In this document: positions 1 to 64,000 of the stretch, piece by piece | Numbering within the stretch: position 1 is the stretch's first letter | Layout: every line of letters begins with the position of its first letter | The notes under the pieces: model-generated | What the model saw: only the letters and a program-made list of their open reading frames with translations | What the model was told of the DNA's origin: nothing | The model's database searches: none | Assembly: GCF_014084125.1 (NCBI RefSeq) | Contig: NZ_CP048405.1 | Coordinates: 1,612,001 to 1,676,000 of the forward strand | Length of the DNA: 64,000 nucleotides | Direction: 5' to 3' | Source of the DNA: Streptacidiphilus sp. PB12-B1b | GTDB lineage: Bacteria; Actinomycetota; Actinomycetes; Streptomycetales; Streptomycetaceae | Translations under genes and position numbers: made by a program

Positions 1-1
1 C

Positions 2-316
2 AAGGACAAGGCCTACAACTACGGCGTGATGATGGCCGGGAAGCTGCAGAAGCTGATCCCGCGCCAGCAGTTCGAGGTGCCGATCCAGGCCGCCATCGGC
101 TCGCGCGTCATCGCCCGCGAGACCGTCCGCGCCATCCGCAAGGACGTCCTCGCCAAGTGCTACGGCGGTGACATCTCCCGTAAGCGGAAGCTGCTGGAGA
201 AGCAGAAGGAGGGCAAGAAGCGGATGAAGATGGTCGGCCGGGTCGAGGTCCCGCAGGAGGCCTTCATCGCGGCGCTGTCGACCGACGCCGACGGCCCGTC
301 CGAGAAGAAGAAGTAG
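2..316 (+). CDS. lepA: Elongation factor 4 (LepA), C-terminal end
   Basis: Partial gene: the window opens inside it and only the last 104 residues are seen. The protein is the ribosome-bound GTPase EF4/LepA, which acts on elongating ribosomes. The visible part is the LepA-specific C-terminal domain, recognised from the segments [35 protein letters not shown] and [19 protein letters not shown], which are near-invariant in the family. The frame is open from base 2, so the GTG at 26 is internal and not a start. The gene ends in a Lys-rich tail (KKK) and is followed 40 nt later by a strong stem-loop. Confidence 0.97.
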
Positions 317-356
317 CGGCCGGGACGGTACGGCGGGCCGGGTCGCGGCCCGGTAA

Positions 357-390
357 CAGGTGGGGTTCGCCAGGCGGCGGGCCCCACCTG
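357..390 (+). terminator. Stem-loop terminator after lepA
   Basis: Perfect 9-bp inverted repeat CAGGTGGGG / CCCCACCTG (357-365 and 382-390) with a 16-nt loop, 40 nt past the lepA stop. There is no T-tract, as is usual for terminators in high-GC actinomycetes. Confidence 0.7.
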
Positions 391-394
391 CTTC

Positions 395-784
395 GGCCCG
401 GCTGCGGTAGCCTCCCCCGCCGGGAGCGGCGCGATCACCGCCCCGGCCGGTCCCGGCAGCAGCCCGGGCAGCACGCCCGACCCCGGGCAGCCCGGCAAGC
501 AGCCACCGCCGACGACCGCCCCGGCCGCGCCGCCGGTGCCCGCCTGGATCGCCGACTGCCACTACTGATCCGGCAGCGCCGAGACCGATCCCGGCGCGAC
601 CGGGGCGGCGGTGAAGGAGATCCAGTGCATCCTCACCTACCGGGGCTACAACCCCGGCGGGGTCGACGGCCAGTTCGGGCCGAACACCGAGGCCGCCGTC
701 AAGGCGTTCCAGTCGGCCCGGGGGCTGGAGGTCGACGGCCAGGTGGGACCGCAGACCTGGCCCGCACTGCGCAGCTCCAGCTGA
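395..784 (+). pseudogene. Remnant of a secreted peptidoglycan-binding protein
   Basis: Reading frame 2 encodes a Pro/Gly/Ala/Thr-rich linker, then PAWIADCHY, then an in-frame TGA at 566-568. In the same frame it continues as a clear PG_binding_1 domain: [34 protein letters not shown] and [16 protein letters not shown], ending at 784. The family normally forms a small three-helix cell-wall-binding domain in exported proteins. No signal peptide or convincing start is found in frame upstream, and a terminator lies where the N terminus should be. I read this as a decayed gene with lost 5' end and a nonsense codon. A short product starting at GTG 611 (57 aa, domain only) cannot be excluded. The 5' boundary is approximate. 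Confidence 0.6.
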
Positions 785-834
785 CCGACCGGCTGACCGT
801 CTGACCGCCCGCCCGCCGCCACGGCGCGGACAGC

Positions 835-1419
835 TCAGCCCGCCGTCCAGTGCGGGTCGCGGCCGGAGAGCGCCAGGGCCCGTGCGAAGGCGGGTGCGTC
901 GTCGGCCACCGGCAGCGCCGGGGCGAAGCCGCCGGGGTAGGAGCGGTACATGTCGGCGTACTCGCCGACCAGGCCCAGCACCGATTCCGCCACCGGCTCG
1001 GCGATCTGCGGCTGCTGGCCGGTGGCGACGGCCAGCTCCCAGCCGTGCAGGGCGATCTCCAGCAGGATCATCCCGGCGACGGCGGCGGCGGGCATGGACG
1101 AGTCGCCCATCGTCACCTCGCCCTCCCACACCGCCGGGTCGGACCAGGCGGCGAGGGCCCGGTCGAGCCGGTCCGCGTAGTCCTCGGCCCAGCCGGGCTC
1201 GGCGGTGAAGTCGCGCCGCTGCATCTCCTCCGGGGCGGATGCGCCGCGGGCCCGCAGCTCGAAGTTGTACGAGGTCCACAGCACGAGGTGGTTGGCGAGG
1301 GTTCTGACGTTCCACTCGGTGTCGGGCGTGGGATCGTCCAGCTGCTCCGGGGCGACCGCGCGGGCGGTCCGGACGGCTTCGGCGGCGGCTGCGGTCAGCT
1401 GGGGAAGAAGGGTGGTCAT
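835..1419 (-). CDS. DinB / mycothiol-dependent isomerase-like protein (TIGR03086 type)
   Basis: Protein of 194 aa with the four-helix DinB/MDMPI N-terminal fold: [13 protein letters not shown] near residues 36-48 and [14 protein letters not shown] near 121-134. His44 and His125 sit where the family places metal ligands. Actinobacterial members are predicted to use mycothiol as thiol cofactor, but substrates are mostly unknown. It is divergent from an AraC-type regulator 65 nt away, so that regulator may control it. No Shine-Dalgarno sequence is visible; a TAGCGT hexamer lies 6 nt before the ATG, suggesting a leaderless transcript. The function beyond the fold is inference. Confidence 0.85.
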
Positions 1420-1425
1420 GGGGCC

Positions 1426-1477
1426 ACGCTAGGCGGGCCGTGTCCGGCTGTCTTGAAGAAACGCGACATCCTAGGCT
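1426..1477. promoter_or_regulatory. Divergent pair of leaderless -10 elements
   Basis: Minus strand: TAGCGT (plus-strand 1426-1431), 6 nt before the DinB-family ATG. Plus strand: TAGGCT (1472-1477), 7 nt before the AraC-type ATG at 1485. Both spacings would place transcription start at the initiation codon. No convincing -35 boxes are seen. Confidence 0.5.
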
Positions 1478-1484
1478 GGCACGC

Positions 1485-2339
1485 ATGACCAGCACGGACG
1501 CCGACGGCGGCGCGCAACCCGAGGGCGACCGGGCGACCGGGCAGACCGGCGCCGGGGCCGGGCCGCAGGTGCGCGGGGTGCTGCATCCGCAGGGCGCGGC
1601 CGGCCGGTTCACCCTGGAGCAGCCCCGGCCGGCGGCGGAGCTGGGCGCCCTGGTGGAGTCGTACTGGACGGTGCGCTGGGATCTGCGCGGGCGGCCCGCC
1701 CACGAGCAGAAGGTGCTCGCCCACCCGCAGGTGCACCTGGTCTTCGAGCAGCCCGAGGCGGCGGTGTACGGGGTGGACCGGGGACTGTTCGTCCGGCGCC
1801 TGGAGGGGCGCGGGCAGGTGTTCGGGGTCAAGTTCCGGCCCGGCGGCTTCCGCCCGTTCTGGGGGCGGCCGGTCCAGGAGCTGGCCGACCGGGTGGTCCC
1901 GGCGGTGGACGTCCTCGGCGCGGCGGTGGCCGGGACCGCCCGGCGCGTCCTGGAGCTGGACGACACCCCGGCCATGGCCGCCCTCGCCGACGCCTTCCTC
2001 CTGGCCCGGCTGCCGGAGCCGGATCCGCTGGTCGCCGAGGTGGCGGCGATGGTGGACACCGCCACCTCGGATCACACCATCGTCCGGGTCGAGCAGCTCG
2101 CGGCCCGCTGCGAGGTCTCGGTCCGCACCCTCCAGCGGCTCTTCGCCGAGTACGTCGGGGTGGGGCCCAAGTGGGTGCTGCGCCGGGCCCGGTTGCAGGA
2201 GGCCGCGCTGCGGGCGGACGCCGGCGTCGTGGACTGGACGCTGCTGGCCGCCGACCTCGGCTATGCCGACCAGGCGCACCTCAGCCGCGACTTCACCGCT
2301 GTCGTCGGCCTGCCGCCCGGCCGCTACGCCCGGCAGTGA
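1485..2339 (+). CDS. AraC-family transcriptional regulator
   Basis: Protein of 284 aa. The N-terminal half (about residues 30-140, [19 protein letters not shown] onward) matches the DUF6597-type sensor domain of AraC-like regulators. The C-terminal 90 residues form the double helix-turn-helix, with [19 protein letters not shown] as the first HTH and the typical [16 protein letters not shown], then GLPPGRY near the end. I chose ATG 1485 because an earlier in-frame ATG at 1440 lies upstream of the TAGGCT -10 element. It is divergent from the DinB-like gene and convergent with the ABC exporter genes. The ligand is unknown. Confidence 0.9.
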
Positions 2340-2395
2340 GCCCGGCGTCCGGCCGTCGGCCCGGGTCGCATCCGTGGCCCGAAGTCGCAAAGCCA

Positions 2396-2434
2396 GCAGG
2401 CCGGTTGCCGAGAAAGGATCGACAACCGGCCTGC
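2396..2434. terminator. Bidirectional terminator between AraC and ABC genes
   Basis: Perfect 12-bp stem GCAGGCCGGTTG (2396-2407) / CAACCGGCCTGC (2423-2434), loop 15 nt, between two convergent genes. Confidence 0.8.
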
Positions 2435-2461
2435 GGTTCCAGCAGTGTGACGCACCGTCAG

Positions 2462-4432
2462 TCAGTCGACCTCGGCGACCGCCTGCGAGAACTGCGCGGA
2501 GTACAGCCGGGCGTACGCGCCCTCCGCCTCCAACAGCTCGCTGTGGCTGCCCTGTTCGACGATCGCGCCGTTCTCCATCACCAGGATGGTGTCCGCGTCG
2601 CGGATGGTGGAGAGCCGGTGGGCGATGACGAACGCGGTGCGGCCGGTGCGCAGCTTGGCCATGGCGCGCTGGATCAGCACCTCGGTGCGGGTGTCGACGG
2701 AGCTGGTGGCCTCGTCCAGGACCAGGATCGACGGCTCGGCGAGGAACGCCCGGGCGATGGTGATCAGCTGCTTCTCGCCCGCGCTGACGCCGGTGCCCTC
2801 GTCGTCGATGACGGTGTCGTAGCCCTCGGGCAGGGTGCGCACGAAGCGGTCCACGTGGGCTGCCTTGGCGGCGGCCACGACCTCGTCGCGGGTGGCGCCC
2901 TCGCGGCCGTAGGCGATGTTCTCCGCGATGGAGCCGCCGAACAGCCAGGTGTCCTGGAGCACCATGCCGATGCCGGAGCGCAGCTCCTCCCGGGACATCC
3001 GGGCGATGTCCACGCCGTCCAGGGTGATCCGGCCGCCGGTGACCTCGTAGAACCGCATCAGCAGGTTGACCAGGGTGGTCTTGCCCGCGCCGGTGGGGCC
3101 GACGATGGCGACGGTGTGGCCGGGCTGGGCGGTCAGCGAGAGGTCCTCGATCAGCGGCTTGGCCGGGTCGTAGCGGAAGGCCACGTGCTCGAAGGCGACC
3201 TTGCCGACCAGGGCGGCCGGGCGCTCCGGGGCGACCGGGTCGGGCTCCTGCTCGGGGGCGTCCAGCAGTTCGAAGACCCGCTCGGCGGAGGCGACGCCGG
3301 ACTGCACCAGGTTCGACATGCTGGCGACCTGGGTCAGCGGCTGGCTGAACTGCCGCGAGTACTGGATGAACGCCTGGACGTCGCCGATGGACAGCGCCCC
3401 GGAGGCCACCCGCAGTCCGCCGACCACGGCGACCAGCACGTAGTTGATGTTGCCGATGAACATCATGCAGGGCTGGATCAGGCCGGAGACGAACTGCGCC
3501 TTGAAGCTGGAGGCGTAGAGCTTCTCGTTCTGCTCGCGGAACAGCTCCGCCGACTCCTCCTGCCGGCCGAAGACCTTGACCAGGGCGTGCCCGCTGTACA
3601 TCTCCTCGATGTGGGCGTTGAGCTTGCCGGTGGTCTTCCACTGGGCGACGAACTGCGGCTGGGCGCGCTTGCCGACCTTGGTGGCGACGAGCACCGAGGC
3701 CGGGATGCTGATCAGCGCGATCAGGGCGAGCAGCCAGGAGATGTAGAACATCATGGTCAGCACGCCGACGATGGTCAGCAGCGAGGTGATGATCTGGCTC
3801 AGCGTCTGCTGCAGGGTCTGGCCGATGTTGTCGATGTCGTTGGTGACCCGGCTGAGCACCTCGCCGCGCGGCTGCTGGTCGAAGTAGCTCAGCGGCAGCC
3901 GGCCGATCTTGTCCTCGACGTCGCCGCGCAGCCGCTTGATGGCGCGCTGAAGGGCGCGGTTGGCCAGCCGGGCCTGCAGGATGCCGCAGGCCCCGGCGAC
4001 CACGTAGATGCCGAGCACCCACAGCAGCACTCCGCCGACGGCGTGGAAGTCGATGCCCTGGCCGGGGTGGACGTTCTGCATGGCCGCCAGCAGGTCGGCC
4101 TTCTTGCCCTGGCCGGTGGCGCGCAGGTGCGCGACGACCTGGGCCTGGGTGGTGTGCGCGGGGAGCTGCTTGCCGAAGACGCCGGCCAGGATCAGGTCGG
4201 TGGCGTGGCCGAGGATCTTGGGCCCGATCACCGACAGCGTGACGCTGGTGGCGGCCAGGGCCAGCACCATGGCGATCAGGTTGCGCTCCGGGCGCAGTAG
4301 CGCCAGGACGCGCTTGCCGGACGCCTTGAAGTTCATCGACTTCTCGACCGGCGCCCCGCCCATGAAGCGGCCGGGGCCGGCCATGGGCGCGGGGCCGCGC
4401 CGCTTGGCCGCTGCTTCCTGTTCGGTGCTCAT
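2462..4432 (-). CDS. ABC exporter half-transporter, catalytic-type subunit
   Basis: Protein of 656 aa: a type IV exporter membrane domain (six helices, about residues 35-350), then a nucleotide-binding domain with Walker [10 protein letters not shown] (about 441), Q-loop QDTWLFGG, Walker [11 protein letters not shown] with the catalytic Glu (about 567), D-loop SSVD and H-loop IAHRLSTI. The signature motif is altered (GVSAGEKQ rather than LSGGQ). Its ATG overlaps the stop of the other half-transporter by 4 nt (ATGA), so the two are translationally coupled and form a heterodimer in the plasma membrane. Such pairs usually export drugs or lipids; the substrate is not readable here. The N terminus has a Lys/Arg-rich cytosolic extension ahead of the first helix. 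Confidence 0.95.
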
Positions 4433-6162
4433 GCCGCCTCCGCCTCGGTCAGCTGGGAGAGGACGATCTCTCGGTAGGTCTCGTTGCTGTCCATCAGCTC
4501 GTGGTGGGTTCCGGTGCCGACGACCGAGCCCTCGTCCAGGACGATGATCCGGTCGGCGTCACGAATGGTGCTGACCCGCTGGGCGACGATGACCACGGTG
4601 GCGTCGGCGGTCTCGCGGGCGAGGGCGGCGCGCAGCCGGGCGTCGGTGGCGTAGTCCAGGGCGGAGAAGGAGTCGTCGAACAGGTAGATCTCCGGACGGC
4701 GGACCAGGACCCGGGCGATGGCCAGGCGCTGGCGCTGGCCGCCGGAGACGTTGGTGCCGCCCTGGGCGATGGGCGCGTCCAGGCCCTCGGGGAGCTTCTC
4801 CACGAAGTCCTTGGCCTGCGCGGTCTCCAGCGCGGCCCACAGCTCCTCGTCGGTGGCGTCCGGGTTGCCGTAGCGGAGGTTGCTGGCGACGGTGCCGGAG
4901 AAGAGGTACGGCTTCTGCGGGACCAGGCCGACGGTCCGGGCCAGCAGCACCGGATCAAGGTCGCGGACGTCCACGCCGTCGACCAGGACGCTGCCGTCGG
5001 TGGCGTCGGAGAGCCGGGGGATGAGCGTCAGCAGGGTGGTCTTGCCGCTGCCGGTGCTGCCGATGACGGCGGTGGTCTCGCCCGGGCGGGCGTCCAGGGT
5101 GATGTTGCGCAGCACGGCGGACTCGGCGCCGGGGTAGCGGAACTCGGCGTTGCGCAGCTCCAGGTAGCCGGCCCGCTTCAGCTCGCGGACCGGGGCGAGC
5201 GGCGGGACCACCGTGGTCTCGGTGTCCAGCACCTCCTGGATGCGCTCGGCGCAGACCTCGGCGCGCGGCACCATCATGAACATGAAGGTGGCCATCATGA
5301 CCGACATCAGGATCTGCATCAGGTAGCTGAGGAAGGCGGTGAGCGCGCCGATCTGCATGTGGCCGCTGTTGATCCGGTACGAGCCGAACCACAGCACGGC
5401 CACGCTGGAGATGTTGACCACCATCATGACCAGCGGGAACATCAGCGCCAGCAGCTTGCCGACGCGGATCGCGGTGTCGGTGAGCTCCTCGTTGGCGGCG
5501 CCGAAGCGCTCGCGCTCGTGGGTGTCCTTGACGAAGGCCCGGATCACCCGCAGGCCGGTGATCTGCTCCCGCAGGATCCGGTTGACGCCGTCGATGCGGA
5601 CCTGCATGGAGCGGAACAGCGGGCGCAGCCGGCTGACGATCAGGCCGATGATGACGCCCAGCACCGGGACGATGGCCACCAGCAGCGTGGACAGCGGGAC
5701 GTCCTGGTTGAGCGCCATGATGATGCCGCCGACGCACATGATCGGCGCGGACACCATCAGCGTGAACGTCATCAGCACCAGCATCTGGACCTGCTGGACG
5801 TCGTTGGTGCTGCGGGTGATCAGGGAGGGCGCCCCGAAGTGGCCGACCTCGCGGGCGGAGAAGGACTGCACCCGGTCGAAGACCGAGGCGCGGACGTCCC
5901 GGCCCAGGGCCATGGCGGTGCGTGCGCCGAAGTACACCGCGCCGATGGCGCAGACGACCTGGGCCACCGTCACCCCGAGCATGATCCCGCCGGTCTGCAG
6001 GATGTAGGTGGTGTCACCCTTGACCACGCCGTTGTCGATGATGTCGGCGTTGAGGGTGGGCAGGTAGAGGGTGGCGATGGTCTGGATCAGCTGCAGCAGC
6101 ACCAGGTACGCCATCGGCCTGGTGTAGGGGCCGAGGTGGGCCCGCAGGAGTCGGATCAGCAC
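4429..6162 (-). CDS. ABC exporter half-transporter, degenerate-site subunit
   Basis: Protein of 577 aa, first gene of the exporter pair. Six membrane helices span about residues 15-310. The nucleotide-binding domain has Walker [10 protein letters not shown] (about 365), an intact signature [16 protein letters not shown], and Walker [12 protein letters not shown] (about 491), where Asp replaces the catalytic Glu. The H-loop reads VAQRVSTI, so the switch His is Gln. These are the classic changes of the degenerate subunit of a heterodimeric exporter (compare TM287/288 and BmrCD). The intact signature here complements the canonical Walker motifs of the partner, while the partner's odd signature completes the degenerate site. 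Start is GTG 6162, with GAGAG upstream. Confidence 0.95.
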
Positions 6163-6323
6163 ACGTTTCTCTCAGGAAGTCGAGGAGATCGAGGATCGGA
6201 GGGGTGAGGCGGCAGTCGGGGGGTGGGGCGGCACGAGGGGGTCAATATATCTGCGTACACCGTACCCGGTTTTCAAGCGGGTCGGGAGGGATATAGCTTG
6301 ACGGCAGTCATGTTAGGTCGCTT

Positions 6324-6341
6324 ACTTGCCGACCGGCAAGT
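6324..6341. promoter_or_regulatory. Palindromic operator between ABC and acyl-CoA synthetase genes
   Basis: ACTTGCCG-AC-CGGCAAGT, 8-bp perfect arms, nearly 10 bp with flanking T/A, in the 317-nt intergenic gap 6163-6479. The shape fits a TetR-family site. On the minus strand its TTGCCG could act as a -35 with TAACAT (6310-6315) 18 nt on, reading towards the ABC genes. Towards the synthetase I see TTACAT (6380-6385), 17 nt, TACTCT (6403-6408), giving a leader of about 65 nt. Which gene the site controls is open. The rest of the gap holds no gene. Confidence 0.5.
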
Positions 6342-6479
6342 TATTTCTCGCCGACCCCGCGACTGGCCGTCCGTGCCCCTTACATGCAGGCCGCCGACGT
6401 TCTACTCTGATCGTCACCCCGGAGTTACTCGTGGGTTAACTACCGTCTCGGCCCGGACGCTGGGCCCTCGGAGGTCACT

Positions 6480-8405
6480 GTGAGCCCCACCCCCCAGACT
6501 GCGACCGCCACCCCCGCCACCCCGCTGGTCGAGGACCGCCCCCACTCCGTGGCCCAGCTCTTCCTCTCCCGGGTCGCGGAGACCCCCGCCCGCGAGGCGT
6601 ACCGCTACCCGGTGCCGGTGGACGAGCACGCAGCCGACTCCGCCCCCGGCGCGGAGCAGTGGCGCTCGATGACCTGGGGCCAGGCCGCCGAACGGGTCAC
6701 CGCCATCGCGGCCGGGCTGATGGCGCTGGGCGTCCGCCCCGAGGAGCGGGTGGCGATCTCCTGTTCCACCCGGATCGAGTGGATCCTGGCCGACCTCGGC
6801 ATCATGTGCGCGGGCGCCGCCGTCACCGCCGTCTACCCCAGCACCAACGCCGACGAGACCTCCTTCATCCTGGAGGACTCCGGCAGCCGCGGCGTCGTCG
6901 TGGAGGACGCCCAGCAGCTGGCCAAGGTCCTCGGCGAGTGCGGGCGCCTGCCCGAGCTGCGCTTCGTGGTCACCGTGGACGGCAGCACGCCCGCCGAGCC
7001 GGCCGAGGGCGTCGAGGTGCTGTCGCTGGCCGAGCTGGAGGAGCGCGGCCGGGGCCACCTCAAGGAGCACCCGGACTCCGTCGCCGAGGCCGTCGCCGCC
7101 ATCGACCGCGACCAGCTCGCCACCCTCATCTACACCTCCGGCACCACCGGACGGCCCAAGGGCGTCCGGCTGGTCCACGACTGCTGGTCCTACCAGGCCG
7201 CCGCGCAGGCCAGCGGCGGGCTGCTGACCGCCGACGACGTCCAGTACCTGTGGCTGCCGCTCTCGCACGTCTTCGGCAAGACGCTCACCTCCGGGCAGAT
7301 CCAGCTGGGCTCGGTCACCGCGGTGGACGGCCGGGTCGACCGGATCATCCACAACCTGCCGGTGGTCCAGCCCACCTACATGGCCTCCGCGCCGCGCGTC
7401 TTCGAGAAGGTCTACAACGGCATCGCCTCCAAGGCCCGGTCCGAGGGCGGCGCCAAGTACAAGATCTTCCAGTGGGCCGCCAAGGTCGCCCGCGACTACG
7501 CCCGCACCGGCCAGGCGAACCAGGTGGCCACCGGCGTCAAGAGCGTCCCGCTCGGCCTGCGGCTCCAGCACGCCGTCGCCGACCGGCTGGTCTACGCCAA
7601 GATCCGGGCCGCGTTCGGCGGCCGGATGCGCGCCTGCGTCTCCGGCAGCGCCGCGCTCTCGCCCGAGATCGGCTACTTCTTCGCCGGTGCCGGGGTGCAC
7701 ATCCTGGAGGGCTACGGGATGACCGAGAGCAGCGCCGGCTCCACCGTCAACCCCGGCGAGGACTACCGCGTCGGCACCGTCGGCACCCCGCTGCCCGGCT
7801 CCGAGGTCCGGATCGCCGAGGACGGCGAGATCCTGCTGCGCAGCCCCGGCGTGATGCGCGGCTACCACAACCAGCCCGAGAAGACCGCGGAGGTGCTGGA
7901 GAGCGACGGCTGGTTCCACACCGGCGACATCGGCGAGATCGACAAGGACGGCTTCGTCCGGATCACCGACCGCAAGAAGGACATGTTCAAGACCTCCGGC
8001 GGCAAGTACGTCGCCCCCAGCGAGGTCGAGGGCCGGTTCAAGGCGGTCTGCCCGTTCGTCAGCAACATCCTGGTCATCGGGGCGGGCCGGAACTACTGCA
8101 CCGCCCTGATCACCCTGGACGAGCCGGTCATCCTGGAGTGGGCCAGGACCCACGGCCAGGAGGGCCGCAGCTACACCGAGGTCTGCTCCTCCGACGAGGT
8201 GCACCAGCTGATCGGCGGCTTCGTCCAGCGGCTCAACGCCGACCTCCAGCGCTGGCAGACGATCAAGAAGTTCACCGTGCTGCCCCGGGACCTCGACGTC
8301 GAGCACGGCGAGCTGACGCCCAGCCTCAAGGTCAAGCGCCCGGTCGTGGAGCGGCAGAACTCCGCCGCCATCGAGAAGATGTACGAGGGAGCCGTCGAGG
8401 CCTGA
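6480..8405 (+). CDS. Long-chain fatty-acid--CoA ligase (FadD type)
   Basis: Protein of 641 aa of the AMP-binding superfamily, activating fatty acids to acyl-CoA through an acyl-adenylate. Seen motifs: P-loop TLIYTSGTTGRPKG (about residue 216), aromatic/gate region LPLSHVFGK, YGMTESSAG, GWFHTGDIGEIDKDGF and FKTSGGKYVAPSEVEGRFK, with the C-terminal catalytic lysine region present. The length and the roughly 100-residue insert after SHVFGKT are typical of bacterial long-chain (FadD15-like) enzymes. Start is GTG 6480 with GGAGGT 4 nt upstream. It stands alone behind its own promoter and a palindromic operator. Confidence 0.95.
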   Translation: MSPTPQTATATPATPLVEDRPHSVAQLFLSRVAETPAREAYRYPVPVDEHAADSAPGAEQWRSMTWGQAAERVTAIAAGLMALGVRPEERVAISCSTRIEWILADLGIMCAGAAVTAVYPSTNADETSFILEDSGSRGVVVEDAQQLAKVLGECGRLPELRFVVTVDGSTPAEPAEGVEVLSLAELEERGRGHLKEHPDSVAEAVAAIDRDQLATLIYTSGTTGRPKGVRLVHDCWSYQAAAQASGGLLTADDVQYLWLPLSHVFGKTLTSGQIQLGSVTAVDGRVDRIIHNLPVVQPTYMASAPRVFEKVYNGIASKARSEGGAKYKIFQWAAKVARDYARTGQANQVATGVKSVPLGLRLQHAVADRLVYAKIRAAFGGRMRACVSGSAALSPEIGYFFAGAGVHILEGYGMTESSAGSTVNPGEDYRVGTVGTPLPGSEVRIAEDGEILLRSPGVMRGYHNQPEKTAEVLESDGWFHTGDIGEIDKDGFVRITDRKKDMFKTSGGKYVAPSEVEGRFKAVCPFVSNILVIGAGRNYCTALITLDEPVILEWARTHGQEGRSYTEVCSSDEVHQLIGGFVQRLNADLQRWQTIKKFTVLPRDLDVEHGELTPSLKVKRPVVERQNSAAIEKMYEGAVEA

Positions 8406-8437
8406 CCGGCCCGGGCGGGTGTCCGGCCGCCATGCCG

Positions 8438-8443
8438 GACAAT
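8438..8443 (+). promoter_or_regulatory. Leaderless -10 element of hemW
   Basis: GACAAT, 6 nt before the hemW ATG. The recO gene has the identical hexamer at the identical spacing. Confidence 0.45.
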
Positions 8444-8449
8444 GGGGGC

Positions 8450-9679
8450 ATGCCCTCCGCACTTCCCGACGGCGAAGCCGTCCCCGCCGACGGGGCCCTG
8501 CCCGAGCACGCCCTGCGCGGGCTCGGGCAGCGGCCCTTCGGCTTCTACATCCACGTCCCCTACTGCGCCACCCGCTGCGGGTACTGCGACTTCAACACCT
8601 ACACCGCCACCGAGCTGCGCTCCTCCGGGGCGGTCGCCTCGCAGGAGACCTACGCGGACAACCTGGTCGCCGAGGTCCGGCACGCCCGCCGGGTGCTCGG
8701 CGACGCCGACCTGCCGGTGCAGACGGTCTTCCTCGGCGGCGGCACGCCCACCCTGCTGCCCGCCGCCGACCTGGTGCGGATGCTGGCCGCCGTCCGGGAC
8801 GAGTTCGGCCTGGCGCCCGACGCCGAGGTCACCACCGAGGCCAACCCGGAGTCGGTCGGCCCGGCCTACCTGGCCGAGCTGCGGGCCGGTGGCTTCAACC
8901 GGCTCAGCTTCGGCATGCAGAGCGCCCGGCCGCACGTGCTGGAGCTGCTCGACCGGCGGCACACCCCCGGCCGCCCGGAGGCCTGCGTCGCCCAGGCCCG
9001 GGCCGAGGGCTTCGACCACGTCAACCTGGACCTCATCTACGGCACCCCGGGGGAGAGCGACGACGACTGGCGGGCCTCGCTGGAGGCCGCGCTCGGGGCC
9101 GGCCCGGACCACGTCTCGGCGTACGCCCTGATCGTCGAGGAGGGGACCAGGCTGGCCGCCCGCATCCGCCGCGGCGAGATCCCGATGACCGACGACGACG
9201 TCCACGCCGACCGCTACCTGATCGCCGAGGAGCTGCTGACCGCGGCCGGCCTGGAGTGGTACGAGGTCTCCAACTGGGCCGTCGACGCCAAGGCCCGCTG
9301 CCGCCACAACGAGCTGTACTGGACCGGCGCGGACTGGTGGGGCGCGGGCCCCGGCGCGCACAGCCACGTCGGGGGCGTGCGCTGGTGGAACGCCAAGCAC
9401 CCGGCCGCCTACGCGCAGGCGCTCGCCGAAGGCCGCACGCCCGCGCAGGGGCGCGAACGGCTGGCCGAGGAGGACCGCCGGGTGGAGCGGATCCTGCTGG
9501 AGCTGCGGCTCTCCGACGGCTGCCCGCTCGACCTGCTGCACCCGGCCGGCCGGGAGGCGGCCGACCGCGCGCTGGCCGACGGCCTGCTGGCGGCCGGGCC
9601 GTACGCCGACGGCCGGGCCGTGCTCACCCTGCGCGGCCGGCTGCTGGCCGACGCGGTGGTCCGGGACCTGGTGGACTGA
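8450..9679 (+). CDS. hemW: Radical SAM protein HemW
   Basis: Protein of 409 aa. The radical-SAM cluster motif CATRCGYCDF (about residues 38-47) follows YIHVPY, and the GGGTPTLL, TTEANPES and RLSFGMQS motifs of the HemW/HemN family are present, plus the C-terminal HemN domain. HemW binds haem and is thought to be a haem chaperone or insertase; many databases still call it oxygen-independent coproporphyrinogen oxidase. The HemW-type CxxxCxxC without the extra HemN cysteine motif supports the former. The ATG at 8450 is preceded by GACAAT; an in-frame ATG at 8432 lies upstream of that element and is less likely. Confidence 0.93.
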   Translation: MPSALPDGEAVPADGALPEHALRGLGQRPFGFYIHVPYCATRCGYCDFNTYTATELRSSGAVASQETYADNLVAEVRHARRVLGDADLPVQTVFLGGGTPTLLPAADLVRMLAAVRDEFGLAPDAEVTTEANPESVGPAYLAELRAGGFNRLSFGMQSARPHVLELLDRRHTPGRPEACVAQARAEGFDHVNLDLIYGTPGESDDDWRASLEAALGAGPDHVSAYALIVEEGTRLAARIRRGEIPMTDDDVHADRYLIAEELLTAAGLEWYEVSNWAVDAKARCRHNELYWTGADWWGAGPGAHSHVGGVRWWNAKHPAAYAQALAEGRTPAQGRERLAEEDRRVERILLELRLSDGCPLDLLHPAGREAADRALADGLLAAGPYADGRAVLTLRGRLLADAVVRDLVD

Positions 9680-9705
9680 GCGCTCGCGCCGCGCCGGGGC
9701 GGGCC

Positions 9706-10551
9706 CTACGGCGTGGCGGTGACGAAGTCGATCAGCTCCTCGACCCGGCCCAGCAGCGCCGGATCCAGGTCGCGGAAGGAGTCCACCGAGGCCAGGATCC
9801 GCCGCCAGGCGTCGCGGGTGTCGGCCGGCCAGCCCAGCCGCCGGCACACGCCCAGCTTCCACTCCTCGCCGCGCGGCACCTCCGGCCAGGCCGCGATGCC
9901 CACCGAGGACGGCTTCACCGCCGCCCACACGTCGATGTACGGATGGCCGACCACCAGCACGTGCTCCCCGGCGGCCTGCTCCGCGATCCGGGACTCCTTG
10001 GAGCCGGGGACCAGGTGGTCCACCAGCACCCCCAGCCGCCGCCCCGGCTCCGGGGCGAACTCCCGGACGATGGCCGGCAGGTCGTCGATGCCCTCCAGGT
10101 ACTCCACCACGACGCCCTCGATCCGCAGGTCGTCGCCCCACACCCGCTCGACCAGCTCGGCGTCGTGCCTGCCCTCGACGTAGATCCGGCTGGGCAGCGC
10201 CACCCGCGCCCGGGCGCCCGGCACCGCCACCGAGCCGGAGGCGGTCCGGGCCGGGACGGCCGGGCCCCTGGCCGTGCCCGCCCCCGGCCGCACCAGGGTC
10301 ACCGGCCTGCCGTCCAGCAGGAAGCCGCCCGGGGTCATCGGGAACACCCGCACCTTGCGGTGTCGGTCCTCCAGCGTGACCGTGAGGCCCTCGGCGGTCT
10401 TCTCGCAGCGCAGCACCGCGCCGCAGAAGCCGGTGGTGACCTCCTCGACCACCAGGTCGCGCTCGGCGGGCACCTCCGGCGGCGGCGTCGAGCGCTTCCA
10501 CGGCGGGGTCAGGTCGGGGCTGTAGCGGCGGGACGAGGGGGTGGCGGTCAC
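9706..10551 (-). CDS. DUF3097 family protein
   Basis: Protein of 281 aa, conserved in actinobacteria and uncharacterised. Visible blocks: a basic N terminus (PSSRRYSPDL), RIYVEGRHDAELVERVWGDD, VVVEYLEGIDDLP, RRLGVLVDHLVPGSKESRI and VGHPYIDVWAAVKPSSVG. The YVEG-HDAELVE block followed by VLVDHL resembles the acidic strands of a Toprim fold (Glu, then Asp), which would imply nucleic-acid or nucleotide phosphoryl chemistry; that is my inference. Start is GTG 10551, overlapping the stop of the upstream pspAB gene by 4 nt (GTGA), which indicates coupling. It is convergent with hemW. Confidence 0.9.
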   Translation of the reverse strand: MTATPSSRRYSPDLTPPWKRSTPPPEVPAERDLVVEEVTTGFCGAVLRCEKTAEGLTVTLEDRHRKVRVFPMTPGGFLLDGRPVTLVRPGAGTARGPAVPARTASGSVAVPGARARVALPSRIYVEGRHDAELVERVWGDDLRIEGVVVEYLEGIDDLPAIVREFAPEPGRRLGVLVDHLVPGSKESRIAEQAAGEHVLVVGHPYIDVWAAVKPSSVGIAAWPEVPRGEEWKLGVCRRLGWPADTRDAWRRILASVDSFRDLDPALLGRVEELIDFVTATP

Positions 10552-11129
10552 AGGCCGGGCGCTCCCCAGACCGGGAACCAGCGGTTCAGCTCCTGCTCGA
10601 CCCGCAGGTCGTTGCCGAGCATCGCCTTGATCTGGATCTCCAGCGGGTTGTCCCGCTTCTCGCCCTGCAAGGGAGCGAAGGGGTAGAAGCTGCCGCGCTT
10701 GTACAGGTACACCAGCGCCAGCTTGCGCTGCTGCGCGTCGGTGAAGTTCACCAGCGAGCACAGCAGCTGCGGCCCGAAGCCGGTGCTCTCCAGCGCGGTG
10801 TTCACCGCGTGCACGTCGTTGACCAGGGAGACGATGTCGTCCGGGCTGTGCCGCGAGGTCAGCCAGGTGTAGCCGTAGGAGTCCCGGCTGGACTCGATCG
10901 GCCGCCCGCCGTCGGTGCCGCTGTCGGCGTCCAGCAGGGCTTGGACGTCCTGCTGGATCTGCGCGAACGCGCCGCCCTCGACGGCGGCGAAGCAGACCGA
11001 GCCGACGCCGGTGGGCTTGAAGCCGGCGGCGGCCTCCAGGGTGATCGCCGCCGACGGCAGGCCGAACAGCTGGTCCAGATCGGGTTTGACGGGTTTGGTG
11101 CGGCCGAGCAGGGCGTCCAGGAAGCCCAT
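10548..11129 (-). CDS. pspAB: PspA-associated protein PspAB
   Basis: Protein of 193 aa starting MGFLDALLGRTKPVKPDLD. The FGLPSAAITLE, SYGYTWLTSR, NFTDAQQRKLALVYLYKRG and FYPFAPLQGEKRDN blocks are those of the actinobacterial PspAB family, usually found next to HtpX and linked to the phage-shock/envelope-stress protein PspA. No signal peptide or membrane segment is seen, so it is probably cytosolic or peripheral. GAGGAG lies 8 nt before the ATG. It is 66 nt downstream of htpX and coupled to the DUF3097 gene, so the three likely form one envelope-stress operon. Confidence 0.88.
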   Translation of the reverse strand: MGFLDALLGRTKPVKPDLDQLFGLPSAAITLEAAAGFKPTGVGSVCFAAVEGGAFAQIQQDVQALLDADSGTDGGRPIESSRDSYGYTWLTSRHSPDDIVSLVNDVHAVNTALESTGFGPQLLCSLVNFTDAQQRKLALVYLYKRGSFYPFAPLQGEKRDNPLEIQIKAMLGNDLRVEQELNRWFPVWGAPGL

Positions 11130-11195
11130 GGGGTCAGCTCCTCGTGCGGCAGGGGCAGGGGGCAGGCGCGGAATCCGGAGGGTGTCGGGAAGACG

Positions 11196-12113
11196 TTACG
11201 GGCGGCCCAGCTCGGCGGTGATCCGGCCGAGCTGCTCCAGCCGCTTCTCCAGCGAGGGGTGGGTGGAGAAGGCGTTGCTCAGGGCCTCGCTGGGCTTGAG
11301 CGCCGGGGCGAAGTAGAAGGCGTTGAACGGCTGGGCGCGGCGCAGGTCCTGGGTGGGGATGGCCGCCATCTGCCCGGTGACCTTGGTCAGCGCCGAGGCC
11401 AGGGCCGAGGGGCGGCCGGTCAGCAGCGCCGCCGAGCGGTCCGCGGACAGCTCGCGGTAGCGGGAGAGCAGCCGGGTCAGCAGGAAGCTGATCGAGTAGA
11501 CGACGGCGCTGACGCCGATCACCACCAGCGCGGCGATGGCGGTGTTGTCGTTCTGGTTGTCGCGCCGGTCGAAGCCGCCGAACAGGCCGAACTGGACGCC
11601 GACCCGGGTGATGATCCCGGCCAGCACGCCGAGGAACCCGGCGATGGTCATCACCATGACGTCCTTGTGGGCCACGTGCGACAGCTCGTGCGCCAGCACG
11701 CCCTCCAGCTCCTCCGGCTCCAGCCGGCGCAGCAGCCCGGTGGTGACGCACACCACAGCGTTCTTCTCGTTGCGGCCGGTCGCAAACGCGTTCGGTACGT
11801 CACTCTGTGCGACGGCGACCCGGGGCTTCTCCATGTTCGCCAGCGCGCACAGCCGGTCCACGGCCCCGTGCAGGCCCGGGTACTCCTCCGGCGTCACCTC
11901 GCGCGCACCCATACTGAAGGCGGCGATCTTGTCGCTGAACCAGAACTGGGCGATGAACAGCCCGCCGGCCACGATGGCGATGATCGGCCAGGCGCCCTTG
12001 AGCAGCACCAGCAGCGCGCCGACGAAGACGACGTAGAGCAGACCGATCATGAACATCGTCAGCAGCATGCGGTTGGTCAAGCCGCGGTCCGGCGCAAAGC
12101 GTGTCCTGGCCAT
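11196..12113 (-). CDS. htpX: Membrane protease HtpX
   Basis: Protein of 305 aa, M48 family zinc metalloprotease that degrades damaged membrane proteins. Two N-terminal membrane helices (about residues 15-60), the zinc motif HELSH (about 145) with a following Glu-bearing helix ([13 protein letters not shown]), and two further hydrophobic segments after the HELSH. Length matches the family (280-300). ATG 12113 has GAGGAGGGG upstream. First gene of the leftward htpX-pspAB-DUF3097 group and divergent from hrcA, so its promoter lies next to the CIRCE-controlled one. Confidence 0.96.
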
Positions 12114-12237
12114 GGCCCCTCCTCAAAGTGTGCCTTCTCCTGCAATTCTGCCCTGTCGGGTCTACCCACAAGTACGTCCGGGGCGGCCCGGCCGTTCCGG
12201 TAGCGCACCCTTCCGCCTTACACTGGCCGGACGGGTG

Positions 12238-12264
12238 CTGGCACTCGTTCACCAAGAGTGCCAG
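12238..12264 (+). promoter_or_regulatory. CIRCE operator of the hrcA-dnaJ operon
   Basis: CTGGCACTC, 9 nt, GAGTGCCAG: a perfect 9-bp inverted repeat matching the CIRCE consensus (TTAGCACTC-N9-GAGTGCTAA). A -10 hexamer TACACT at 12219-12224 places transcription start around 12231, just before the element, so HrcA bound here would block initiation. It lies 31 nt before the hrcA start codon. Confidence 0.93.
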
Positions 12265-12295
12265 AACCGACCGAACGTCAGGAGGTGCGTGCCCC

Positions 12296-13327
12296 GTGCA
12301 TGAGGAGCGCAAGCTCGACGACCGCAAGCTCGCGGTGCTGCGTGCCATCGTGCAGGACTACGTGGGCACCGAGGAGCCCGTCGGGTCCAAGGCCCTGGTG
12401 GAGCGCCACAATCTCGGCGTGTCCCCGGCCACGGTGCGTAACGACATGGCCGCACTGGAGGACGAGGGCTACATCCACCAGCCGCACACCAGTGCGGGCC
12501 GGGTGCCCACCGACAAGGGCTACCGGCTCTTCGTCGACCGCCTGACCGAGGTCAAGCCGCTGTCCGGCGCGGAGCGCCGCGCCATCACCAGCTTCCTCGA
12601 CCACGCCCTGGACCTGGACGACGTGGTGGCCCGCACGGTCCGGCTGCTGGCGCAGCTGACCCGGCAGGTCGCCGTGGTCCAGTACCCCTCGCTGTCGCGC
12701 TCCTCGGTGCGGCACGTGGAGCTGGTCGCGCTCACCCCCACCCGGGTGATGCTGGTGCTGATCACCGACACCGGGCGGGTCGAGCAGCGGCTCATCGACT
12801 GCCCGACGCCGGTGGGCGAGACCGTCCTGGCGGACCTGCGCGCCCGGCTCAACAGCAAGGCCGGCGGGCAGCGCTTCGCCGAGGTGCCGCTGCTGCTGCA
12901 GGACCTTCCGGAGAGCTTCGAGCGCGAGGACCGGCAGTCGGTCACGGCCGTGCTCAGCACCCTCTTCGAGGCCCTGGCGGAGGAGACCGAGGAGCGCATC
13001 GTCCTCGGCGGCACCGCCAACCTCACCCGGTTCCCGCACGACTTCCCGCTCACCATCGCCCCCGTCCTGGAGGCGCTGGAGGAGCAGGTGATCCTGCTGA
13101 AGCTCCTCGGGGAGACGGCCGACGCGGGCATGATGGTTCGGATCGGCCGGGAGAACGCCTACGAAGGGCTGAATTCCACGTCGGTCGTGTCGGTGGGCTA
13201 CGGTTCGGGCGACGAGACCGTCGCCAAGCTGGGCGTGGTCGGGCCGACGCGTATGGACTACCCGGGCACCATGGGCGCCGTCCGGGCGGTGGCACGATAT
13301 GTCGGCCAGATCCTGGCGGCGTCCTAG
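12296..13327 (+). CDS. hrcA: Heat-inducible transcription repressor HrcA
   Basis: Protein of 343 aa. N-terminal winged helix ([67 protein letters not shown]), then the GAF-like and C-terminal domains ending [34 protein letters not shown]. It binds CIRCE and represses heat-shock genes; its activity is tuned by GroEL in other bacteria. Start GTG 12296 has GGAGGT 9 nt upstream; longer in-frame reading would run through the CIRCE element and -10 box. The operon autoregulates through its own CIRCE. Confidence 0.97.
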
Positions 13328-13388
13328 CCTCCTTGCCTGAGCTGGATACTGGAACGTCGGCGCGAACGGAAACAAGCGGAGCATTTTG

Positions 13389-14534
13389 GTGGCCACGGAC
13401 TACTACGCGGTACTCGGCGTCCGGCGTGACGCGGGTCAGGACGAGATCAAGAAGGCGTTTCGCCGCCTGGCGCGCGAACTCCATCCGGATGTCAACCCCG
13501 ACCCGAAGACCCAGGAGCGGTTCAAGGAGATCAACGCCGCCTACGAGGTCCTCTCGGACCCCAACAAGCGGCAGGTCTACGACCTGGGCGGCGACCCGCT
13601 CTCCGCCAACGGCGGCGGCGCGGGCCCAGGCGGCTTCGGCGCGGGCGCGGGCTTCGGTTTCAGCGACATCATGGACGCCTTCTTCGGCGGCGCGGCCGGC
13701 GGCCAGCGCGGTCCGCGCTCGCGGACCAGGCGCGGCCAGGACGCGATGATCCGCATCGACATCGACCTCGAAGAGGCCGCGTTCGGCACCACCAAGGACA
13801 TCCAGGTCGACACCGCCGTCGTCTGCACCACCTGCAACGGCGAGGGCGCGGCCCCCGGGACCTCCGCGCAGACCTGTGACATGTGCCGCGGCCGCGGCGA
13901 GGTGTCCCAGGTCACCCGGTCCTTCCTGGGCCAGGTCATGACCTCCCGCCCGTGCCCGCAGTGCCAGGGCTTCGGCACGGTCGTGCCCACCCCCTGCCCG
14001 GAGTGCGCCGGCGACGGCCGGGTCCGCGCCCGGCGCACCCTGACTGTGAAGATCCCGGCCGGCGTCGACAACGGCACCCGGATCCAGCTGGCGGGCGAGG
14101 GCGAGGTCGGCCCCGGCGGCGGCCCCGCCGGCGACCTGTACGTCGAGATCAGCGAGAACGCCCACTCGACCTTCCAGCGCCGCGGCGACGACCTGCACTG
14201 CACGGTCACGCTGCCGATGACGGCCGCCGCGCTCGGCACCAAGGTGCCGCTGGAGACCCTGGACGGGACCGTCGAGATCGACGTCCGCCCGGGCACCCAG
14301 TCCGGGCAGTCCATCCCGCTGCACGGCCGCGGCATCACCCACCTGCGCGGCGGCGGCCGGGGCGACCTCATAGTGCACGTCGAGGTGCAGACCCCCAGCA
14401 AGCTCGACCCGGACCAGGAGGAGCTGCTGCGCCGGCTCGCCAAGCTGCGCGGCGAGGAGCGCCCCTCGGGCACCTTCGCGCCGGGCCAGCAGGGCCTGTT
14501 CTCGCGGCTCAAGGACGCCTTCAACGGCCGCTAG
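13389..14534 (+). CDS. dnaJ: Chaperone protein DnaJ
   Basis: Protein of 381 aa. J domain residues 1-70 with the HPD tripeptide (ELHPDVNPD), a Gly/Phe-rich segment (about 78-105), four zinc-finger repeats (CTTCNGEG, CDMCRGRG, CPQCQGFG, CPECAGDG, about 143-220) and the C-terminal substrate-binding domains. Co-chaperone of DnaK. Located with hrcA rather than dnaK, so it is the second (DnaJ2-type) actinomycete copy. Start GTG 13389 (MATDYYAVLGV) is chosen over TTG 13386 because GGAG sits 7 nt upstream. It is probably co-transcribed with hrcA, 61 nt upstream. Confidence 0.96.
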   Translation: MATDYYAVLGVRRDAGQDEIKKAFRRLARELHPDVNPDPKTQERFKEINAAYEVLSDPNKRQVYDLGGDPLSANGGGAGPGGFGAGAGFGFSDIMDAFFGGAAGGQRGPRSRTRRGQDAMIRIDIDLEEAAFGTTKDIQVDTAVVCTTCNGEGAAPGTSAQTCDMCRGRGEVSQVTRSFLGQVMTSRPCPQCQGFGTVVPTPCPECAGDGRVRARRTLTVKIPAGVDNGTRIQLAGEGEVGPGGGPAGDLYVEISENAHSTFQRRGDDLHCTVTLPMTAAALGTKVPLETLDGTVEIDVRPGTQSGQSIPLHGRGITHLRGGGRGDLIVHVEVQTPSKLDPDQEELLRRLAKLRGEERPSGTFAPGQQGLFSRLKDAFNGR

Positions 14535-14573
14535 CCGCACCGGCGGCCCCGCGGACAGCAGGGAGAAGAACCC

Positions 14574-15317
14574 GTGACAGCCCCCGTGTTCCTGGTGGAC
14601 ACCGAGCGGCTCGCGCCCGTCGGCGCGGTCGTCCGCCTGGACGGGCCCGAGGGTCGGCACGCCGTCGCGGTGCGGCGGCTGGCCGTCGGCGAGCCGGTGG
14701 TGCTCGCGGACGGCGCGGGCGCGGGCGTCTCGGGCACCGTCGTCGGCGTCAGCGGCAAGGACGTGCTGGAGGTCGAGGTCCGGGAGCAGCTCGCCGAGCC
14801 CGAGCCGGAGCTGCGGCTGGTCGTCGTCCAGGCGCTGCCCAAGGGCGACCGGGGCGAGCTGGCGGTCGAGCTGATGACCGAGGTGGGCGTGGACGAGGTG
14901 GTGCCCTGGGCCGCCTCCCGCTGCATCACCCAGTGGAAGGGCGAGCGCGGGGCCAAGGCCCTGGCCAAGTGGCGGGCCACCGCCCGCGAGGCGGGCAAGC
15001 AGTCGCGTCGGCTGCGCTTCCCCGCGGTGGCCGAGCCGATGAGCACCCGTCAGGTCGCCGAGCGGCTCGCGGGCGCGGCCCTGGGCGCGGTGCTGCACGA
15101 GGAGGGCGCGCAGCCGCTGGCCTCGGCGGAGCTGCCCGGCTCCGGCGAGCTGGTGCTGGTCGTCGGCCCCGAGGGCGGGGTCTCCCCGGACGAGCTGGAG
15201 CGCTTCGCCGAGGCGGGCGCGGCCCCCTACCGGCTCGGCCGCTCGGTGCTGCGGACCTCCACCGCCGGGGTCGCCGCGGGTGCGCTGCTGCTCGGCCGCA
15301 GCGGCCGCTGGGGCTGA
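14574..15317 (+). CDS. rsmE: 16S rRNA (uracil-1498-N3) methyltransferase RsmE
   Basis: Protein of 247 aa of the SPOUT methyltransferase superfamily. N-terminal PUA-like domain (RLDGPEGRHAVAVRRLAVGE), then LPKGDRGELAVELMTEVGVDEVVPWAASRC, LVLVVGPEGGVSPDELE and LGRSVLRTSTAGVAA, which form the AdoMet-binding trefoil knot. It methylates U1498 of 16S rRNA in the 30S subunit. Start GTG 14574 with GGGAGAAG upstream, 39 nt after dnaJ; hrcA-dnaJ-rsmE is a common bacterial order. Confidence 0.95.
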   Translation: MTAPVFLVDTERLAPVGAVVRLDGPEGRHAVAVRRLAVGEPVVLADGAGAGVSGTVVGVSGKDVLEVEVREQLAEPEPELRLVVVQALPKGDRGELAVELMTEVGVDEVVPWAASRCITQWKGERGAKALAKWRATAREAGKQSRRLRFPAVAEPMSTRQVAERLAGAALGAVLHEEGAQPLASAELPGSGELVLVVGPEGGVSPDELERFAEAGAAPYRLGRSVLRTSTAGVAAGALLLGRSGRWG

Positions 15318-15362
15318 CCGGCAGGCGGCGACGGGCCCTGTCGCACCCTCCGGGGTGACGGC

Positions 15363-15368
15363 TAGGGT
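15363..15368 (+). promoter_or_regulatory. Leaderless -10 element of the Tricorn gene
   Basis: TAGGGT, 6 nt before ATG 15375; identical hexamer and spacing to the element before the AAA+ gene at 18611. Confidence 0.5.
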
Positions 15369-15374
15369 GATCGG

Positions 15375-18300
15375 ATGACTGCTGGCGAGGGCTACTTCCT
15401 GCACCCCCACATCCATGGTGACCTGCTCGCCTTCGTGGCCGAGGACGACGTCTGGCTGGCCCCCGCGGCCGGTGGCCGGGCCTGGCGGATCTCGGCCGAC
15501 CAGACGCAGGCGAGCACCCCGCGCTTCTCCCCGGACGGCGCCCTGATCGCCTGGACCTCCACCCGCGACGGCGCCCCCGAGGTCCACATAGCACCGGTCG
15601 ACGGCGGCCCCGCACGGCGGCTGACCTACTGGGGCAGCGACAACACCTCCGTCCTGGGCTGGACGCCGGACGGCGAGGTGCTGGCGCTCAGCTCCGTCGG
15701 CCGGATGTCCCGGGCCCACCCGTGGGCCTTCGCGGTGCCGCTGGACGGCGGCCCGGCCCGGGAGCTGCCGTACGGCAGGATCGGCGGGGCCGCGGCCGAG
15801 CCGGGCGGCGACCGGGTGCTGCTGGTGACCCGCAACAACCGCGAACCGGCCCACTGGAAGCGCTACCGCGGCGGCCGGGCCGGGCGGCTGTGGCTGGGCG
15901 TCGAGGGCGACTTCGCCCGGGTGCACCAGGAGCTGGACGGCAACATCGACTCCCCGATGTGGGTCGGCGACAGGATCGCGTTCCTGTCGGACCACGAGGG
16001 CGGGGTGGCCCAGCTGTGGTCCAGCCTGCCGGACGGCTCGCAGCTGCGCCGCCACAGCGAGCACGCGTTCTACGCCCGCAACGCCGCCACCGACGGCGGG
16101 CGGGTGGTCTACCACAGCGGCGGCGACCTGTGGCTGGTCGACGACCTGGACGGGGCCGAGCCGCGCCGCGCCGAGATCCGCCTCGGCGGCCCGCGCACCG
16201 ACCGCCAGCCGTACCCGGTGACCGCCGCCCGGCACCTGGGCGCCGTCGCCCCGGACCAGGACGGCCGCTCCAGCGTGGTCGAGGTCCGCGGCACCATCCA
16301 CCGGGTCACCCACCGGGACGGCCCGGCCCGGGTGCTGTCGGCCGCCCCCGGGGTGCGCAACCGGCTGCCGCAGGCGCTGCCTGACGGCGCGTCGGTCTGG
16401 GTCACCGACGCCGACGGCGAGGACGCGCTGGAGTTCTCCGACGGCCGCCGGGTCGCGGTGGGGCAGTTCAGCCGGGTCGAGGAGCTGGCCGCCTCCCCGG
16501 ACGGCACCCGGATCGCGCTCGCCAACCGCGACGGCATGGTGCTGCTGGTCGAGGACGGCGAGATCCGCGAACTGGACCGCAGCGGCCATGTGCACGCCTC
16601 CGGCCTGGCCTTCTCGCCGGATTCGCGGTGGCTGGCCTGGTCCCGGGCGGTGTCCGTCGAGAACAGCCCGCGCCAGCTGCGGCTGGCCGACCTCGCCGAC
16701 GGCACGGTGACCGACCTGACCCCGCCGCGCTTCAACGACCACGCCCCGGTGTTCACCACGGACGGCCGGCACCTGGCCTTCCTGTCGCTGCGGGACTTCG
16801 ACCCGGTCTACGACGAGCACGTCTTCGACCTGTCGTTCCCGCTGGCCTGCCGCCCGTACCTGATGACGCTGGCGGCCGACACCCTCTCGCCGTTCGGCCC
16901 GCAGCCGCTCGGCCGCGCCCCGGGCCGGGCCGACGCCGAGGACACCGGCGACGACGACGGGCAGGCCGCCGTCACCCGGATCGACCTGCACGGCCTCGCC
17001 GACCGGGTGGTGCCGTTCCCGGTGCCCGCCGGGCGCTACTCGTCGCTGCGCGCGGTCAAGGGCGGCGTGGTGTGGCTGGACAGCCCGCTCGGCGGCCGGG
17101 CCGGGAGGGCGACGCCGGAGAGCGAGTCCGCGCGCCCCTCGCTGGAGCGCTTCGACTTCGCCGCCCGCCGCGCCGAGACCCTGGTGGACGCCCTCAGCCG
17201 GTTCGCCGTCTCCGGCGACGGCACCCGGCTGGCCGTGGTGGACCGCGGCGAGCTGCGGATCGTCCCGGCCGACCGCAAGGCGTCCAAGGACAACCCGGAC
17301 GACTCGGTCGGGGTGGACCTGGGCCGGGTGCGGGTCACCGTGGACCCGGCCGCCGAGTGGCGGCAGATGTTCGACGAGACCGCGCGGCTGATGCGGGACA
17401 ACTTCTGGCGGACCGACATGGGCGGCCTGGACTGGGCGGCGGTCCAGGCCCGCTACCGGCCGCTGGTGGAGCGCGTCGGCAGCTACAACGACCTGGTCGA
17501 CCTGCTCTGGGAGCTCCAGGGCGAGACCGGCACCTCGCACTCCTACGTCCAGCCGGTCGGCGGCGGCGCCTCCGGCAGCCGTCAGCTGGGGCTGCTCGGC
17601 GCGGACCTGGTCCGCGAGGGCGGCAGCTGGCGGATCGCCCGGGTGCTGCCCGGCGAGTCCTCCGACCCGCGGGCCCGCTCGCCGCTGGCCGCGCCCGGGG
17701 CCAACCTCCGCCCGGGCGACGCCGTCACCGCCGTCGACGGCCGCCCGGTCGACCCGGTCGCCGGACCGGCCCCGCTGCTGGTCGGCGCGGCCGGACGGCC
17801 GGTGGAGCTGACCGTCGCCCCGGCCGACGGCGGGCCGGAACGCGCGGTGGTGGTCGTGCCGCTCGCCGACGAGGAGCCGCTGCGCTACCACGACTGGGTG
17901 GCCGGCCGCCGCGCCTACGTCCGCGAGCGCTCCGGCGGGGCGCTGGGCTACCTGCACGTCCCGGACATGCAGGGGAACGGCTGGGCGCAGCTCCACCGCG
18001 ACCTGCGGCAGGAGATGGCCAGGGACGGCCTGATCGTGGACACCCGGGAGAACCGCGGCGGCCACACCTCGCAGCTGATCATCGAGAAGCTCAGCCGCCG
18101 CATCGTCGGCTGGGACCGGGTGCGGGACTTCCCGACCGCCTACTCGTACCCCGCCTACGCCCCGCGCGGCCCGCTGGTCGCGGTCGCCGACGAGTTCTCC
18201 GGCTCGGACGGCGACATCGTCAACGCCGCCTTCCAGGCGCTCCGGCTGGGCCCGGTGGTCGGCGTCCGCACCTGGGGCGGGGTGATCGGCATCGACGGCC

Positions 18301-18533
18301 GGTACTCCCTGGTGGACGGCACCGGCGTGACCCAGCCGCGCTTCGCGTTCTGGATGGAGGGCTACGGCTGGGGCCTGGAGAACCACGGCGTGGACCCGGA
18401 CGTCGAGGTGGTCTGCGCGCCGCAGGACTGGGCGGCCGGCCGCGATCCGCAGCTGGACGAGGCGATCCGGATCGCCCTCGCGGAGCTGGCCGAGCACCCG
18501 GCGGCCGCGCCCCCGGCCGTCCCGGGGCTGTGA
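15375..18533 (+). CDS. Tricorn protease homologue (S41 family)
   Basis: Protein of 1052 aa, the usual length of Tricorn. Order of domains: N-terminal beta-propellers (about residues 1-660, with repeated FSPDG/DGTRIAL blades), a helical C1 domain (MFDETARLMRDNFWRTDMGGLDW), a PDZ domain (about 770-850, RPGDAVTAVDGRPV) and the C2 peptidase core. Catalytic features match Tricorn: GTSHSYV (His), EFSGSDGDIVN (Ser-Asp nucleophile) and the late ENHGVDPDVEV (Glu). The enzyme trims peptides released by the proteasome; it forms large cytosolic hexamers in archaea. No signal peptide. It is preceded by a TAGGGT leaderless promoter and followed by a 16-bp terminator, so it is transcribed alone. Confidence 0.95.
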   Translation: MTAGEGYFLHPHIHGDLLAFVAEDDVWLAPAAGGRAWRISADQTQASTPRFSPDGALIAWTSTRDGAPEVHIAPVDGGPARRLTYWGSDNTSVLGWTPDGEVLALSSVGRMSRAHPWAFAVPLDGGPARELPYGRIGGAAAEPGGDRVLLVTRNNREPAHWKRYRGGRAGRLWLGVEGDFARVHQELDGNIDSPMWVGDRIAFLSDHEGGVAQLWSSLPDGSQLRRHSEHAFYARNAATDGGRVVYHSGGDLWLVDDLDGAEPRRAEIRLGGPRTDRQPYPVTAARHLGAVAPDQDGRSSVVEVRGTIHRVTHRDGPARVLSAAPGVRNRLPQALPDGASVWVTDADGEDALEFSDGRRVAVGQFSRVEELAASPDGTRIALANRDGMVLLVEDGEIRELDRSGHVHASGLAFSPDSRWLAWSRAVSVENSPRQLRLADLADGTVTDLTPPRFNDHAPVFTTDGRHLAFLSLRDFDPVYDEHVFDLSFPLACRPYLMTLAADTLSPFGPQPLGRAPGRADAEDTGDDDGQAAVTRIDLHGLADRVVPFPVPAGRYSSLRAVKGGVVWLDSPLGGRAGRATPESESARPSLERFDFAARRAETLVDALSRFAVSGDGTRLAVVDRGELRIVPADRKASKDNPDDSVGVDLGRVRVTVDPAAEWRQMFDETARLMRDNFWRTDMGGLDWAAVQARYRPLVERVGSYNDLVDLLWELQGETGTSHSYVQPVGGGASGSRQLGLLGADLVREGGSWRIARVLPGESSDPRARSPLAAPGANLRPGDAVTAVDGRPVDPVAGPAPLLVGAAGRPVELTVAPADGGPERAVVVVPLADEEPLRYHDWVAGRRAYVRERSGGALGYLHVPDMQGNGWAQLHRDLRQEMARDGLIVDTRENRGGHTSQLIIEKLSRRIVGWDRVRDFPTAYSYPAYAPRGPLVAVADEFSGSDGDIVNAAFQALRLGPVVGVRTWGGVIGIDGRYSLVDGTGVTQPRFAFWMEGYGWGLENHGVDPDVEVVCAPQDWAAGRDPQLDEAIRIALAELAEHPAAAPPAVPGL

Positions 18534-18536
18534 CCT

Positions 18537-18580
18537 GTGCCACGGGGTCGGGGCGGACGCATATCCCGACCCCGTGGCAC
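18537..18580. terminator. Long stem-loop terminator after the Tricorn gene
   Basis: Perfect 16-bp stem beginning GTGCCACGGGGTCGGG (18537-18552) paired with 18565-18580, loop 12 nt, no T-tract. It lies just before the -10 element of the next gene. Confidence 0.85.
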
Positions 18581-18598
18581 CGGCGGATCACCACCCCG

Positions 18599-18604
18599 TA
18601 GGGT
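18599..18604 (+). promoter_or_regulatory. Leaderless -10 element of the TPR-AAA+ gene
   Basis: TAGGGT, 6 nt before ATG 18611. It lies between the Tricorn terminator and the start codon. Confidence 0.5.
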
Positions 18605-18610
18605 CACCGT

Positions 18611-20011
18611 ATGGCTGATGACTCCCCGTTGATCCGCAGTCTGCGGGCCGCTGTCGAGGCGGCTCCGGCGGACGTACCCCTGCGGCTGCACCTGGCCGCA
18701 CTGCTGCTGGACGCAGGCGCGGCGCAGGAGGCGGTGGCGCAGACCGCGGTCGCCCTGCAGCACGAGCCCGCGAGCGGCGAGGCGCGGGAGCTGATGCTGC
18801 GGGCCATGGGCGTCCCCGCCGCGCCCCCGGTCCCGCCCGCCGCCGACCCGGCCGCCTGGACGCCGCCGACCGGGTACCAGCCCGCACAGCCTGAGCCCGC
18901 GCCGTACGAGCCCGCGCCGTACGAGCCCGCACAGCCCGCGCCCGGACCGGCCGAACCCGCCGCCGGGCCCGGCCCCGCCGCCGAGACCGCCGACCCTGCC
19001 GGGACCGCCGACGCCGCCGACGCCGCCTTCGACTGGCGCACCGCCGAACAGCAGCTCAGCGACGTCGTCCAGCCGCGCTTCGTCCAGCCCGCCGCCGCGG
19101 ACGGCGCCGACGACGACCCGGGCGACGAGCCCGCCTGGGACATCGAGACCAGCCACATCGGCCTCGCCGACGTCGGCGGCATGACCGAGGTCAAGAAGCG
19201 CCTGGAGGCCGCCTTCCTGGCGCCCATGCGCAATCCGGAGCTGCGCCGGCTGTACGCCAAGTCGCTCCGCGGCGGCCTGCTGCTGTACGGGCCGCCCGGC
19301 TGCGGCAAGACCTTCATCGCCCGCGCGGTCGCCGGGGAGCTGGGCGCCAAGTTCATCACCGTCAGCCTCAGCGACGTCCTCGACATATACATCGGCCAGT
19401 CCGAGCGCAATCTGCACGACGTCTTCGCCGCGGCCCGGATGAACGCCCCCTGCGTGGTGTTCCTGGACGAGATCGACGCCCTCGGCGGCAAGCGCAGCAG
19501 CCTGCGCCACAACGCCATGCGCGGCACGGTCAACCAGCTGCTCACCGAGCTGGACGGGGCCCAGGCCGACAACGACGGGGTGTTCGTGCTCGCCGCCACC
19601 AACCACCCCTGGGACGTGGACGACGCCCTGCGCCGCCCCGGCCGCCTGGACCGGACGCTGCTGGTGCTGCCGCCGGACCAGCCCGCCCGCGAGGCCGTGC
19701 TCCGCTACCACCTGAGGGACCGTCCGATCGAGGGCGTGGACCTGGCCAAGCTGGCCAAGAAGACCGAGGGCTACTCCGGCGCCGACCTGGCCCACCTGTG
19801 CGAGACCGCCGCCGAGGCCGCCCTGCTGGACTCCGCCGCCAGCGGCCGGGTCCGCATGATCGGCATGCGCGACCTGCTGGACGCGGTCGAGCAGGTCCAG
19901 CCGTCCATCGAGTCCTGGTTCACCGCCGCCCGCAACGTCGCCATGTTCGCCAACGAGGGCGGCATGTACGACGACCTGGTGGCGTACCTCAAGAAGAGCC
20001 GCCGGCTGTGA
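18611..20011 (+). CDS. TPR-like / AAA+ ATPase
   Basis: Protein of 466 aa, not a named family member that I recognise. Residues 1-70 form TPR-like helices (LRLHLAALLLDAGAAQEAV). Residues 75-150 are a Pro/Ala/Glu-rich linker with a repeated EPAPY unit. The rest is a single AAA+ module of the FtsH/p97 class: GLADVGGMTEVKKRLEAAF, Walker A GPPGCGKT (about 233), Walker B CVVFLDEIDALGG, sensor-1 ATNHPWDVD, arginine fingers in RRPGRLDR, and the C-terminal lid GYSGADLAHLCETAAEAAL. No membrane segment or protease domain. It overlaps the next gene by 4 nt (GTGA). A regulatory or remodelling ATPase working with that membrane TPR protein is the likely role; this is inference. Confidence 0.9.
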   Translation: MADDSPLIRSLRAAVEAAPADVPLRLHLAALLLDAGAAQEAVAQTAVALQHEPASGEARELMLRAMGVPAAPPVPPAADPAAWTPPTGYQPAQPEPAPYEPAPYEPAQPAPGPAEPAAGPGPAAETADPAGTADAADAAFDWRTAEQQLSDVVQPRFVQPAAADGADDDPGDEPAWDIETSHIGLADVGGMTEVKKRLEAAFLAPMRNPELRRLYAKSLRGGLLLYGPPGCGKTFIARAVAGELGAKFITVSLSDVLDIYIGQSERNLHDVFAAARMNAPCVVFLDEIDALGGKRSSLRHNAMRGTVNQLLTELDGAQADNDGVFVLAATNHPWDVDDALRRPGRLDRTLLVLPPDQPAREAVLRYHLRDRPIEGVDLAKLAKKTEGYSGADLAHLCETAAEAALLDSAASGRVRMIGMRDLLDAVEQVQPSIESWFTAARNVAMFANEGGMYDDLVAYLKKSRRL

Positions 20012-21087
20012 CCGGCGAGCCCCGGGCCGAGGGTGCTGGGCGGTTGCAGCGCGCCCGGGCGCTGATGGACCTCGGCCGCCCCGAGCAGGCCGAGCCGCTG
20101 CTGGCGGAGGCCATCGCCGAGGAGCCCGGCAACGCCGACGCCTGGTGCGCCATGGCCCGCTGCCGCTTCGCCCGGCGCGACTTCCCCGGCTCGCTGGAGG
20201 CCACCGGCCGGGCGCTGGAGGTCCGGCCGGGCATGGCCGTCGCCTGGCGCTTCCGCACGCTGGCGCTGATCGAGCTGGAGCGCTGGGAGGACGCCTGGGC
20301 CGCGGCCGGCGAGGCGGTCCGGCTGGAGCCGCTCCAGTGGTACGGCCACATGCTGGTGGCCAAGGTGCTGCTGGCCAACTCCAGCGGCTACTTCCACGCG
20401 CCGGTGGCCATGCAGGCCGCGGCCCGGGCCCGGGAGCTGGCCCCGCACGAGCCGGAGACCCACTTCATCGTCGGCCTGGTGTGCGAGCGCTCCGAGCGGC
20501 TGGCCGAGGCCGAGCAGTGCTACCGGGAGGCGCTGCGGCTCTCGCCCGAGCACACCGGGGCCCGCAACCAGCTCGCGGTGATCCAGATGCGGCGTGGCGA
20601 CCACTACGCCGCCGTCCAGGGCTTCGCCGCCGTCGCCGCCTCCGACCAGGCGGTCTCCGGCGCGGGCGAGCACAACCTGCGGCTGGTCGCGGTGGGGCTG
20701 ATCGCCCCGGCCCGGTGGATCTCGCTGGCCTGCTTCCTGGGCGTCAACGCCGTCGTCGGCCTGCAGCCCCGGTTCGACTGGCTCACCCGCGGCCTGTGCC
20801 TGGCGGCGGTGCTCGCCGCCTGGGCGGTCTGGACGCTGTGGGCCGCCCGGCAGGTCCCGCCCCGGCTGCGCCGCCCGCTGCTGCGCACGGCCGGGGCCAG
20901 CCACTCGGTCCGGCTCACCCTGTTCGGGGTGTCCGTGCTGACCCTGGTCGCGCTGGTGCTGCTCACCGTCCCGGCGCTGTCCGGGGCGGCGACCGTGCTG
21001 CTGTTCGCCGGGGTGGTGTTCCAGGTGCTGGCGCTGCGGGCGGCGCAGCGCAGCGTCCGACAGGAGAAGGCCGCCCTGCACGGGTGA
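20008..21087 (+). CDS. TPR protein with C-terminal membrane domain
   Basis: Protein of 359 aa. Residues 1-210 carry about four to five tetratricopeptide repeats (RARALMDLGRPEQAEPLLAE, AWCAMARCRFARRDF, HFIVGLVCERSERLAEAEQC, ALRLSPEHTGARNQLAV). Residues 225-345 hold four hydrophobic segments (LIAPARWISLACFLGVNAVV, LCLAAVLAAWAVWTLWAA, LTLFGVSVLTLVALVLLTV, AATVLLFAGVVFQVLALRA). A TPR platform is therefore anchored in the membrane facing the cytosol. GTG 20008 overlaps the stop of the AAA+ gene, so the two are translationally coupled. Function unknown. Confidence 0.9.
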   Translation: MTGEPRAEGAGRLQRARALMDLGRPEQAEPLLAEAIAEEPGNADAWCAMARCRFARRDFPGSLEATGRALEVRPGMAVAWRFRTLALIELERWEDAWAAAGEAVRLEPLQWYGHMLVAKVLLANSSGYFHAPVAMQAAARARELAPHEPETHFIVGLVCERSERLAEAEQCYREALRLSPEHTGARNQLAVIQMRRGDHYAAVQGFAAVAASDQAVSGAGEHNLRLVAVGLIAPARWISLACFLGVNAVVGLQPRFDWLTRGLCLAAVLAAWAVWTLWAARQVPPRLRRPLLRTAGASHSVRLTLFGVSVLTLVALVLLTVPALSGAATVLLFAGVVFQVLALRAAQRSVRQEKAALHG

Positions 21088-21207
21088 CCGCCCGGTGACC
21101 GCCCGGTGACCGCCCGGGCGACGCACCGGCGGTCCGGCCGCGCCCCGGCGCCGCCGGTACGATGCGACCACAGCACAGCTTCCCAGGCGACAGATGGAGA
21201 TGACGAC

Positions 21208-21582
21208 GTGTCGGGAGAGCCGCAGGCGGAGTGCCTGTTCTGCAGGATCGTGGCGGGGGAGATCCCGGCGACCGTCGTCCGCGAGACCGACGCGACCCTG
21301 GCCTTCCGCGACATCAGCCCGCAGGCGCCGACGCACGTCCTGGTCGTCCCCAAGGCGCACTACCCGGACGCCGCCTCGCTCGCCGAGGCCGATCCGGCGC
21401 TCGCGGGCGCGCTGCTGGCCGAGGTCGGGCGGGTCGCCGAGAGCGAGAAGGTCGCCGAGAGCGCGGGCGGCGCCGGCTACCGGCTGATCTTCAACACCGG
21501 CGCCGGGGCCGGGCAGACCGTGTTCCACGCCCACGTCCACGTCCTCGGCGGCGGGGACGGGCTGCGCGAGAGGCTGGTCTAG
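21208..21582 (+). CDS. HIT family nucleotide hydrolase (Hint-like)
   Basis: Protein of 124 aa. N-terminal [13 protein letters not shown] holds two zinc-site cysteines of the Hint branch, followed by [20 protein letters not shown] and the active-site histidine triad [10 protein letters not shown] near the C terminus. Members hydrolyse AMP-linked phosphoramidates and related nucleotides. Start GTG 21208 has GGAGATG upstream; nearby ATGs at 21194 and 21200 are out of frame. TACGAT (21158-21163) is a plausible -10 with a leader of about 37 nt. It is followed after 4 nt by the RNase Z gene, so the two form an operon. Confidence 0.94.
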
Positions 21583-21586
21583 CGGC

Positions 21587-22507
21587 GTGTCGCAGCGCGA
21601 GCTGGTGGTGCTGGGGACGGCCAGCCAGGTGCCGACCCGGACCCGCAACCACAACGGCTACCTGCTGCTGTGGGACGGCGAGGGCCTGCTGTTCGACCCG
21701 GGCGAGGGCACCCAGCGGCAGCTGCTGTACGCCGGGGTGAGCGCCTCCGCCGTCCGCCGCGTCTGCGTCACGCACTTCCACGGCGACCACTGCCTGGGAC
21801 TGCCCGGGGTGATCCAGCGGATCAACCTGGACCGGCCGCCGCACCCCTTCAGCGTCCACTACCCGGCCTCCGGGCAGCACTTCTTCGAGCGGCTGCGGCA
21901 CGCCAGCGTCTTCCACGAGACCGTGGAGCTGCGGCCCGAGCCGATCACCGGGCCCGGCGAACTGGCGGCGCCGGGCGCGCCGTACTCGCTGCGGGCGGCC
22001 CGGCTGTCGCACCCGGTGGAGTCCTTCGGTTACCGGCTCACCGAGCCGGACGGCCGCCGGCTGCTGCCCGAGCGGCTGGCCGCGCGCGGCATCCGCGGGC
22101 CGCTCGTCGGCGAGCTGCAGCGGCACGGCACGGTCACCGCCCCGGACGGCTCCACGGTGGCGCTGGCCGAGGTCAGCGAGGAGCGGCCCGGGCAGAGCGC
22201 CGCGTTCGTCATGGACACCCGGCTCTGCGACGGCGTCGCCGAGCTGGCCGCCGGGGTGGACCTGCTGGTCATCGAGGCGACCTTCCTGGAGGCGGACGCC
22301 GAGCTGGCGCAGGCGCACGGCCACCTGACCGCCGGCCAGGCGGCCCGGGTCGCCGCCGAGGCGGGCGTGCGGACGCTGGTGCTGGCCCACTTCTCGCAGC
22401 GCTACCCCGACCTGGAGGGCCACCGGGCCGAGGCCCGGCGCCACTTCGACGGTGACCTGGTGTTGGCCGAGGACCTGCTGCGGGTCCCGGTGCCCCGCCG
22501 CCGGTGA
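21587..22507 (+). CDS. rnz: Ribonuclease Z
   Basis: Protein of 306 aa of the metallo-beta-lactamase fold. The first 70 residues include [19 protein letters not shown], the [12 protein letters not shown] segment, and the zinc motif HFHGDH with LGLPG; later [19 protein letters not shown] and LAHFSQRY complete the RNase Z/ElaC set of metal ligands. It cleaves the 3' trailer from tRNA precursors in the cytosol. The exosite arm of long-armed family members is recognisable between about 155 and 200 but short. Start GTG 21587, 4 nt after the HIT gene. Confidence 0.92.
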
Positions 22508-22621
22508 CGCCCCCGCCGCCGACCGCTCCCGCGTCGGCAGACCCCCGCCGACCGGCCCGGTACGCCCCGGTGAACGCCTGCGAAAACCGCTGGCGCGGCC
22601 CCCGGGCAGGGCGGACCATCG

Positions 22622-22652
22622 TTGCCACTGGCCTTCGCGTCCGTCGTACCCT
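22622..22652 (+). promoter_or_regulatory. Possible promoter of phoH
   Basis: TTGCCA (22622-22627), 19-nt spacer, TACCCT (22647-22652), about 70 nt before the phoH start. Spacing is slightly long, so support is moderate. Confidence 0.4.
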
Positions 22653-22721
22653 TGACACACCGAGCCGAGAGCCCGGCGGACCCTACCGAGATGGGATGAG
22701 GCAGGCCCCAGCGGCCGACCT

Positions 22722-23882
<1,161 letters not shown>

Positions 23883-23896
23883 GACCCCACAACCCC

Positions 23897-24385
23897 ATGT
23901 CGATCGACATCAACAACGAGTCCGGCACGGAGGTGGACGAGAAGGCCATCCTCGACGTCGCCCGCTTCGCCCTGGACCGTATGCGCATCCACCCGCTCTC
24001 CGAGCTGTCCGTGATCGTCGTCGACGCGGAGGCGATGGAGGCGCTGCACGTCCAGTGGATGGACCTGCCCGGCCCCACCGACGTGATGTCCTTCCCCATG
24101 GACGAGCTGCGCCCCGGCAAGGAGGACGAGGAACTGCCGCAGGGCCTGCTCGGCGACATCGTGCTGTGCCCCGAGGTCGCCGCCCGGCAGGGCGCCGCCA
24201 ACGGCCACTCCATGGACGCGGAGCTGCAACTGCTCACCGTCCACGGCGTGCTGCACGTCCTCGGCTACGACCACGAGGACCCGGACGAGGAGCAGGCCAT
24301 GTTCGGCCTGCAGAAGCGCATCCTGGACGACTGGCGCGAGGAACGCGGCGAGACCGGTCCGTCTCCCGCCCCCACCACCCGGTGA
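23897..24385 (+). CDS. ybeY: Endoribonuclease YbeY
   Basis: Protein of 162 aa. Starts [28 protein letters not shown] and [18 protein letters not shown] precede the zinc motif [17 protein letters not shown] with the three histidines. It is a metal-dependent endoribonuclease for 16S rRNA 3'-end maturation and 70S quality control. Encoded between phoH and a CNNM protein, the widely conserved order. Confidence 0.97.
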
Positions 24386-24422
24386 ACGGGACCGGGACGA
24401 TCGGCGGGACGGGTCGAACGCG

Positions 24423-26006
24423 ATGAGTGGCAGTAGTACCGGCTTCCTCGTGGTCGCCGTCATCCTCGTGGTCTTCGCGTGGCTGGCGGCCTGTGCGGAG
24501 GCGGGCATCGCCCGGGTGTCCCGCTTCCGCGCCGAGGAGGCCGTCCGCAACGGCCGCCGGGGGGCCGAGCGGCTGCTCACCCTGGCCCGCGACCCCATCC
24601 GCTACCTGAACCTGGCGACGCTGATCCGGGTCACCTGCGAGATGGCCGCGGCCGTCCTGGTGACCGTGGTCTGCGTCCGCTCGCTGCACCAGACCTGGCA
24701 GGCCGTGCTGGTCGCCATCGGCGCCATGGTGCTGGTGTCGTACGTCGCGGTGGGCGTCTCCCCGCGCACCATCGGCCGCCAGCACCCGATGAACGTGGCC
24801 ACTGCCTCGTCCGTGGTGCTGCTGCCGCTGAACCGCATCCTCGGGCCCATCCCGCGGCTGCTGATCCTGGTCGGCAACGCGCTCACCCCCGGCAAGGGCT
24901 TCCGCGAGGGCCCGTTCGCCTCGGAGGCGGAGCTGCGCGCGCTGGTGGACCTCGCCGAACAGGACTCGCTGATCGAGGACGAGGAGCGCCGGATGGTGCA
25001 CTCCGTCTTCGAGCTCGGCGACACCATCGTCCGCGAGGTGATGGTGCCGCGCACCGACCTGGTCATGGTCGAGCGCGGCAAGACCGTCCGCCAGGCGCTG
25101 ACGCTGGCGCTGCGCAGCGGCTTCTCCCGGATGCCGGTCGTCGGCGAGAACGAGGACGACGTCGTCGGCATCGTCTACCTCAAGGACCTGGTGCGGGTCA
25201 CGCACGTCAACCGCGAGGCCGAGGCCGAGCCGGTCGGCGCGGTGATGCGGCAGGCCACGTACGTCCCGGACAGCAAGCCCGTGGCCGACCTGCTGCGGGA
25301 GATGCAGCGCGACCGCATCCACGTCGCCGTGGTCATCGACGAGTACGGCGGCACGGCCGGGCTGGTCACCATCGAGGACATTCTGGAGGAGATCGTCGGC
25401 GAGATCACCGACGAGTACGACCGGGAGGCCCCGCCGGTGGAGATCCTGGCCGACGGCGCCTTCCGGATCACCGCCCGGCTCCCGGTGGAGGAGCTGGGCG
25501 AGCTGTTCGGCATCGAGCTGGACGACGAGGACGTCGACACCGTCGGCGGCCTGCTGGCCAAGGCCCTGGGCCGGGTGCCGATCCCCGGCTCCGGCGCGGA
25601 GGTGCCGGTGCCCGAGGAGGAGGACGTGCCGATCACCGCGATCCGGCTCACCGCCGAGAGCACCGCCGGACGCCGCAACCGCATCGGCACGCTGCTCGCC
25701 GAGCCCGTCCCCCGGGGACAGCGCGGGCGCGGCGGCCGCCGCGAGGGGCCGGCCGAGGACGACCGCGCCGCCGACCGCCACGGCGAGCGCGTCGCCGAGC
25801 ACGCGGCCGAGCACCCGAGGACGCCTGAGCGCGGCCCGCCTCCCCGCCGCCGTTCGATGCCGCCTGTCGGCCCGTGTCCCGCTGCTGCGCGGGGCGCGGG
25901 CCGGCGGCGCATCCGTGCGGCGCGGCGCCGCCTGCGGACGAATCCGTGCAGCTCCGTGCCGCAGGCCCGGGCCGGGGTGAGGATGTGTGCGCAAAGCCCC
26001 CGCTGA
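24423..26006 (+). CDS. CNNM/CorC-type membrane protein with CBS pair
   Basis: Protein of 527 aa. Residues 1-140: CNNM (DUF21) membrane domain, first helix at 8-28. Residues 175-300: two CBS domains (IVREVMVPRTDLVMVERG, FSRMPVVGENEDDVVGIVYL, VADLLREMQRDRIHVAVVIDEYGGTAGLVTIEDILEE). Residues 330-400: CorC/HlyC domain (FRITARLPVEELGELFGIEL, DTVGGLLAKALGRVP). Such proteins are linked to Mg2+/Co2+ export or tolerance; older annotations say hemolysin. The end is odd: after about residue 425 comes an Arg/Gly/Pro-rich tail, and the last 50 codons lose the strong G/C third-position bias, as if the original stop was lost and translation reads into the leader of the next gene. Confidence 0.9.
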   Translation: MSGSSTGFLVVAVILVVFAWLAACAEAGIARVSRFRAEEAVRNGRRGAERLLTLARDPIRYLNLATLIRVTCEMAAAVLVTVVCVRSLHQTWQAVLVAIGAMVLVSYVAVGVSPRTIGRQHPMNVATASSVVLLPLNRILGPIPRLLILVGNALTPGKGFREGPFASEAELRALVDLAEQDSLIEDEERRMVHSVFELGDTIVREVMVPRTDLVMVERGKTVRQALTLALRSGFSRMPVVGENEDDVVGIVYLKDLVRVTHVNREAEAEPVGAVMRQATYVPDSKPVADLLREMQRDRIHVAVVIDEYGGTAGLVTIEDILEEIVGEITDEYDREAPPVEILADGAFRITARLPVEELGELFGIELDDEDVDTVGGLLAKALGRVPIPGSGAEVPVPEEEDVPITAIRLTAESTAGRRNRIGTLLAEPVPRGQRGRGGRREGPAEDDRAADRHGERVAEHAAEHPRTPERGPPPRRRSMPPVGPCPAAARGAGRRRIRAARRRLRTNPCSSVPQARAGVRMCAQSPR

Positions 26007-26017
26007 GGAGACGCCAC

Positions 26018-27262
26018 ATGACCGACGTGACCGATGTGACCGACGGGCCGGACGGCCCCGACACCGCTGCCCTGCGTGAGTCCGCCGCGCTGATCGGGCC
26101 CGAGCTGGTGGCGCTGCGCCGCTCGGTGCACCGGGAGCCGGAGATCGGGCTGGAGCTGCCGTTGACCCAGGCGAAGGTCCTGGCGGCCTTGGAGGGGCTG
26201 CCGCTGGAGATCACCTCGGGGCAGCAGCTCAGCTCGGTGACGGCGGTGCTGCGCGGCGCGCTGCCCGGCCCGGTGGTGCTGCTGCGGGCCGACATGGACG
26301 CGCTGCCGGTGCAGGAGGCCGGCGGCCTGCCGTACGCCTCGCGCTTCCCCGGGGTGATGCACGCCTGCGGGCATGACCTGCACGTGGCCGGTCTGGTCGG
26401 GGCGGCCCGGCTGCTGGCCGAGCGCCGGGAGTCGCTGCCCGGCAGCGTCGTGTTCATGTTCCAGCCCGGGGAGGAGGGCGACGGCGGAGCGCAGCGGATG
26501 GTCGACGAGGGCGTCCTGGACGCCGCCGGCGCCGCCCCCGTCGCCGCCTACGCCCTGCACGTCGCCGCCGCCCAGCTGCCCGGCGGCTGGGTCGCCACCC
26601 GGCCGGGCCCGGTCATGGCCGCCGCCGACACCCTGCACGTCACCATGGGCGGGCACGGCGGCCACGGCTCCAGCCCGCACCTGGCGCTGGACCCGGTCCC
26701 GGCCGCCTGCGAGGCCGTGCTGGCGCTGCAGACCATGGTCACCCGCCGCTTCGACGCCTTCGACCCGGTGGTGGTCACCGTGGGCCGCTTCGCCGCCGGG
26801 ACGGTCGAGAACGTCATCCCCGACGACGCCGAGTTCTCCGCGACCATCCGCTCGTTCTCGCCCGAGGCCAGGAGCCGGGTGCTGGAGGAGGTGCTGCGGG
26901 TGGTGCGCGGCGTCGGCGCGGCGCACGGGCTGGCCGTGGACGCCGCCGTCCGCGAGGGCTACCCGGTCACCGTCAACGACCACCGGGAGGCCGCCTTCGC
27001 CGCCGGTACCGCCGTCGCGCTGCTCGGCGCGGACCGCTACGTCGAGATGCCGCACGCCGTCGCCGGGGCCGAGGACTTCGCCGTGATCGGCGCGCTGGTC
27101 CCCTCCGCCTACCTGATGCTGGGCGCCTGCCCGGCCGACCGCGACCCCTTCACCTCCCCGTACAACCACTCGCCGGAGGCCGCCTACGACGACGCCGTCC
27201 TCCCCGACGCCGCCGCCCTCCTCGCCGCCCTGGCCCTGGGCCGCCTGCACCGCGCCGACTGA
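26018..27262 (+). CDS. M20 family amidohydrolase, copy 1
   Basis: Protein of 414 aa of peptidase family M20D (hippurate hydrolase / IAA-amino-acid hydrolase type), removing acyl groups from amino-acid conjugates with two metal ions. Seen: LRRSVHREPEIGLELP, RADMDALPVQE, the metal site HACGHDLHVA, FQPGEEG with the catalytic/metal Glu, LHVAAAQ, dimerisation domain from about residue 200 (GHGGHGSSPH), ENVIPDDAEFSATIRSFSP and the final YNHSPEAAYDD. The N terminus carries a TDVTDVTD repeat. Start ATG 26018 has GAGGAG upstream, which overlaps the end of the CNNM gene. A close paralogue lies at 28530. Confidence 0.93.
   Translation: MTDVTDVTDGPDGPDTAALRESAALIGPELVALRRSVHREPEIGLELPLTQAKVLAALEGLPLEITSGQQLSSVTAVLRGALPGPVVLLRADMDALPVQEAGGLPYASRFPGVMHACGHDLHVAGLVGAARLLAERRESLPGSVVFMFQPGEEGDGGAQRMVDEGVLDAAGAAPVAAYALHVAAAQLPGGWVATRPGPVMAAADTLHVTMGGHGGHGSSPHLALDPVPAACEAVLALQTMVTRRFDAFDPVVVTVGRFAAGTVENVIPDDAEFSATIRSFSPEARSRVLEEVLRVVRGVGAAHGLAVDAAVREGYPVTVNDHREAAFAAGTAVALLGADRYVEMPHAVAGAEDFAVIGALVPSAYLMLGACPADRDPFTSPYNHSPEAAYDDAVLPDAAALLAALALGRLHRAD
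26072..26479 (+). repeat. Long near-identical repeat, copy A
   Basis: 408 bp within the first M20 gene that align without gaps to 28548-28955 in the second; I count about 17 mismatches (roughly 96% identity). Identity begins at the codons for LRES and ends at GEEG, then drops. Confidence 0.9.
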
Positions 27263-27270
27263 CCCGGGCG

Positions 27271-27310
27271 GCGGCCCTAGGCGGCCCTAGGCGGTCCTAG
27301 GCGGTCCAGG
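27271..27310. repeat. Four tandem decamers GCGGYCCTAG
   Basis: Units GCGGCCCTAG, GCGGCCCTAG, GCGGTCCTAG and GCGGTCCAGG, in the gap between convergent genes. The third unit supplies the stop codon (CTA on the plus strand) of the Lrp-type gene. Confidence 0.85.
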
Positions 27311-28312
27311 GGGCCCAGGGGTCCAGGGGGACGTAGCCGTGGGCGCGGCCCTCGGAGTCGAGCAGGCGGCCCACCAGTTTCACCGTGCGCAGGGTCAACT
27401 GCCGCTCGCGCACCCGGGTCTGCGGAAAGCGGCGGCTCAGCTCCAGCTCCAGCCGCCGCAGCTCCGGCAGGTGACGCACCATCAGGTAGCTGCTGAGGTT
27501 GGCCGCGCCCACCGTCACCGCGCACATCCGGGTCTGCGGCAGCCCGGCGAACCACCGCGCCGCCGCCTCCAGCCGGTCGGCCGGCAGCTCCAGCCACAGC
27601 ATGGTGCTCACCGGGTGCCCGGTCAGCTGCGGCGAGGCGTCGCAGCGCAGCACCAGCCGCCCGGACTCCCGCAGCTCCGCCAGCCGCCGCCGGACCGTGC
27701 TCGGCGGCAGGCCGGTCCGCTCCGACAGCTCCGCGTACGGCATCCGCCCGTCCTCGCCCAGCGCCACCATCAGCGCCCGGTCGACCACGCCCTGGTGCCC
27801 CGGGGCGCGCCCCGGCAGCACCGCCGGAGCCGGTCCGGCGATGGCCTCGCGCTGCTCCGCGTCCAGCGCGCCGTCCCGCCAGCGGCTGCCCTCCCGTACC
27901 GTCCGCTCCACCAGCGAGGTACGCGTCCGCAGCACCCCCGGCACGGTGCCGATCCGGTCCAGCACATAGCGGGTCAGCAGGGACGGCTCGGTCGCGCCCA
28001 CCGTCAGCAGCAGGTCCGCGCCGCCGGTGACCACCTCGATGGACGCCGTCTGCGGATCGCGGGCCAGCCGCCCGGCGACCGCCGCCACCTCGCCCGCCAG
28101 GCACTCCACCTCGACCAGCGCGGTCACCCCGTACCCCAGCCGGTCCGTCGACGGATAGCAGGTCACCCAGGCGTCCCCGGCCGCCGTCAGCCGGGCCCAG
28201 CGGCGCGACAGCGTCGCCGGATCCACCCCAGCGGCCCGGCCAGCCGCGACCAGGACGCCCGCGGCTCCACCCGCAGCGCGTCCACCAGCGCCAGGTCCAA
28301 CTCGTCGATCAT
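27297..28312 (-). pseudogene. Lrp/AsnC family regulator, frameshifted
   Basis: Two frames together encode a normal two-module Lrp/AsnC protein of about 338 aa. The N terminus, from ATG 28312, reads MIDELDLALVDALRVEPRAS and then WSRLAGPLG; the recognition helix continues in another frame as VDPATLSRRWARLTAAG. The switch lies at a run of four C on the plus strand near 28228-28231, where five would restore the frame. The downstream frame is open from 28226 to 27297 and holds an RAM-like domain, a second HTH (YAELSERTGLPPSTVRRRLAELRESG) and a second ligand domain. Either the gene is broken or the assembly lost one base in the homopolymer. It lies between two M20 genes and would be the natural regulator of the divergent one. 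Confidence 0.8.
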
Positions 28313-28529
28313 GGCCGATCCGTGCCTGTGGACGGTTGCCGTCCCCTGCGGTGCGCGTTCATGGCCGCCCAGGTTAGCCATTCTCCCGGCCGCCGCGACG
28401 CCCCGCTCCCCGGCCGCGAAGGGCGGTGGGCAGCGGAGGCGTCGGCGGAGGCGGTGGTGACCGGACGGTCCGGAGCTGGTACAGCTAGCAGTCGTCCCGC
28501 CGTCCCCGCAACGAAGCCGGAGAACGCCG

Positions 28530-29747
28530 TTGACCTCGCTACCTGACCTGCGTGAGTCCGCCGCCCTGATCGGGCCCGAGCTGGTGGCGCTGCGCCGCTC
28601 GGTGCACCGGGAGCCGGAGATCGGGCTGGAGCTGCCGTTGACCCAGGCGAAGGTCCTGGCGGCGCTGGAGGGGCTGCCGCTGGAGATCACCCTGGGAGAG
28701 AAGCTCAGCTCGGTGACGGCGGTGCTGCGCGGCGCGCTGCCCGGCCCGGTCGTGCTGCTGCGGGGCGACATGGACGCGCTGCCGGTGCAGGAGGCCACCG
28801 GGCTGCCGTACGCCTCGCGCTTCCCCGGGGTGATGCACGCCTGCGGGCATGACCTGCATGTGGCCGGTCTGGTCGGGGCGGCCCGGCTGCTGGCCGAGCG
28901 GCGGGAATCGCTGCCCGGCAGCGTCGTGTTCATGTTCCAGCCCGGCGAGGAGGGCTACGCCGGGGCCAGGACCATGCTGGACGAGGGCCTGCTGCGGGCG
29001 GCGGGGGAGGAGCCGGTCGCCGCCTACGCCCTGCACGTCGCCGCCGCGACCTACGCCCACGGCGCGGTGGTCGGCCGTCCGGGGGCGATCATGGCCGCCG
29101 CCGACACCCTCAGCGTCACCCTGCGCGGGCGCGGCGGCCACGGCTCGGCCCCGCACGCCTCGCTGGACCCGGTCCCGGCGGCCTGCGAGGCCGTGCTGGC
29201 ACTGCAGACCATGGTCACCCGCCGCTTCGACGCCTTCGACCCGGTGGTGGTCACCGTCGGCACCTTCCACACCGGCACGATCAACAACGTCATCCCGGAC
29301 GACGCCTTCTTCGAGGCCACCGTCCGCTCCTTCTCGCCGCAGGCGCGCGAGCGGGTGCGGCAGGAGTCGCTGCGGGTGGTGCGCGGCATCGCCGCCGCCC
29401 ACGGCCTGGAGGCGGACGCGGTGTACACCGAGCTCTACCCGGTGACCGTCAACGACGCCGCCGAGGCCGGTCTCGCCGCCCGGGTCGCCGGTGAACTGCT
29501 GGGCCCGGAGCGGCTGGTGACCAAGGAGCAGCCGGAGGCGGGGGCGGAGGACTTCTCCTTCGTCGCGGAGCGCGTGCCCTCCGCCTACTTCTTCCTCGGC
29601 GCCTGCCCGCCCGGTCTGGACCCGGCCACCGCGCCGGACAACCACTCGCCGCAGGCCGCCTTCGACGACGCGGTCCTGCCGGACGGCGCAGCCCTGCTCG
29701 CCGGGCTGGCCCTGCGCCGCCTGGAACTGGCCGCCGACCGCAGCTGA
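28530..29747 (+). CDS. M20 family amidohydrolase, copy 2
   Basis: Protein of 405 aa, paralogue of the protein at 26018. Same motifs: HACGHDLHVA metal site, FQPGEEG, GRGGHGSAPH dimer domain, NNVIPDDAFFEATVRSFSP, AGAEDFSFV and DNHSPQAAFDD. The first 140 residues are almost identical to copy 1, while the C-terminal third differs, so substrate range may differ. Start is a rare TTG (28530), with GGAG 7 nt upstream; no ATG or GTG in frame fits. It is divergent from the frameshifted Lrp-type gene, with 217 nt between them holding the promoters. Confidence 0.92.
   Translation: MTSLPDLRESAALIGPELVALRRSVHREPEIGLELPLTQAKVLAALEGLPLEITLGEKLSSVTAVLRGALPGPVVLLRGDMDALPVQEATGLPYASRFPGVMHACGHDLHVAGLVGAARLLAERRESLPGSVVFMFQPGEEGYAGARTMLDEGLLRAAGEEPVAAYALHVAAATYAHGAVVGRPGAIMAAADTLSVTLRGRGGHGSAPHASLDPVPAACEAVLALQTMVTRRFDAFDPVVVTVGTFHTGTINNVIPDDAFFEATVRSFSPQARERVRQESLRVVRGIAAAHGLEADAVYTELYPVTVNDAAEAGLAARVAGELLGPERLVTKEQPEAGAEDFSFVAERVPSAYFFLGACPPGLDPATAPDNHSPQAAFDDAVLPDGAALLAGLALRRLELAADRS
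28548..28955 (+). repeat. Long near-identical repeat, copy B
   Basis: Partner of 26072-26479 at a constant offset of 2476 bp. A second stretch of high identity without gaps begins at 29091 (partner 26615) and covers the segment encoding LDPVPAACEAVLALQTMVT. Confidence 0.9.
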
Positions 29748-29757
29748 CCGCGCCGCG

Positions 29758-29798
29758 CAGCCGACCTCACCGGCGCAGCTGACCTCGCCGGTCGGCTG
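29758..29798 (+). terminator. Stem-loop after the second M20 gene
   Basis: CAGCCGACC (29758-29766) / GGTCGGCTG (29790-29798), 9-bp perfect stem with a long loop, 11 nt past the stop codon. Confidence 0.5.
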
Positions 29799-29819
29799 AC
29801 CGCCCGCCCCGGCTGGCCG

Positions 29820-29825
29820 TATCCT
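29820..29825 (+). promoter_or_regulatory. Leaderless -10 element
   Basis: TATCCT, 7 nt before the ATG of the deaminase-like gene at 29833. Confidence 0.45.
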
Positions 29826-29832
29826 CGGACGT

Positions 29833-30207
29833 ATGAGCGAGCTGGCGGCGGGCGTGACCCCCGAGACTGTGCCCCACCCCGAAGACCGGAAGATCATCAC
29901 GCTGGCGCGGTCCGCCCGGGCCCGCAACGGCGTCGCCGAGGGCGCGGCCGTGCGCGACGAGACCGGGCGGACCTACGTCGCCGGGACGGTCGCGCTGGAG
30001 TCGCTGCGGCTCAGCGCCCTGCGTACGGCCGTGGCCATGGCCGTGGCCAGCGGCGCCCGGGGCCTGGAGGCGGCGGCCGTGGTCGGCGAGGCCGCCGAGG
30101 TCGCGGCCGAGGACCTCGCGGCCGTCCGCGACCTCGGCGGCGCGGGCACCCCGGTGCTGCTGGCCGGACCGGACGGGGTGCTGCGGAGCACCGTCGAGGC
30201 CGGCTGA
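29833..30207 (+). CDS. Cytidine-deaminase-like protein lacking the zinc site
   Basis: Protein of 124 aa. The core (KIITLARSARARNGVAEGAAVRDETGRTYVAGTV, then ALRTAVAMAVASGARGLEAAAVV, then GTPVLLAGPDGVLRST) follows the cytidine deaminase fold and sits before era, a position where many bacteria carry cdd. The zinc and catalytic motifs are absent: there is no (H/C)AE after the first helix and no PCxxC. It is therefore unlikely to deaminate in the usual way. Actinomycete genomes commonly annotate this protein as cytidine deaminase; that label should be treated with care. It appears to be leaderless. Confidence 0.8.
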   Translation: MSELAAGVTPETVPHPEDRKIITLARSARARNGVAEGAAVRDETGRTYVAGTVALESLRLSALRTAVAMAVASGARGLEAAAVVGEAAEVAAEDLAAVRDLGGAGTPVLLAGPDGVLRSTVEAG

Positions 30208-30239
30208 GACGTTCACAGGGCCGGGGGAGGGGAGGCGCC

Positions 30240-30398
30240 GTGGGGGGCGTGGGTTTCGTCGCGGGTGTCCTGTTCGTGCTCATGGGCATGGGCCGCTGGC
30301 AGGAGGACCGCAACCCCGGCTGGCTGGCGGCCTCCGTCATCGTCGCCCTCTTCACCCTGATCAGCGGCCTCGCCTCGCTCTTCAGACGCGGCAAGTAG
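30240..30398 (+). CDS. Small two-helix membrane protein (52 aa)
   Basis: A 52-codon frame starting at GTG 30240 and ending with TAG at 30396-30398. A strong Shine-Dalgarno run (GGGGAGGGGAGG) lies 5 nt upstream. The product has two hydrophobic segments, VGFVAGVLFVLMGMG and WLAASVIVALFTLISGLA, separated by RWQEDRNPG and ending in a basic RRGK. This fits a hairpin in the membrane with both ends in the cytosol. Codon positions follow the local G/C bias. It lies between the deaminase-like gene and era; function unknown. Confidence 0.75.
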   Translation: MGGVGFVAGVLFVLMGMGRWQEDRNPGWLAASVIVALFTLISGLASLFRRGK

Positions 30399-30454
30399 CC
30401 GGGCGCCGGGGGCGGCCGCAGGGCCGCTGTCGCCGCGCCGCTCCGCCGATGGGG

Positions 30455-30460
30455 GAGAAT
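30455..30460 (+). promoter_or_regulatory. Possible leaderless -10 element of era
   Basis: GAGAAT, 7 nt before ATG 30468. GGGGGAGA overlaps it and could act as a Shine-Dalgarno sequence in longer transcripts. Confidence 0.35.
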
Positions 30461-30467
30461 GGTCCCC

Positions 30468-31454
30468 ATGAGCTCTCGCCCCACCCAGCAGTCCGCCGAG
30501 TCCGCCGCTGTCGGCGCCGCCGCCACCCCGCAGGGGGCCCAGCCGCACCGGTCGGGCTTCGCCTGCTTCGTCGGGCGGCCCAACGCGGGCAAGTCCACCC
30601 TGACCAACGCCCTGGTCGGCACCAAGGTGGCGATCACCTCCGACCGCCCGCAGACCACCCGGCACACCGTCCGCGGCATCGTGCACCGCCCCGACGCGCA
30701 GCTGATCCTGGTGGACACCCCCGGGCTGCACAAGCCGCGCACCCTGCTCGGCGAGCGGCTGAACGACGTGGTCCGCAGCACCTGGGCGGAGGTGGACGTG
30801 ATCGGCTTCTGCCTCCCCGCGGACCAGAAGCTCGGCCCGGGCGACAAGTTCATCGCCAAGGAGCTCGCCGGGATCAAGCGCACCCCCAAGGTCGCCATCG
30901 TCACCAAGACCGACCTGGTGGACTCCAAGCAGCTCGCCGAGCAGCTGATCGCCGTCTCCCAACTGGGCGCGGAGCTCGGGTTCGAGTGGACCGAGATCGT
31001 CCCGGTGTCGGCCGTCGCCGACCAGCAGGTGGAGCTGCTGGCGGACCTGCTGGTGCCGCTGCTGCCGCAGGGCCCGCAGCTCTACCCGGAGGGCGACCTG
31101 ACCGACGAGCCCGAGCAGATCATGGTGGCGGAGCTGATCCGCGAGGCCGCGCTGGAGGGCGTCCGCGACGAACTGCCGCACTCGCTGGCCGTGGTGGTCG
31201 AGGAGATGCTGCCGCGCGAGGGCCGCCCGGAGGGCAAGCCGCTGCTGGACATCCACGCCAACGTCTACATCGAGCGGCAGAGCCAGAAGGCCATCGTGAT
31301 CGGCTCCAAGGGCTCGCGGCTGAAGCACGTGGGCACGGTCGCCCGCAAGCAGATCGAGGCGCTGCTGGGCACCCCGGTCTACCTCGACCTGCACGTCAAG
31401 GTCGCCAAGGACTGGCAGCGCGACCCCAAGCAGCTGCGCAAGCTCGGCTTCTGA
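30468..31454 (+). CDS. era: GTPase Era
   Basis: Protein of 328 aa, ribosome-assembly GTPase binding the 3' end of 16S rRNA. G1 GRPNAGKST (about residue 32), the switch region TSDRPQTTRH, G3 DTPGLHKP, G4 TKTD, and the C-terminal KH domain (IEEMLPREG-like start, then IVIGSKGSRLKHVGTVARKQIEALLG). The start was moved from ATG 30459 to ATG 30468 because the former lies inside the GAGAAT element. It belongs functionally with ybeY and phoH but is separated from them here by the M20 block. Convergent with the LacI-type gene. Confidence 0.97.
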   Translation: MSSRPTQQSAESAAVGAAATPQGAQPHRSGFACFVGRPNAGKSTLTNALVGTKVAITSDRPQTTRHTVRGIVHRPDAQLILVDTPGLHKPRTLLGERLNDVVRSTWAEVDVIGFCLPADQKLGPGDKFIAKELAGIKRTPKVAIVTKTDLVDSKQLAEQLIAVSQLGAELGFEWTEIVPVSAVADQQVELLADLLVPLLPQGPQLYPEGDLTDEPEQIMVAELIREAALEGVRDELPHSLAVVVEEMLPREGRPEGKPLLDIHANVYIERQSQKAIVIGSKGSRLKHVGTVARKQIEALLGTPVYLDLHVKVAKDWQRDPKQLRKLGF

Positions 31455-31491
31455 CGCTCCGTCAACTTCTGATCCGTTCTCCGTCGCCTTT

Positions 31492-32502
31492 TCAGCCGGA
31501 TTCGCGGACGACGATCTGCGAGGCCCCGAGCGCGTGGGTCTCGGCCGGGGTGTCCGGGTTGCGGATCAACCGGTCGATCAGGGCGGCCAGTTCGGCGCCG
31601 TCCGGCAGCTCCAGCCGGACGGTGGTCAGCCGGGGCCGGGCCAGCCGGGCGGGCAGCACGTCGTCCGCGCCGACCAGGGCGACGTCCTCGGGCACCCGCA
31701 GCCCGGCCTCCTGGAAGGCGCTGAGCAGCAGCAGCGCGTACTCGTCGTTGTAGCCGAACAGTCCGGTGAGGCCCGACTCCCGCCAGCGCGAGGCGAGTCG
31801 GGCGGCCGACTCCTCGGTGTAGTCCAGCTCCAGCGGCTCCACCCGGCCGCCCTGCCCGGCGTAGGCGGCGAGCACGCCCTCCAGCCGGGGCCGGCTGAAG
31901 AAGTCCAGGCTGCGGTCGGCGGGGACGATCGCGCCGATCGCGCGGTGGCCCCGGGCGAGCAGGTGTTCGCCCGCGACCGCGCCGACCCGGTGCTGATCCA
32001 GCGTCAGCGCGTGCGCCCCGGGCACGGGTTGGTCGCCGATGGCGAGCACGGCCCGGGTGCCCGAGCGGCGCAGCAGCTCCACCCCGCGGGCGGTGAGCCC
32101 GGAGCCGACGGTGCTCAGCACCGCGGTGGGGCGCAGCTCGGCCCAGCGGCCCGCGTGGTCGCCGCCGTCGGAGTCGCCGTAGATCACCGTGGTGTAGCCG
32201 AGGGCGCGCAGCCCGCTCCGCAGCTCGCCGAGGTAGGTGCTGAACAGCGGCCCGAAGACCACCTCGGGGATGGTGAGCAGGACGATGCCGGTGTGCCCGG
32301 CCCGCAGCGAGCGGGCCGCTGCGTGCGGGATGTAGCCCAGCTCCTCGGCCGCGGCGCGGACGCGCTGCCGGGTCTGCTCGCTGATCCGCCCGCCGGCGCT
32401 GTCGTTCAGCACGTAGGAGACCGTGGCGCGGGAGACCCCGGCGCGTCGGGCCACGTCGGCGCTGGTGGGCGGCGTGCGCGGGGCTGTCGGTTGCTGTGTC
32501 AT
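31492..32502 (-). CDS. LacI-family transcriptional regulator
   Basis: Protein of 336 aa. N-terminal HTH TSADVARRAGVSRATVSYVLN with the hinge RAAAEELGYIPHAAARSLR, followed by a periplasmic-binding-protein-like sensor (about 70-336) with VVFGPLFSTYLGELRSGL and the closing FGYNDEYALLLL, ALVGADDVLPARL. Start ATG 32502 is chosen; ATG 32514 would add MRGG, and neither has well-spaced Shine-Dalgarno sequence. It is divergent from the alpha/beta hydrolase and GH3 genes and is their probable repressor, through two operator-like sites 57-86 nt upstream of its own start. Confidence 0.93.
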   Translation of the reverse strand: MTQQPTAPRTPPTSADVARRAGVSRATVSYVLNDSAGGRISEQTRQRVRAAAEELGYIPHAAARSLRAGHTGIVLLTIPEVVFGPLFSTYLGELRSGLRALGYTTVIYGDSDGGDHAGRWAELRPTAVLSTVGSGLTARGVELLRRSGTRAVLAIGDQPVPGAHALTLDQHRVGAVAGEHLLARGHRAIGAIVPADRSLDFFSRPRLEGVLAAYAGQGGRVEPLELDYTEESAARLASRWRESGLTGLFGYNDEYALLLLSAFQEAGLRVPEDVALVGADDVLPARLARPRLTTVRLELPDGAELAALIDRLIRNPDTPAETHALGASQIVVRESG

Positions 32503-32558
32503 TCCACCGCGCATCCTTCCAGACCCGGGGCGGGCGCGGGCGCACGCGAGGCGGAGGG

Positions 32559-32587
32559 TGACACGAGTCATGTGGTTACACGAGTCA
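32559..32587. promoter_or_regulatory. Paired LacI-type operators
   Basis: TGACACGAGTCA (32559-32570) and TTACACGAGTCA (32576-32587), each nearly palindromic around a central CG, centre to centre 17 bp, sharing the exact decamer ACACGAGTCA. They lie between the divergent lacI-type and hydrolase genes. The central CpG is typical of LacI-family sites. Confidence 0.65.
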
Positions 32588-32636
32588 CCGTCATCCGTGC
32601 CACCATGAAGCCGGTACCCGACGAAAGGCAGAGCAG

Positions 32637-33335
32637 ATGAAGCTCCACACCCGCGAGTGGGGGAGCGGCGGCCGGATCGCCGTCCTGATCCACGGCATCA
32701 TGTCGGACTCCCGCACCTGGCGGCGGTTGGGTCCGGCCCTGGCCGCCCTCGGCTACCGGGTGGTCGCGGTGGACCTGCGCGGCCACGGCGGCTCCGGGCG
32801 CGGCGCGTACACGCCGGAGCTGTTCGCCGCCGATGTCGTCGAGACCGTGCCGCAGGGCGTCGAACTGGCCGTCGGCCACTCGCTGGGCGGTCTCGCCCTC
32901 TCCCTCGCCGTCGACCGGCTGGGCCCGCAGCGGGCCGTCTACGTCGACCCGGCCTGGCGCTTCGCCCGGTCCGAGGCGGGCTTCGACCCGGAGCTGTTCG
33001 TCCAGTATGCGGACCGCGCCACCTACGCCTCGGTCGCCGGGATGAACCCGCGCTGGGAGGAGGTCGACGTCCGGACCGAGCTGGAGACCTTCGCGGCGTG
33101 GGACCGCGCCTCCGCCGCCGCGCTGTCCGCGCTGGTCGGCCGGGTCGCGCTGCCGGAGAAGCCGGCGGTGCCCTCGCTGGTCCAGGTGGCCGATCCGAGC
33201 TTCCTGATCACCGATCAGGACGCCGCACTGCTGCGCGAACGCGGATTCGAGGTGCGTACCGTCCCCGGCGCCGGGCACACCATCCACCGGGACGACTTCG
33301 ACGGCTTCATGACCGCACTGGAAGGCTGGATCTGA
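32637..33335 (+). CDS. Alpha/beta hydrolase
   Basis: Protein of 232 aa. Oxyanion region LIHGIMSDSRTW, DLRGHGGSG, nucleophile elbow GHSLGG (Ser about residue 82), and the catalytic His in GAGHTIHRDD near residue 218. No signal peptide, so cytosolic. Start ATG 32637 with AAAGG upstream. The GH3 gene begins 2 nt after its stop, so the two form an operon, probably under the LacI-type regulator. An esterase or deacylase acting on a glycoside is a reasonable guess, but no substrate can be read. Confidence 0.9.
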   Translation: MKLHTREWGSGGRIAVLIHGIMSDSRTWRRLGPALAALGYRVVAVDLRGHGGSGRGAYTPELFAADVVETVPQGVELAVGHSLGGLALSLAVDRLGPQRAVYVDPAWRFARSEAGFDPELFVQYADRATYASVAGMNPRWEEVDVRTELETFAAWDRASAAALSALVGRVALPEKPAVPSLVQVADPSFLITDQDAALLRERGFEVRTVPGAGHTIHRDDFDGFMTALEGWI

Positions 33336-33337
33336 CC

Positions 33338-35833
33338 ATGGGCAGCACCGACCGGAACCGCAGCACCGACGACATCCAGCGCGAACGAGCCGTCGAGGAC
33401 GCCCTCGCCAAACTCGACCTGGCCGCCAAGGCCGCCCTGCTCGCCGGGGCCGACATGTGGTCGCTGCCCGCCAATCCGGACATCGGCCTGGGCCGGCTGG
33501 TGATGTCCGACGGCCCGGCCGGGGTGCGCGGCGAGAGCTGGAGCCCGGACGACCCCTCCATCGCCGTCCCCTCCCCGACCGCGCTCGCCGCCACCTGGGA
33601 CCTCGACCTGGCCCGCCGCACCGGCGCCCTGCTGGCCCAGGAGGCCCGCCGCAAGGGCGCGCACGTCGTCCTCGCGCCCACCGTCAACCTGCACCGCAGC
33701 CCCCGCGGCGGACGCCACTTCGAGGCGTACTCGGAGGACCCGCTGCTGACCGGCGAGGTCGGCGCCGCCCTGGTTCGGGGCGTGCAGGAAGGCGGGGTGG
33801 CGACCACCCCCAAGCACTGGGTCGCCAACGACTCCGAGACCGAGCGCTACACCGTCGACGTCCGGGTCGACGAGCGGACCCTGCGCGAGCTGTACCTGGC
33901 GCCGTTCGAGGCCATCGTCCGCAAGGCCCGCCCGTGGGGCCTGATGGCCGCCTACAACCAGGTCAACGGCGTCGGCATGTGCGAGAACGACCGGCTCAAC
34001 AACGGCGTCCTGCGCGAGGAGTGGGGCTTCGACGGGGTGCTGGTCTCGGACTGGACCGGGGCCCGCGACACCGTCCGGGACGCCCTCGGCGGCCTCGACA
34101 TCGCCATGCCCGGCCCGGCCACCGTGTACGGCGAACACCTGGTCGCCGCCGTCCGCGACGGCCGGGTGCCGGAACAGGCGGTGGACGCCCTGGCCCGCCG
34201 GGTGCTGCTGCTGGCCGCCCGGGTCGGCCTGCTGGAGGGCGCGCCCGCCGCTGTCACCGCCGCCCCGGAGCCGCTCGACGGCGAGGCCCTGGCCCGGGAG
34301 GTGGCCGCCCGCTCGTTCACCCTGCTCCGCAACGACGGCGTGCTGCCGCTGGACCCGGGCCCCGGCTCGGTCGCGCTGATCGGCGCCTCCGCCAACCAGG
34401 CCAGGATCGGCGGCGGCGGCTCCGCGCAGGTCTTCCCGACCCGGGTGGTCGGCCTGCTGGAGGGGCTGCGCTCGGCGCTGCCGGCCAGCACCGCGCTCGG
34501 CTACGCCGTCGGCGCCGACCCGGCCGTCCGCCTGGCGCCGATCGCCGAGCCGGCCACCGCCGAGCTGCTGGGCGCGGGCGACACCCTGCTCGGCACCGCC
34601 GAGCTGCCCGACGGCGGCGTCCGCTGGCTGGGGCAGCTGCCCGGCCGGATCGGCTTCGACGAGCTGTGCGCGGTCCGCGTCCGGACGGAGCTGCGGCCGC
34701 GCACCACCGGCCTGCACCGGCTGGCCGTGCGCGGCCAGGGCCGCTTCCGGCTGGAGGCCGGCGGCCGACCGCTGTTCGACGGCGAGGTGCGGTACGAGGG
34801 CACCGATCCGGCCGGGGCCTTCCTCAACCCGCCGGAGGCCGTCTTCGAGCTGGAGCTGCTCAGCACCGAGCCGGTCCGGCTGACCCTGCGGCACGACCTG
34901 CCGCCGGACTCCGGCTTCGCCGGTTTCGGCCTGGTCTCCTTCGCACTCGGCCACGCCGAACCGGCCGCCACCGCCGACCGGCTCCTGGACGAGGCGGTGG
35001 CGCTGGCGGCCGCCACCGACGTCGCGGTGGTCGTGGTGGGCACCACCGAGGAGGTGGAGAGCGAGGGCGTGGACCGCGCCGGGCTCGCCCTGCCCGGGCG
35101 ACAGGACGAGCTGGTGCGCCGGGTGGCCGCGGTCAACCCGCGTACGGTCGTGGTCGTCAACGCGGGCGCGCCGGTGCTGATGCCCTGGCGCGAGGACGTC
35201 TCGGCGGTGCTGCTCACCTGGTTCCCCGGCCAGGAGGCGGGCGCGGCGCTGGGCGAGGTGCTGACCGGCGTGCGCGAGCCCGGCGGGCGGCTGCCCACCA
35301 CCTGGCCCGCCGAGGAGGGCGACTGCCCGGTCTGGGAGGTGCAGCCGGTCGACGGCCGACTCGCCTACGACGAGGGCCTGTTCACCGGCTACCCGGCCTG
35401 GCAGCGGCGGGCCGGAGCGGCCCCCGCCTACTGGTTCGGCCACGGCCTCGGCTACACCGCCTGGGAGTACGAGGGGCTGGACGTCCGGCTGTGCGAGGCG
35501 GACGCCGCGGCGGGCCCGTACGCGGCCCGCGCCGAGGCGGTGGTGCGGGTGCGCAACACCGGCGCGCGCGCCGGGCGCGAGACGGTGCAGGTCTACCTGG
35601 CGCCGGACGGCTCGGACCGGTCCCGCCCGGACCGGCGGCTGGCCGGGTTCGCCGTGGTGGAGGCCGGCCCCGGCGAGACCGCCGAAGCCCGGGTGGAGCT
35701 GCCGCTGCGCGCCTTCCAGACCTGGGGCGAACAGGGCTGGGAGCTGCGCCCGGGCGGCTACACGGTGGAGGCGGCCCGCAGCGCCGCCGACCTCCGGCTG
35801 GCCGCCGCGCTCACGCTGCCCCCGCAGGACTGA
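33338..35833 (+). CDS. Glycoside hydrolase family 3 beta-glucosidase
   Basis: Protein of 831 aa. GH3 N-terminal TIM barrel (about 25-300): LVMSDGPAGVRG, LAPTVNLHRSPRGGRHFEAYSEDP, KHWVANDSETERY, and the nucleophile Asp in GVLVSDWTG (about 238). The C-terminal alpha/beta domain begins near 315 (RSFTLLRNDGVLPLD) and is interrupted by a PA14-like insert (about 420-540). A fibronectin-III-like domain closes the protein (YWFGHGLGYTAWEYEGLD, then VQVYLAP). The architecture GH3-PA14-GH3C-Fn3 is that of beta-glucosidases acting on small glucosides. There is no signal peptide, so the substrate must be imported. Second gene of the LacI-controlled pair. Confidence 0.95.
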   Translation: MGSTDRNRSTDDIQRERAVEDALAKLDLAAKAALLAGADMWSLPANPDIGLGRLVMSDGPAGVRGESWSPDDPSIAVPSPTALAATWDLDLARRTGALLAQEARRKGAHVVLAPTVNLHRSPRGGRHFEAYSEDPLLTGEVGAALVRGVQEGGVATTPKHWVANDSETERYTVDVRVDERTLRELYLAPFEAIVRKARPWGLMAAYNQVNGVGMCENDRLNNGVLREEWGFDGVLVSDWTGARDTVRDALGGLDIAMPGPATVYGEHLVAAVRDGRVPEQAVDALARRVLLLAARVGLLEGAPAAVTAAPEPLDGEALAREVAARSFTLLRNDGVLPLDPGPGSVALIGASANQARIGGGGSAQVFPTRVVGLLEGLRSALPASTALGYAVGADPAVRLAPIAEPATAELLGAGDTLLGTAELPDGGVRWLGQLPGRIGFDELCAVRVRTELRPRTTGLHRLAVRGQGRFRLEAGGRPLFDGEVRYEGTDPAGAFLNPPEAVFELELLSTEPVRLTLRHDLPPDSGFAGFGLVSFALGHAEPAATADRLLDEAVALAAATDVAVVVVGTTEEVESEGVDRAGLALPGRQDELVRRVAAVNPRTVVVVNAGAPVLMPWREDVSAVLLTWFPGQEAGAALGEVLTGVREPGGRLPTTWPAEEGDCPVWEVQPVDGRLAYDEGLFTGYPAWQRRAGAAPAYWFGHGLGYTAWEYEGLDVRLCEADAAAGPYAARAEAVVRVRNTGARAGRETVQVYLAPDGSDRSRPDRRLAGFAVVEAGPGETAEARVELPLRAFQTWGEQGWELRPGGYTVEAARSAADLRLAAALTLPPQD

Positions 35834-35873
35834 CCCGGCGGCCGGGCGCGGGCCCTGGATGCAGCGGATCGGC

Positions 35874-36143
35874 TCAGCGGCCCTGGGTCAGCACCAGGGC
35901 GATCAGATCCCGCTGGCCGTCGGTGAGTTGGGGCTCGGTGCAGTGGACGGTGCCGCGGCCGTCGACGGTGATGGCGTAGTGGAAGCCGCCGGGCACGCCG
36001 AAGGTGACGGTGCGGGTGCCGGAGCTCAGCACCTCCCGGGCCAGGGCGTGTATGTGCGGGGCGTCGGGACGCCCTTCGGTGTCGAGCGCCGCTCGGTGCT
36101 CGCCCCCGGCGGCCCCGCCGTCGCGGGTGACCTGGATACGCAT
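35874..36143 (-). CDS. Protealysin inhibitor emfourin-like protein
   Basis: Small protein of 89 aa. MRIQVTRDGGAAGGEHRAAL, then PHIHALAREVLSSG, then FHYAITVDG and LTDGQRDLIALVL resemble the emfourin family, whose founder inhibits the M4 metalloprotease protealysin. No M4 protease gene is next to it; its neighbours are a glucosidase and leuA. ATG 36143 is preferred over ATG 36185 because the family begins with M(R/K)I and a CACACT hexamer lies 7 nt before it. Family assignment is from recognition of the sequence pattern, without a search. Confidence 0.72.
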   Translation of the reverse strand: MRIQVTRDGGAAGGEHRAALDTEGRPDAPHIHALAREVLSSGTRTVTFGVPGGFHYAITVDGRGTVHCTEPQLTDGQRDLIALVLTQGR

Positions 36144-36346
36144 AGTGTCCAGTGTGCTCCGTTGGGTGTCCGCAGCGAAAGTCATTAACCCCTGCGCCCG
36201 GCCCGGCGAGGCGTTAAATTTCTTCCGGCATTTCCGTCATTGTGCGCGAAAGTTGCAGACGTCACATGTCACCCTCGTCTCAACAGGCGGAACATCCGCG
36301 GGTTCGGCTGTGGCGGCCCGGCGGGCTGGGCTACTGTGAATGCATC

Positions 36347-38295
<1,949 letters not shown>

Positions 38296-38311
38296 CACCC
38301 GCAGTTCCCCG

Positions 38312-38344
38312 CACCGGCCCCCGCTGTTCAGCGTGGGGCTGGTG
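38312..38344 (+). terminator. Terminator after leuA
   Basis: Imperfect stem CACCGGCCCCCGC / GCGTGGGGCTGGTG around a TGTTCA loop, followed by TGTTCT, 17 nt past the stop codon. Confidence 0.7.
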
Positions 38345-38464
38345 TGTTCTCTGCCACAATTTTCCGTTCCACCGGCCGCTCTGGGTACTGACAGGGCGTC
38401 AAGGTCGTGACAGCATCATGGCAACCGGCAGCGGAGTCGGTGTGGCAGGCAGGGGAGTCGCGCC

Positions 38465-39130
38465 ATGACGCAGCTCGTGGGTGTCAGCGCCCGATGGCGC
38501 ACCGACGTGCTCGGAGAGTTCTTCTGCCCGGGCTGCGGCGGCGACCGCAACTACCGGCGCCAGCACGGCCGCCGCTGGCTGCGGCTGCTGGCGCTGCCGG
38601 TGCTGCCGCTGGGCGGCGCCGGATCCACCCTCCAGTGCACCGCCTGCTCCGCCCGGTACGGGCTGGACGCCCTGGAGCGCCCCACCTCGGGCAATCTGCT
38701 GGCGATGCTGCGGACCGCCCAGTACACCATCGCCCTGGCCGTCCTCGCCGCCGGCGGCACCGGCGTCCGGGCCGCCCGCGAGGCCGCCGTCGGGGTGATC
38801 CACCAGGCCGGCTACGCCGACCTGGACGAGCCCCAGGTGCTGGCCGCGCTGGCAGCGCTGCGCGAGGGCGACGAGGAGCTGTCCGGGCTGTACGGCTGCG
38901 GCAGCGGCCTGGCCGTCGAGCTGCACACCGCGCTGGAGCCGCTGGTCCCGCACCTGGCCGGGCCCGGCCTGGAGCACCTGCTGCTGCAGGGCGCCTGGAT
39001 CGCCCTCGCCGACGGCCCCTACCGCCCGGCCGAGCGCGAGGCGCTGCGCGCCACCGGCAGCTGCCTCGGCCTCAGCGCCGAGCGGATCGAGGCGACGCTG
39101 GCCGCCGCCACCCGCCAGCCGCACTCCTGA
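38465..39130 (+). CDS. TerB-like protein with N-terminal zinc ribbon
   Basis: Protein of 221 aa. The N terminus has a zinc ribbon (FFCPGCGGDRNY, then LQCTACSARYG, about residues 19-62). The rest is an all-helical TerB-type domain with IALADGPYRPAEREALRATGSCLGLS near the C terminus, the conserved Asp-rich turn of the family, which binds divalent metal in tellurite-resistance proteins. It is located between leuA and recO; from memory this position is common in Streptomyces. A TerD gene lies 6 kb downstream but is not linked in an operon. Confidence 0.85.
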   Translation: MTQLVGVSARWRTDVLGEFFCPGCGGDRNYRRQHGRRWLRLLALPVLPLGGAGSTLQCTACSARYGLDALERPTSGNLLAMLRTAQYTIALAVLAAGGTGVRAAREAAVGVIHQAGYADLDEPQVLAALAALREGDEELSGLYGCGSGLAVELHTALEPLVPHLAGPGLEHLLLQGAWIALADGPYRPAEREALRATGSCLGLSAERIEATLAAATRQPHS

Positions 39131-39163
39131 CCCGGGGCGGCCGGTTCCGCCGCCGCCGTGCGC

Positions 39164-39169
39164 GACAAT
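39164..39169 (+). promoter_or_regulatory. Leaderless -10 element of recO
   Basis: GACAAT, 6 nt before ATG 39176, the same hexamer and spacing as before hemW. Confidence 0.45.
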
Positions 39170-39175
39170 GGCGGC

Positions 39176-39922
39176 ATGGCCCTGTTCCGCGACGACGGTG
39201 TGGTGCTGCGCACCCAGAAGCTGGGTGAGGCGGACCGCATCATCACCCTGCTCACCCGCCAGCACGGCCGGGTGCGCGCGGTCGCCCGCGGCGTACGCCG
39301 CACCAAGTCCAAGTTCGGCGCCCGGCTGGAGCCGTTCTCCCACGTCGACGTGCAGTTCTTCTCCCGCGGCGAGGAGCTGGTCAGCCGCCATCTGGCGCTC
39401 TGTACCCAGGTGGAGACCATCTCCGCGTACGGCGGCCGGATAGCGTCCGACTACCCCGCCTACACCGCCGCCACGGCGATGCTGGAGACCGCCGAGCGCT
39501 TCACCGAGAACGAGGGCGAGCCCGCCGTCCAGCAGTACCTGCTGCTGGTCGGCGCGCTGCGGACGCTGGCCGGCGGCGAGCACGCCCCGCCGCTGGTGCT
39601 GGACGCCTTCCTGCTGCGCTCGCTCTCGGTGAACGGCTACGCGCCCAGCTTCGACGACTGCGCCACATGCGGGCTGCCCGGCCCGAACCGTTTCTTCTCG
39701 GTGCAGACCGGCGGGGTACTCTGCCACGACTGCCGGGTTCCCGGCAGTGTCGTACCCTCCCCTGAGACGATGGAACTGCTGGGGGCCCTGCTCTCCGGCG
39801 ACTGGGAGACGGCGGACGCCGGCGAGCCGCGCCACTGCCGCGAGGGCAGCGGACTGGTCGCGGCCTACGTGCAGTGGCACCTGGAGCGGGGCCTGCGCTC
39901 GCTGAAGTACGTCGACCGCTGA
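39176..39922 (+). CDS. recO: DNA repair protein RecO
   Basis: Protein of 248 aa. N-terminal OB fold ([40 protein letters not shown]), central helices, and a zinc site formed by CATCGLPG and CHDCR (about residues 161-189). RecO helps load RecA in the RecFOR pathway and anneals ssDNA. Starting at ATG 39176 removes an N-terminal MRDNGG that the upstream GTG at 39158 would add and that overlaps the -10 hexamer. uppS follows after 74 nt, a conserved pair. Confidence 0.96.
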
Positions 39923-39996
39923 CGTCCGCGGCTGATCGCCGGCCGATCGCCCGCCGAGGACGCTGGACACTGGACCGAGTGGAGAACCGAAGGCTC

Positions 39997-40836
39997 ATGG
40001 CAACTGCACGACGTGGACTGTTCGGGGGCGACAAGCAGCGCGCGTACCTGCCTCCGCCCCCCCACCCCAGCGGCGCCCGCCCGCCGAAGATCCCGGGCGA
40101 GCTGGTCCCCGAGCACGTCGCCATCGTCATGGACGGCAACGGCCGCTGGGCCAAGGAGCGCGGCCTGCCGCGCACGGAGGGCCACAAGGTCGGCGAGTCG
40201 GTCGTCCTGGACGTCCTCAAGGGCTGCCTCGAGCTGGGCGTGAAGAACCTCTCGCTGTACGCCTTCTCCACCGAGAACTGGAAGCGCTCGCCGGAGGAGG
40301 TGCGCTTCCTGATGAACTTCAACCGGGACGTGATCCACCGCCGCCGGGACGAGATGCACGAGATGGGCATCCGGGTCCGCTGGGCCGGGCGCATGCCCAA
40401 GCTGTGGAAGAGCGTCGTCCAGGAGCTGCAGGTCGCGGAGGAGCTGACCCGCGACAACGACGCCATGACGCTGTACATGTGCGTCAACTACGGCGGCCGG
40501 GCCGAGATCGCCGACGCCGCCGCGGCCCTGGCCGCCGACGTCGCGGCCGGGAGGCTCGACCCGAAGAAGGTCAACGAGAAGACCCTCGCCAAGTACATGT
40601 ACCACCGCGACATGCCCGACGTGGACCTGTTCATCCGGCCCAGCGGCGAGCAGCGCACCTCCAACTTCCTGGTGTGGCAGTCGGCCTACGCGGAACTGGT
40701 CTTCCAGGACGTGCTCTGGCCCGACTTCGACCGCCGCGACCTGTGGCGGGCCTGCGAGGAGTACGCCTCCCGCGACCGCCGCTACGGCGGGGCGCTGCCC
40801 AACGAGACCGCGCTCCCCGAGCAGGCCGTCCGCTAG
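39997..40836 (+). CDS. uppS: Isoprenyl transferase (undecaprenyl/decaprenyl diphosphate synthase)
   Basis: Protein of 279 aa of the cis-prenyltransferase family, making the polyprenyl carrier lipid for cell wall synthesis. Motifs: [24 protein letters not shown] (catalytic Asp), [26 protein letters not shown], and the C-terminal [24 protein letters not shown]. The N-terminal extension [11 protein letters not shown] is typical of actinobacterial members. ATG 39997 is used; GTG 39979 in frame is possible (GGAG lies between them). Confidence 0.95.
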
Positions 40837-40842
40837 CCTGCG

Positions 40843-40867
40843 GCGGCTCCAGGGGCGGGGGAGCCGC
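40843..40867. terminator. Terminator between uppS and zur
   Basis: GCGGCTCC (40843-40850) / GGAGCCGC (40860-40867), 8-bp perfect stem, 9-nt loop, between convergent genes. Confidence 0.75.
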
Positions 40868-40955
40868 GCGACCGGCCACCGCGACGGTGCCCGGTCCGCC
40901 GCGGCCCCCGCGCCCCTGCGCCTGCCCCTGGTCGGCTGTCCCTGCGCGGCTGCCG

Positions 40956-41375
40956 CTACTCGGCTGCCGCGCCCGCGCACTCCGCGCAGGTGCCGAAGAT
41001 CTCCAGGGTGTGCGCGATGTCCACGAAGCCGTGCTCGCCGGCGACGCCCTCGGCCCAGCGCTCCACCGCCGGACCCTCGACCTCGACCGTGCGCCCGCAC
41101 CGGCGGCACACCAGGTGGTGGTGGTGGCCGCTGCTGCAACGGCGGTAGACGGCCTCGCCCTCGTCGGTGCGCAGGACGTCGATCTCCCCGGCGTCGGCGA
41201 GCGACTGCAGGGTGCGGTACACGGTGGTCAGCCCGACCGAGTCGCCCCGGTGCTTGAGCAGGTCGTGCAGTTCCTGGGCGCTGCGGAAGTCGTCGACCTC
41301 CGCGAGCAGCGAGGCGACAGCGGTGCGCTGCCGGGTCGACCGCGCGGGGGACGACTGGTTCGCGGGCGGCGTCAC
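40956..41375 (-). CDS. zur: Zinc uptake regulator Zur (Fur family)
   Basis: Protein of 139 aa. Winged-helix N-terminal half (RSTRQRTAVASLLAEVDDFRSAQELHDLL, VGLTTVYRTLQSLADAGE), then the metal-sensing half with YRRCSSGHHHHLVCRRCGRTVEVEG and a second Cys pair CAEC near the end (structural zinc). GTG 41375 with AGGAGA upstream is chosen; a longer frame to 41498 would run through the promoter and Zur boxes. Zur with zinc represses zinc-uptake genes. Two Zur-box-like sites over its own promoter imply autoregulation. From memory, Streptomyces usually has znuACB beside zur; here uppS and glyS are the direct neighbours. Confidence 0.92.
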   Translation of the reverse strand: MTPPANQSSPARSTRQRTAVASLLAEVDDFRSAQELHDLLKHRGDSVGLTTVYRTLQSLADAGEIDVLRTDEGEAVYRRCSSGHHHHLVCRRCGRTVEVEGPAVERWAEGVAGEHGFVDIAHTLEIFGTCAECAGAAAE

Positions 41376-41482
41376 CGGGTCTCCTCTAGGTCTGGGGTGC
41401 GTGGGCCTGTGCTTGCTGTCTCCGCCGCCATTGTGCCAGTCCGAGGCGTCACTGTGGCCGACCGCCGATCGCAGTATGCTTG

Positions 41483-41519
41483 TGACAACCATTTTCATGG
41501 CAAATGGAAATCGTTGTCA
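41483..41519. promoter_or_regulatory. Two Zur boxes over the zur promoter
   Basis: TGACAACCATTTTCA (41483-41497) and TGGAAATCGTTGTCA (41505-41519) match the actinobacterial Zur box (TGAAAATGATTTTCA) at 12 and 11 of 15 positions by my count, centres 22 bp apart. Together they form a larger inverted repeat. On the minus strand a -35 TTGACA (plus 41515-41520), 18-nt spacer and -10 GAAAAT (plus 41491-41496) reads towards zur, so both boxes cover it. A plus-strand TATGCT at 41475-41480 could serve glyS. Confidence 0.8.
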
Positions 41520-41704
41520 ACTTTCGGGCGATCCGTCCGACCCCCGCCCCGGACGTCCGCCCCCGGTCCGAAACGGTGTGAAACCTCGGCGGCGTGGGCC
41601 GGTAACCTGAGGTATTCGGTCGCGCTGTCGGCTCCGTGCCGACGCGTTTCCCGCGTGCAATGAAATCCATCACTGACCGCATTCGTCGTACTGAAGAGAG
41701 CACT

Positions 41705-43093
41705 GTGGCCGCCGACAAGATCGACACCATCGTCAGCCTGAGCAAGCGCCGTGGCTTCGTCTACCCGTGCAGTGAGATCTACGGCGGCCAGAAGGCCGCC
41801 TGGGACTACGGACCGCTGGGTGTCGAGCTGAAGGAGAACGTCAAGCGGCAGTGGTGGCGCAACATGGTCATCGGCCGTGAGGACGTCGTCGGGCTCGACT
41901 CCTCGGTGATCCTCGCCCGCGAGGTCTGGGAGGCCAGCGGCCACGTCGCCACCTTCAGCGACCCGCTCACCGAGTGCACCTCCTGCCACAAGCGCTACCG
42001 GGCCGACCACCTGGAGGAGGCGTACGAGGCCAAGCACGGCCACGTGCCCGCCAACGGCCTGGCCGACATCAACTGCCCCAACTGCGGCAACAAGGGCGGC
42101 TTCACCGAGCCCAAGCCGATGTCCGGCATGCTCGAGACCCACCTCGGCGCCTTCAACGCCGGCGACCCGGCCGGCCGCGCCTACCTGCGCCCGGAGACCG
42201 CGCAGGGCATCTTCGTCAACTTCGCCGCCGTGCAGCAGACCTCGCGCAAGAAGCCGCCGTTCGGCATCGCCCAGACCGGCAAGAGCTTCCGCAACGAGAT
42301 CACGCCCGGCAACTTCATCTTCCGCACCCGCGAGTTCGAGCAGATGGAGATGGAGTTCTTCGTCAAGCCCGGCGAGGACGACCAGTGGTTCGAGTACTGG
42401 CTGCAGGAGCGCTGGAACTGGTACCGCGACCTCGGCCTGCGCGAGGAGAACATGCGCTACTACGAGCACGCCAAGGAGAAGCTCTCGCACTACTCCAAGC
42501 GCACGGTCGACATCGAGTACCGCTTCCAGTTCGGCGGCAACGAGTTCGGCGAGCTGGAGGGCGTGGCCAACCGCACCGACTACGACCTGACGCAGCACTC
42601 GGAGCACTCCGGCCAGGACCTCAAGTACTTCGACCAGGAGTCCGGCGAGCGCTGGTTCCCGTACGTCATCGAGCCCGCGGCGGGCGTCAACCGCGCGATG
42701 CTGGCGTTCATGCTCGACGCCTACCGCGAGGACGAGGCCCCCAACGCCAAGGGCGTGATGGAGAAGCGCGTAGTCATGCGCCTCGACCCGCGTCTGGCCC
42801 CGGTCAAGGTCGCCGTGCTGCCGCTGTCGCGCAACGCCGCGCTCTCCCCGAAGGCCCGCGGCCTCGCCGCCGACCTGCGCAAGCACTGGAACGTGGAGTT
42901 CGACGACGCGGGCGCGATCGGCCGCCGCTACCGCCGCCAGGACGAGATCGGCACGCCGTTCTGCATCACCGTCGACTTCGACACCCTGGACGACAACGCG
43001 GTGACCGTGCGCGAGCGCGACACCATGGAGCAGCAGCGGATCTCGCTCGACCAGGTCGAGGGCTTCCTGGCCGGCAAGCTGATCGGCTGCTGA
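41705..43093 (+). CDS. glyS: Glycyl-tRNA synthetase
   Basis: Protein of 462 aa, the homodimeric (alpha2) class II enzyme. [28 protein letters not shown] at the N terminus, motif 1 around [17 protein letters not shown], a zinc-binding insert with CTSCHKRY and CPNCG (about 95-140), motif 2 [25 protein letters not shown], motif 3 [12 protein letters not shown], and the anticodon-binding domain (about 360-462). Start GTG 41705 with GAAGAGAG upstream gives the usual actinomycete N terminus; an in-frame ATG at 41660 would add 15 atypical residues. Its upstream region contains the Zur boxes, about 190 nt from the start. Confidence 0.96.
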
Positions 43094-43234
43094 CCCGCCG
43101 CCACACCTGCACCACCCGCAACTCCCCTGGTACGGCCGCCCGCTGTGCCACCGCCGCCGCCCGTCGCGCACCCCGCGCCGGGCGGCGCCGCGTCGGCGGC
43201 GTTCCACCGGCGGCGGCCTGCCGGCGGCGGACGG

Positions 43235-43708
43235 TCAGCGGGACCACCCCGCGCGGACCCGCAGCCTCTCGGTGCCGCCGTCCGCACGGGCCGCGGTGAC
43301 CCGGTCGTAGCGGCCCCCGGCCGACGCCACCCAGAACAGCCCGGCGATGCCCGACGCCTCGGCCGCGCAGAGCCCCCGGCCGCGCCGGCTGAGCACCAGC
43401 CCCGGCGGCACCCCGTCCGTCGGCATCCGCCCCCAGACCAGGACCGACTCCCGTCCGCCGCCCCGCCCGCCGTCGCGTCGCGCCCCGCGCAGCACCCGCC
43501 CCGCGCGCGGCTCGGCGACCAGGACGTCGAGCAGCAGCCCGAGGTTGTGCACCTCCAGCGCCGGGCGCCCCCGGGGGCCGCTGCCCAGCCGCACCGACCA
43601 CGGCGGCTCCAGCAGCGGCACCCCGTCCAGGTACGCGTGCCCCGGCCGCCGCCACCGCTCCTGCGTCTGCTGCTGCCTCTGCCCGGGCGTCTGCTGCTGC
43701 GCGGCCAT
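43235..43708 (-). CDS. Uncharacterised protein (157 aa)
   Basis: I do not recognise the family. The N terminus is Gln-rich (residues 1-17), followed by a mixed alpha/beta stretch RPGHAYLDGVPLLEPPWSVR, PALEVHNLGLLLDVLVAEPR, GRESVLVWGRMPTDGVPPGL and GLFWVASAGGRYDRVTAARA. No signal peptide, membrane segment, cysteine cluster or known motif. Codon bias is normal for the region. ATG 43708 has GGGGGAG 6 nt upstream. It is in line with NADAR and TerD genes (117-nt gap), so it may belong to the same group. Confidence 0.7.
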   Translation of the reverse strand: MAAQQQTPGQRQQQTQERWRRPGHAYLDGVPLLEPPWSVRLGSGPRGRPALEVHNLGLLLDVLVAEPRAGRVLRGARRDGGRGGGRESVLVWGRMPTDGVPPGLVLSRRGRGLCAAEASGIAGLFWVASAGGRYDRVTAARADGGTERLRVRAGWSR

Positions 43709-43825
43709 GGTGCTCCCCCGTCATGGCCTCCCGGCTCTCGGGCGCCGGGAACCACCCTGCTGCACCGCGCCCCACCGCGTCGGTAGTGCAGGCCCCCGGC
43801 CCGGGGTGGTGCCAGGCCCACCCCG

Positions 43826-44407
43826 CTACTGCCGGGCAAGCCGCTCCCGCGCCTCCATCAGCGCGAACCCCAGCAGATTCAGCCCACGCCACCGCTCGGG
43901 CACGGTGGCATGCTCGTGGGCGGCGCCGAAGCCGATGCCCCACACCCGGTCGCGCGGGCTGGCCTCGACCAGCACCCGGTTGCGCGTGCCCAGCAGGTAC
44001 TCGCGCAGCGCTGGGTCCTGTCCGAACCTGGCCACGTTGCCGCGCACCACCAGCTCGAACCGCTCCGTCCGCCAGCGCTCGTCGTCGAAGCCCCGCACCA
44101 GTCGGCCGAGGCTCTTGGCCTCGGCCGGGGTGCGGGCCCCGAGTATCGGCGGCACCGACGCCTCGTCACCGAACAGCCGGGCCTTGCCGGCCATCATCCA
44201 GTGCTCGGCCGTGGCGTACCGCACGCCGTCCACCAGGAACGGCGCGGGCCACCACTGGCTGAGCGATCCCGCCCCCGCACTGCCGTCCCGCTGTGGCCGA
44301 TGCCCCCAGAACATCAGCCACTTGGGGCGGGCCCCGGCGGCCGTCATGGCCGCCAACTCCTCCCGGCTGCGGGCCAGTGCCGGGTCCTGCTGCTCGGTCG
44401 TCGTCAT
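43826..44407 (-). CDS. NADAR family N-glycosidase (YbiA-like)
   Basis: Protein of 193 aa. LMFWGH, SQWWPAPFLVDG, the core YATAEHWMMAGKARLFGD (Glu and Trp of the active site), RTPAEAKSLGRLVRGFDDERW, GTRNRVLVEASPRDRVWGIG and LLGFALMEARERL are the NADAR/DUF1768 motifs. Relatives act on riboflavin-pathway intermediates (YbiA, RibX) or remove ADP-ribose from nucleic acid in conflict systems, and the family is often linked to ter genes. It lies directly downstream of terD (53 nt), supporting the second context. ATG 44407 is used; ATG 44416 would add MRD. Confidence 0.88.
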   Translation of the reverse strand: MTTTEQQDPALARSREELAAMTAAGARPKWLMFWGHRPQRDGSAGAGSLSQWWPAPFLVDGVRYATAEHWMMAGKARLFGDEASVPPILGARTPAEAKSLGRLVRGFDDERWRTERFELVVRGNVARFGQDPALREYLLGTRNRVLVEASPRDRVWGIGFGAAHEHATVPERWRGLNLLGFALMEARERLARQ

Positions 44408-44460
44408 GTCCCGCATCGTGCCACCCGGCACTGACAACCGCCCCGGCGTTTCGGGCCGCC

Positions 44461-45036
44461 TCAGATGTGGACGCCGAAGTCCTGGGCGATGCCGACCAGT
44501 CCGGAGGCGTAGCCCTGGCCGATGGCGCGGAACTTCCACTCGGCGCCGTTGCGGTACAGCTCGCCGAAGACCATGGCGGTCTCGGTCGCGGCGTCCTCGC
44601 TCAGGTCGTAGCGGGCGATCTCGGCCCCGCCGTTCTGGTTGACCACCCGGATGAAGGCGTTGCGGACCTGGCCGAAGCTCTGGTTGCGGTTGTCGGCCTC
44701 GTAGACCGAGACCGGGAAGACCACCTTTTCGACCTCGGCCGGCAGCCCGGCGAGGTTCACCTTGATCTGCTCGTCGTCGCCGTCGCCCGCGCCGGTGAGG
44801 TTGTCGCCGGTGTGGACGACCGTCCCGTCCGGGGTGGAGGTGTTGTTGAAGAAGACGAAGTGCTTGTCGCTGAGGACCTTCCCGGTGGCGTCGAGCACGA
44901 TGGCGCACGCGTCCAGGTCGAAGTCCGCCCCGGTGGTGGTGCGGACGTCCCAGCCGAGGCCCACGGTGATGGCGCTCAGCCCCGGGGCCTCCTTGGTAAG
45001 AGAGACGTTTCCGCCCTTGGTAAGACTGACCGGCAT
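44461..45036 (-). CDS. terD: TerD family protein
   Basis: Protein of 191 aa, the size and sequence of TerD/TerE/CABP stress proteins. [73 protein letters not shown] and [19 protein letters not shown] are diagnostic; the GADFDLDA and GDGDDE acidic loops bind Ca2+. Cytosolic or membrane-peripheral. Strong Shine-Dalgarno sequence (GGGAGGGGA). Actinomycetes often carry several paralogues with roles in development and stress; the specific one cannot be told. Probably the first gene of an operon with NADAR. Confidence 0.96.
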
Positions 45037-45234
45037 GGCTGTCCCCTCCCTGCTCCGTTCCCGCTGTCGCGGGTAAGAACGCCGACGACACCCCCGCGGT
45101 TCCCCGCAGCCGGCCCCGCGCGCCGCTCGGACCGCACCGGGGGTGGCGGTGCGGGGGCTGCGGAATGCAGGCGGGGGAGGGGTTCGGCCGATGATGTGCG
45201 CGTCCGGGGGCTCTTTGGAACGGGGATTCCGAGG

Positions 45235-45240
45235 TAGCCT
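45235..45240 (+). promoter_or_regulatory. Leaderless -10 element of a leader peptide
   Basis: TAGCCT, 6 nt before ATG 45247. TCTTTG at 45212-45217 with a 17-nt spacer is a weak -35 candidate. Confidence 0.55.
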
Positions 45241-45246
45241 TGCGGT

Positions 45247-45321
45247 ATGCCAATGCTCGTAGCCCGTCTGTACGTGGACCTGCTCCGCGTTACGAGCATG
45301 TCCTGTCGCGCCAACGTCTGA
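45247..45321 (+). CDS. Putative actinobacterial leader peptide (24 aa)
   Basis: A 24-codon frame from ATG 45247 to TGA 45319-45321, beginning [15 protein letters not shown] and ending TSMSCRANV. The pattern (R-hydrophobic-VDL-RV-S-x-CR) matches the short leader peptides annotated before many sulfur, amino-acid and transporter genes in Streptomyces, which end near a Cys-Arg. Its codons contain a perfect 9-bp inverted repeat, ATGCTCGTA (45253-45261) / TACGAGCAT (45291-45299). It lies 46 nt upstream of an oxygenase gene on the same strand and seems to be leaderless. A cis-acting attenuator role is inferred. Confidence 0.72.
45253..45299 (+). promoter_or_regulatory. Inverted repeat inside the leader peptide
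   Basis: ATGCTCGTA / TACGAGCAT, 9-bp perfect arms 29 nt apart, enclosing the middle of the leader reading frame. A second small hairpin TCTGA-CTC-TCAGA overlaps the leader stop codon (45316-45328). Alternative folding set by ribosome position is plausible. Confidence 0.55.
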
Positions 45322-45367
45322 CTCTCAGAACGTTCCCCCACCGGCGTCACACCCTCCAGGACGTGTC

Positions 45368-46342
45368 ATGTCCCAGCATCAGCTCCCCCTGATCGACCTC
45401 TCCCGCATCGACCGCGAGGCCCTGCACCGGGCCGTCCGCGATGTCGGCTTCTTCCAGCTCACCGGCCACGGCGTGACCGCCGAGGAGAGCGAGGCCCTGC
45501 TCGGGGCCGCGCGGGCGTTCTTCGCCCTGCCCGAGGCCGAGCGGCTGGCGATCGACAACATCAACTCCCCGCACTTCCGCGGCTACACCCGCACGGGCAA
45601 CGAGCTGACCCGGGGCACCCGCGACTGGCGCGACCAGCTGGACATAGGCGCCGAGCTGCCCGCGCACGTGCCCGGTCCGGGCGAGCCGGACTACTGGTGG
45701 CTGCAGGGGCCGAATCAGTGGCCCGGTGCCCAGCCCGAGCTGCGGCGGATCACCCTGGACTGGATCGACCGGCTGAGCGCGGTCGCCCACCGGCTGCTGC
45801 ACGCGCTGCTGGACGCCATCGGCGCCCCCGAGGACTTCTACGACGACGCCTTCTCCGGCCATCCGCACACCAACCTCAAGCTGATCCGCTACCCCGGCCG
45901 GGCTCCGGAGGGCGACGACCAGGGCGTCGGCGTGCACAAGGACTACGGCTTCCTGACCCTGCTGCTGACCGACGGCGTCGGCGGGCTGCAGGTGGAGGGC
46001 CCGGACGGGGAGTTCCAGGACGTCCCGCACATCCCGGGGGCGTTCGTGGTCAATCTGGGGGAGCTGCTGGAGGTGGCCACCGACGGTTACCTCAGGGCCA
46101 CCAACCACCGGGTGGTCAGCCCGCCCGGGGCGCGCGAGCGCTTCTCCGCGCCGTTCTTCTACAACCCGCGCCTGGACGCCCGGATCGCGCCGCTGCCCTT
46201 CCCGCACGCGGTGCAGGCCACCGGGGTCACCCAGGACCCGGACAATCCGCTCTTCGCCGAGTACGGCCGCAACTCGCTCAAGGGCTGGCTGCGCGCCCAC
46301 CCGGAGGTCGCCCACAAGTACCACCCGGACCTGGTCGGCTGA
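45368..46342 (+). CDS. 2-oxoglutarate/Fe(II) oxygenase, isopenicillin N synthase family
   Basis: Protein of 324 aa. N-terminal DIOX_N domain (LPLIDLSRIDREALHRAVRDVGFFQLTGHGV) and the C-terminal double-stranded beta helix with the iron ligands in VHKDYG (HxD, about residue 192) and ATNHRVV (His, about 247), and the 2-oxoglutarate-binding ARERFS (Arg-x-Ser, about 256). Length is typical of the plant-like/IPNS family. Substrate unknown; bacterial homologues are poorly studied outside beta-lactam synthesis, and there is no beta-lactam cluster here. Probably controlled by the leader peptide upstream. AGGA lies 8 nt before ATG 45368. Confidence 0.93.
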   Translation: MSQHQLPLIDLSRIDREALHRAVRDVGFFQLTGHGVTAEESEALLGAARAFFALPEAERLAIDNINSPHFRGYTRTGNELTRGTRDWRDQLDIGAELPAHVPGPGEPDYWWLQGPNQWPGAQPELRRITLDWIDRLSAVAHRLLHALLDAIGAPEDFYDDAFSGHPHTNLKLIRYPGRAPEGDDQGVGVHKDYGFLTLLLTDGVGGLQVEGPDGEFQDVPHIPGAFVVNLGELLEVATDGYLRATNHRVVSPPGARERFSAPFFYNPRLDARIAPLPFPHAVQATGVTQDPDNPLFAEYGRNSLKGWLRAHPEVAHKYHPDLVG

Positions 46343-46409
46343 GGCCCGGCCGAGCCCGACCACAGGACCCCGGACCCGGCGCGAGCCCGCCCCGCCCCGG
46401 ACAAGCCGC

Positions 46410-46443
46410 GAGCCCCCCGCAGCCGATCGGCTGCGGGGGGCTC
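46410..46443. terminator. Bidirectional terminator
   Basis: Perfect 15-bp stem GAGCCCCCCGCAGCC (46410-46424) / its complement (46429-46443), loop GATC, between the oxygenase and MFS genes, which converge. Confidence 0.9.
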
Positions 46444-46477
46444 GTCGGTCGCACGCCGACCGGTGACCGCCCGGGGG

Positions 46478-47947
46478 CTACCCGACCCGGCTGGGCAGCC
46501 GGGTGGAGAGAGCGATCACGCCCAGCGTCAGCACCAGTTGCAGGGCCAGCACCAGCGCGAGCGCGTCGTGCATCCCGTGGCTGGAAGCGAGGGTGAGGAA
46601 CAGCGTGCCCAGCGTGGCCACGCCCAGGGCCAGGCTGGACTGCTGGGTGGTGGCGAAGATGCCGCCGCCGACCCCGGCCCGCTCGGCCGGGATCTCCGAG
46701 AGGATCAGCCGGATCATCGGGGGCATCACCAGGCCCTGCCCGGTGCCGGCGATGGCCATGCCGGGCAGCAGCACCAGCGGGCTCAGCCCGGACCAGTCGT
46801 CGAACACGGTGAGGGTGAGCACCAGCAGGCCCACGGCCTGGATCACCGCGCCGGTCCGGATCACCTTGCTGCCGTAGCGGTTCAGCAGCCGCGGCCCGGC
46901 CAGCGACGCGGCGAAGAAGCCCACCGCCATCGGCACCATGGCCAGGCCGGACGCGATCGGGCCCTCGTCCAGCCCCTGCTGCAGGGCCACGGCCATGACC
47001 AGCATGAACCCGCCGAAGCCGGCGAAGAAGGGGACGGACAGCGTCAGCCCGGTCCGCAGCCCGTGGATGCGCAGCAGCGAGAACGGGATCAGCGGGACCG
47101 CCCCGGACCGCTCCACCCGCCGCTCCACCGCGACGAACGCGGCGGCCAGGAAGGGGAAGGCGGCCAGCAGCGCCCAGGTCCACCAGGGCCAGCCCACCGC
47201 GCGGCCCTCCATCAGCGGGACCAGCAGCGCCAGCAGCGAGGCGGCCAGCAGCGCGGTGCCCGGCAGGTCCACCCGGGCCGGGTTGGCCGAGCGGGTCTCC
47301 GGCACGGAGCGCAGCGCCAGCAGCGCGGCGGCGGCCGCGACCGGCACGTTCACCAGGAAGATCAGCCGCCAGCCGGTGCCGAACAGGTTGGCCGAGAGCA
47401 GCACGCCGCCCAGCACCTGCCCGATGACGACGGAGATGCCGCCGACCGCGCCGTAGATGCCCATGGCCCGGGCCTTGCGCTCGCCCTGGGTCGCGGACTG
47501 GATGGTGGCCAGCGCCTGCGGCAGCATCAGCGCGGCCGACGCGCCCTGCGCGACCCGGGCCGCGACCAGGGCCAGCGCGGTCGGCGCCAGTCCGCAGGCC
47601 AGCGAGGTGAGGCCGAAGGCGATGGAGCCGACGATGAACAGCCGGCGGCGTCCGAAGAGGTCGCCGAGGCGTCCGCCGAGGACCAGCAGGACGGCGTAGG
47701 CCACGCCGTACCCGGCGACGAACAGCTCCAGCGTGGCCGGGCCGGCGGCGAGGTCGCGGTCGATGGTGGGCAGCGCGACATTGACGATGAAGAAGTCCAG
47801 CATCGGCAGGAACGCACCGAGCAGGACGGTGATCAGGCCCAGGGTGCTGAGCCGGGGTGGAGCGGGTGGTGTGTCCGAGGGGGCTTTCGTGCTGCCGATG
47901 CGGGTCACGCGCGGCAGGACGCTTGCTGCTGAGGACGGGCGAGTCAT
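46478..47947 (-). CDS. MFS drug transporter, DHA2 (14-helix) type
   Basis: Protein of 489 aa. About fourteen hydrophobic segments; LGAFLPMLDFFIVNVALPTIDRDL in helix 1 with the Asp typical of DHA2 pumps, then the A-motif LGGRLGDLFGRRRLFIVG, and the C-motif region GAVGGISVVIGQVLGGVLLS. Such pumps export drugs or antiseptics using the proton gradient. ATG 47947 (MTRPSSAAS) is chosen; frames further upstream would cross the intergenic palindrome. Divergent from an XRE/MmyB-type regulator 108 nt away, which is the likely regulator. Confidence 0.94.
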   Translation of the reverse strand: MTRPSSAASVLPRVTRIGSTKAPSDTPPAPPRLSTLGLITVLLGAFLPMLDFFIVNVALPTIDRDLAAGPATLELFVAGYGVAYAVLLVLGGRLGDLFGRRRLFIVGSIAFGLTSLACGLAPTALALVAARVAQGASAALMLPQALATIQSATQGERKARAMGIYGAVGGISVVIGQVLGGVLLSANLFGTGWRLIFLVNVPVAAAAALLALRSVPETRSANPARVDLPGTALLAASLLALLVPLMEGRAVGWPWWTWALLAAFPFLAAAFVAVERRVERSGAVPLIPFSLLRIHGLRTGLTLSVPFFAGFGGFMLVMAVALQQGLDEGPIASGLAMVPMAVGFFAASLAGPRLLNRYGSKVIRTGAVIQAVGLLVLTLTVFDDWSGLSPLVLLPGMAIAGTGQGLVMPPMIRLILSEIPAERAGVGGGIFATTQQSSLALGVATLGTLFLTLASSHGMHDALALVLALQLVLTLGVIALSTRLPSRVG

Positions 47948-47980
47948 GGTCACGGGTTCTACGATCCGCTGCCACTGAGC

Positions 47981-47990
47981 CTGGTACCAG
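47981..47990. promoter_or_regulatory. Palindrome in the MFS/XRE intergenic region
   Basis: CTGGTACCAG, a perfect 10-bp palindrome, flanked by CACTG and CAGTG. Its central position between divergent genes fits an operator for the XRE regulator. Confidence 0.4.
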
Positions 47991-48055
47991 TGTGTGGTTA
48001 TCCGGGTATTGGAAGTACCTGGCACGGGGACAGTCGCTGAGGCATCCTGGTGGAC

Positions 48056-48943
48056 ATGAGTACCGCAGCCGCCCCTCTCGCGCTAGTCCACTCGACCTCG
48101 GTCAAGCCCGACGAGGTCCGCCGCCGTGAGCTGGCCGGCTTCCTCCGCAGCCGCCGCGAGCGCATCTCGCCCGAGCAGGTCGGCCTGCCCGCCGGCGGCC
48201 GCCGCCGGACGCCGGGGCTGCGCCGCGAGGAGGTCGCGCAGCTCGCCGCTGTCGGTGTCACCTGGTACACCTGGCTGGAGCAGTCGCGGGACATCCAGGT
48301 CTCCCCGCAGGTCCTGGACGCCATCGCGCGCGCCCTGCTGCTCGACACCAACGAACGCGCCCACCTGTTCTCGCTCGCCGACACCCCGGACCCGGCGCCG
48401 GTGGCCATGTGCCCGACCATCACCCCGGCCATCCTGGCGATCATGGAGCAGCTGGAGCCGCTGCCGGTGGTCGCCGCCAACAGCCGCTGCGACGTGCTCG
48501 CGTACAACCGCACCTACCGCCACCTGATCACCGACCTGGACGCGGTGCCCACCGCCGACCGCAACTTCCTGTGGATGGCCTTCACCGACCCGCTGTGGCG
48601 CAAGGTGCTGGTCGACTACGAGGACGCCACCGCCTCCATGGTCGCCAAGTTCCGCAGCGCCATGGCCGACCACGTCGCCGAGCCGGCCTGGAAGGCACTG
48701 CTCAAGCGGCTGCGGCTGGCCTCGCCGGAGTTCGACGAGCAGTGGCAGCGGCACGAGGTCGGGCTGACCTCGAACGGCGAGAAGCGCTTCCTGAACCCGC
48801 AGGTGGGGCTGCTGCACTTCGAGTTCACCACGCTGTGGCTGGGCCCGCGGCAGAGCACCCGGCTGATCACCTACACCCCGGCCGACGAGGAGACCGCCGA
48901 GCGGGTGGAGCGGCTGCACGCCTACGCGCTCACCCGGGTCTGA
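48056..48943 (+). CDS. XRE regulator with MmyB-like ligand domain
   Basis: Protein of 295 aa. N-terminal HTH (ELAGFLRSRRERISPEQVGLP, TPGLRREEVAQLAAVGVTWYTWLEQSRDIQVSPQVLDAIARAL, about 20-95) and the MmyB-type C-terminal domain that binds fatty-acid-like ligands (VVAANSRCDVLAYNRTYRHL, NFLWMAFTDPLWRKVLVDYEDATASMVAKFRS). This fusion is abundant in streptomycetes, typically beside a transporter or oxidoreductase it represses, here the divergent MFS gene. ATG 48056 is preferred over GTG 48050; CATCCT lies 7 nt before the ATG. Confidence 0.93.
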   Translation: MSTAAAPLALVHSTSVKPDEVRRRELAGFLRSRRERISPEQVGLPAGGRRRTPGLRREEVAQLAAVGVTWYTWLEQSRDIQVSPQVLDAIARALLLDTNERAHLFSLADTPDPAPVAMCPTITPAILAIMEQLEPLPVVAANSRCDVLAYNRTYRHLITDLDAVPTADRNFLWMAFTDPLWRKVLVDYEDATASMVAKFRSAMADHVAEPAWKALLKRLRLASPEFDEQWQRHEVGLTSNGEKRFLNPQVGLLHFEFTTLWLGPRQSTRLITYTPADEETAERVERLHAYALTRV

Positions 48944-49059
48944 CCCGGCGGGCGCCCGGCTCCGGCGGACCGGGCGGGCGCGGGTGGGAGAATGAGTGGT
49001 CCGCCTCCACCGCGGCCGCATCCGCGACCGCACCGCGAACGACCGGGAAGAGCCGCTCC

Positions 49060-50223
49060 ATGACCACGACCGCCGAAGCCCCCGCCACGATCGCCCCGCT
49101 GCGCCTGGGCGAGAGCATCGAGGTCTGGCCGCCGGTCGTGCTGGCGCCGATGGCGGGGATCACCAATGCCCCGTTCCGCACCCTGTGCCGGGAGCAGAGC
49201 GGCGGCAAGGGGCTGTTCGTCTCCGAGATGATCACCACCCGGGCGCTGGTGGAGCGGGACAGCAAGACCATGCGGCTGATCCGGTTCGACCCCACCGAGC
49301 AGCCGCGCTCCATCCAGCTGTTCGGCGTGGACCCGGCCATCGTGGGCCGGGCCGCGCGCATGATCGCCGACGAGGGCCTGGCCGACCACATCGACCTGAA
49401 CTTCGGCTGCCCGGTGCCCAAGGTCACCCGGCGCGGCGGCGGCTCCGCGCTGCCGTACAAGCGGAACCTGCTGCGGCAGATCCTGCGTGAGGCGGTCGCC
49501 GGGGCGGGCGGGCTGCCGGTGACCATGAAGATGCGCAAGGGCATCGACGACGACCACCTGACCTACCTGGACGCCGGCCGGATCGGCGCGGAGGAGGGCG
49601 TCGCCGCCATCGCGCTGCACGGCCGCACCGCCATCCAGCACTACAGCGGCGTCGCCGACTGGTCCGCCATCGCCCGGCTGCGCGAGGCGGTGCCGGCGCA
49701 CGTGCCGGTGCTGGGCAACGGCGACATCTGGTCGGCCGGCGACGCGGTGCGGATGGTCCGGGAGACCGGCTGCGACGGGGTGGTGGTCGGCCGCGGCTGC
49801 CTGGGGCGGCCGTGGCTGTTCAAGGAGCTGGTCTCGGTCTTCGAGGGCGACGCGCAGTACGCACGGCCCTCCTTCGGCTACGTCGCCGAGGTGATGCTGC
49901 GGCACGCGCAGCTGCTGGGGGAGTGGATCGGCGACGAGAAGCACGGCGTCGTGGACTTCCGCAAGCACGTCGCTTGGTACACCAAGGGCTTCTCGGTCGG
50001 CTCCGACCTGCGCCGCGGCCTGGGCCTGGCCTCCTCGCTGGCGGAGCTGGCCGAGCTGCTGGCCGCCGTGGACCAGGAGCAGCAGTGGCCGCTGGGCGCG
50101 GACGGCCCGCGCGGCCGCACCTCCGGCGCCCACCGGGTGGTGCTCCCCGAGGGCTGGCTGGACGACCCGTACGACTGCGCCGTGCCCGGCGCCGACGCCG
50201 AGATGGACACCTCCGGCGGCTGA
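49060..50223 (+). CDS. dusB: tRNA-dihydrouridine synthase (DusB-like)
   Basis: Protein of 387 aa. FMN-binding TIM barrel with PVVLAPMAGITNAPFRTLC, SIQLFGVDPAIVG, the catalytic Cys in DLNFGCPVPKVTRRGGGSAL, VTMKMRKGIDDDH, ALHGRTAIQHYSGVADW and GCDGVVVGRGCLGRPWLF; C-terminal helical tRNA-binding domain. It reduces uridines in tRNA D-loops. ATG 49060 with GGGAAG upstream; GAGAAT about 60 nt upstream may be a -10. It stands alone, followed by a 437-nt gap. Confidence 0.95.
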   Translation: MTTTAEAPATIAPLRLGESIEVWPPVVLAPMAGITNAPFRTLCREQSGGKGLFVSEMITTRALVERDSKTMRLIRFDPTEQPRSIQLFGVDPAIVGRAARMIADEGLADHIDLNFGCPVPKVTRRGGGSALPYKRNLLRQILREAVAGAGGLPVTMKMRKGIDDDHLTYLDAGRIGAEEGVAAIALHGRTAIQHYSGVADWSAIARLREAVPAHVPVLGNGDIWSAGDAVRMVRETGCDGVVVGRGCLGRPWLFKELVSVFEGDAQYARPSFGYVAEVMLRHAQLLGEWIGDEKHGVVDFRKHVAWYTKGFSVGSDLRRGLGLASSLAELAELLAAVDQEQQWPLGADGPRGRTSGAHRVVLPEGWLDDPYDCAVPGADAEMDTSGG

Positions 50224-50445
50224 GGCTGAGGATTCCTACGCCGACCGGGCGAGACGGGCCCTGCCGGGGCACGTGACTCTGGCCACATTGCCGCTCACTT
50301 TGCGTCAGTCGGACGTAAAACCGCGGGTGGCCGGGAGGGTGGATCAGCTTCCTAACGTGCACGCGTCATCCGGGGCCTTGTCCGTGCAGGTCATGGAGGC
50401 AAGGCAACCCGTTCGCCACGCTGCGGATGCGGAACGTCATGATCC

Positions 50446-50482
50446 TATGATCTTGTGGTTTCCGTGCGTTCACCTAGTGAAC
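50446..50482 (+). promoter_or_regulatory. Promoter and operator-like hairpin upstream of ppdK
   Basis: TATGAT (50446-50451) is a near-consensus -10; the best -35 is weak (TGCGGA, 50422-50427). Just past the expected start lies GTTCAC-CTA-GTGAAC (50468-50482), a perfect 6-bp dyad whose flanks extend it to a longer imperfect hairpin (CCGTG/CACGG). The gap 50224-50660 holds no gene; a second -10-like TATGTT is at 50615-50620. Confidence 0.5.
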
Positions 50483-50660
50483 ACGGGCTAGCGTCACCCC
50501 GACGATTTTGATTTCACAGGCGAACGCCGATCCGAGGCTTTCGATCTATCGGGTTACCCATGGGTACAAGCCATCGACAGCCGATTGGGTGAGCTGAACG
50601 GCCTTCGATCTGGGTATGTTCTCCGGCGTCAGGGCAACCGTGCGGCAGGAGACCAATACC

Positions 50661-53369
<2,709 letters not shown>

Positions 53370-53430
53370 CACACCCTCACCGGGGCCCCTCCCTCACGGG
53401 CGACCCTCACCCGGTGTCAGCGCGGGACCA

Positions 53431-53479
53431 CCTCCCTCCCCGCACCCCCGCCCCCGCAAGCGGGCGGGTCGGAGGGAGG
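53431..53479. terminator. Terminator 1 after ppdK
   Basis: CCTCCCTCC (53431-53439) / GGAGGGAGG (53471-53479) with an inner C-rich/G-rich stem around an AA loop. Confidence 0.75.
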
Positions 53480-53535
53480 GCTGCCCGCACCAAGTCGCGG
53501 CGGCGCTCGGCGCAGAGCAACCGCCGTGTACCGAA

Positions 53536-53579
53536 CCGGGGCGGTGGAACGGACAATGGCGTCCGATCCACCGCCCCGG
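53536..53579. terminator. Terminator 2 between ppdK and GNAT genes
   Basis: Perfect 13-bp stem CCGGGGCGGTGGA (53536-53548) / TCCACCGCCCCGG (53567-53579), extended inward by CGGAC/GTCCG after one mismatch. The two genes converge, so it may work in both directions. Confidence 0.85.
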
Positions 53580-53632
53580 CCCCATGTCCGCAGGGCTTTC
53601 CCCGGTGTTTCCCCCGGGGCCCGGCCCCGGCG

Positions 53633-54316
53633 CTAGGCCGAGATCAGCGGGCGCACCTCGGCGACCCGCGCCGGTGCGTGCACCCGCTGCTCCAGGTTCG
53701 AGCGGACGGCCGGCCACTCCTCGTCCAGGATCGAGTAGAAGGCCGTGCCCCGGACGAGGCCGTCCAGCCCCCGGGTGTGCGCCCGGTGGACGCCGTCCAG
53801 GGCCGCGCCGAGGCGCTCGATCGCCGCCCGGGAGCGGGAGTTGCGGGCGTCCGCGCGCATCGACACCCGCCGTACTCCCCAGCTCTCGAAGGCGTGGCGG
53901 AGCATGAGCAGCTTGGCCTCGTTGTTGATCCCGGTGCCCTGCGCGCGGGAGGAGAGCCAGGTGGCGCCGATCTCGACGGCGTCCGGGATGGCCGACAGCG
54001 GATCGCCGACCGGGCCGCGCGGGGCGGGCGGCCAGATCACCGGCCCCTGCCAGTAGTCCAGCTCGCAGAACCGGGTTGAGCCGACGACCAGCCCGTCGGC
54101 GGCTCTGACGGTGGCGAACGGAAGGGCCCGGCCCGCCTCCTGCGCGGCCAGGGCCTCGGCGACGTAGCGCGCGGTGGCTTCGGGGCCGGAGGGGACCGGG
54201 GTGAACGCGTAACTGCTGCGGTCCTCGGCGGACGCTGCGGCCAGCGCCTCGATGTGGCGCTCCGCGAGGGGCTCCAGCCGCACGGTGCGGCCGTGGAGGA
54301 AGACGGATTCGGGCAC
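53633..54316 (-). CDS. GNAT family N-acetyltransferase (RimJ/RimL type)
   Basis: Protein of 227 aa. LHGRTVRLEPLAERHIEALAAA at the N terminus and VEIGATWLSSRAQGTGINNEAKLLMLRHAFESWGVRRV, DARNSRSRAAIERLGAALDGVHR are the RimJ/RimL-like acetyl-CoA-binding motifs; the usual G-x-G-x-N/G P-loop reads GTGINNEAK. A longer than usual insert (YWQGPVIWPPAPRGPVGDPLSA) separates beta strands 4 and 5. Substrate unknown. Start GTG 54316 with AAGGA 9 nt upstream. Confidence 0.9.
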   Translation of the reverse strand: MPESVFLHGRTVRLEPLAERHIEALAAASAEDRSSYAFTPVPSGPEATARYVAEALAAQEAGRALPFATVRAADGLVVGSTRFCELDYWQGPVIWPPAPRGPVGDPLSAIPDAVEIGATWLSSRAQGTGINNEAKLLMLRHAFESWGVRRVSMRADARNSRSRAAIERLGAALDGVHRAHTRGLDGLVRGTAFYSILDEEWPAVRSNLEQRVHAPARVAEVRPLISA

Positions 54317-54729
54317 GGGCCTGATCCTTCAGCGGTCGGGACAGGAGGGTGCGCCCTGCAGGTTCCGGGTACGGCGACGGAGCGCGTCAGCCGAGGCGGC
54401 GCAGGGAGCGGGGGACAGTTTGTGTCCGGAAGATGGCCGAGGAAGGAACGAGAGCGCGAAGGACAGCGGGCGGCCAGGTGAAGGCAAGGTGCGATGCGAG
54501 GGTACGTGCGAGAGTAGAACTGTGCCATGGTCTGCTGACGGCAGCGATGCGGGCAGCGAGAGGACCATACCCGCAGCGCGGGGCCAAGTCATCCCGCGCC
54601 GCGCCCGCGAGTTTCGGCACTGCCGGCAGGACCCGGGGCAACGGGAATGAACCGCTGGTCGGGGACGCTGGTGCTGGGGAGTGGAGTCCGCCGACGGTCG
54701 GGTGCGGACCTCGGAAGATTGGGTAGACC
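54317..54729. other. 413-nt gap between GNAT and PAC2 genes
   Basis: No supported gene. Several frames stay open on both strands but none has a recognisable protein or normal codon bias. The plus strand is unusually purine-rich between 54390 and 54560 (many GGAG, GAAGG and GCGAGAG tracts). It may hold the promoters of both divergent genes and a long 5' leader; no clear -10/-35 pair was found. Confidence 0.5.
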
Positions 54730-55710
54730 GTGCTTGATCCGCAAGCGCTGTACGCATACGAGCCGCAGGCTCTGTCCGCCGTCGAGGCCGCCTTCGGCCC
54801 GGGCGCGGACGCCGGTGGAAACCCGGGCGGTAGCGCGGCCGGCGGCACCGACGGGCCCGTGCTGCTGCACTTCTTCGAGGGCTTCATGGACGCCGGCGAG
54901 GCCGGCGGCCAGGTCGTCGCGCACCTGCTGGAGGACAGCCGCCGGGTGCTGCTGGCCCGCTTCGACGCCGACCGGCTGGTGGACTACCGGGCCCGCCGCC
55001 CGGCGATGGTCTTCGACCGGGACAAGTGGACCTCCTACGACGCCCCGGCGATCGACCTCTACCTGCTGCACGACGCCGTCGGCGCGCCGTTCCTGCTGCT
55101 CAGCGGCCCGGAGCCGGACGTCGAGTGGGAGCGCTTCGCCGCCGCCGTGCGCCAGGTCGTGGAGCGGCTCGGGGTGCGGCTGACGGTGAACTTCCACGGC
55201 ATCCCCATGGGCGTCCCGCACACCCGGCCGGTGGGGCTGACCCCGCACGGCAGCCGGGAGGACCTGATCGCGCTGTACCCGCGCTGGTTCGAGAAGGTGC
55301 AGGTGCCCGCGAGCGTCGCCGCCATGCTGGAGTTCCGGCTGGCCGAGGCCGGGCACGACGTCCTGGGCTTCGCCGTGCACGTGCCGCACTACCTCGCCCG
55401 CACGCCCTACCCGCAGGCCGCCGTGGCGGTGCTGGAGGCCGTCCAGGCGGCCACCGGCCTGGTGCTGCCCGGCGCGCCGGTACGGGCCCGGCAGGACGAG
55501 GTGCGGGCCGACGTCGACCTGCAGATCGCCGAGGGCGACGGGGAACTGCGCAGCGCCGTGGCCGGCCTGGAGCAGCAGTACGACGCGGTGGCCGGCGCGG
55601 TGGACCGGGAGAACCTGATGGCGGAGCCCGCCGACCTGCCCTCGGCCGACGAGCTGGGGCGGGCCTTCGAGGCGTTCCTGGCCGAGCAGGGCGACGGCAC
55701 CAACGACTGA
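54730..55710 (+). CDS. PAC2 family (proteasome assembly chaperone-like) protein
   Basis: Protein of 326 aa. [73 protein letters not shown] and [26 protein letters not shown] are the PAC2 family blocks. Eukaryotic PAC2 helps build the proteasome; the bacterial role is unproven, though actinomycetes do have proteasomes. C-terminal acidic helices (about 270-326, [23 protein letters not shown]) look like a coiled coil. Start GTG 54730; TAGACC abuts it and no good Shine-Dalgarno sequence is visible. Confidence 0.9.
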
Positions 55711-55764
55711 GCCCCCGGCGGCGTGGGCGGCCCCGGCGGTCCCGGCTGCGCCGCCTCAGCGGTC

Positions 55765-56862
55765 TCAGCGGCCGATCTTGGTGGTGCTGCCGGGCTTCCC
55801 GGCCACCGCCCGGGCGTCGTCCAGGTGGTCGCTGAGCCAGGGGAAGACGGTCGGGAACATCCGCTGCCAGGTGCCCCAGTTGTGCCCGCCCTGGGCCAGC
55901 ACCAGCGGTGCCGCCAGCGTCGTCGGGTACTGCACGGCCTGCTGCAGCGCGGTGATGTTGGAGACCGGGCTGAACCTGTCCTGGGCGCTGGTCGCCACGA
56001 ACAGCGACACCGCGGGCCGCTTCTGCGCCAGCCAGAGCGGGCTGTTGGCCTGGCGCAGCCGCGGGTCGGAGAGCACGCCCGGATCGCCGGCGAACGGGTC
56101 CGGGTCCATCGCCACCGCCGAGGCGAAGGTCTGCGGGTACTGCATGGCCAGTTTCACCGAGCACAGCCCGCCGGTGGAGAAGCCGATGATGCCCCAGGCC
56201 TTGGCCTCGGTCAGGGTCCGGAACTGCGCGTCCACCAGGTCGGGGACGTCCTTGGCCAGCCAGGTGGCGTTCTTGTGGTCGGCGGTGTCGCTGCAGTCGG
56301 TGTCCACCCCGCCCGGGTCGATCACCGGGATCACCACGATGGCGGGCTTGACCGCGCCCGAGGCCATCAGCGAGGCGATGGAGCCGGGCAGGCTGCCGCC
56401 CTCCACCCAGGAGCTGGGCGAGCCGGGGACGCCGTGCAGCAGCACCATCACCGGGAACCGGTAGTTCCGGTACTGCGGCTCGTCGTACTGCGGCGGGGTC
56501 CACACCAGGACCTCGCCCGAGAGCTTGGAGTCCTTGCCGCGGAAGTAGGTCTCCAGGATGCCGTCGCTGGCCTTGGTGAACATCGCCCGGTCGGCGGGCG
56601 GGCCGGGCATGGCGGCGGTGACGCTGCCGTTGTCGTCGCCCAGCAGGTCGTTCCAGGAGGAGTACAGCCCGTAGCTGTTGTTGATCCACACCGCGACCAC
56701 GGCGATGGCGGTGGCCTGGCAGAGCGCGATCATGACCACCCGGGGCAGCCAGCGGACGCTGGGCGGGCCCGGCACCCGGCCCCACAGCAGCAGCGTGGCC
56801 GCCACCGCCAGCACGGTCGCGGCGATCAGCACGTAGAAGAAGGCGCTCCCGGTCAGGCTCAC
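55765..56862 (-). CDS. Membrane-anchored esterase (antigen 85 / esterase D-like)
   Basis: Protein of 365 aa. Two N-terminal hydrophobic segments (FFYVLIAATVLAVAATLLLW and VVMIALCQATAIAVVAVWI, about residues 8-60) anchor it so that the catalytic domain lies outside. The domain is an alpha/beta hydrolase of the esterase D group: MVLLHGVPGSPSSWVEGG, nucleophile GFSTGG (Ser about 228), AMDPDPFAG, VATSAQDRFSP (acid) and GGHNWGTW (His). Related to mycolyltransferases by fold; in a streptomycete an exported esterase is more likely. Start GTG 56862 with GGAGAG upstream. Convergent with PAC2. Confidence 0.88.
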   Translation of the reverse strand: MSLTGSAFFYVLIAATVLAVAATLLLWGRVPGPPSVRWLPRVVMIALCQATAIAVVAVWINNSYGLYSSWNDLLGDDNGSVTAAMPGPPADRAMFTKASDGILETYFRGKDSKLSGEVLVWTPPQYDEPQYRNYRFPVMVLLHGVPGSPSSWVEGGSLPGSIASLMASGAVKPAIVVIPVIDPGGVDTDCSDTADHKNATWLAKDVPDLVDAQFRTLTEAKAWGIIGFSTGGLCSVKLAMQYPQTFASAVAMDPDPFAGDPGVLSDPRLRQANSPLWLAQKRPAVSLFVATSAQDRFSPVSNITALQQAVQYPTTLAAPLVLAQGGHNWGTWQRMFPTVFPWLSDHLDDARAVAGKPGSTTKIGR

Positions 56863-57338
56863 GGGTCGGTCTCTCCTGCTCTCCTCGGCGCGTGCGGCCC
56901 TGGCGGGCCCCGGCGTCTGCGGTGCTCTGCCGCTCCTTCCGGTGCCGCGGGAGCGTATGTCCGCTAATCACCCTAACTGAGGACTGTGCCCGTTCTGCCC
57001 GGCCCGGAGCCGGTGTGATCCTTCTCTTGCCCCGCCATGACCGGCGCCACGCGCACCGGGGCGCTCGGTGTGAGCCATGAGCGTGAAGGTGTGAGGTGCG
57101 TGACGGCAATGACGCGGACTCGTTTGAATTTGCCCGTATCCGTGCAGGTTTATGCGGCACAATTGCGGAAATGGTCGCCCTTGCCGATAGCCCGGAGCAT
57201 CACCAGGCCCCACCCGGCGAGCAGTACGGCGGGAGTGCAGGGCGGTATACGCACAAGCTCACCGCGCATATCATCCGACGATGTAACTGGTTGGGGATCA
57301 CTGTCCACAGGCAGTGGCGCCGGGAGAGGCATGGGGAC
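56863..57338. other. 476-nt gap before the protease gene
   Basis: No firmly supported gene. A plus-strand frame from GTG 57096 runs without a stop into the protease gene but has weak third-position GC bias and a TTA codon, so it looks like a transcribed leader or promoter region. TATCAT (57269-57274) is a possible -10 for the protease. The stretch 57110-57190 is relatively AT-rich. Confidence 0.5.
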
Positions 57339-58259
57339 GTGACACAAGCCCGACTGCGGATGCTCGCCCGCACCCTCGGTGTGCTCGCCTTCGGGATCTG
57401 CTTCGCCCTGGTGCTGGACCGCTCCACCGGCGGCCACCCCGCGCGGGTCTCCTCCACCCCGCTGTCGGCCAACCGCCGCGCCGATCCGGTGCCCGCCCTC
57501 GCCCCCGCGCTGCAGGCCGCCCCCGCCCAGGTCCCTCCGGTGCTGGCGGGACCGGACGCCTCGCCCGGCACCGACAGCTCGCCCTTCGTCGGCATGCCCA
57601 TGGTCGGCGCGGTCTTCCTGGCCGGACAGGGCGGCCGCCCCGGCGACCATTTCTGCACCGCCAGCGTGGTGGACAGCCCCGGCGGCAACGTCATCGCCAC
57701 CGCCGCGCACTGCCTGGAGGACCCCTCCAACGGCAGCAACACCCCCGCCTCCTTCGTCTTCGTCCCCGGCTACCACGACGGCAAGGAGCCCTACGGCGAG
57801 TGGACGCCGGTCAAGGTGCTGATCGACCCGCACTGGACCGCCGACGCCGACCCCGACGACGACATCGCCTTCGCCGTCGTCCAGCAGCCCGGCAACCCCC
57901 GCGCCCGGCTGTCCAGCCTGGTCGGCTACGAGAACATCGCCTTCGGCACCCGGCTGCCGGCCGTCGTCAGCGGCATCGGCTACCCCGCCACCAGCGACCA
58001 GCCCATCGCCTGCCTGAACACCCTCAAGCCGTTCCAGCCCACCCAGTCCGAGTTCGACTGCGCCGGATTCGCCGACGGCAGCAGCGGCGGCCCGCTGCTG
58101 CTCGGGCTCGACCCGCACACCGGGCGCGGCAGCCTGGTCGGCGTCATAGGGGGCTACGAGGAGGGCGGGCTGACCCCCGAGGTCTCCTACGCCGCCGTCT
58201 TCGGAGACACCGTCAGGAACCTCTACCAGCAGGCCGTCGCCGTCCCCGCGGGCGGCTGA
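57339..58259 (+). CDS. Trypsin-like serine protease, exported
   Basis: Protein of 306 aa. N-terminal signal/anchor [20 protein letters not shown] (about residues 9-28) and an Ala/Pro-rich linker to residue 85. Catalytic triad of the S1 family: His in TAAHC (about 122), Asp in DDDIAF (about 175) and Ser in GSSGGP (about 248), with cysteines in FCTASVV and AAHC, and another pair (IACLNTL and DCAGF). Start GTG 57339 places the signal at the N terminus; the in-frame GTG at 57096 would add 81 atypical residues. Single gene; dgt follows after 59 nt. Confidence 0.88.
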
Positions 58260-58304
58260 CGCCGCACCGGAGCGTGTCTGGACCGGCCTGTCGTACCCGC
58301 CGCC

Positions 58305-58310
58305 TACCCT
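58305..58310 (+). promoter_or_regulatory. Leaderless -10 element of dgt
   Basis: TACCCT, 8 nt before ATG 58319. Confidence 0.4.
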
Positions 58311-58318
58311 GGGGGAAT

Positions 58319-59575
58319 ATGGACGACACCACGGAGAGCACGCAGTACAGCGCCGCCGCGCAGGATCGCTGGGTGGCGGAACCGGACAAGCGCCCCGGCC
58401 GGACCGCTTTCCAGCGGGACCGCGCCCGGGTGCTGCACTCCGCCGCGCTGCGCCGGCTCGCCGGCACCACCCAGGTCGTCGCACCGCTGGCGGCCGACTT
58501 CCCACGGACCAGGCTTACCCACTCGCTGGAATGCGCCCAGGTCGGCCGGGAGTTGGGCGCGGCCCTCGGCTGCGATCCCGACCTGGTCGAGACCGCCTGC
58601 CTGTCCCACGACATCGGCCACCCGCCCTTCGGCCACACCGGCGAGGAGGCCCTGGACCAGGCCGCCGCCGCCTGCGGCGGCTTCGAGGGCAACGCCCAGA
58701 GCCTGCGCATCCTCACCCGGCTCGAACCCAAGCGCTTCACCGCCGGCGGCGACGGCCACGCCCGCAGCGTCGGCCTCAACCTCACCCGGGCCGCGCTCGA
58801 CGCCGCCACCAAGTACCCCTGGACCAGGGGCAGTCACCCCGAGCTCCCGCACAAGTTCGGCGTCTACCGGGACGACCTGCCGGTCTTCCGGTGGCTGCGG
58901 CAGGGCGCCCCCGACCACCACCGCTGCTTCGAGGCCCAGGTCATGGACTGGTCCGACGACGTGGCCTACTCCGTCCACGACGTCGAGGACGGCCTGCAGG
59001 CGGGCCATGTCGACCCGGCCGTGCTGCGCTCCCGGCCCGAGCGCGCCGACCTGTTCCAGGTCGCCGCCGGCTACGCCCCCACCGCCGAGCCCGAGGAGTT
59101 CGCCGAGGCGCTGGACCGGCTGCTGGCCGAGGAGTGGTGGCCGCACAGCTACGACGGTTCCGCCCGCGACCGCGCCGGGATCAAGGACGCCACCAGCCAG
59201 CTCATCGGCCGCTTCTGCACCGCCGCCGAACAGGCCACCCGGTCCGCGTACGGTCCGGGCAGGCTCACCCGCTACCACGCCGACCTGATCGTCCCGCACC
59301 AGGTGCGGCTGGAGTGCGCGGTGCTCAAGGCCGTCGCCGCCCGCTACGTCATGCAGCGCGCCGACCAGGAGAAGCTCCGCACCTGGCAGCGCACGGTCAT
59401 CGGCGAGCTGGCCGAGGCCCTGGTCCGCAAGGCCCCCGACGGCCTGGACCCGGTCTTCCGCGCCCTGTACGAGGAGGCCCCCGACGACGCCGGGCGGCTG
59501 CGCGCCATCGTCGACCAGATCGCCACCCTCACCGACGCCTCGGCCGCGGCCCGGCACCGGGTGCTGGCCCGGTGA
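58319..59575 (+). CDS. dgt: Deoxyguanosinetriphosphate triphosphohydrolase-like protein
   Basis: Protein of 418 aa of the HD superfamily. [44 protein letters not shown] (first His), [19 protein letters not shown] (HD and following His) and [17 protein letters not shown] (last Asp) form the metal site; these are the dNTPase signatures. It splits dNTPs into deoxynucleoside and triphosphate, setting the dNTP pool. dnaG lies 1.4 kb downstream, separated by one FAD reductase gene. GGGGGA is only 2 nt from the ATG, so leaderless initiation is more likely. Confidence 0.95.
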
Positions 59576-59717
59576 ACCCGCCGCGCCCGGGCAGACGCCC
59601 TTCACGCCCACCCGCCGGTGCGAGACGCCGAGCTGCCCGCCGTACCGGGCAGCGCACAGCCGACCAGGGCACAGCAGAGCAGACAACAGCATCCGCAGAG
59701 CCGTCAGGAGAGCGCAC

Positions 59718-60977
59718 GTGGTGGACGCACACGAGACCCATGTCATCGTCGGAGCCGGGCTCGCCGGGGCCAAGGCGGCGGAGACCCTCCGCGCCGAGGG
59801 CTTCACCGGCCGGGTGATCCTGGTCGGCGACGAACGCGAGCACCCGTACGAGCGGCCCGGCCTGTCCAAGGGCTTCCTGGCCGGCACCAGCGAGCGCTCC
59901 GAACTCTTCGTCCACGACTCGCCCTGGTACGCCGCGCACGAGGTGGAGCTGCGGCTCGGCTCGCCGGTCACCCGGCTGGACCGCACCGACCGCGTGGTCG
60001 AGCTGGCCGACGGCACCGTCCTCCACTACGACCGGCTGCTGCTGGCCACCGGCTCGGCCCCGCGCCCGCTGGACGTCCCCGGCATCGGGCTCGGCGGCGT
60101 CCACTACCTGCGCCGGCTCGCCGACTCCGAGCGGCTGCGGGCGACCCTGCGGACCCTCGGCCGGGAGAACGGCCGGCTGCTGGTGGTCGGCGCGGGCTGG
60201 ATCGGCCTGGAGGCGGCCGCCGCCGCCCGCACCTACGGCGCCGAGGTCACCGTCGTCGAGCCGCAGCCCACCCCGCTGTACGGCGCGCTCGGCCCCGAGG
60301 TCGGCGAGTTCTTCGCCCGGCTGCACCAGGACCACGGGGTCCGCTTCCACTTCGGCGCCTCCGTCACCGCCATCGAGGGCGAGGACGGCATGGTCCTGGC
60401 CGCCCACACCGACGACGGCGACGAGCACCCGGCCCACGCCGTCCTGGTCGGCGTCGGCGCCGCACCCAATACCGAGCTGGCCGCCGCCGCCGGGCTGGAG
60501 ATCGCCCCGCGCGAGGACGGCGGCGGCATCGCCGTGGACTCCTCGCTGCGCAGCTCCGACCCGGCCGTCTTCGCCGCCGGGGACGTCGCCTCCGCCGCGC
60601 ACCCGCTGTTCGGCCGCAGACTGCGGGTCGAGCACTGGGCCAACGCCCTCAACGGCGGCCCGGCCGCCGCCCGCGCCATGCTCGGCCAGGACGTCGTCTA
60701 CGACCGCGTGCCGTACTTCTTCTCCGACCAGTACGACCTCGGCATGGAGTACTCCGGCTACGCCGCCCCCGGCTCCTACGACCACGTCGTGGTGCGCGGC
60801 GACGCCGGCAAGCGCGAGTTCATCGCCTTCTGGCAGGGGCCGGACAACCGGGTCCTGGCCGGAATGAACGTCAACGTCTGGGACGTCACCGACCCCATCC
60901 AGCAGCTCATCCGCTCCGCCCGCCCGGTCGACCCCGACCGCCTCGCCGACCCCTCCGTGCCGCTCGGCGACCTGTAG
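59718..60977 (+). CDS. FAD-dependent ferredoxin/rubredoxin reductase-like oxidoreductase
   Basis: Protein of 419 aa. FAD-binding VIVGAGLAGAKAAETL at the N terminus, YERPGLSKGFLAG, LLLATGSAPRPLDVPG, NAD(P)-binding LLVVGAGWIGLEAAAAARTYGAEVTVVE (about 155), FAAGDVA, and the C-terminal reductase domain (RVEHWANALNGGPAAARAMLG). The size and motif order fit the AIF/putidaredoxin-reductase family that passes electrons from NADH to ferredoxins. No partner ferredoxin or P450 lies nearby. Start GTG 59718 (or GTG 59721), with AGGAG 7 nt upstream. Confidence 0.92.
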   Translation: MVDAHETHVIVGAGLAGAKAAETLRAEGFTGRVILVGDEREHPYERPGLSKGFLAGTSERSELFVHDSPWYAAHEVELRLGSPVTRLDRTDRVVELADGTVLHYDRLLLATGSAPRPLDVPGIGLGGVHYLRRLADSERLRATLRTLGRENGRLLVVGAGWIGLEAAAAARTYGAEVTVVEPQPTPLYGALGPEVGEFFARLHQDHGVRFHFGASVTAIEGEDGMVLAAHTDDGDEHPAHAVLVGVGAAPNTELAAAAGLEIAPREDGGGIAVDSSLRSSDPAVFAAGDVASAAHPLFGRRLRVEHWANALNGGPAAARAMLGQDVVYDRVPYFFSDQYDLGMEYSGYAAPGSYDHVVVRGDAGKREFIAFWQGPDNRVLAGMNVNVWDVTDPIQQLIRSARPVDPDRLADPSVPLGDL

Positions 60978-61014
60978 CCGCCCCGGAACCCACCGGCCCC
61001 TCCGTCCCCGGGCA

Positions 61015-61020
61015 TACACT
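61015..61020 (+). promoter_or_regulatory. Leaderless -10 element of dnaG
   Basis: TACACT, 7 nt before GTG 61028. Confidence 0.5.
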
Positions 61021-61027
61021 GCACGAC

Positions 61028-62959
61028 GTGGCAGGGCGGATCAGGGACGAGGACATCGAGGCGGTGCGGACCGCTGCGCGGATCGACGCGGTGGTGGGGG
61101 AGTACGTCCAGCTCACCAACGGCGGCGGCGGGCAGCTGAAGGGCCTGTGCCCGTTCCACGACGAGAAGTCGGCCTCCTTCTACGTCAGCCCCAGCAAGGG
61201 CGTCTTCAGCTGCTTCGGCTGCCAGGAGAGCGGCGACACCCTCGGTTTCGTGATGAAGATCGAGCACCTGACCTTCGTCGAGGCGGTCGAGCGGCTCGCC
61301 GCCCAGCTCGGCATCACCCTGCGCTACGAGGGCGGCAGCTACATGCCCGGCCGCCAGCAGGGCGAACGGACCAGGCTGCTGGAGATCAACAAGGTCTCCG
61401 CGGCCTGGTTCGCCGAGCAGCTGGGCAGCCCCGAGGCCGAGATCGGCCGCCGCTTCCTCAAGGAGCGCGGCTTCGAGTCCGAGGCCGCCACCCACTTCGG
61501 CATCGGCTATGCCCCCGGCGGCTTCGAGAACCTCACCCGCTTCCTGCGCGGCCGCGGCTTCACCGACCGCGAGCTGATGCTCTCCGGCATCTGCTCGGAG
61601 GGCCGGCGCGGCCCGATGGACCGCTTCCGGGGCCGGCTGATCTGGCCGATCCGGGACACCACCGGCGAGGTCATCGGCTTCGGCGCGCGCAAGCTCCGCG
61701 AGGACGACAACGGCCCCAAGTACCTGAACACCCCGGAGACCCCGCTCTACAAGAAGTCCCACGTGCTCTACGGCATCGACCTGGCCCGCAAGGAGATCGC
61801 CAAGACCGGCCGGGCCGTGGTGGTCGAGGGCTACACCGACGTCATGGCCTGCCACCTGGCCGGGATCACCACCGCCGTGGCGACCTGCGGCACCGCCTTC
61901 GCCGAGGACCACATCAAGATCCTGCGCCGACTGCTGATGGACACCTCCCAGTACCGCGGCGAGGTCGTCTTCACCTTCGACGGCGACGCCGCCGGGCAGA
62001 AGGCGGCGCTGCGGGCGTTCGAGGACGACCAGAAGTTCGCCGCCAAGACCTCCATCGCGGTCAGCCCCGGCGGCATGGACCCCTGCGAACTGCGGCTCGC
62101 CCAGGGCGACGAGGCCGTGCGCAACCTGATCGAGCACCCCGTCCCGCTGTTCGCGTTCGCCATCCGCGCCGCCGTCGCCCAGCACAACCTGGAGACCGCC
62201 GAGGGCCGTTCGGCCGCGCTGGAGCAGGCCGCCCCGATCGTCGCCTCGATCAAGGACGGCTCGATCCAGCACGACTACGCCGTGCAGCTGGCCGGCATGC
62301 TGGGCATCCTCCCCGGCGACGAACAGTTCGTCGTCCGCCGGGTGTCGCAGCTCGCCCGCTGGCAGCGCGAACGCGAGCAGCAGCGGGAGCGCGCCGCGCA
62401 GCAGCGCCCCGGCGACCGCCGCCAGACCGCCGCCGCCCCGGCCCCGGCCGCGCCCCGGCGCCCCGCCTTCCGGCTCGACCCGCGCAACCCGGCCCAGTTC
62501 GTCGAACGCGAGCTGCTGAAGCTGGCGCTCCAGTACCCGGCCCTGGTCGCGCCCACCTTCGACGCCTACGCGGTGGCGGAGTTCCCCACCCCGCCGTACG
62601 CCATGGTGCGCGAGGCCATCGCCGGGGCCGGGGGAGTGGCTGCGGGCGCCGCGGCGCCCGACGCCTGGTCGCCCCGGGTGCGCGAGGCCGCCCCCGACGA
62701 CGCGGTGCGCGGCCTGATCACCGAGCTGACCGTGGAGCCGGTGCGCACCCGCCGCGCCGCCGACGCCGTCTACGCCGGGGACTTCCTGGTCAAGCTGCGG
62801 CTGCAGGCCGTGGACCGGCGCATCGCCGACTGCCGCGGCCACATGCAGCGGCTCGGGGCGAACGCCGGGGAGGAGCAGCTCGCCGCCGTCCGGGGCGAGT
62901 TGTGGCAGCTCCAGCAGTACCGGCAGGCGCTGCGGGACCGGGGCGCCGCCGCGCTCTGA
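61028..62959 (+). CDS. dnaG: DNA primase DnaG
   Basis: Protein of 643 aa. Zinc-binding CHC2 domain with CPFHDEKSASFYVSPSK and FSCFGCQESGD (residues 40-65), catalytic core RFRGRLIWPIRDTTGEVIGFGARKL, Toprim domain VVVEGYTDVMACHLAG and FDGDAAGQKAALRAF (metal-binding Asp pair), and a C-terminal DnaB-helicase-binding region (about 480-640) after a linker rich in Arg/Gln/Pro. It makes RNA primers at the replication fork. Start GTG 61028 is chosen because TACACT lies 7 nt upstream. The sigma factor gene follows after 90 nt. Confidence 0.97.
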   Translation: MAGRIRDEDIEAVRTAARIDAVVGEYVQLTNGGGGQLKGLCPFHDEKSASFYVSPSKGVFSCFGCQESGDTLGFVMKIEHLTFVEAVERLAAQLGITLRYEGGSYMPGRQQGERTRLLEINKVSAAWFAEQLGSPEAEIGRRFLKERGFESEAATHFGIGYAPGGFENLTRFLRGRGFTDRELMLSGICSEGRRGPMDRFRGRLIWPIRDTTGEVIGFGARKLREDDNGPKYLNTPETPLYKKSHVLYGIDLARKEIAKTGRAVVVEGYTDVMACHLAGITTAVATCGTAFAEDHIKILRRLLMDTSQYRGEVVFTFDGDAAGQKAALRAFEDDQKFAAKTSIAVSPGGMDPCELRLAQGDEAVRNLIEHPVPLFAFAIRAAVAQHNLETAEGRSAALEQAAPIVASIKDGSIQHDYAVQLAGMLGILPGDEQFVVRRVSQLARWQREREQQRERAAQQRPGDRRQTAAAPAPAAPRRPAFRLDPRNPAQFVERELLKLALQYPALVAPTFDAYAVAEFPTPPYAMVREAIAGAGGVAAGAAAPDAWSPRVREAAPDDAVRGLITELTVEPVRTRRAADAVYAGDFLVKLRLQAVDRRIADCRGHMQRLGANAGEEQLAAVRGELWQLQQYRQALRDRGAAAL

Positions 62960-63049
62960 GCGTGCCGCCCGCCGCCCGGCCGGGGCCGCCGCCGAGAAAG
63001 TGCCCGCACACGTCTCTGCCGCAGCGTCAGATGAGGCGCACACTGGGTG

Positions 63050-64000
63050 ATGGTGCCGCACTCCCCCGAGCGAGGAACCGTCGAACCGGACGGTGCCTCG
63101 CCGCCCACGACCCCGAACGGCGGCGACGAGGTCCCCGCCCCCGTTCCACTCACGCGCGCCCCGCACCCCGCCCCCGGCGGCCCCGCGCCGACTCCGGACG
63201 CTGACGACGCCCACCGCGCAGTTCCGGCCGCCGCGCCCGCCGACCCCCTGGCCGACCCGGACACCGGGCTTGACCCCGATGCCGACGGCCCCGACGCCGA
63301 CGCCGCCCCCGACCCCGATGCGGACCCCGCCGCCGACGACGCCGAGCCGCCGCCGGCCGCCTCGCTGGACGACCCCGCCGGGCCCTCCGCCGACCTGTTC
63401 CGGCAGTACCTGCGCGAGATCGGCCGGATCCCGCTGCTCACCGCGGTGGAGGAGGTGGAGCTGGCCCGGCAGGTCGAGGCCGGGCTGTTCGCCGAGGAGT
63501 ACCTGAACACCCGCCGGGAGCCCGCCGACGACCTCCTCGCCGACGAGCTGGACCAGCTGGTCGTCCTCGGCCGGATCGCCAAGCGCCGGCTGATCGAGGC
63601 CAATCTGCGGCTGGTGGTCTCCGTCGCCAAGCGCTACGTCGGACGCGGCCTGACCATGCTGGACCTGGTCCAGGAGGGCAATCTGGGCCTGATCCGCGCG
63701 GTCGAGAAGTTCGACTACGCCCGGGGCTACAAGTTCTCCACCTACGCCACCTGGTGGATCCGGCAGGCGATGAGCCGGGCCCTGGCCGACCAGGCCCGGA
63801 CGATCCGGGTGCCGGTCCACGTCGTGGAGCTGATCAACCGGGTGGCCCGGGTGCAGCGCGGGCTGCTCCAGGAGCGCGGCTGCGAGCCCACCCCGGCCGA
63901 GGTCGCGGCGGTGCTGGAGCTGACGCCGGAGCGGGTCAGCGAGGTGCTGCGGCTGGCCCAGGAGCCGGTCTCGCTGCACGCCCCGGTCGGCGAGGAGGAC
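63050..64000 (+). CDS. RNA polymerase principal-type sigma factor, partial
   Basis: The gene runs off the right edge; 317 residues are seen. Residues 1-115 are Pro/Ala/Asp-rich with repeated DPDAD units. Region 1.2 follows ([18 protein letters not shown]), then region 2: [42 protein letters not shown] and [34 protein letters not shown]; region 3 follows to the edge. Core-binding and -10-recognition residues are intact, so this is a group 1/2 sigma-70. The position after dnaG matches HrdA of Streptomyces as I recall. ATG 63050 is used; GTG 63047 is in frame. CACACT (63039-63044) may be its -10. Confidence 0.92.

Follow-up and report, generated by a model that had tools for sequence, protein, structure and literature searches.

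A conserved leaderless leader peptide with a fixed rare cysteine codon upstream of a 2OG-Fe(II) oxygenase in Streptomycetaceae: a possible cysteine-responsive attenuator

A short leader frame with its own -10 element lies directly upstream of a 2OG-Fe(II) oxygenase gene of Streptacidiphilus sp. PB12-B1b, and it accompanies this gene in most of the orthologous loci examined. We have very little doubt that it is a real, conserved leader of the translated type, belonging to a known class. The best explanation overall, which we hold to be reasonably probable, is that the element would act as a cysteine-responsive attenuator and bring the oxygenase into the cysteine/sulfur regulon. The window analysed here is a stretch of 64,000 nucleotides, and its features are on the plus strand except where indicated.

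The leader is a frame of 24 codons (45247-45321) with its ATG at 45247 and a TGA ending at 45321, 46 nt before the oxygenase ATG (45368). A -10 promoter element, TAGCCT (45235-45240), stands 6 nt upstream of the leader ATG, exactly as the initial annotation had placed these features; no convincing -35 box was found at the window leader. The frame is probably translated, from a leaderless mRNA, and its peptide ends in VTSMSCR. The same annotation had proposed that a leaderless, Cys-containing leader of an actinobacterial class precedes the IPNS-type oxygenase, and comparison of the orthologous upstream regions supports it. Orthologues of the oxygenase were detected in 157 of 298 genomes of the family, and 111 Streptomycetaceae loci were taken for leader inspection. 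The same leader was found upstream, on the coding strand, in 103 of the 111. In all 103, TAnnnT precedes the start codon (59 ATG, 44 GTG) by 6 or 7 nt, for a background frequency of this motif of 0.00048 per position. Leaderless genes of S. lividans have the same geometry, with a -10 TAnnnT at a mean spacing of 6.3 nt (PMC8079986). Because the frame is conserved in orthologues together with the TAnnnT spacing, a chance origin is excluded. Of the two findings that the initial annotation would have taken as contrary, a lack of any conserved short frame upstream of the orthologues is contradicted by these counts, and a transcription start beyond 45321 is made less likely by the conserved -10 element. 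The 80 loci from named genomes (Streptomyces, Streptacidiphilus, Kitasatospora and related genera) give the same leader picture.

In the gene tree, the main clade (clade A) comprises 158 distinct oxygenase proteins, 153 of which have the leader. Promoter or leader remnants are retained in 4 of the 5 exceptions. The leader is thus ancestral in this clade and has been lost now and then. A decayed leader start is still seen upstream of the oxygenase in L079, the leader of L089 appears decayed too, and in L092 and L103 the promoter is kept but the frame is lost. These four natural losses can be used as comparisons of expression. Homologues of the oxygenase from other families, at about 55% identity or below, were devoid of the leader.

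Against NCBIfam NF042934, a family of "putative leader peptides", the window leader scores 26.1 bits (E=4.5e-6), just below the cut-off of 27, and 25.9 bits in the genome-wide search. The orthologous oxygenase leaders of genomes G023, G036 and G024 score 35.4, 35.4 and 32.9 bits, above this cut-off. The orthologous leaders thus fall inside NF042934 by score, and the window copy just outside. The latter has the R-x-[HY]-V-D-L-x-R-V core and the C-terminal Cys, upstream of a same-strand gene, and it matches weakly the Cys-rich family NF042936 (Ms4527A, E=0.0016). The NF042934 class was found in 79 of 118 class genomes (E 1e-4) and in none of 14 control genomes (E 0.001).

Leaders of this type had been said to precede sulfur or transport genes, and this is what the genome of the window contains: class copies lie upstream of a ThiS plus PALP enzyme pair (cysO-cysM-like), a rhodanese, a nitrite/sulfite reductase (NIR_SIR) and a sulfatase, and also of luciferase-like monooxygenases, an ABC permease, a solute-binding protein and a beta-carbonic anhydrase. 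Most of these targets are sulfur genes. Two class leaders of this genome stand out. One, in L042 (C1:3211198-3211251, minus strand, MTVLVRRRHVDFGRLSSAACRAHR), lies before a beta-carbonic anhydrase, with TAnnnT 7 nt before its ATG and a short spacer; as it closely resembles the oxygenase leader, the cysteine regulon may include this anhydrase too. The other, in L040 (C1:4389798-4389851, MERSTRLTNRGHIDLLRVASAACR), scores above the NF042934 cut-off, has no predicted same-strand gene within 1.5 kb downstream, and is possibly an orphan leader.

The putative sensing codon is Cys-20 (45304-45306). It is TGT in 103 oxygenase leaders out of 103, while TGT makes up 9% of the Cys codons in long genes of the same loci, and Cys is the sole leader position fixed as a rare codon. 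Among the other leaders read in the genome of the window, the last conserved Cys is always TGT, and earlier Cys codons are mostly TGC. A scripted count on 26 further leaders of the family gave 24 TGT, and in the two TGC cases the pattern had overrun to a later Cys. Class-wide, 43 of 51 leaders have TGT, compared to 60 of 426 in background genes, the exceptions being mostly poly-Cys tracts or false matches. Over L242-L329, the conserved Cys is TGT nearly without exception across many actinobacterial families, with earlier Cys mostly TGC.

Codon choice is constrained elsewhere in the leader, where the residues R, V and D (each 103/103) and H (102/103) are nearly invariant. The Val of the HVD motif is GTG in 102 leaders of 103, and the Thr is ACG in 89 of 97. 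Among the conserved columns of the oxygenases from these genomes, no Val column is more uniform than 82%, and all Thr columns favour ACC. Codon conservation at the leader Val and Thr is therefore greater than at any conserved Val or Thr of the enzyme, and relatedness alone does not explain the fixation of codons in the oxygenase leaders.

The fixed rare TGT, together with the position of the leader class on sulfur genes, makes cysteine the likely signal, and the leader quite probably responds to cysteine supply. Cysteine, arginine and translation status had all been put forward in the initial annotation. The first is favoured by the TGT codon and the sulfur targets, and translation status is left unsupported. 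Arginine was rejected, as the Arg codons interchange between CGC, CGT and CGA and sulfur genes are the usual company of the class. No mention of a fixed rare UGU at a conserved leader Cys was found in the open-licence papers searched. A wider proposal, which we put forward as speculative and rather doubtful, is that the whole class would sense cysteine by one fixed UGU, which would be decoded slowly, by wobble, in genomes where about 90% of the Cys codons are UGC; the nascent R-H-V-D would probably aid the sensing, and the oxygenase would be a new organosulfur-scavenging enzyme. The fixed UGU offers a simple and testable account of sensing through one Cys codon.

The gene behind the leader (45368-46342) is complete and encodes a 2OG-Fe(II) oxygenase of 324 aa, of the IPNS/EFE type. 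Both Pfam domains are above their cut-offs (DIOX_N, 2.4e-29, 102.8 bits; 2OG-FeII_Oxy, 1.4e-21, 77.2 bits), and PDB relatives are 9ovh (9e-57) and 6jyv (8.4e-51). All 185 aligned proteins keep the metal and 2OG residues H190, D192, H247, R258 and S260. For PA4191, which is possibly the relative from Pseudomonas with the structure 6jyv, no sulfur link was found in the papers searched. On the minus strand, divergent from the leader, 44461-45036 encodes a protein that looks TerD-like by eye; it has no NCBIfam match at E 1e-5, and in relatives it does not accompany the oxygenase.

It had been remarked that no other gene explains the role of the oxygenase. This is correct within the window, and for the leader-bearing oxygenases of clade A as a whole, which have no adjacent sulfur genes and stand alone among unrelated neighbours; it does not extend to the relatives, as the operons of the sister clade (clade B) carry transporter and sulfur genes. 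Clade B comprises ten distinct oxygenase proteins (support 0.997), without this leader, accompanied in their operons by amino-acid ABC transporters, a homocysteine S-methyltransferase or sulfonate transporters. In the seven clade B loci with flanks wide enough to be counted (L134, L136-L140 and L144), the operon consists of a family-3 binding protein (SBP3), a permease, an ATPase and a homocysteine S-methyltransferase, with the oxygenase last; the methyltransferase matches NF007020 with 351.7 bits, for a cut-off of 215. In L148 and L154 the oxygenase lies downstream of an aliphatic sulfonate transporter, with canonical leaders on both the transporter and the oxygenase (SsuA upstream in L148: 195.9 bits, cut-off 163.5). 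In L122 (G170:C1:465441-474226), the oxygenase is last in an amino-acid ABC transporter operon headed by MAGYLVSRRHIDLRRVTAMSCRPSC, a VTAMSCR leader. This is the second oxygenase copy of that genome; the first is L092, mentioned above for the loss of its leader.

On the strength of the operons that the sister clade shares with sulfur-related genes, we think on balance that the enzyme has a role in sulfur metabolism. Its leader, a kind of switch known from actinobacterial sulfur genes, likewise suggests that the enzyme would help the cell to obtain sulfur. A role in the scavenging of organosulfur compounds is what we infer from the repeated meeting of the oxygenase with this leader type and with sulfur functions. 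Farther away, at L236, a homologue from another family (49% identity) has a MetE-like protein, recognised by eye (MKLSSERILTTHTGSLPRP...), directly before it, at a distance of between 50 nt and about 1.2 kb, again a methionine link. The distant homologues L225-L241 have no consistent neighbourhood, and no paper linking the leader or the oxygenase to cysteine in Streptomyces was found among open-licence papers. An oxygenase present in about half of the sampled Streptomycetaceae genomes thus gains a regulatory and operon context, that of cysteine/sulfur supply, so that its substrate can be looked for among sulfur compounds.

We propose the following mechanism, all statements of which are read from sequence: unlike the leader, the promoter, the UGU codon and the sulfur company, the transcription start, the direction of the response, the output step and the substrate are inferred. 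From the position of the -10 element, RNA polymerase would start at the leader ATG, and on the resulting leaderless mRNA the leader would be translated at once. A shortage of charged tRNA-Cys would make the ribosome linger at codon 20, the rare UGU, a sensing step proposed by analogy with the mycobacterial cysteine attenuators, and this pause would increase oxygenase expression. When cysteine is plentiful, the ribosome would reach the stop codon and leave, and the mRNA would go back to a state that yields little oxygenase. This low state would probably be, in the present genome, a hairpin placing GUCCUG (45300-45305, over the Ser-Cys codons) on CAGGAC (45357-45362), the complementary Shine-Dalgarno region of the oxygenase. 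Rho-dependent termination at the C-rich, G-poor spacer would be the likelier output for most relatives. The oxygenase itself would probably oxidise an organosulfur compound, from which sulfur is released or recycled.

Folding predictions are the basis of the hairpin proposed for this genome. With the window RNA folded up to the ATG, the pairing of GUCCUG with CAGGAC is part of the minimum-free-energy structure. The Shine-Dalgarno is paired with the Cys region with a value of 0.96, and its predicted openness is 0.04 in the free RNA and 0.35 once a ribosome occupies the Cys codon, for a null mean of 0.49. Inclusion of 36 nt of coding sequence makes this pairing disappear. A similar or partial pairing is predicted in the Streptacidiphilus loci L004, L005, L006, L007 and L012, a weak or intermediate one in L010, and little or none in L008, L009 and L011; in 90 other orthologues the mean pairing is 0.07. 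Since a stalled ribosome brings no average rise in predicted openness across orthologues, sequestration of the Shine-Dalgarno as a conserved, general mechanism was rejected, and is kept as a prediction for this genome only, where we believe such an occlusion to be the output slightly less than we doubt it.

The spacer (45322-45367) is 46% C and 20% G. Over the 40 nt that follow the leader stop, C minus G is 0.35, compared to 0.014 +/- 0.139 in other 5′ regions (n=648). This composition, which is the evidence for Rho, is conserved in most relatives and would make Rho-dependent termination the likelier output there; as the output step, Rho is a possibility that we hold with distinct reserve. Spacers range from about 42 to 205 nt across orthologues, and those of Streptacidiphilus (42-50 nt) are short for a full rut site. 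An attenuator of the trp/ilv type, with an intrinsic terminator, was rejected, as the GC hairpin and U-tract that it needs ahead of the oxygenase are lacking: no terminator-like site was found in 45000-46500, and a stretch of 8 nt with 5 or more T occurs in only 23 of 102 spacers.

The inverted repeat within the leader bears on a different reading, in which the RNA would be the sensor. The initial annotation had pointed out a perfect 9-bp repeat, and its arms, ATGCTCGTA (45253-45261) and TACGAGCAT (45291-45299), do match exactly in the window. The full repeat is not conserved, and was rejected as the functional element: what the leaders commonly share is no more than a 5-bp core, CTCGT/ACGAG, intact in 75% of distinct leaders. 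With the hairpin ACGTG/CGCGT, present in 98% of them, and the constrained codon choice, this core could suggest that the leader hairpins and the spacer form a riboswitch or a protein-binding site, the coding capacity being fortuitous. An Rfam search gave no match and covariation gave no support to the leader hairpins, for which reasons a riboswitch was rejected; moreover, the frame, the start codon and the stop position are kept in the 103 orthologues despite the interchange of ATG and GTG. An RNA sensor is thus the reading to which we give the least credit.

A difficulty for the cysteine attenuator is that a single Cys codon makes a weak sensor next to poly-Cys leaders. The same fact, and the near-invariance of R-H-V-D in leaders of quite different genes, which exceeds what the counting of codons needs, would be accounted for by an arrest peptide: the nascent LVxRRHVDxxRV, by interacting with the exit tunnel, would set the pause together with cysteine or a sulfur metabolite, the Cys codon alone not being the sensor. 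Fixation at the codon level (TGT, GTG, ACG) suggests that decoding or the RNA matters, and not the peptide alone, and we consider an arrest peptide unlikely. Finally, the module might not be regulatory, leaderless translation of a conserved short frame merely supplying ribosomes to the oxygenase. The weak Shine-Dalgarno sequences of the Streptomyces orthologues would fit with this, as would the four orthologues that lost the leader frame and kept the promoter or leader remnants. It leaves unexplained the fixed Cys/TGT, the presence of the class on sulfur genes and the wide range of spacer lengths, and we hold it to be very improbable. A cysteine-responsive attenuator remains our preferred explanation.

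This kind of leader is already known and is partly annotated by NCBI; the oxygenase target and the sulfur link were not found in the open-licence papers searched. NF042934 of Actinomycetes has in common with the window leader its size, the R-x-VDLxR core, the C-terminal Cys, the leaderless start and a family-wide occurrence. The window copy differs from it by its score below the cut-off, its VTSMSCR ending and its oxygenase target. With the IPNS-like and EFE-like enzymes (9ovh, 6jyv), the oxygenase shares the fold family by sequence, with HxD...H and RxS, and it differs in that its sister clade is tied to sulfur genes. Leader attenuators of the tnaC type, or Rho-dependent, consist of a short leader frame followed by a C-rich, G-poor stretch. 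The window shares this arrangement, with the stretch directly behind the frame, but its spacer is just 46 nt long and the likeness is one of composition. The closest known systems for the sensing step are the leaderless polycysteine short ORFs of mycobacteria, which precede cysteine-metabolism genes and sense through ribosome pausing (Canestrari et al. 2020, doi 10.1111/mmi.14498, as cited in PMC13236596 and PMC9094748). They resemble our leader, which is probably leaderless, in being short frames with Cys codons, and in ribosome pausing as the proposed sensor. The window leader differs by having one Cys codon and no poly-Cys tract (orthologous oxygenase leaders have 0 to 1 further Cys), by an occlusion of the Shine-Dalgarno that is not conserved, and by its target, which here is an oxygenase.
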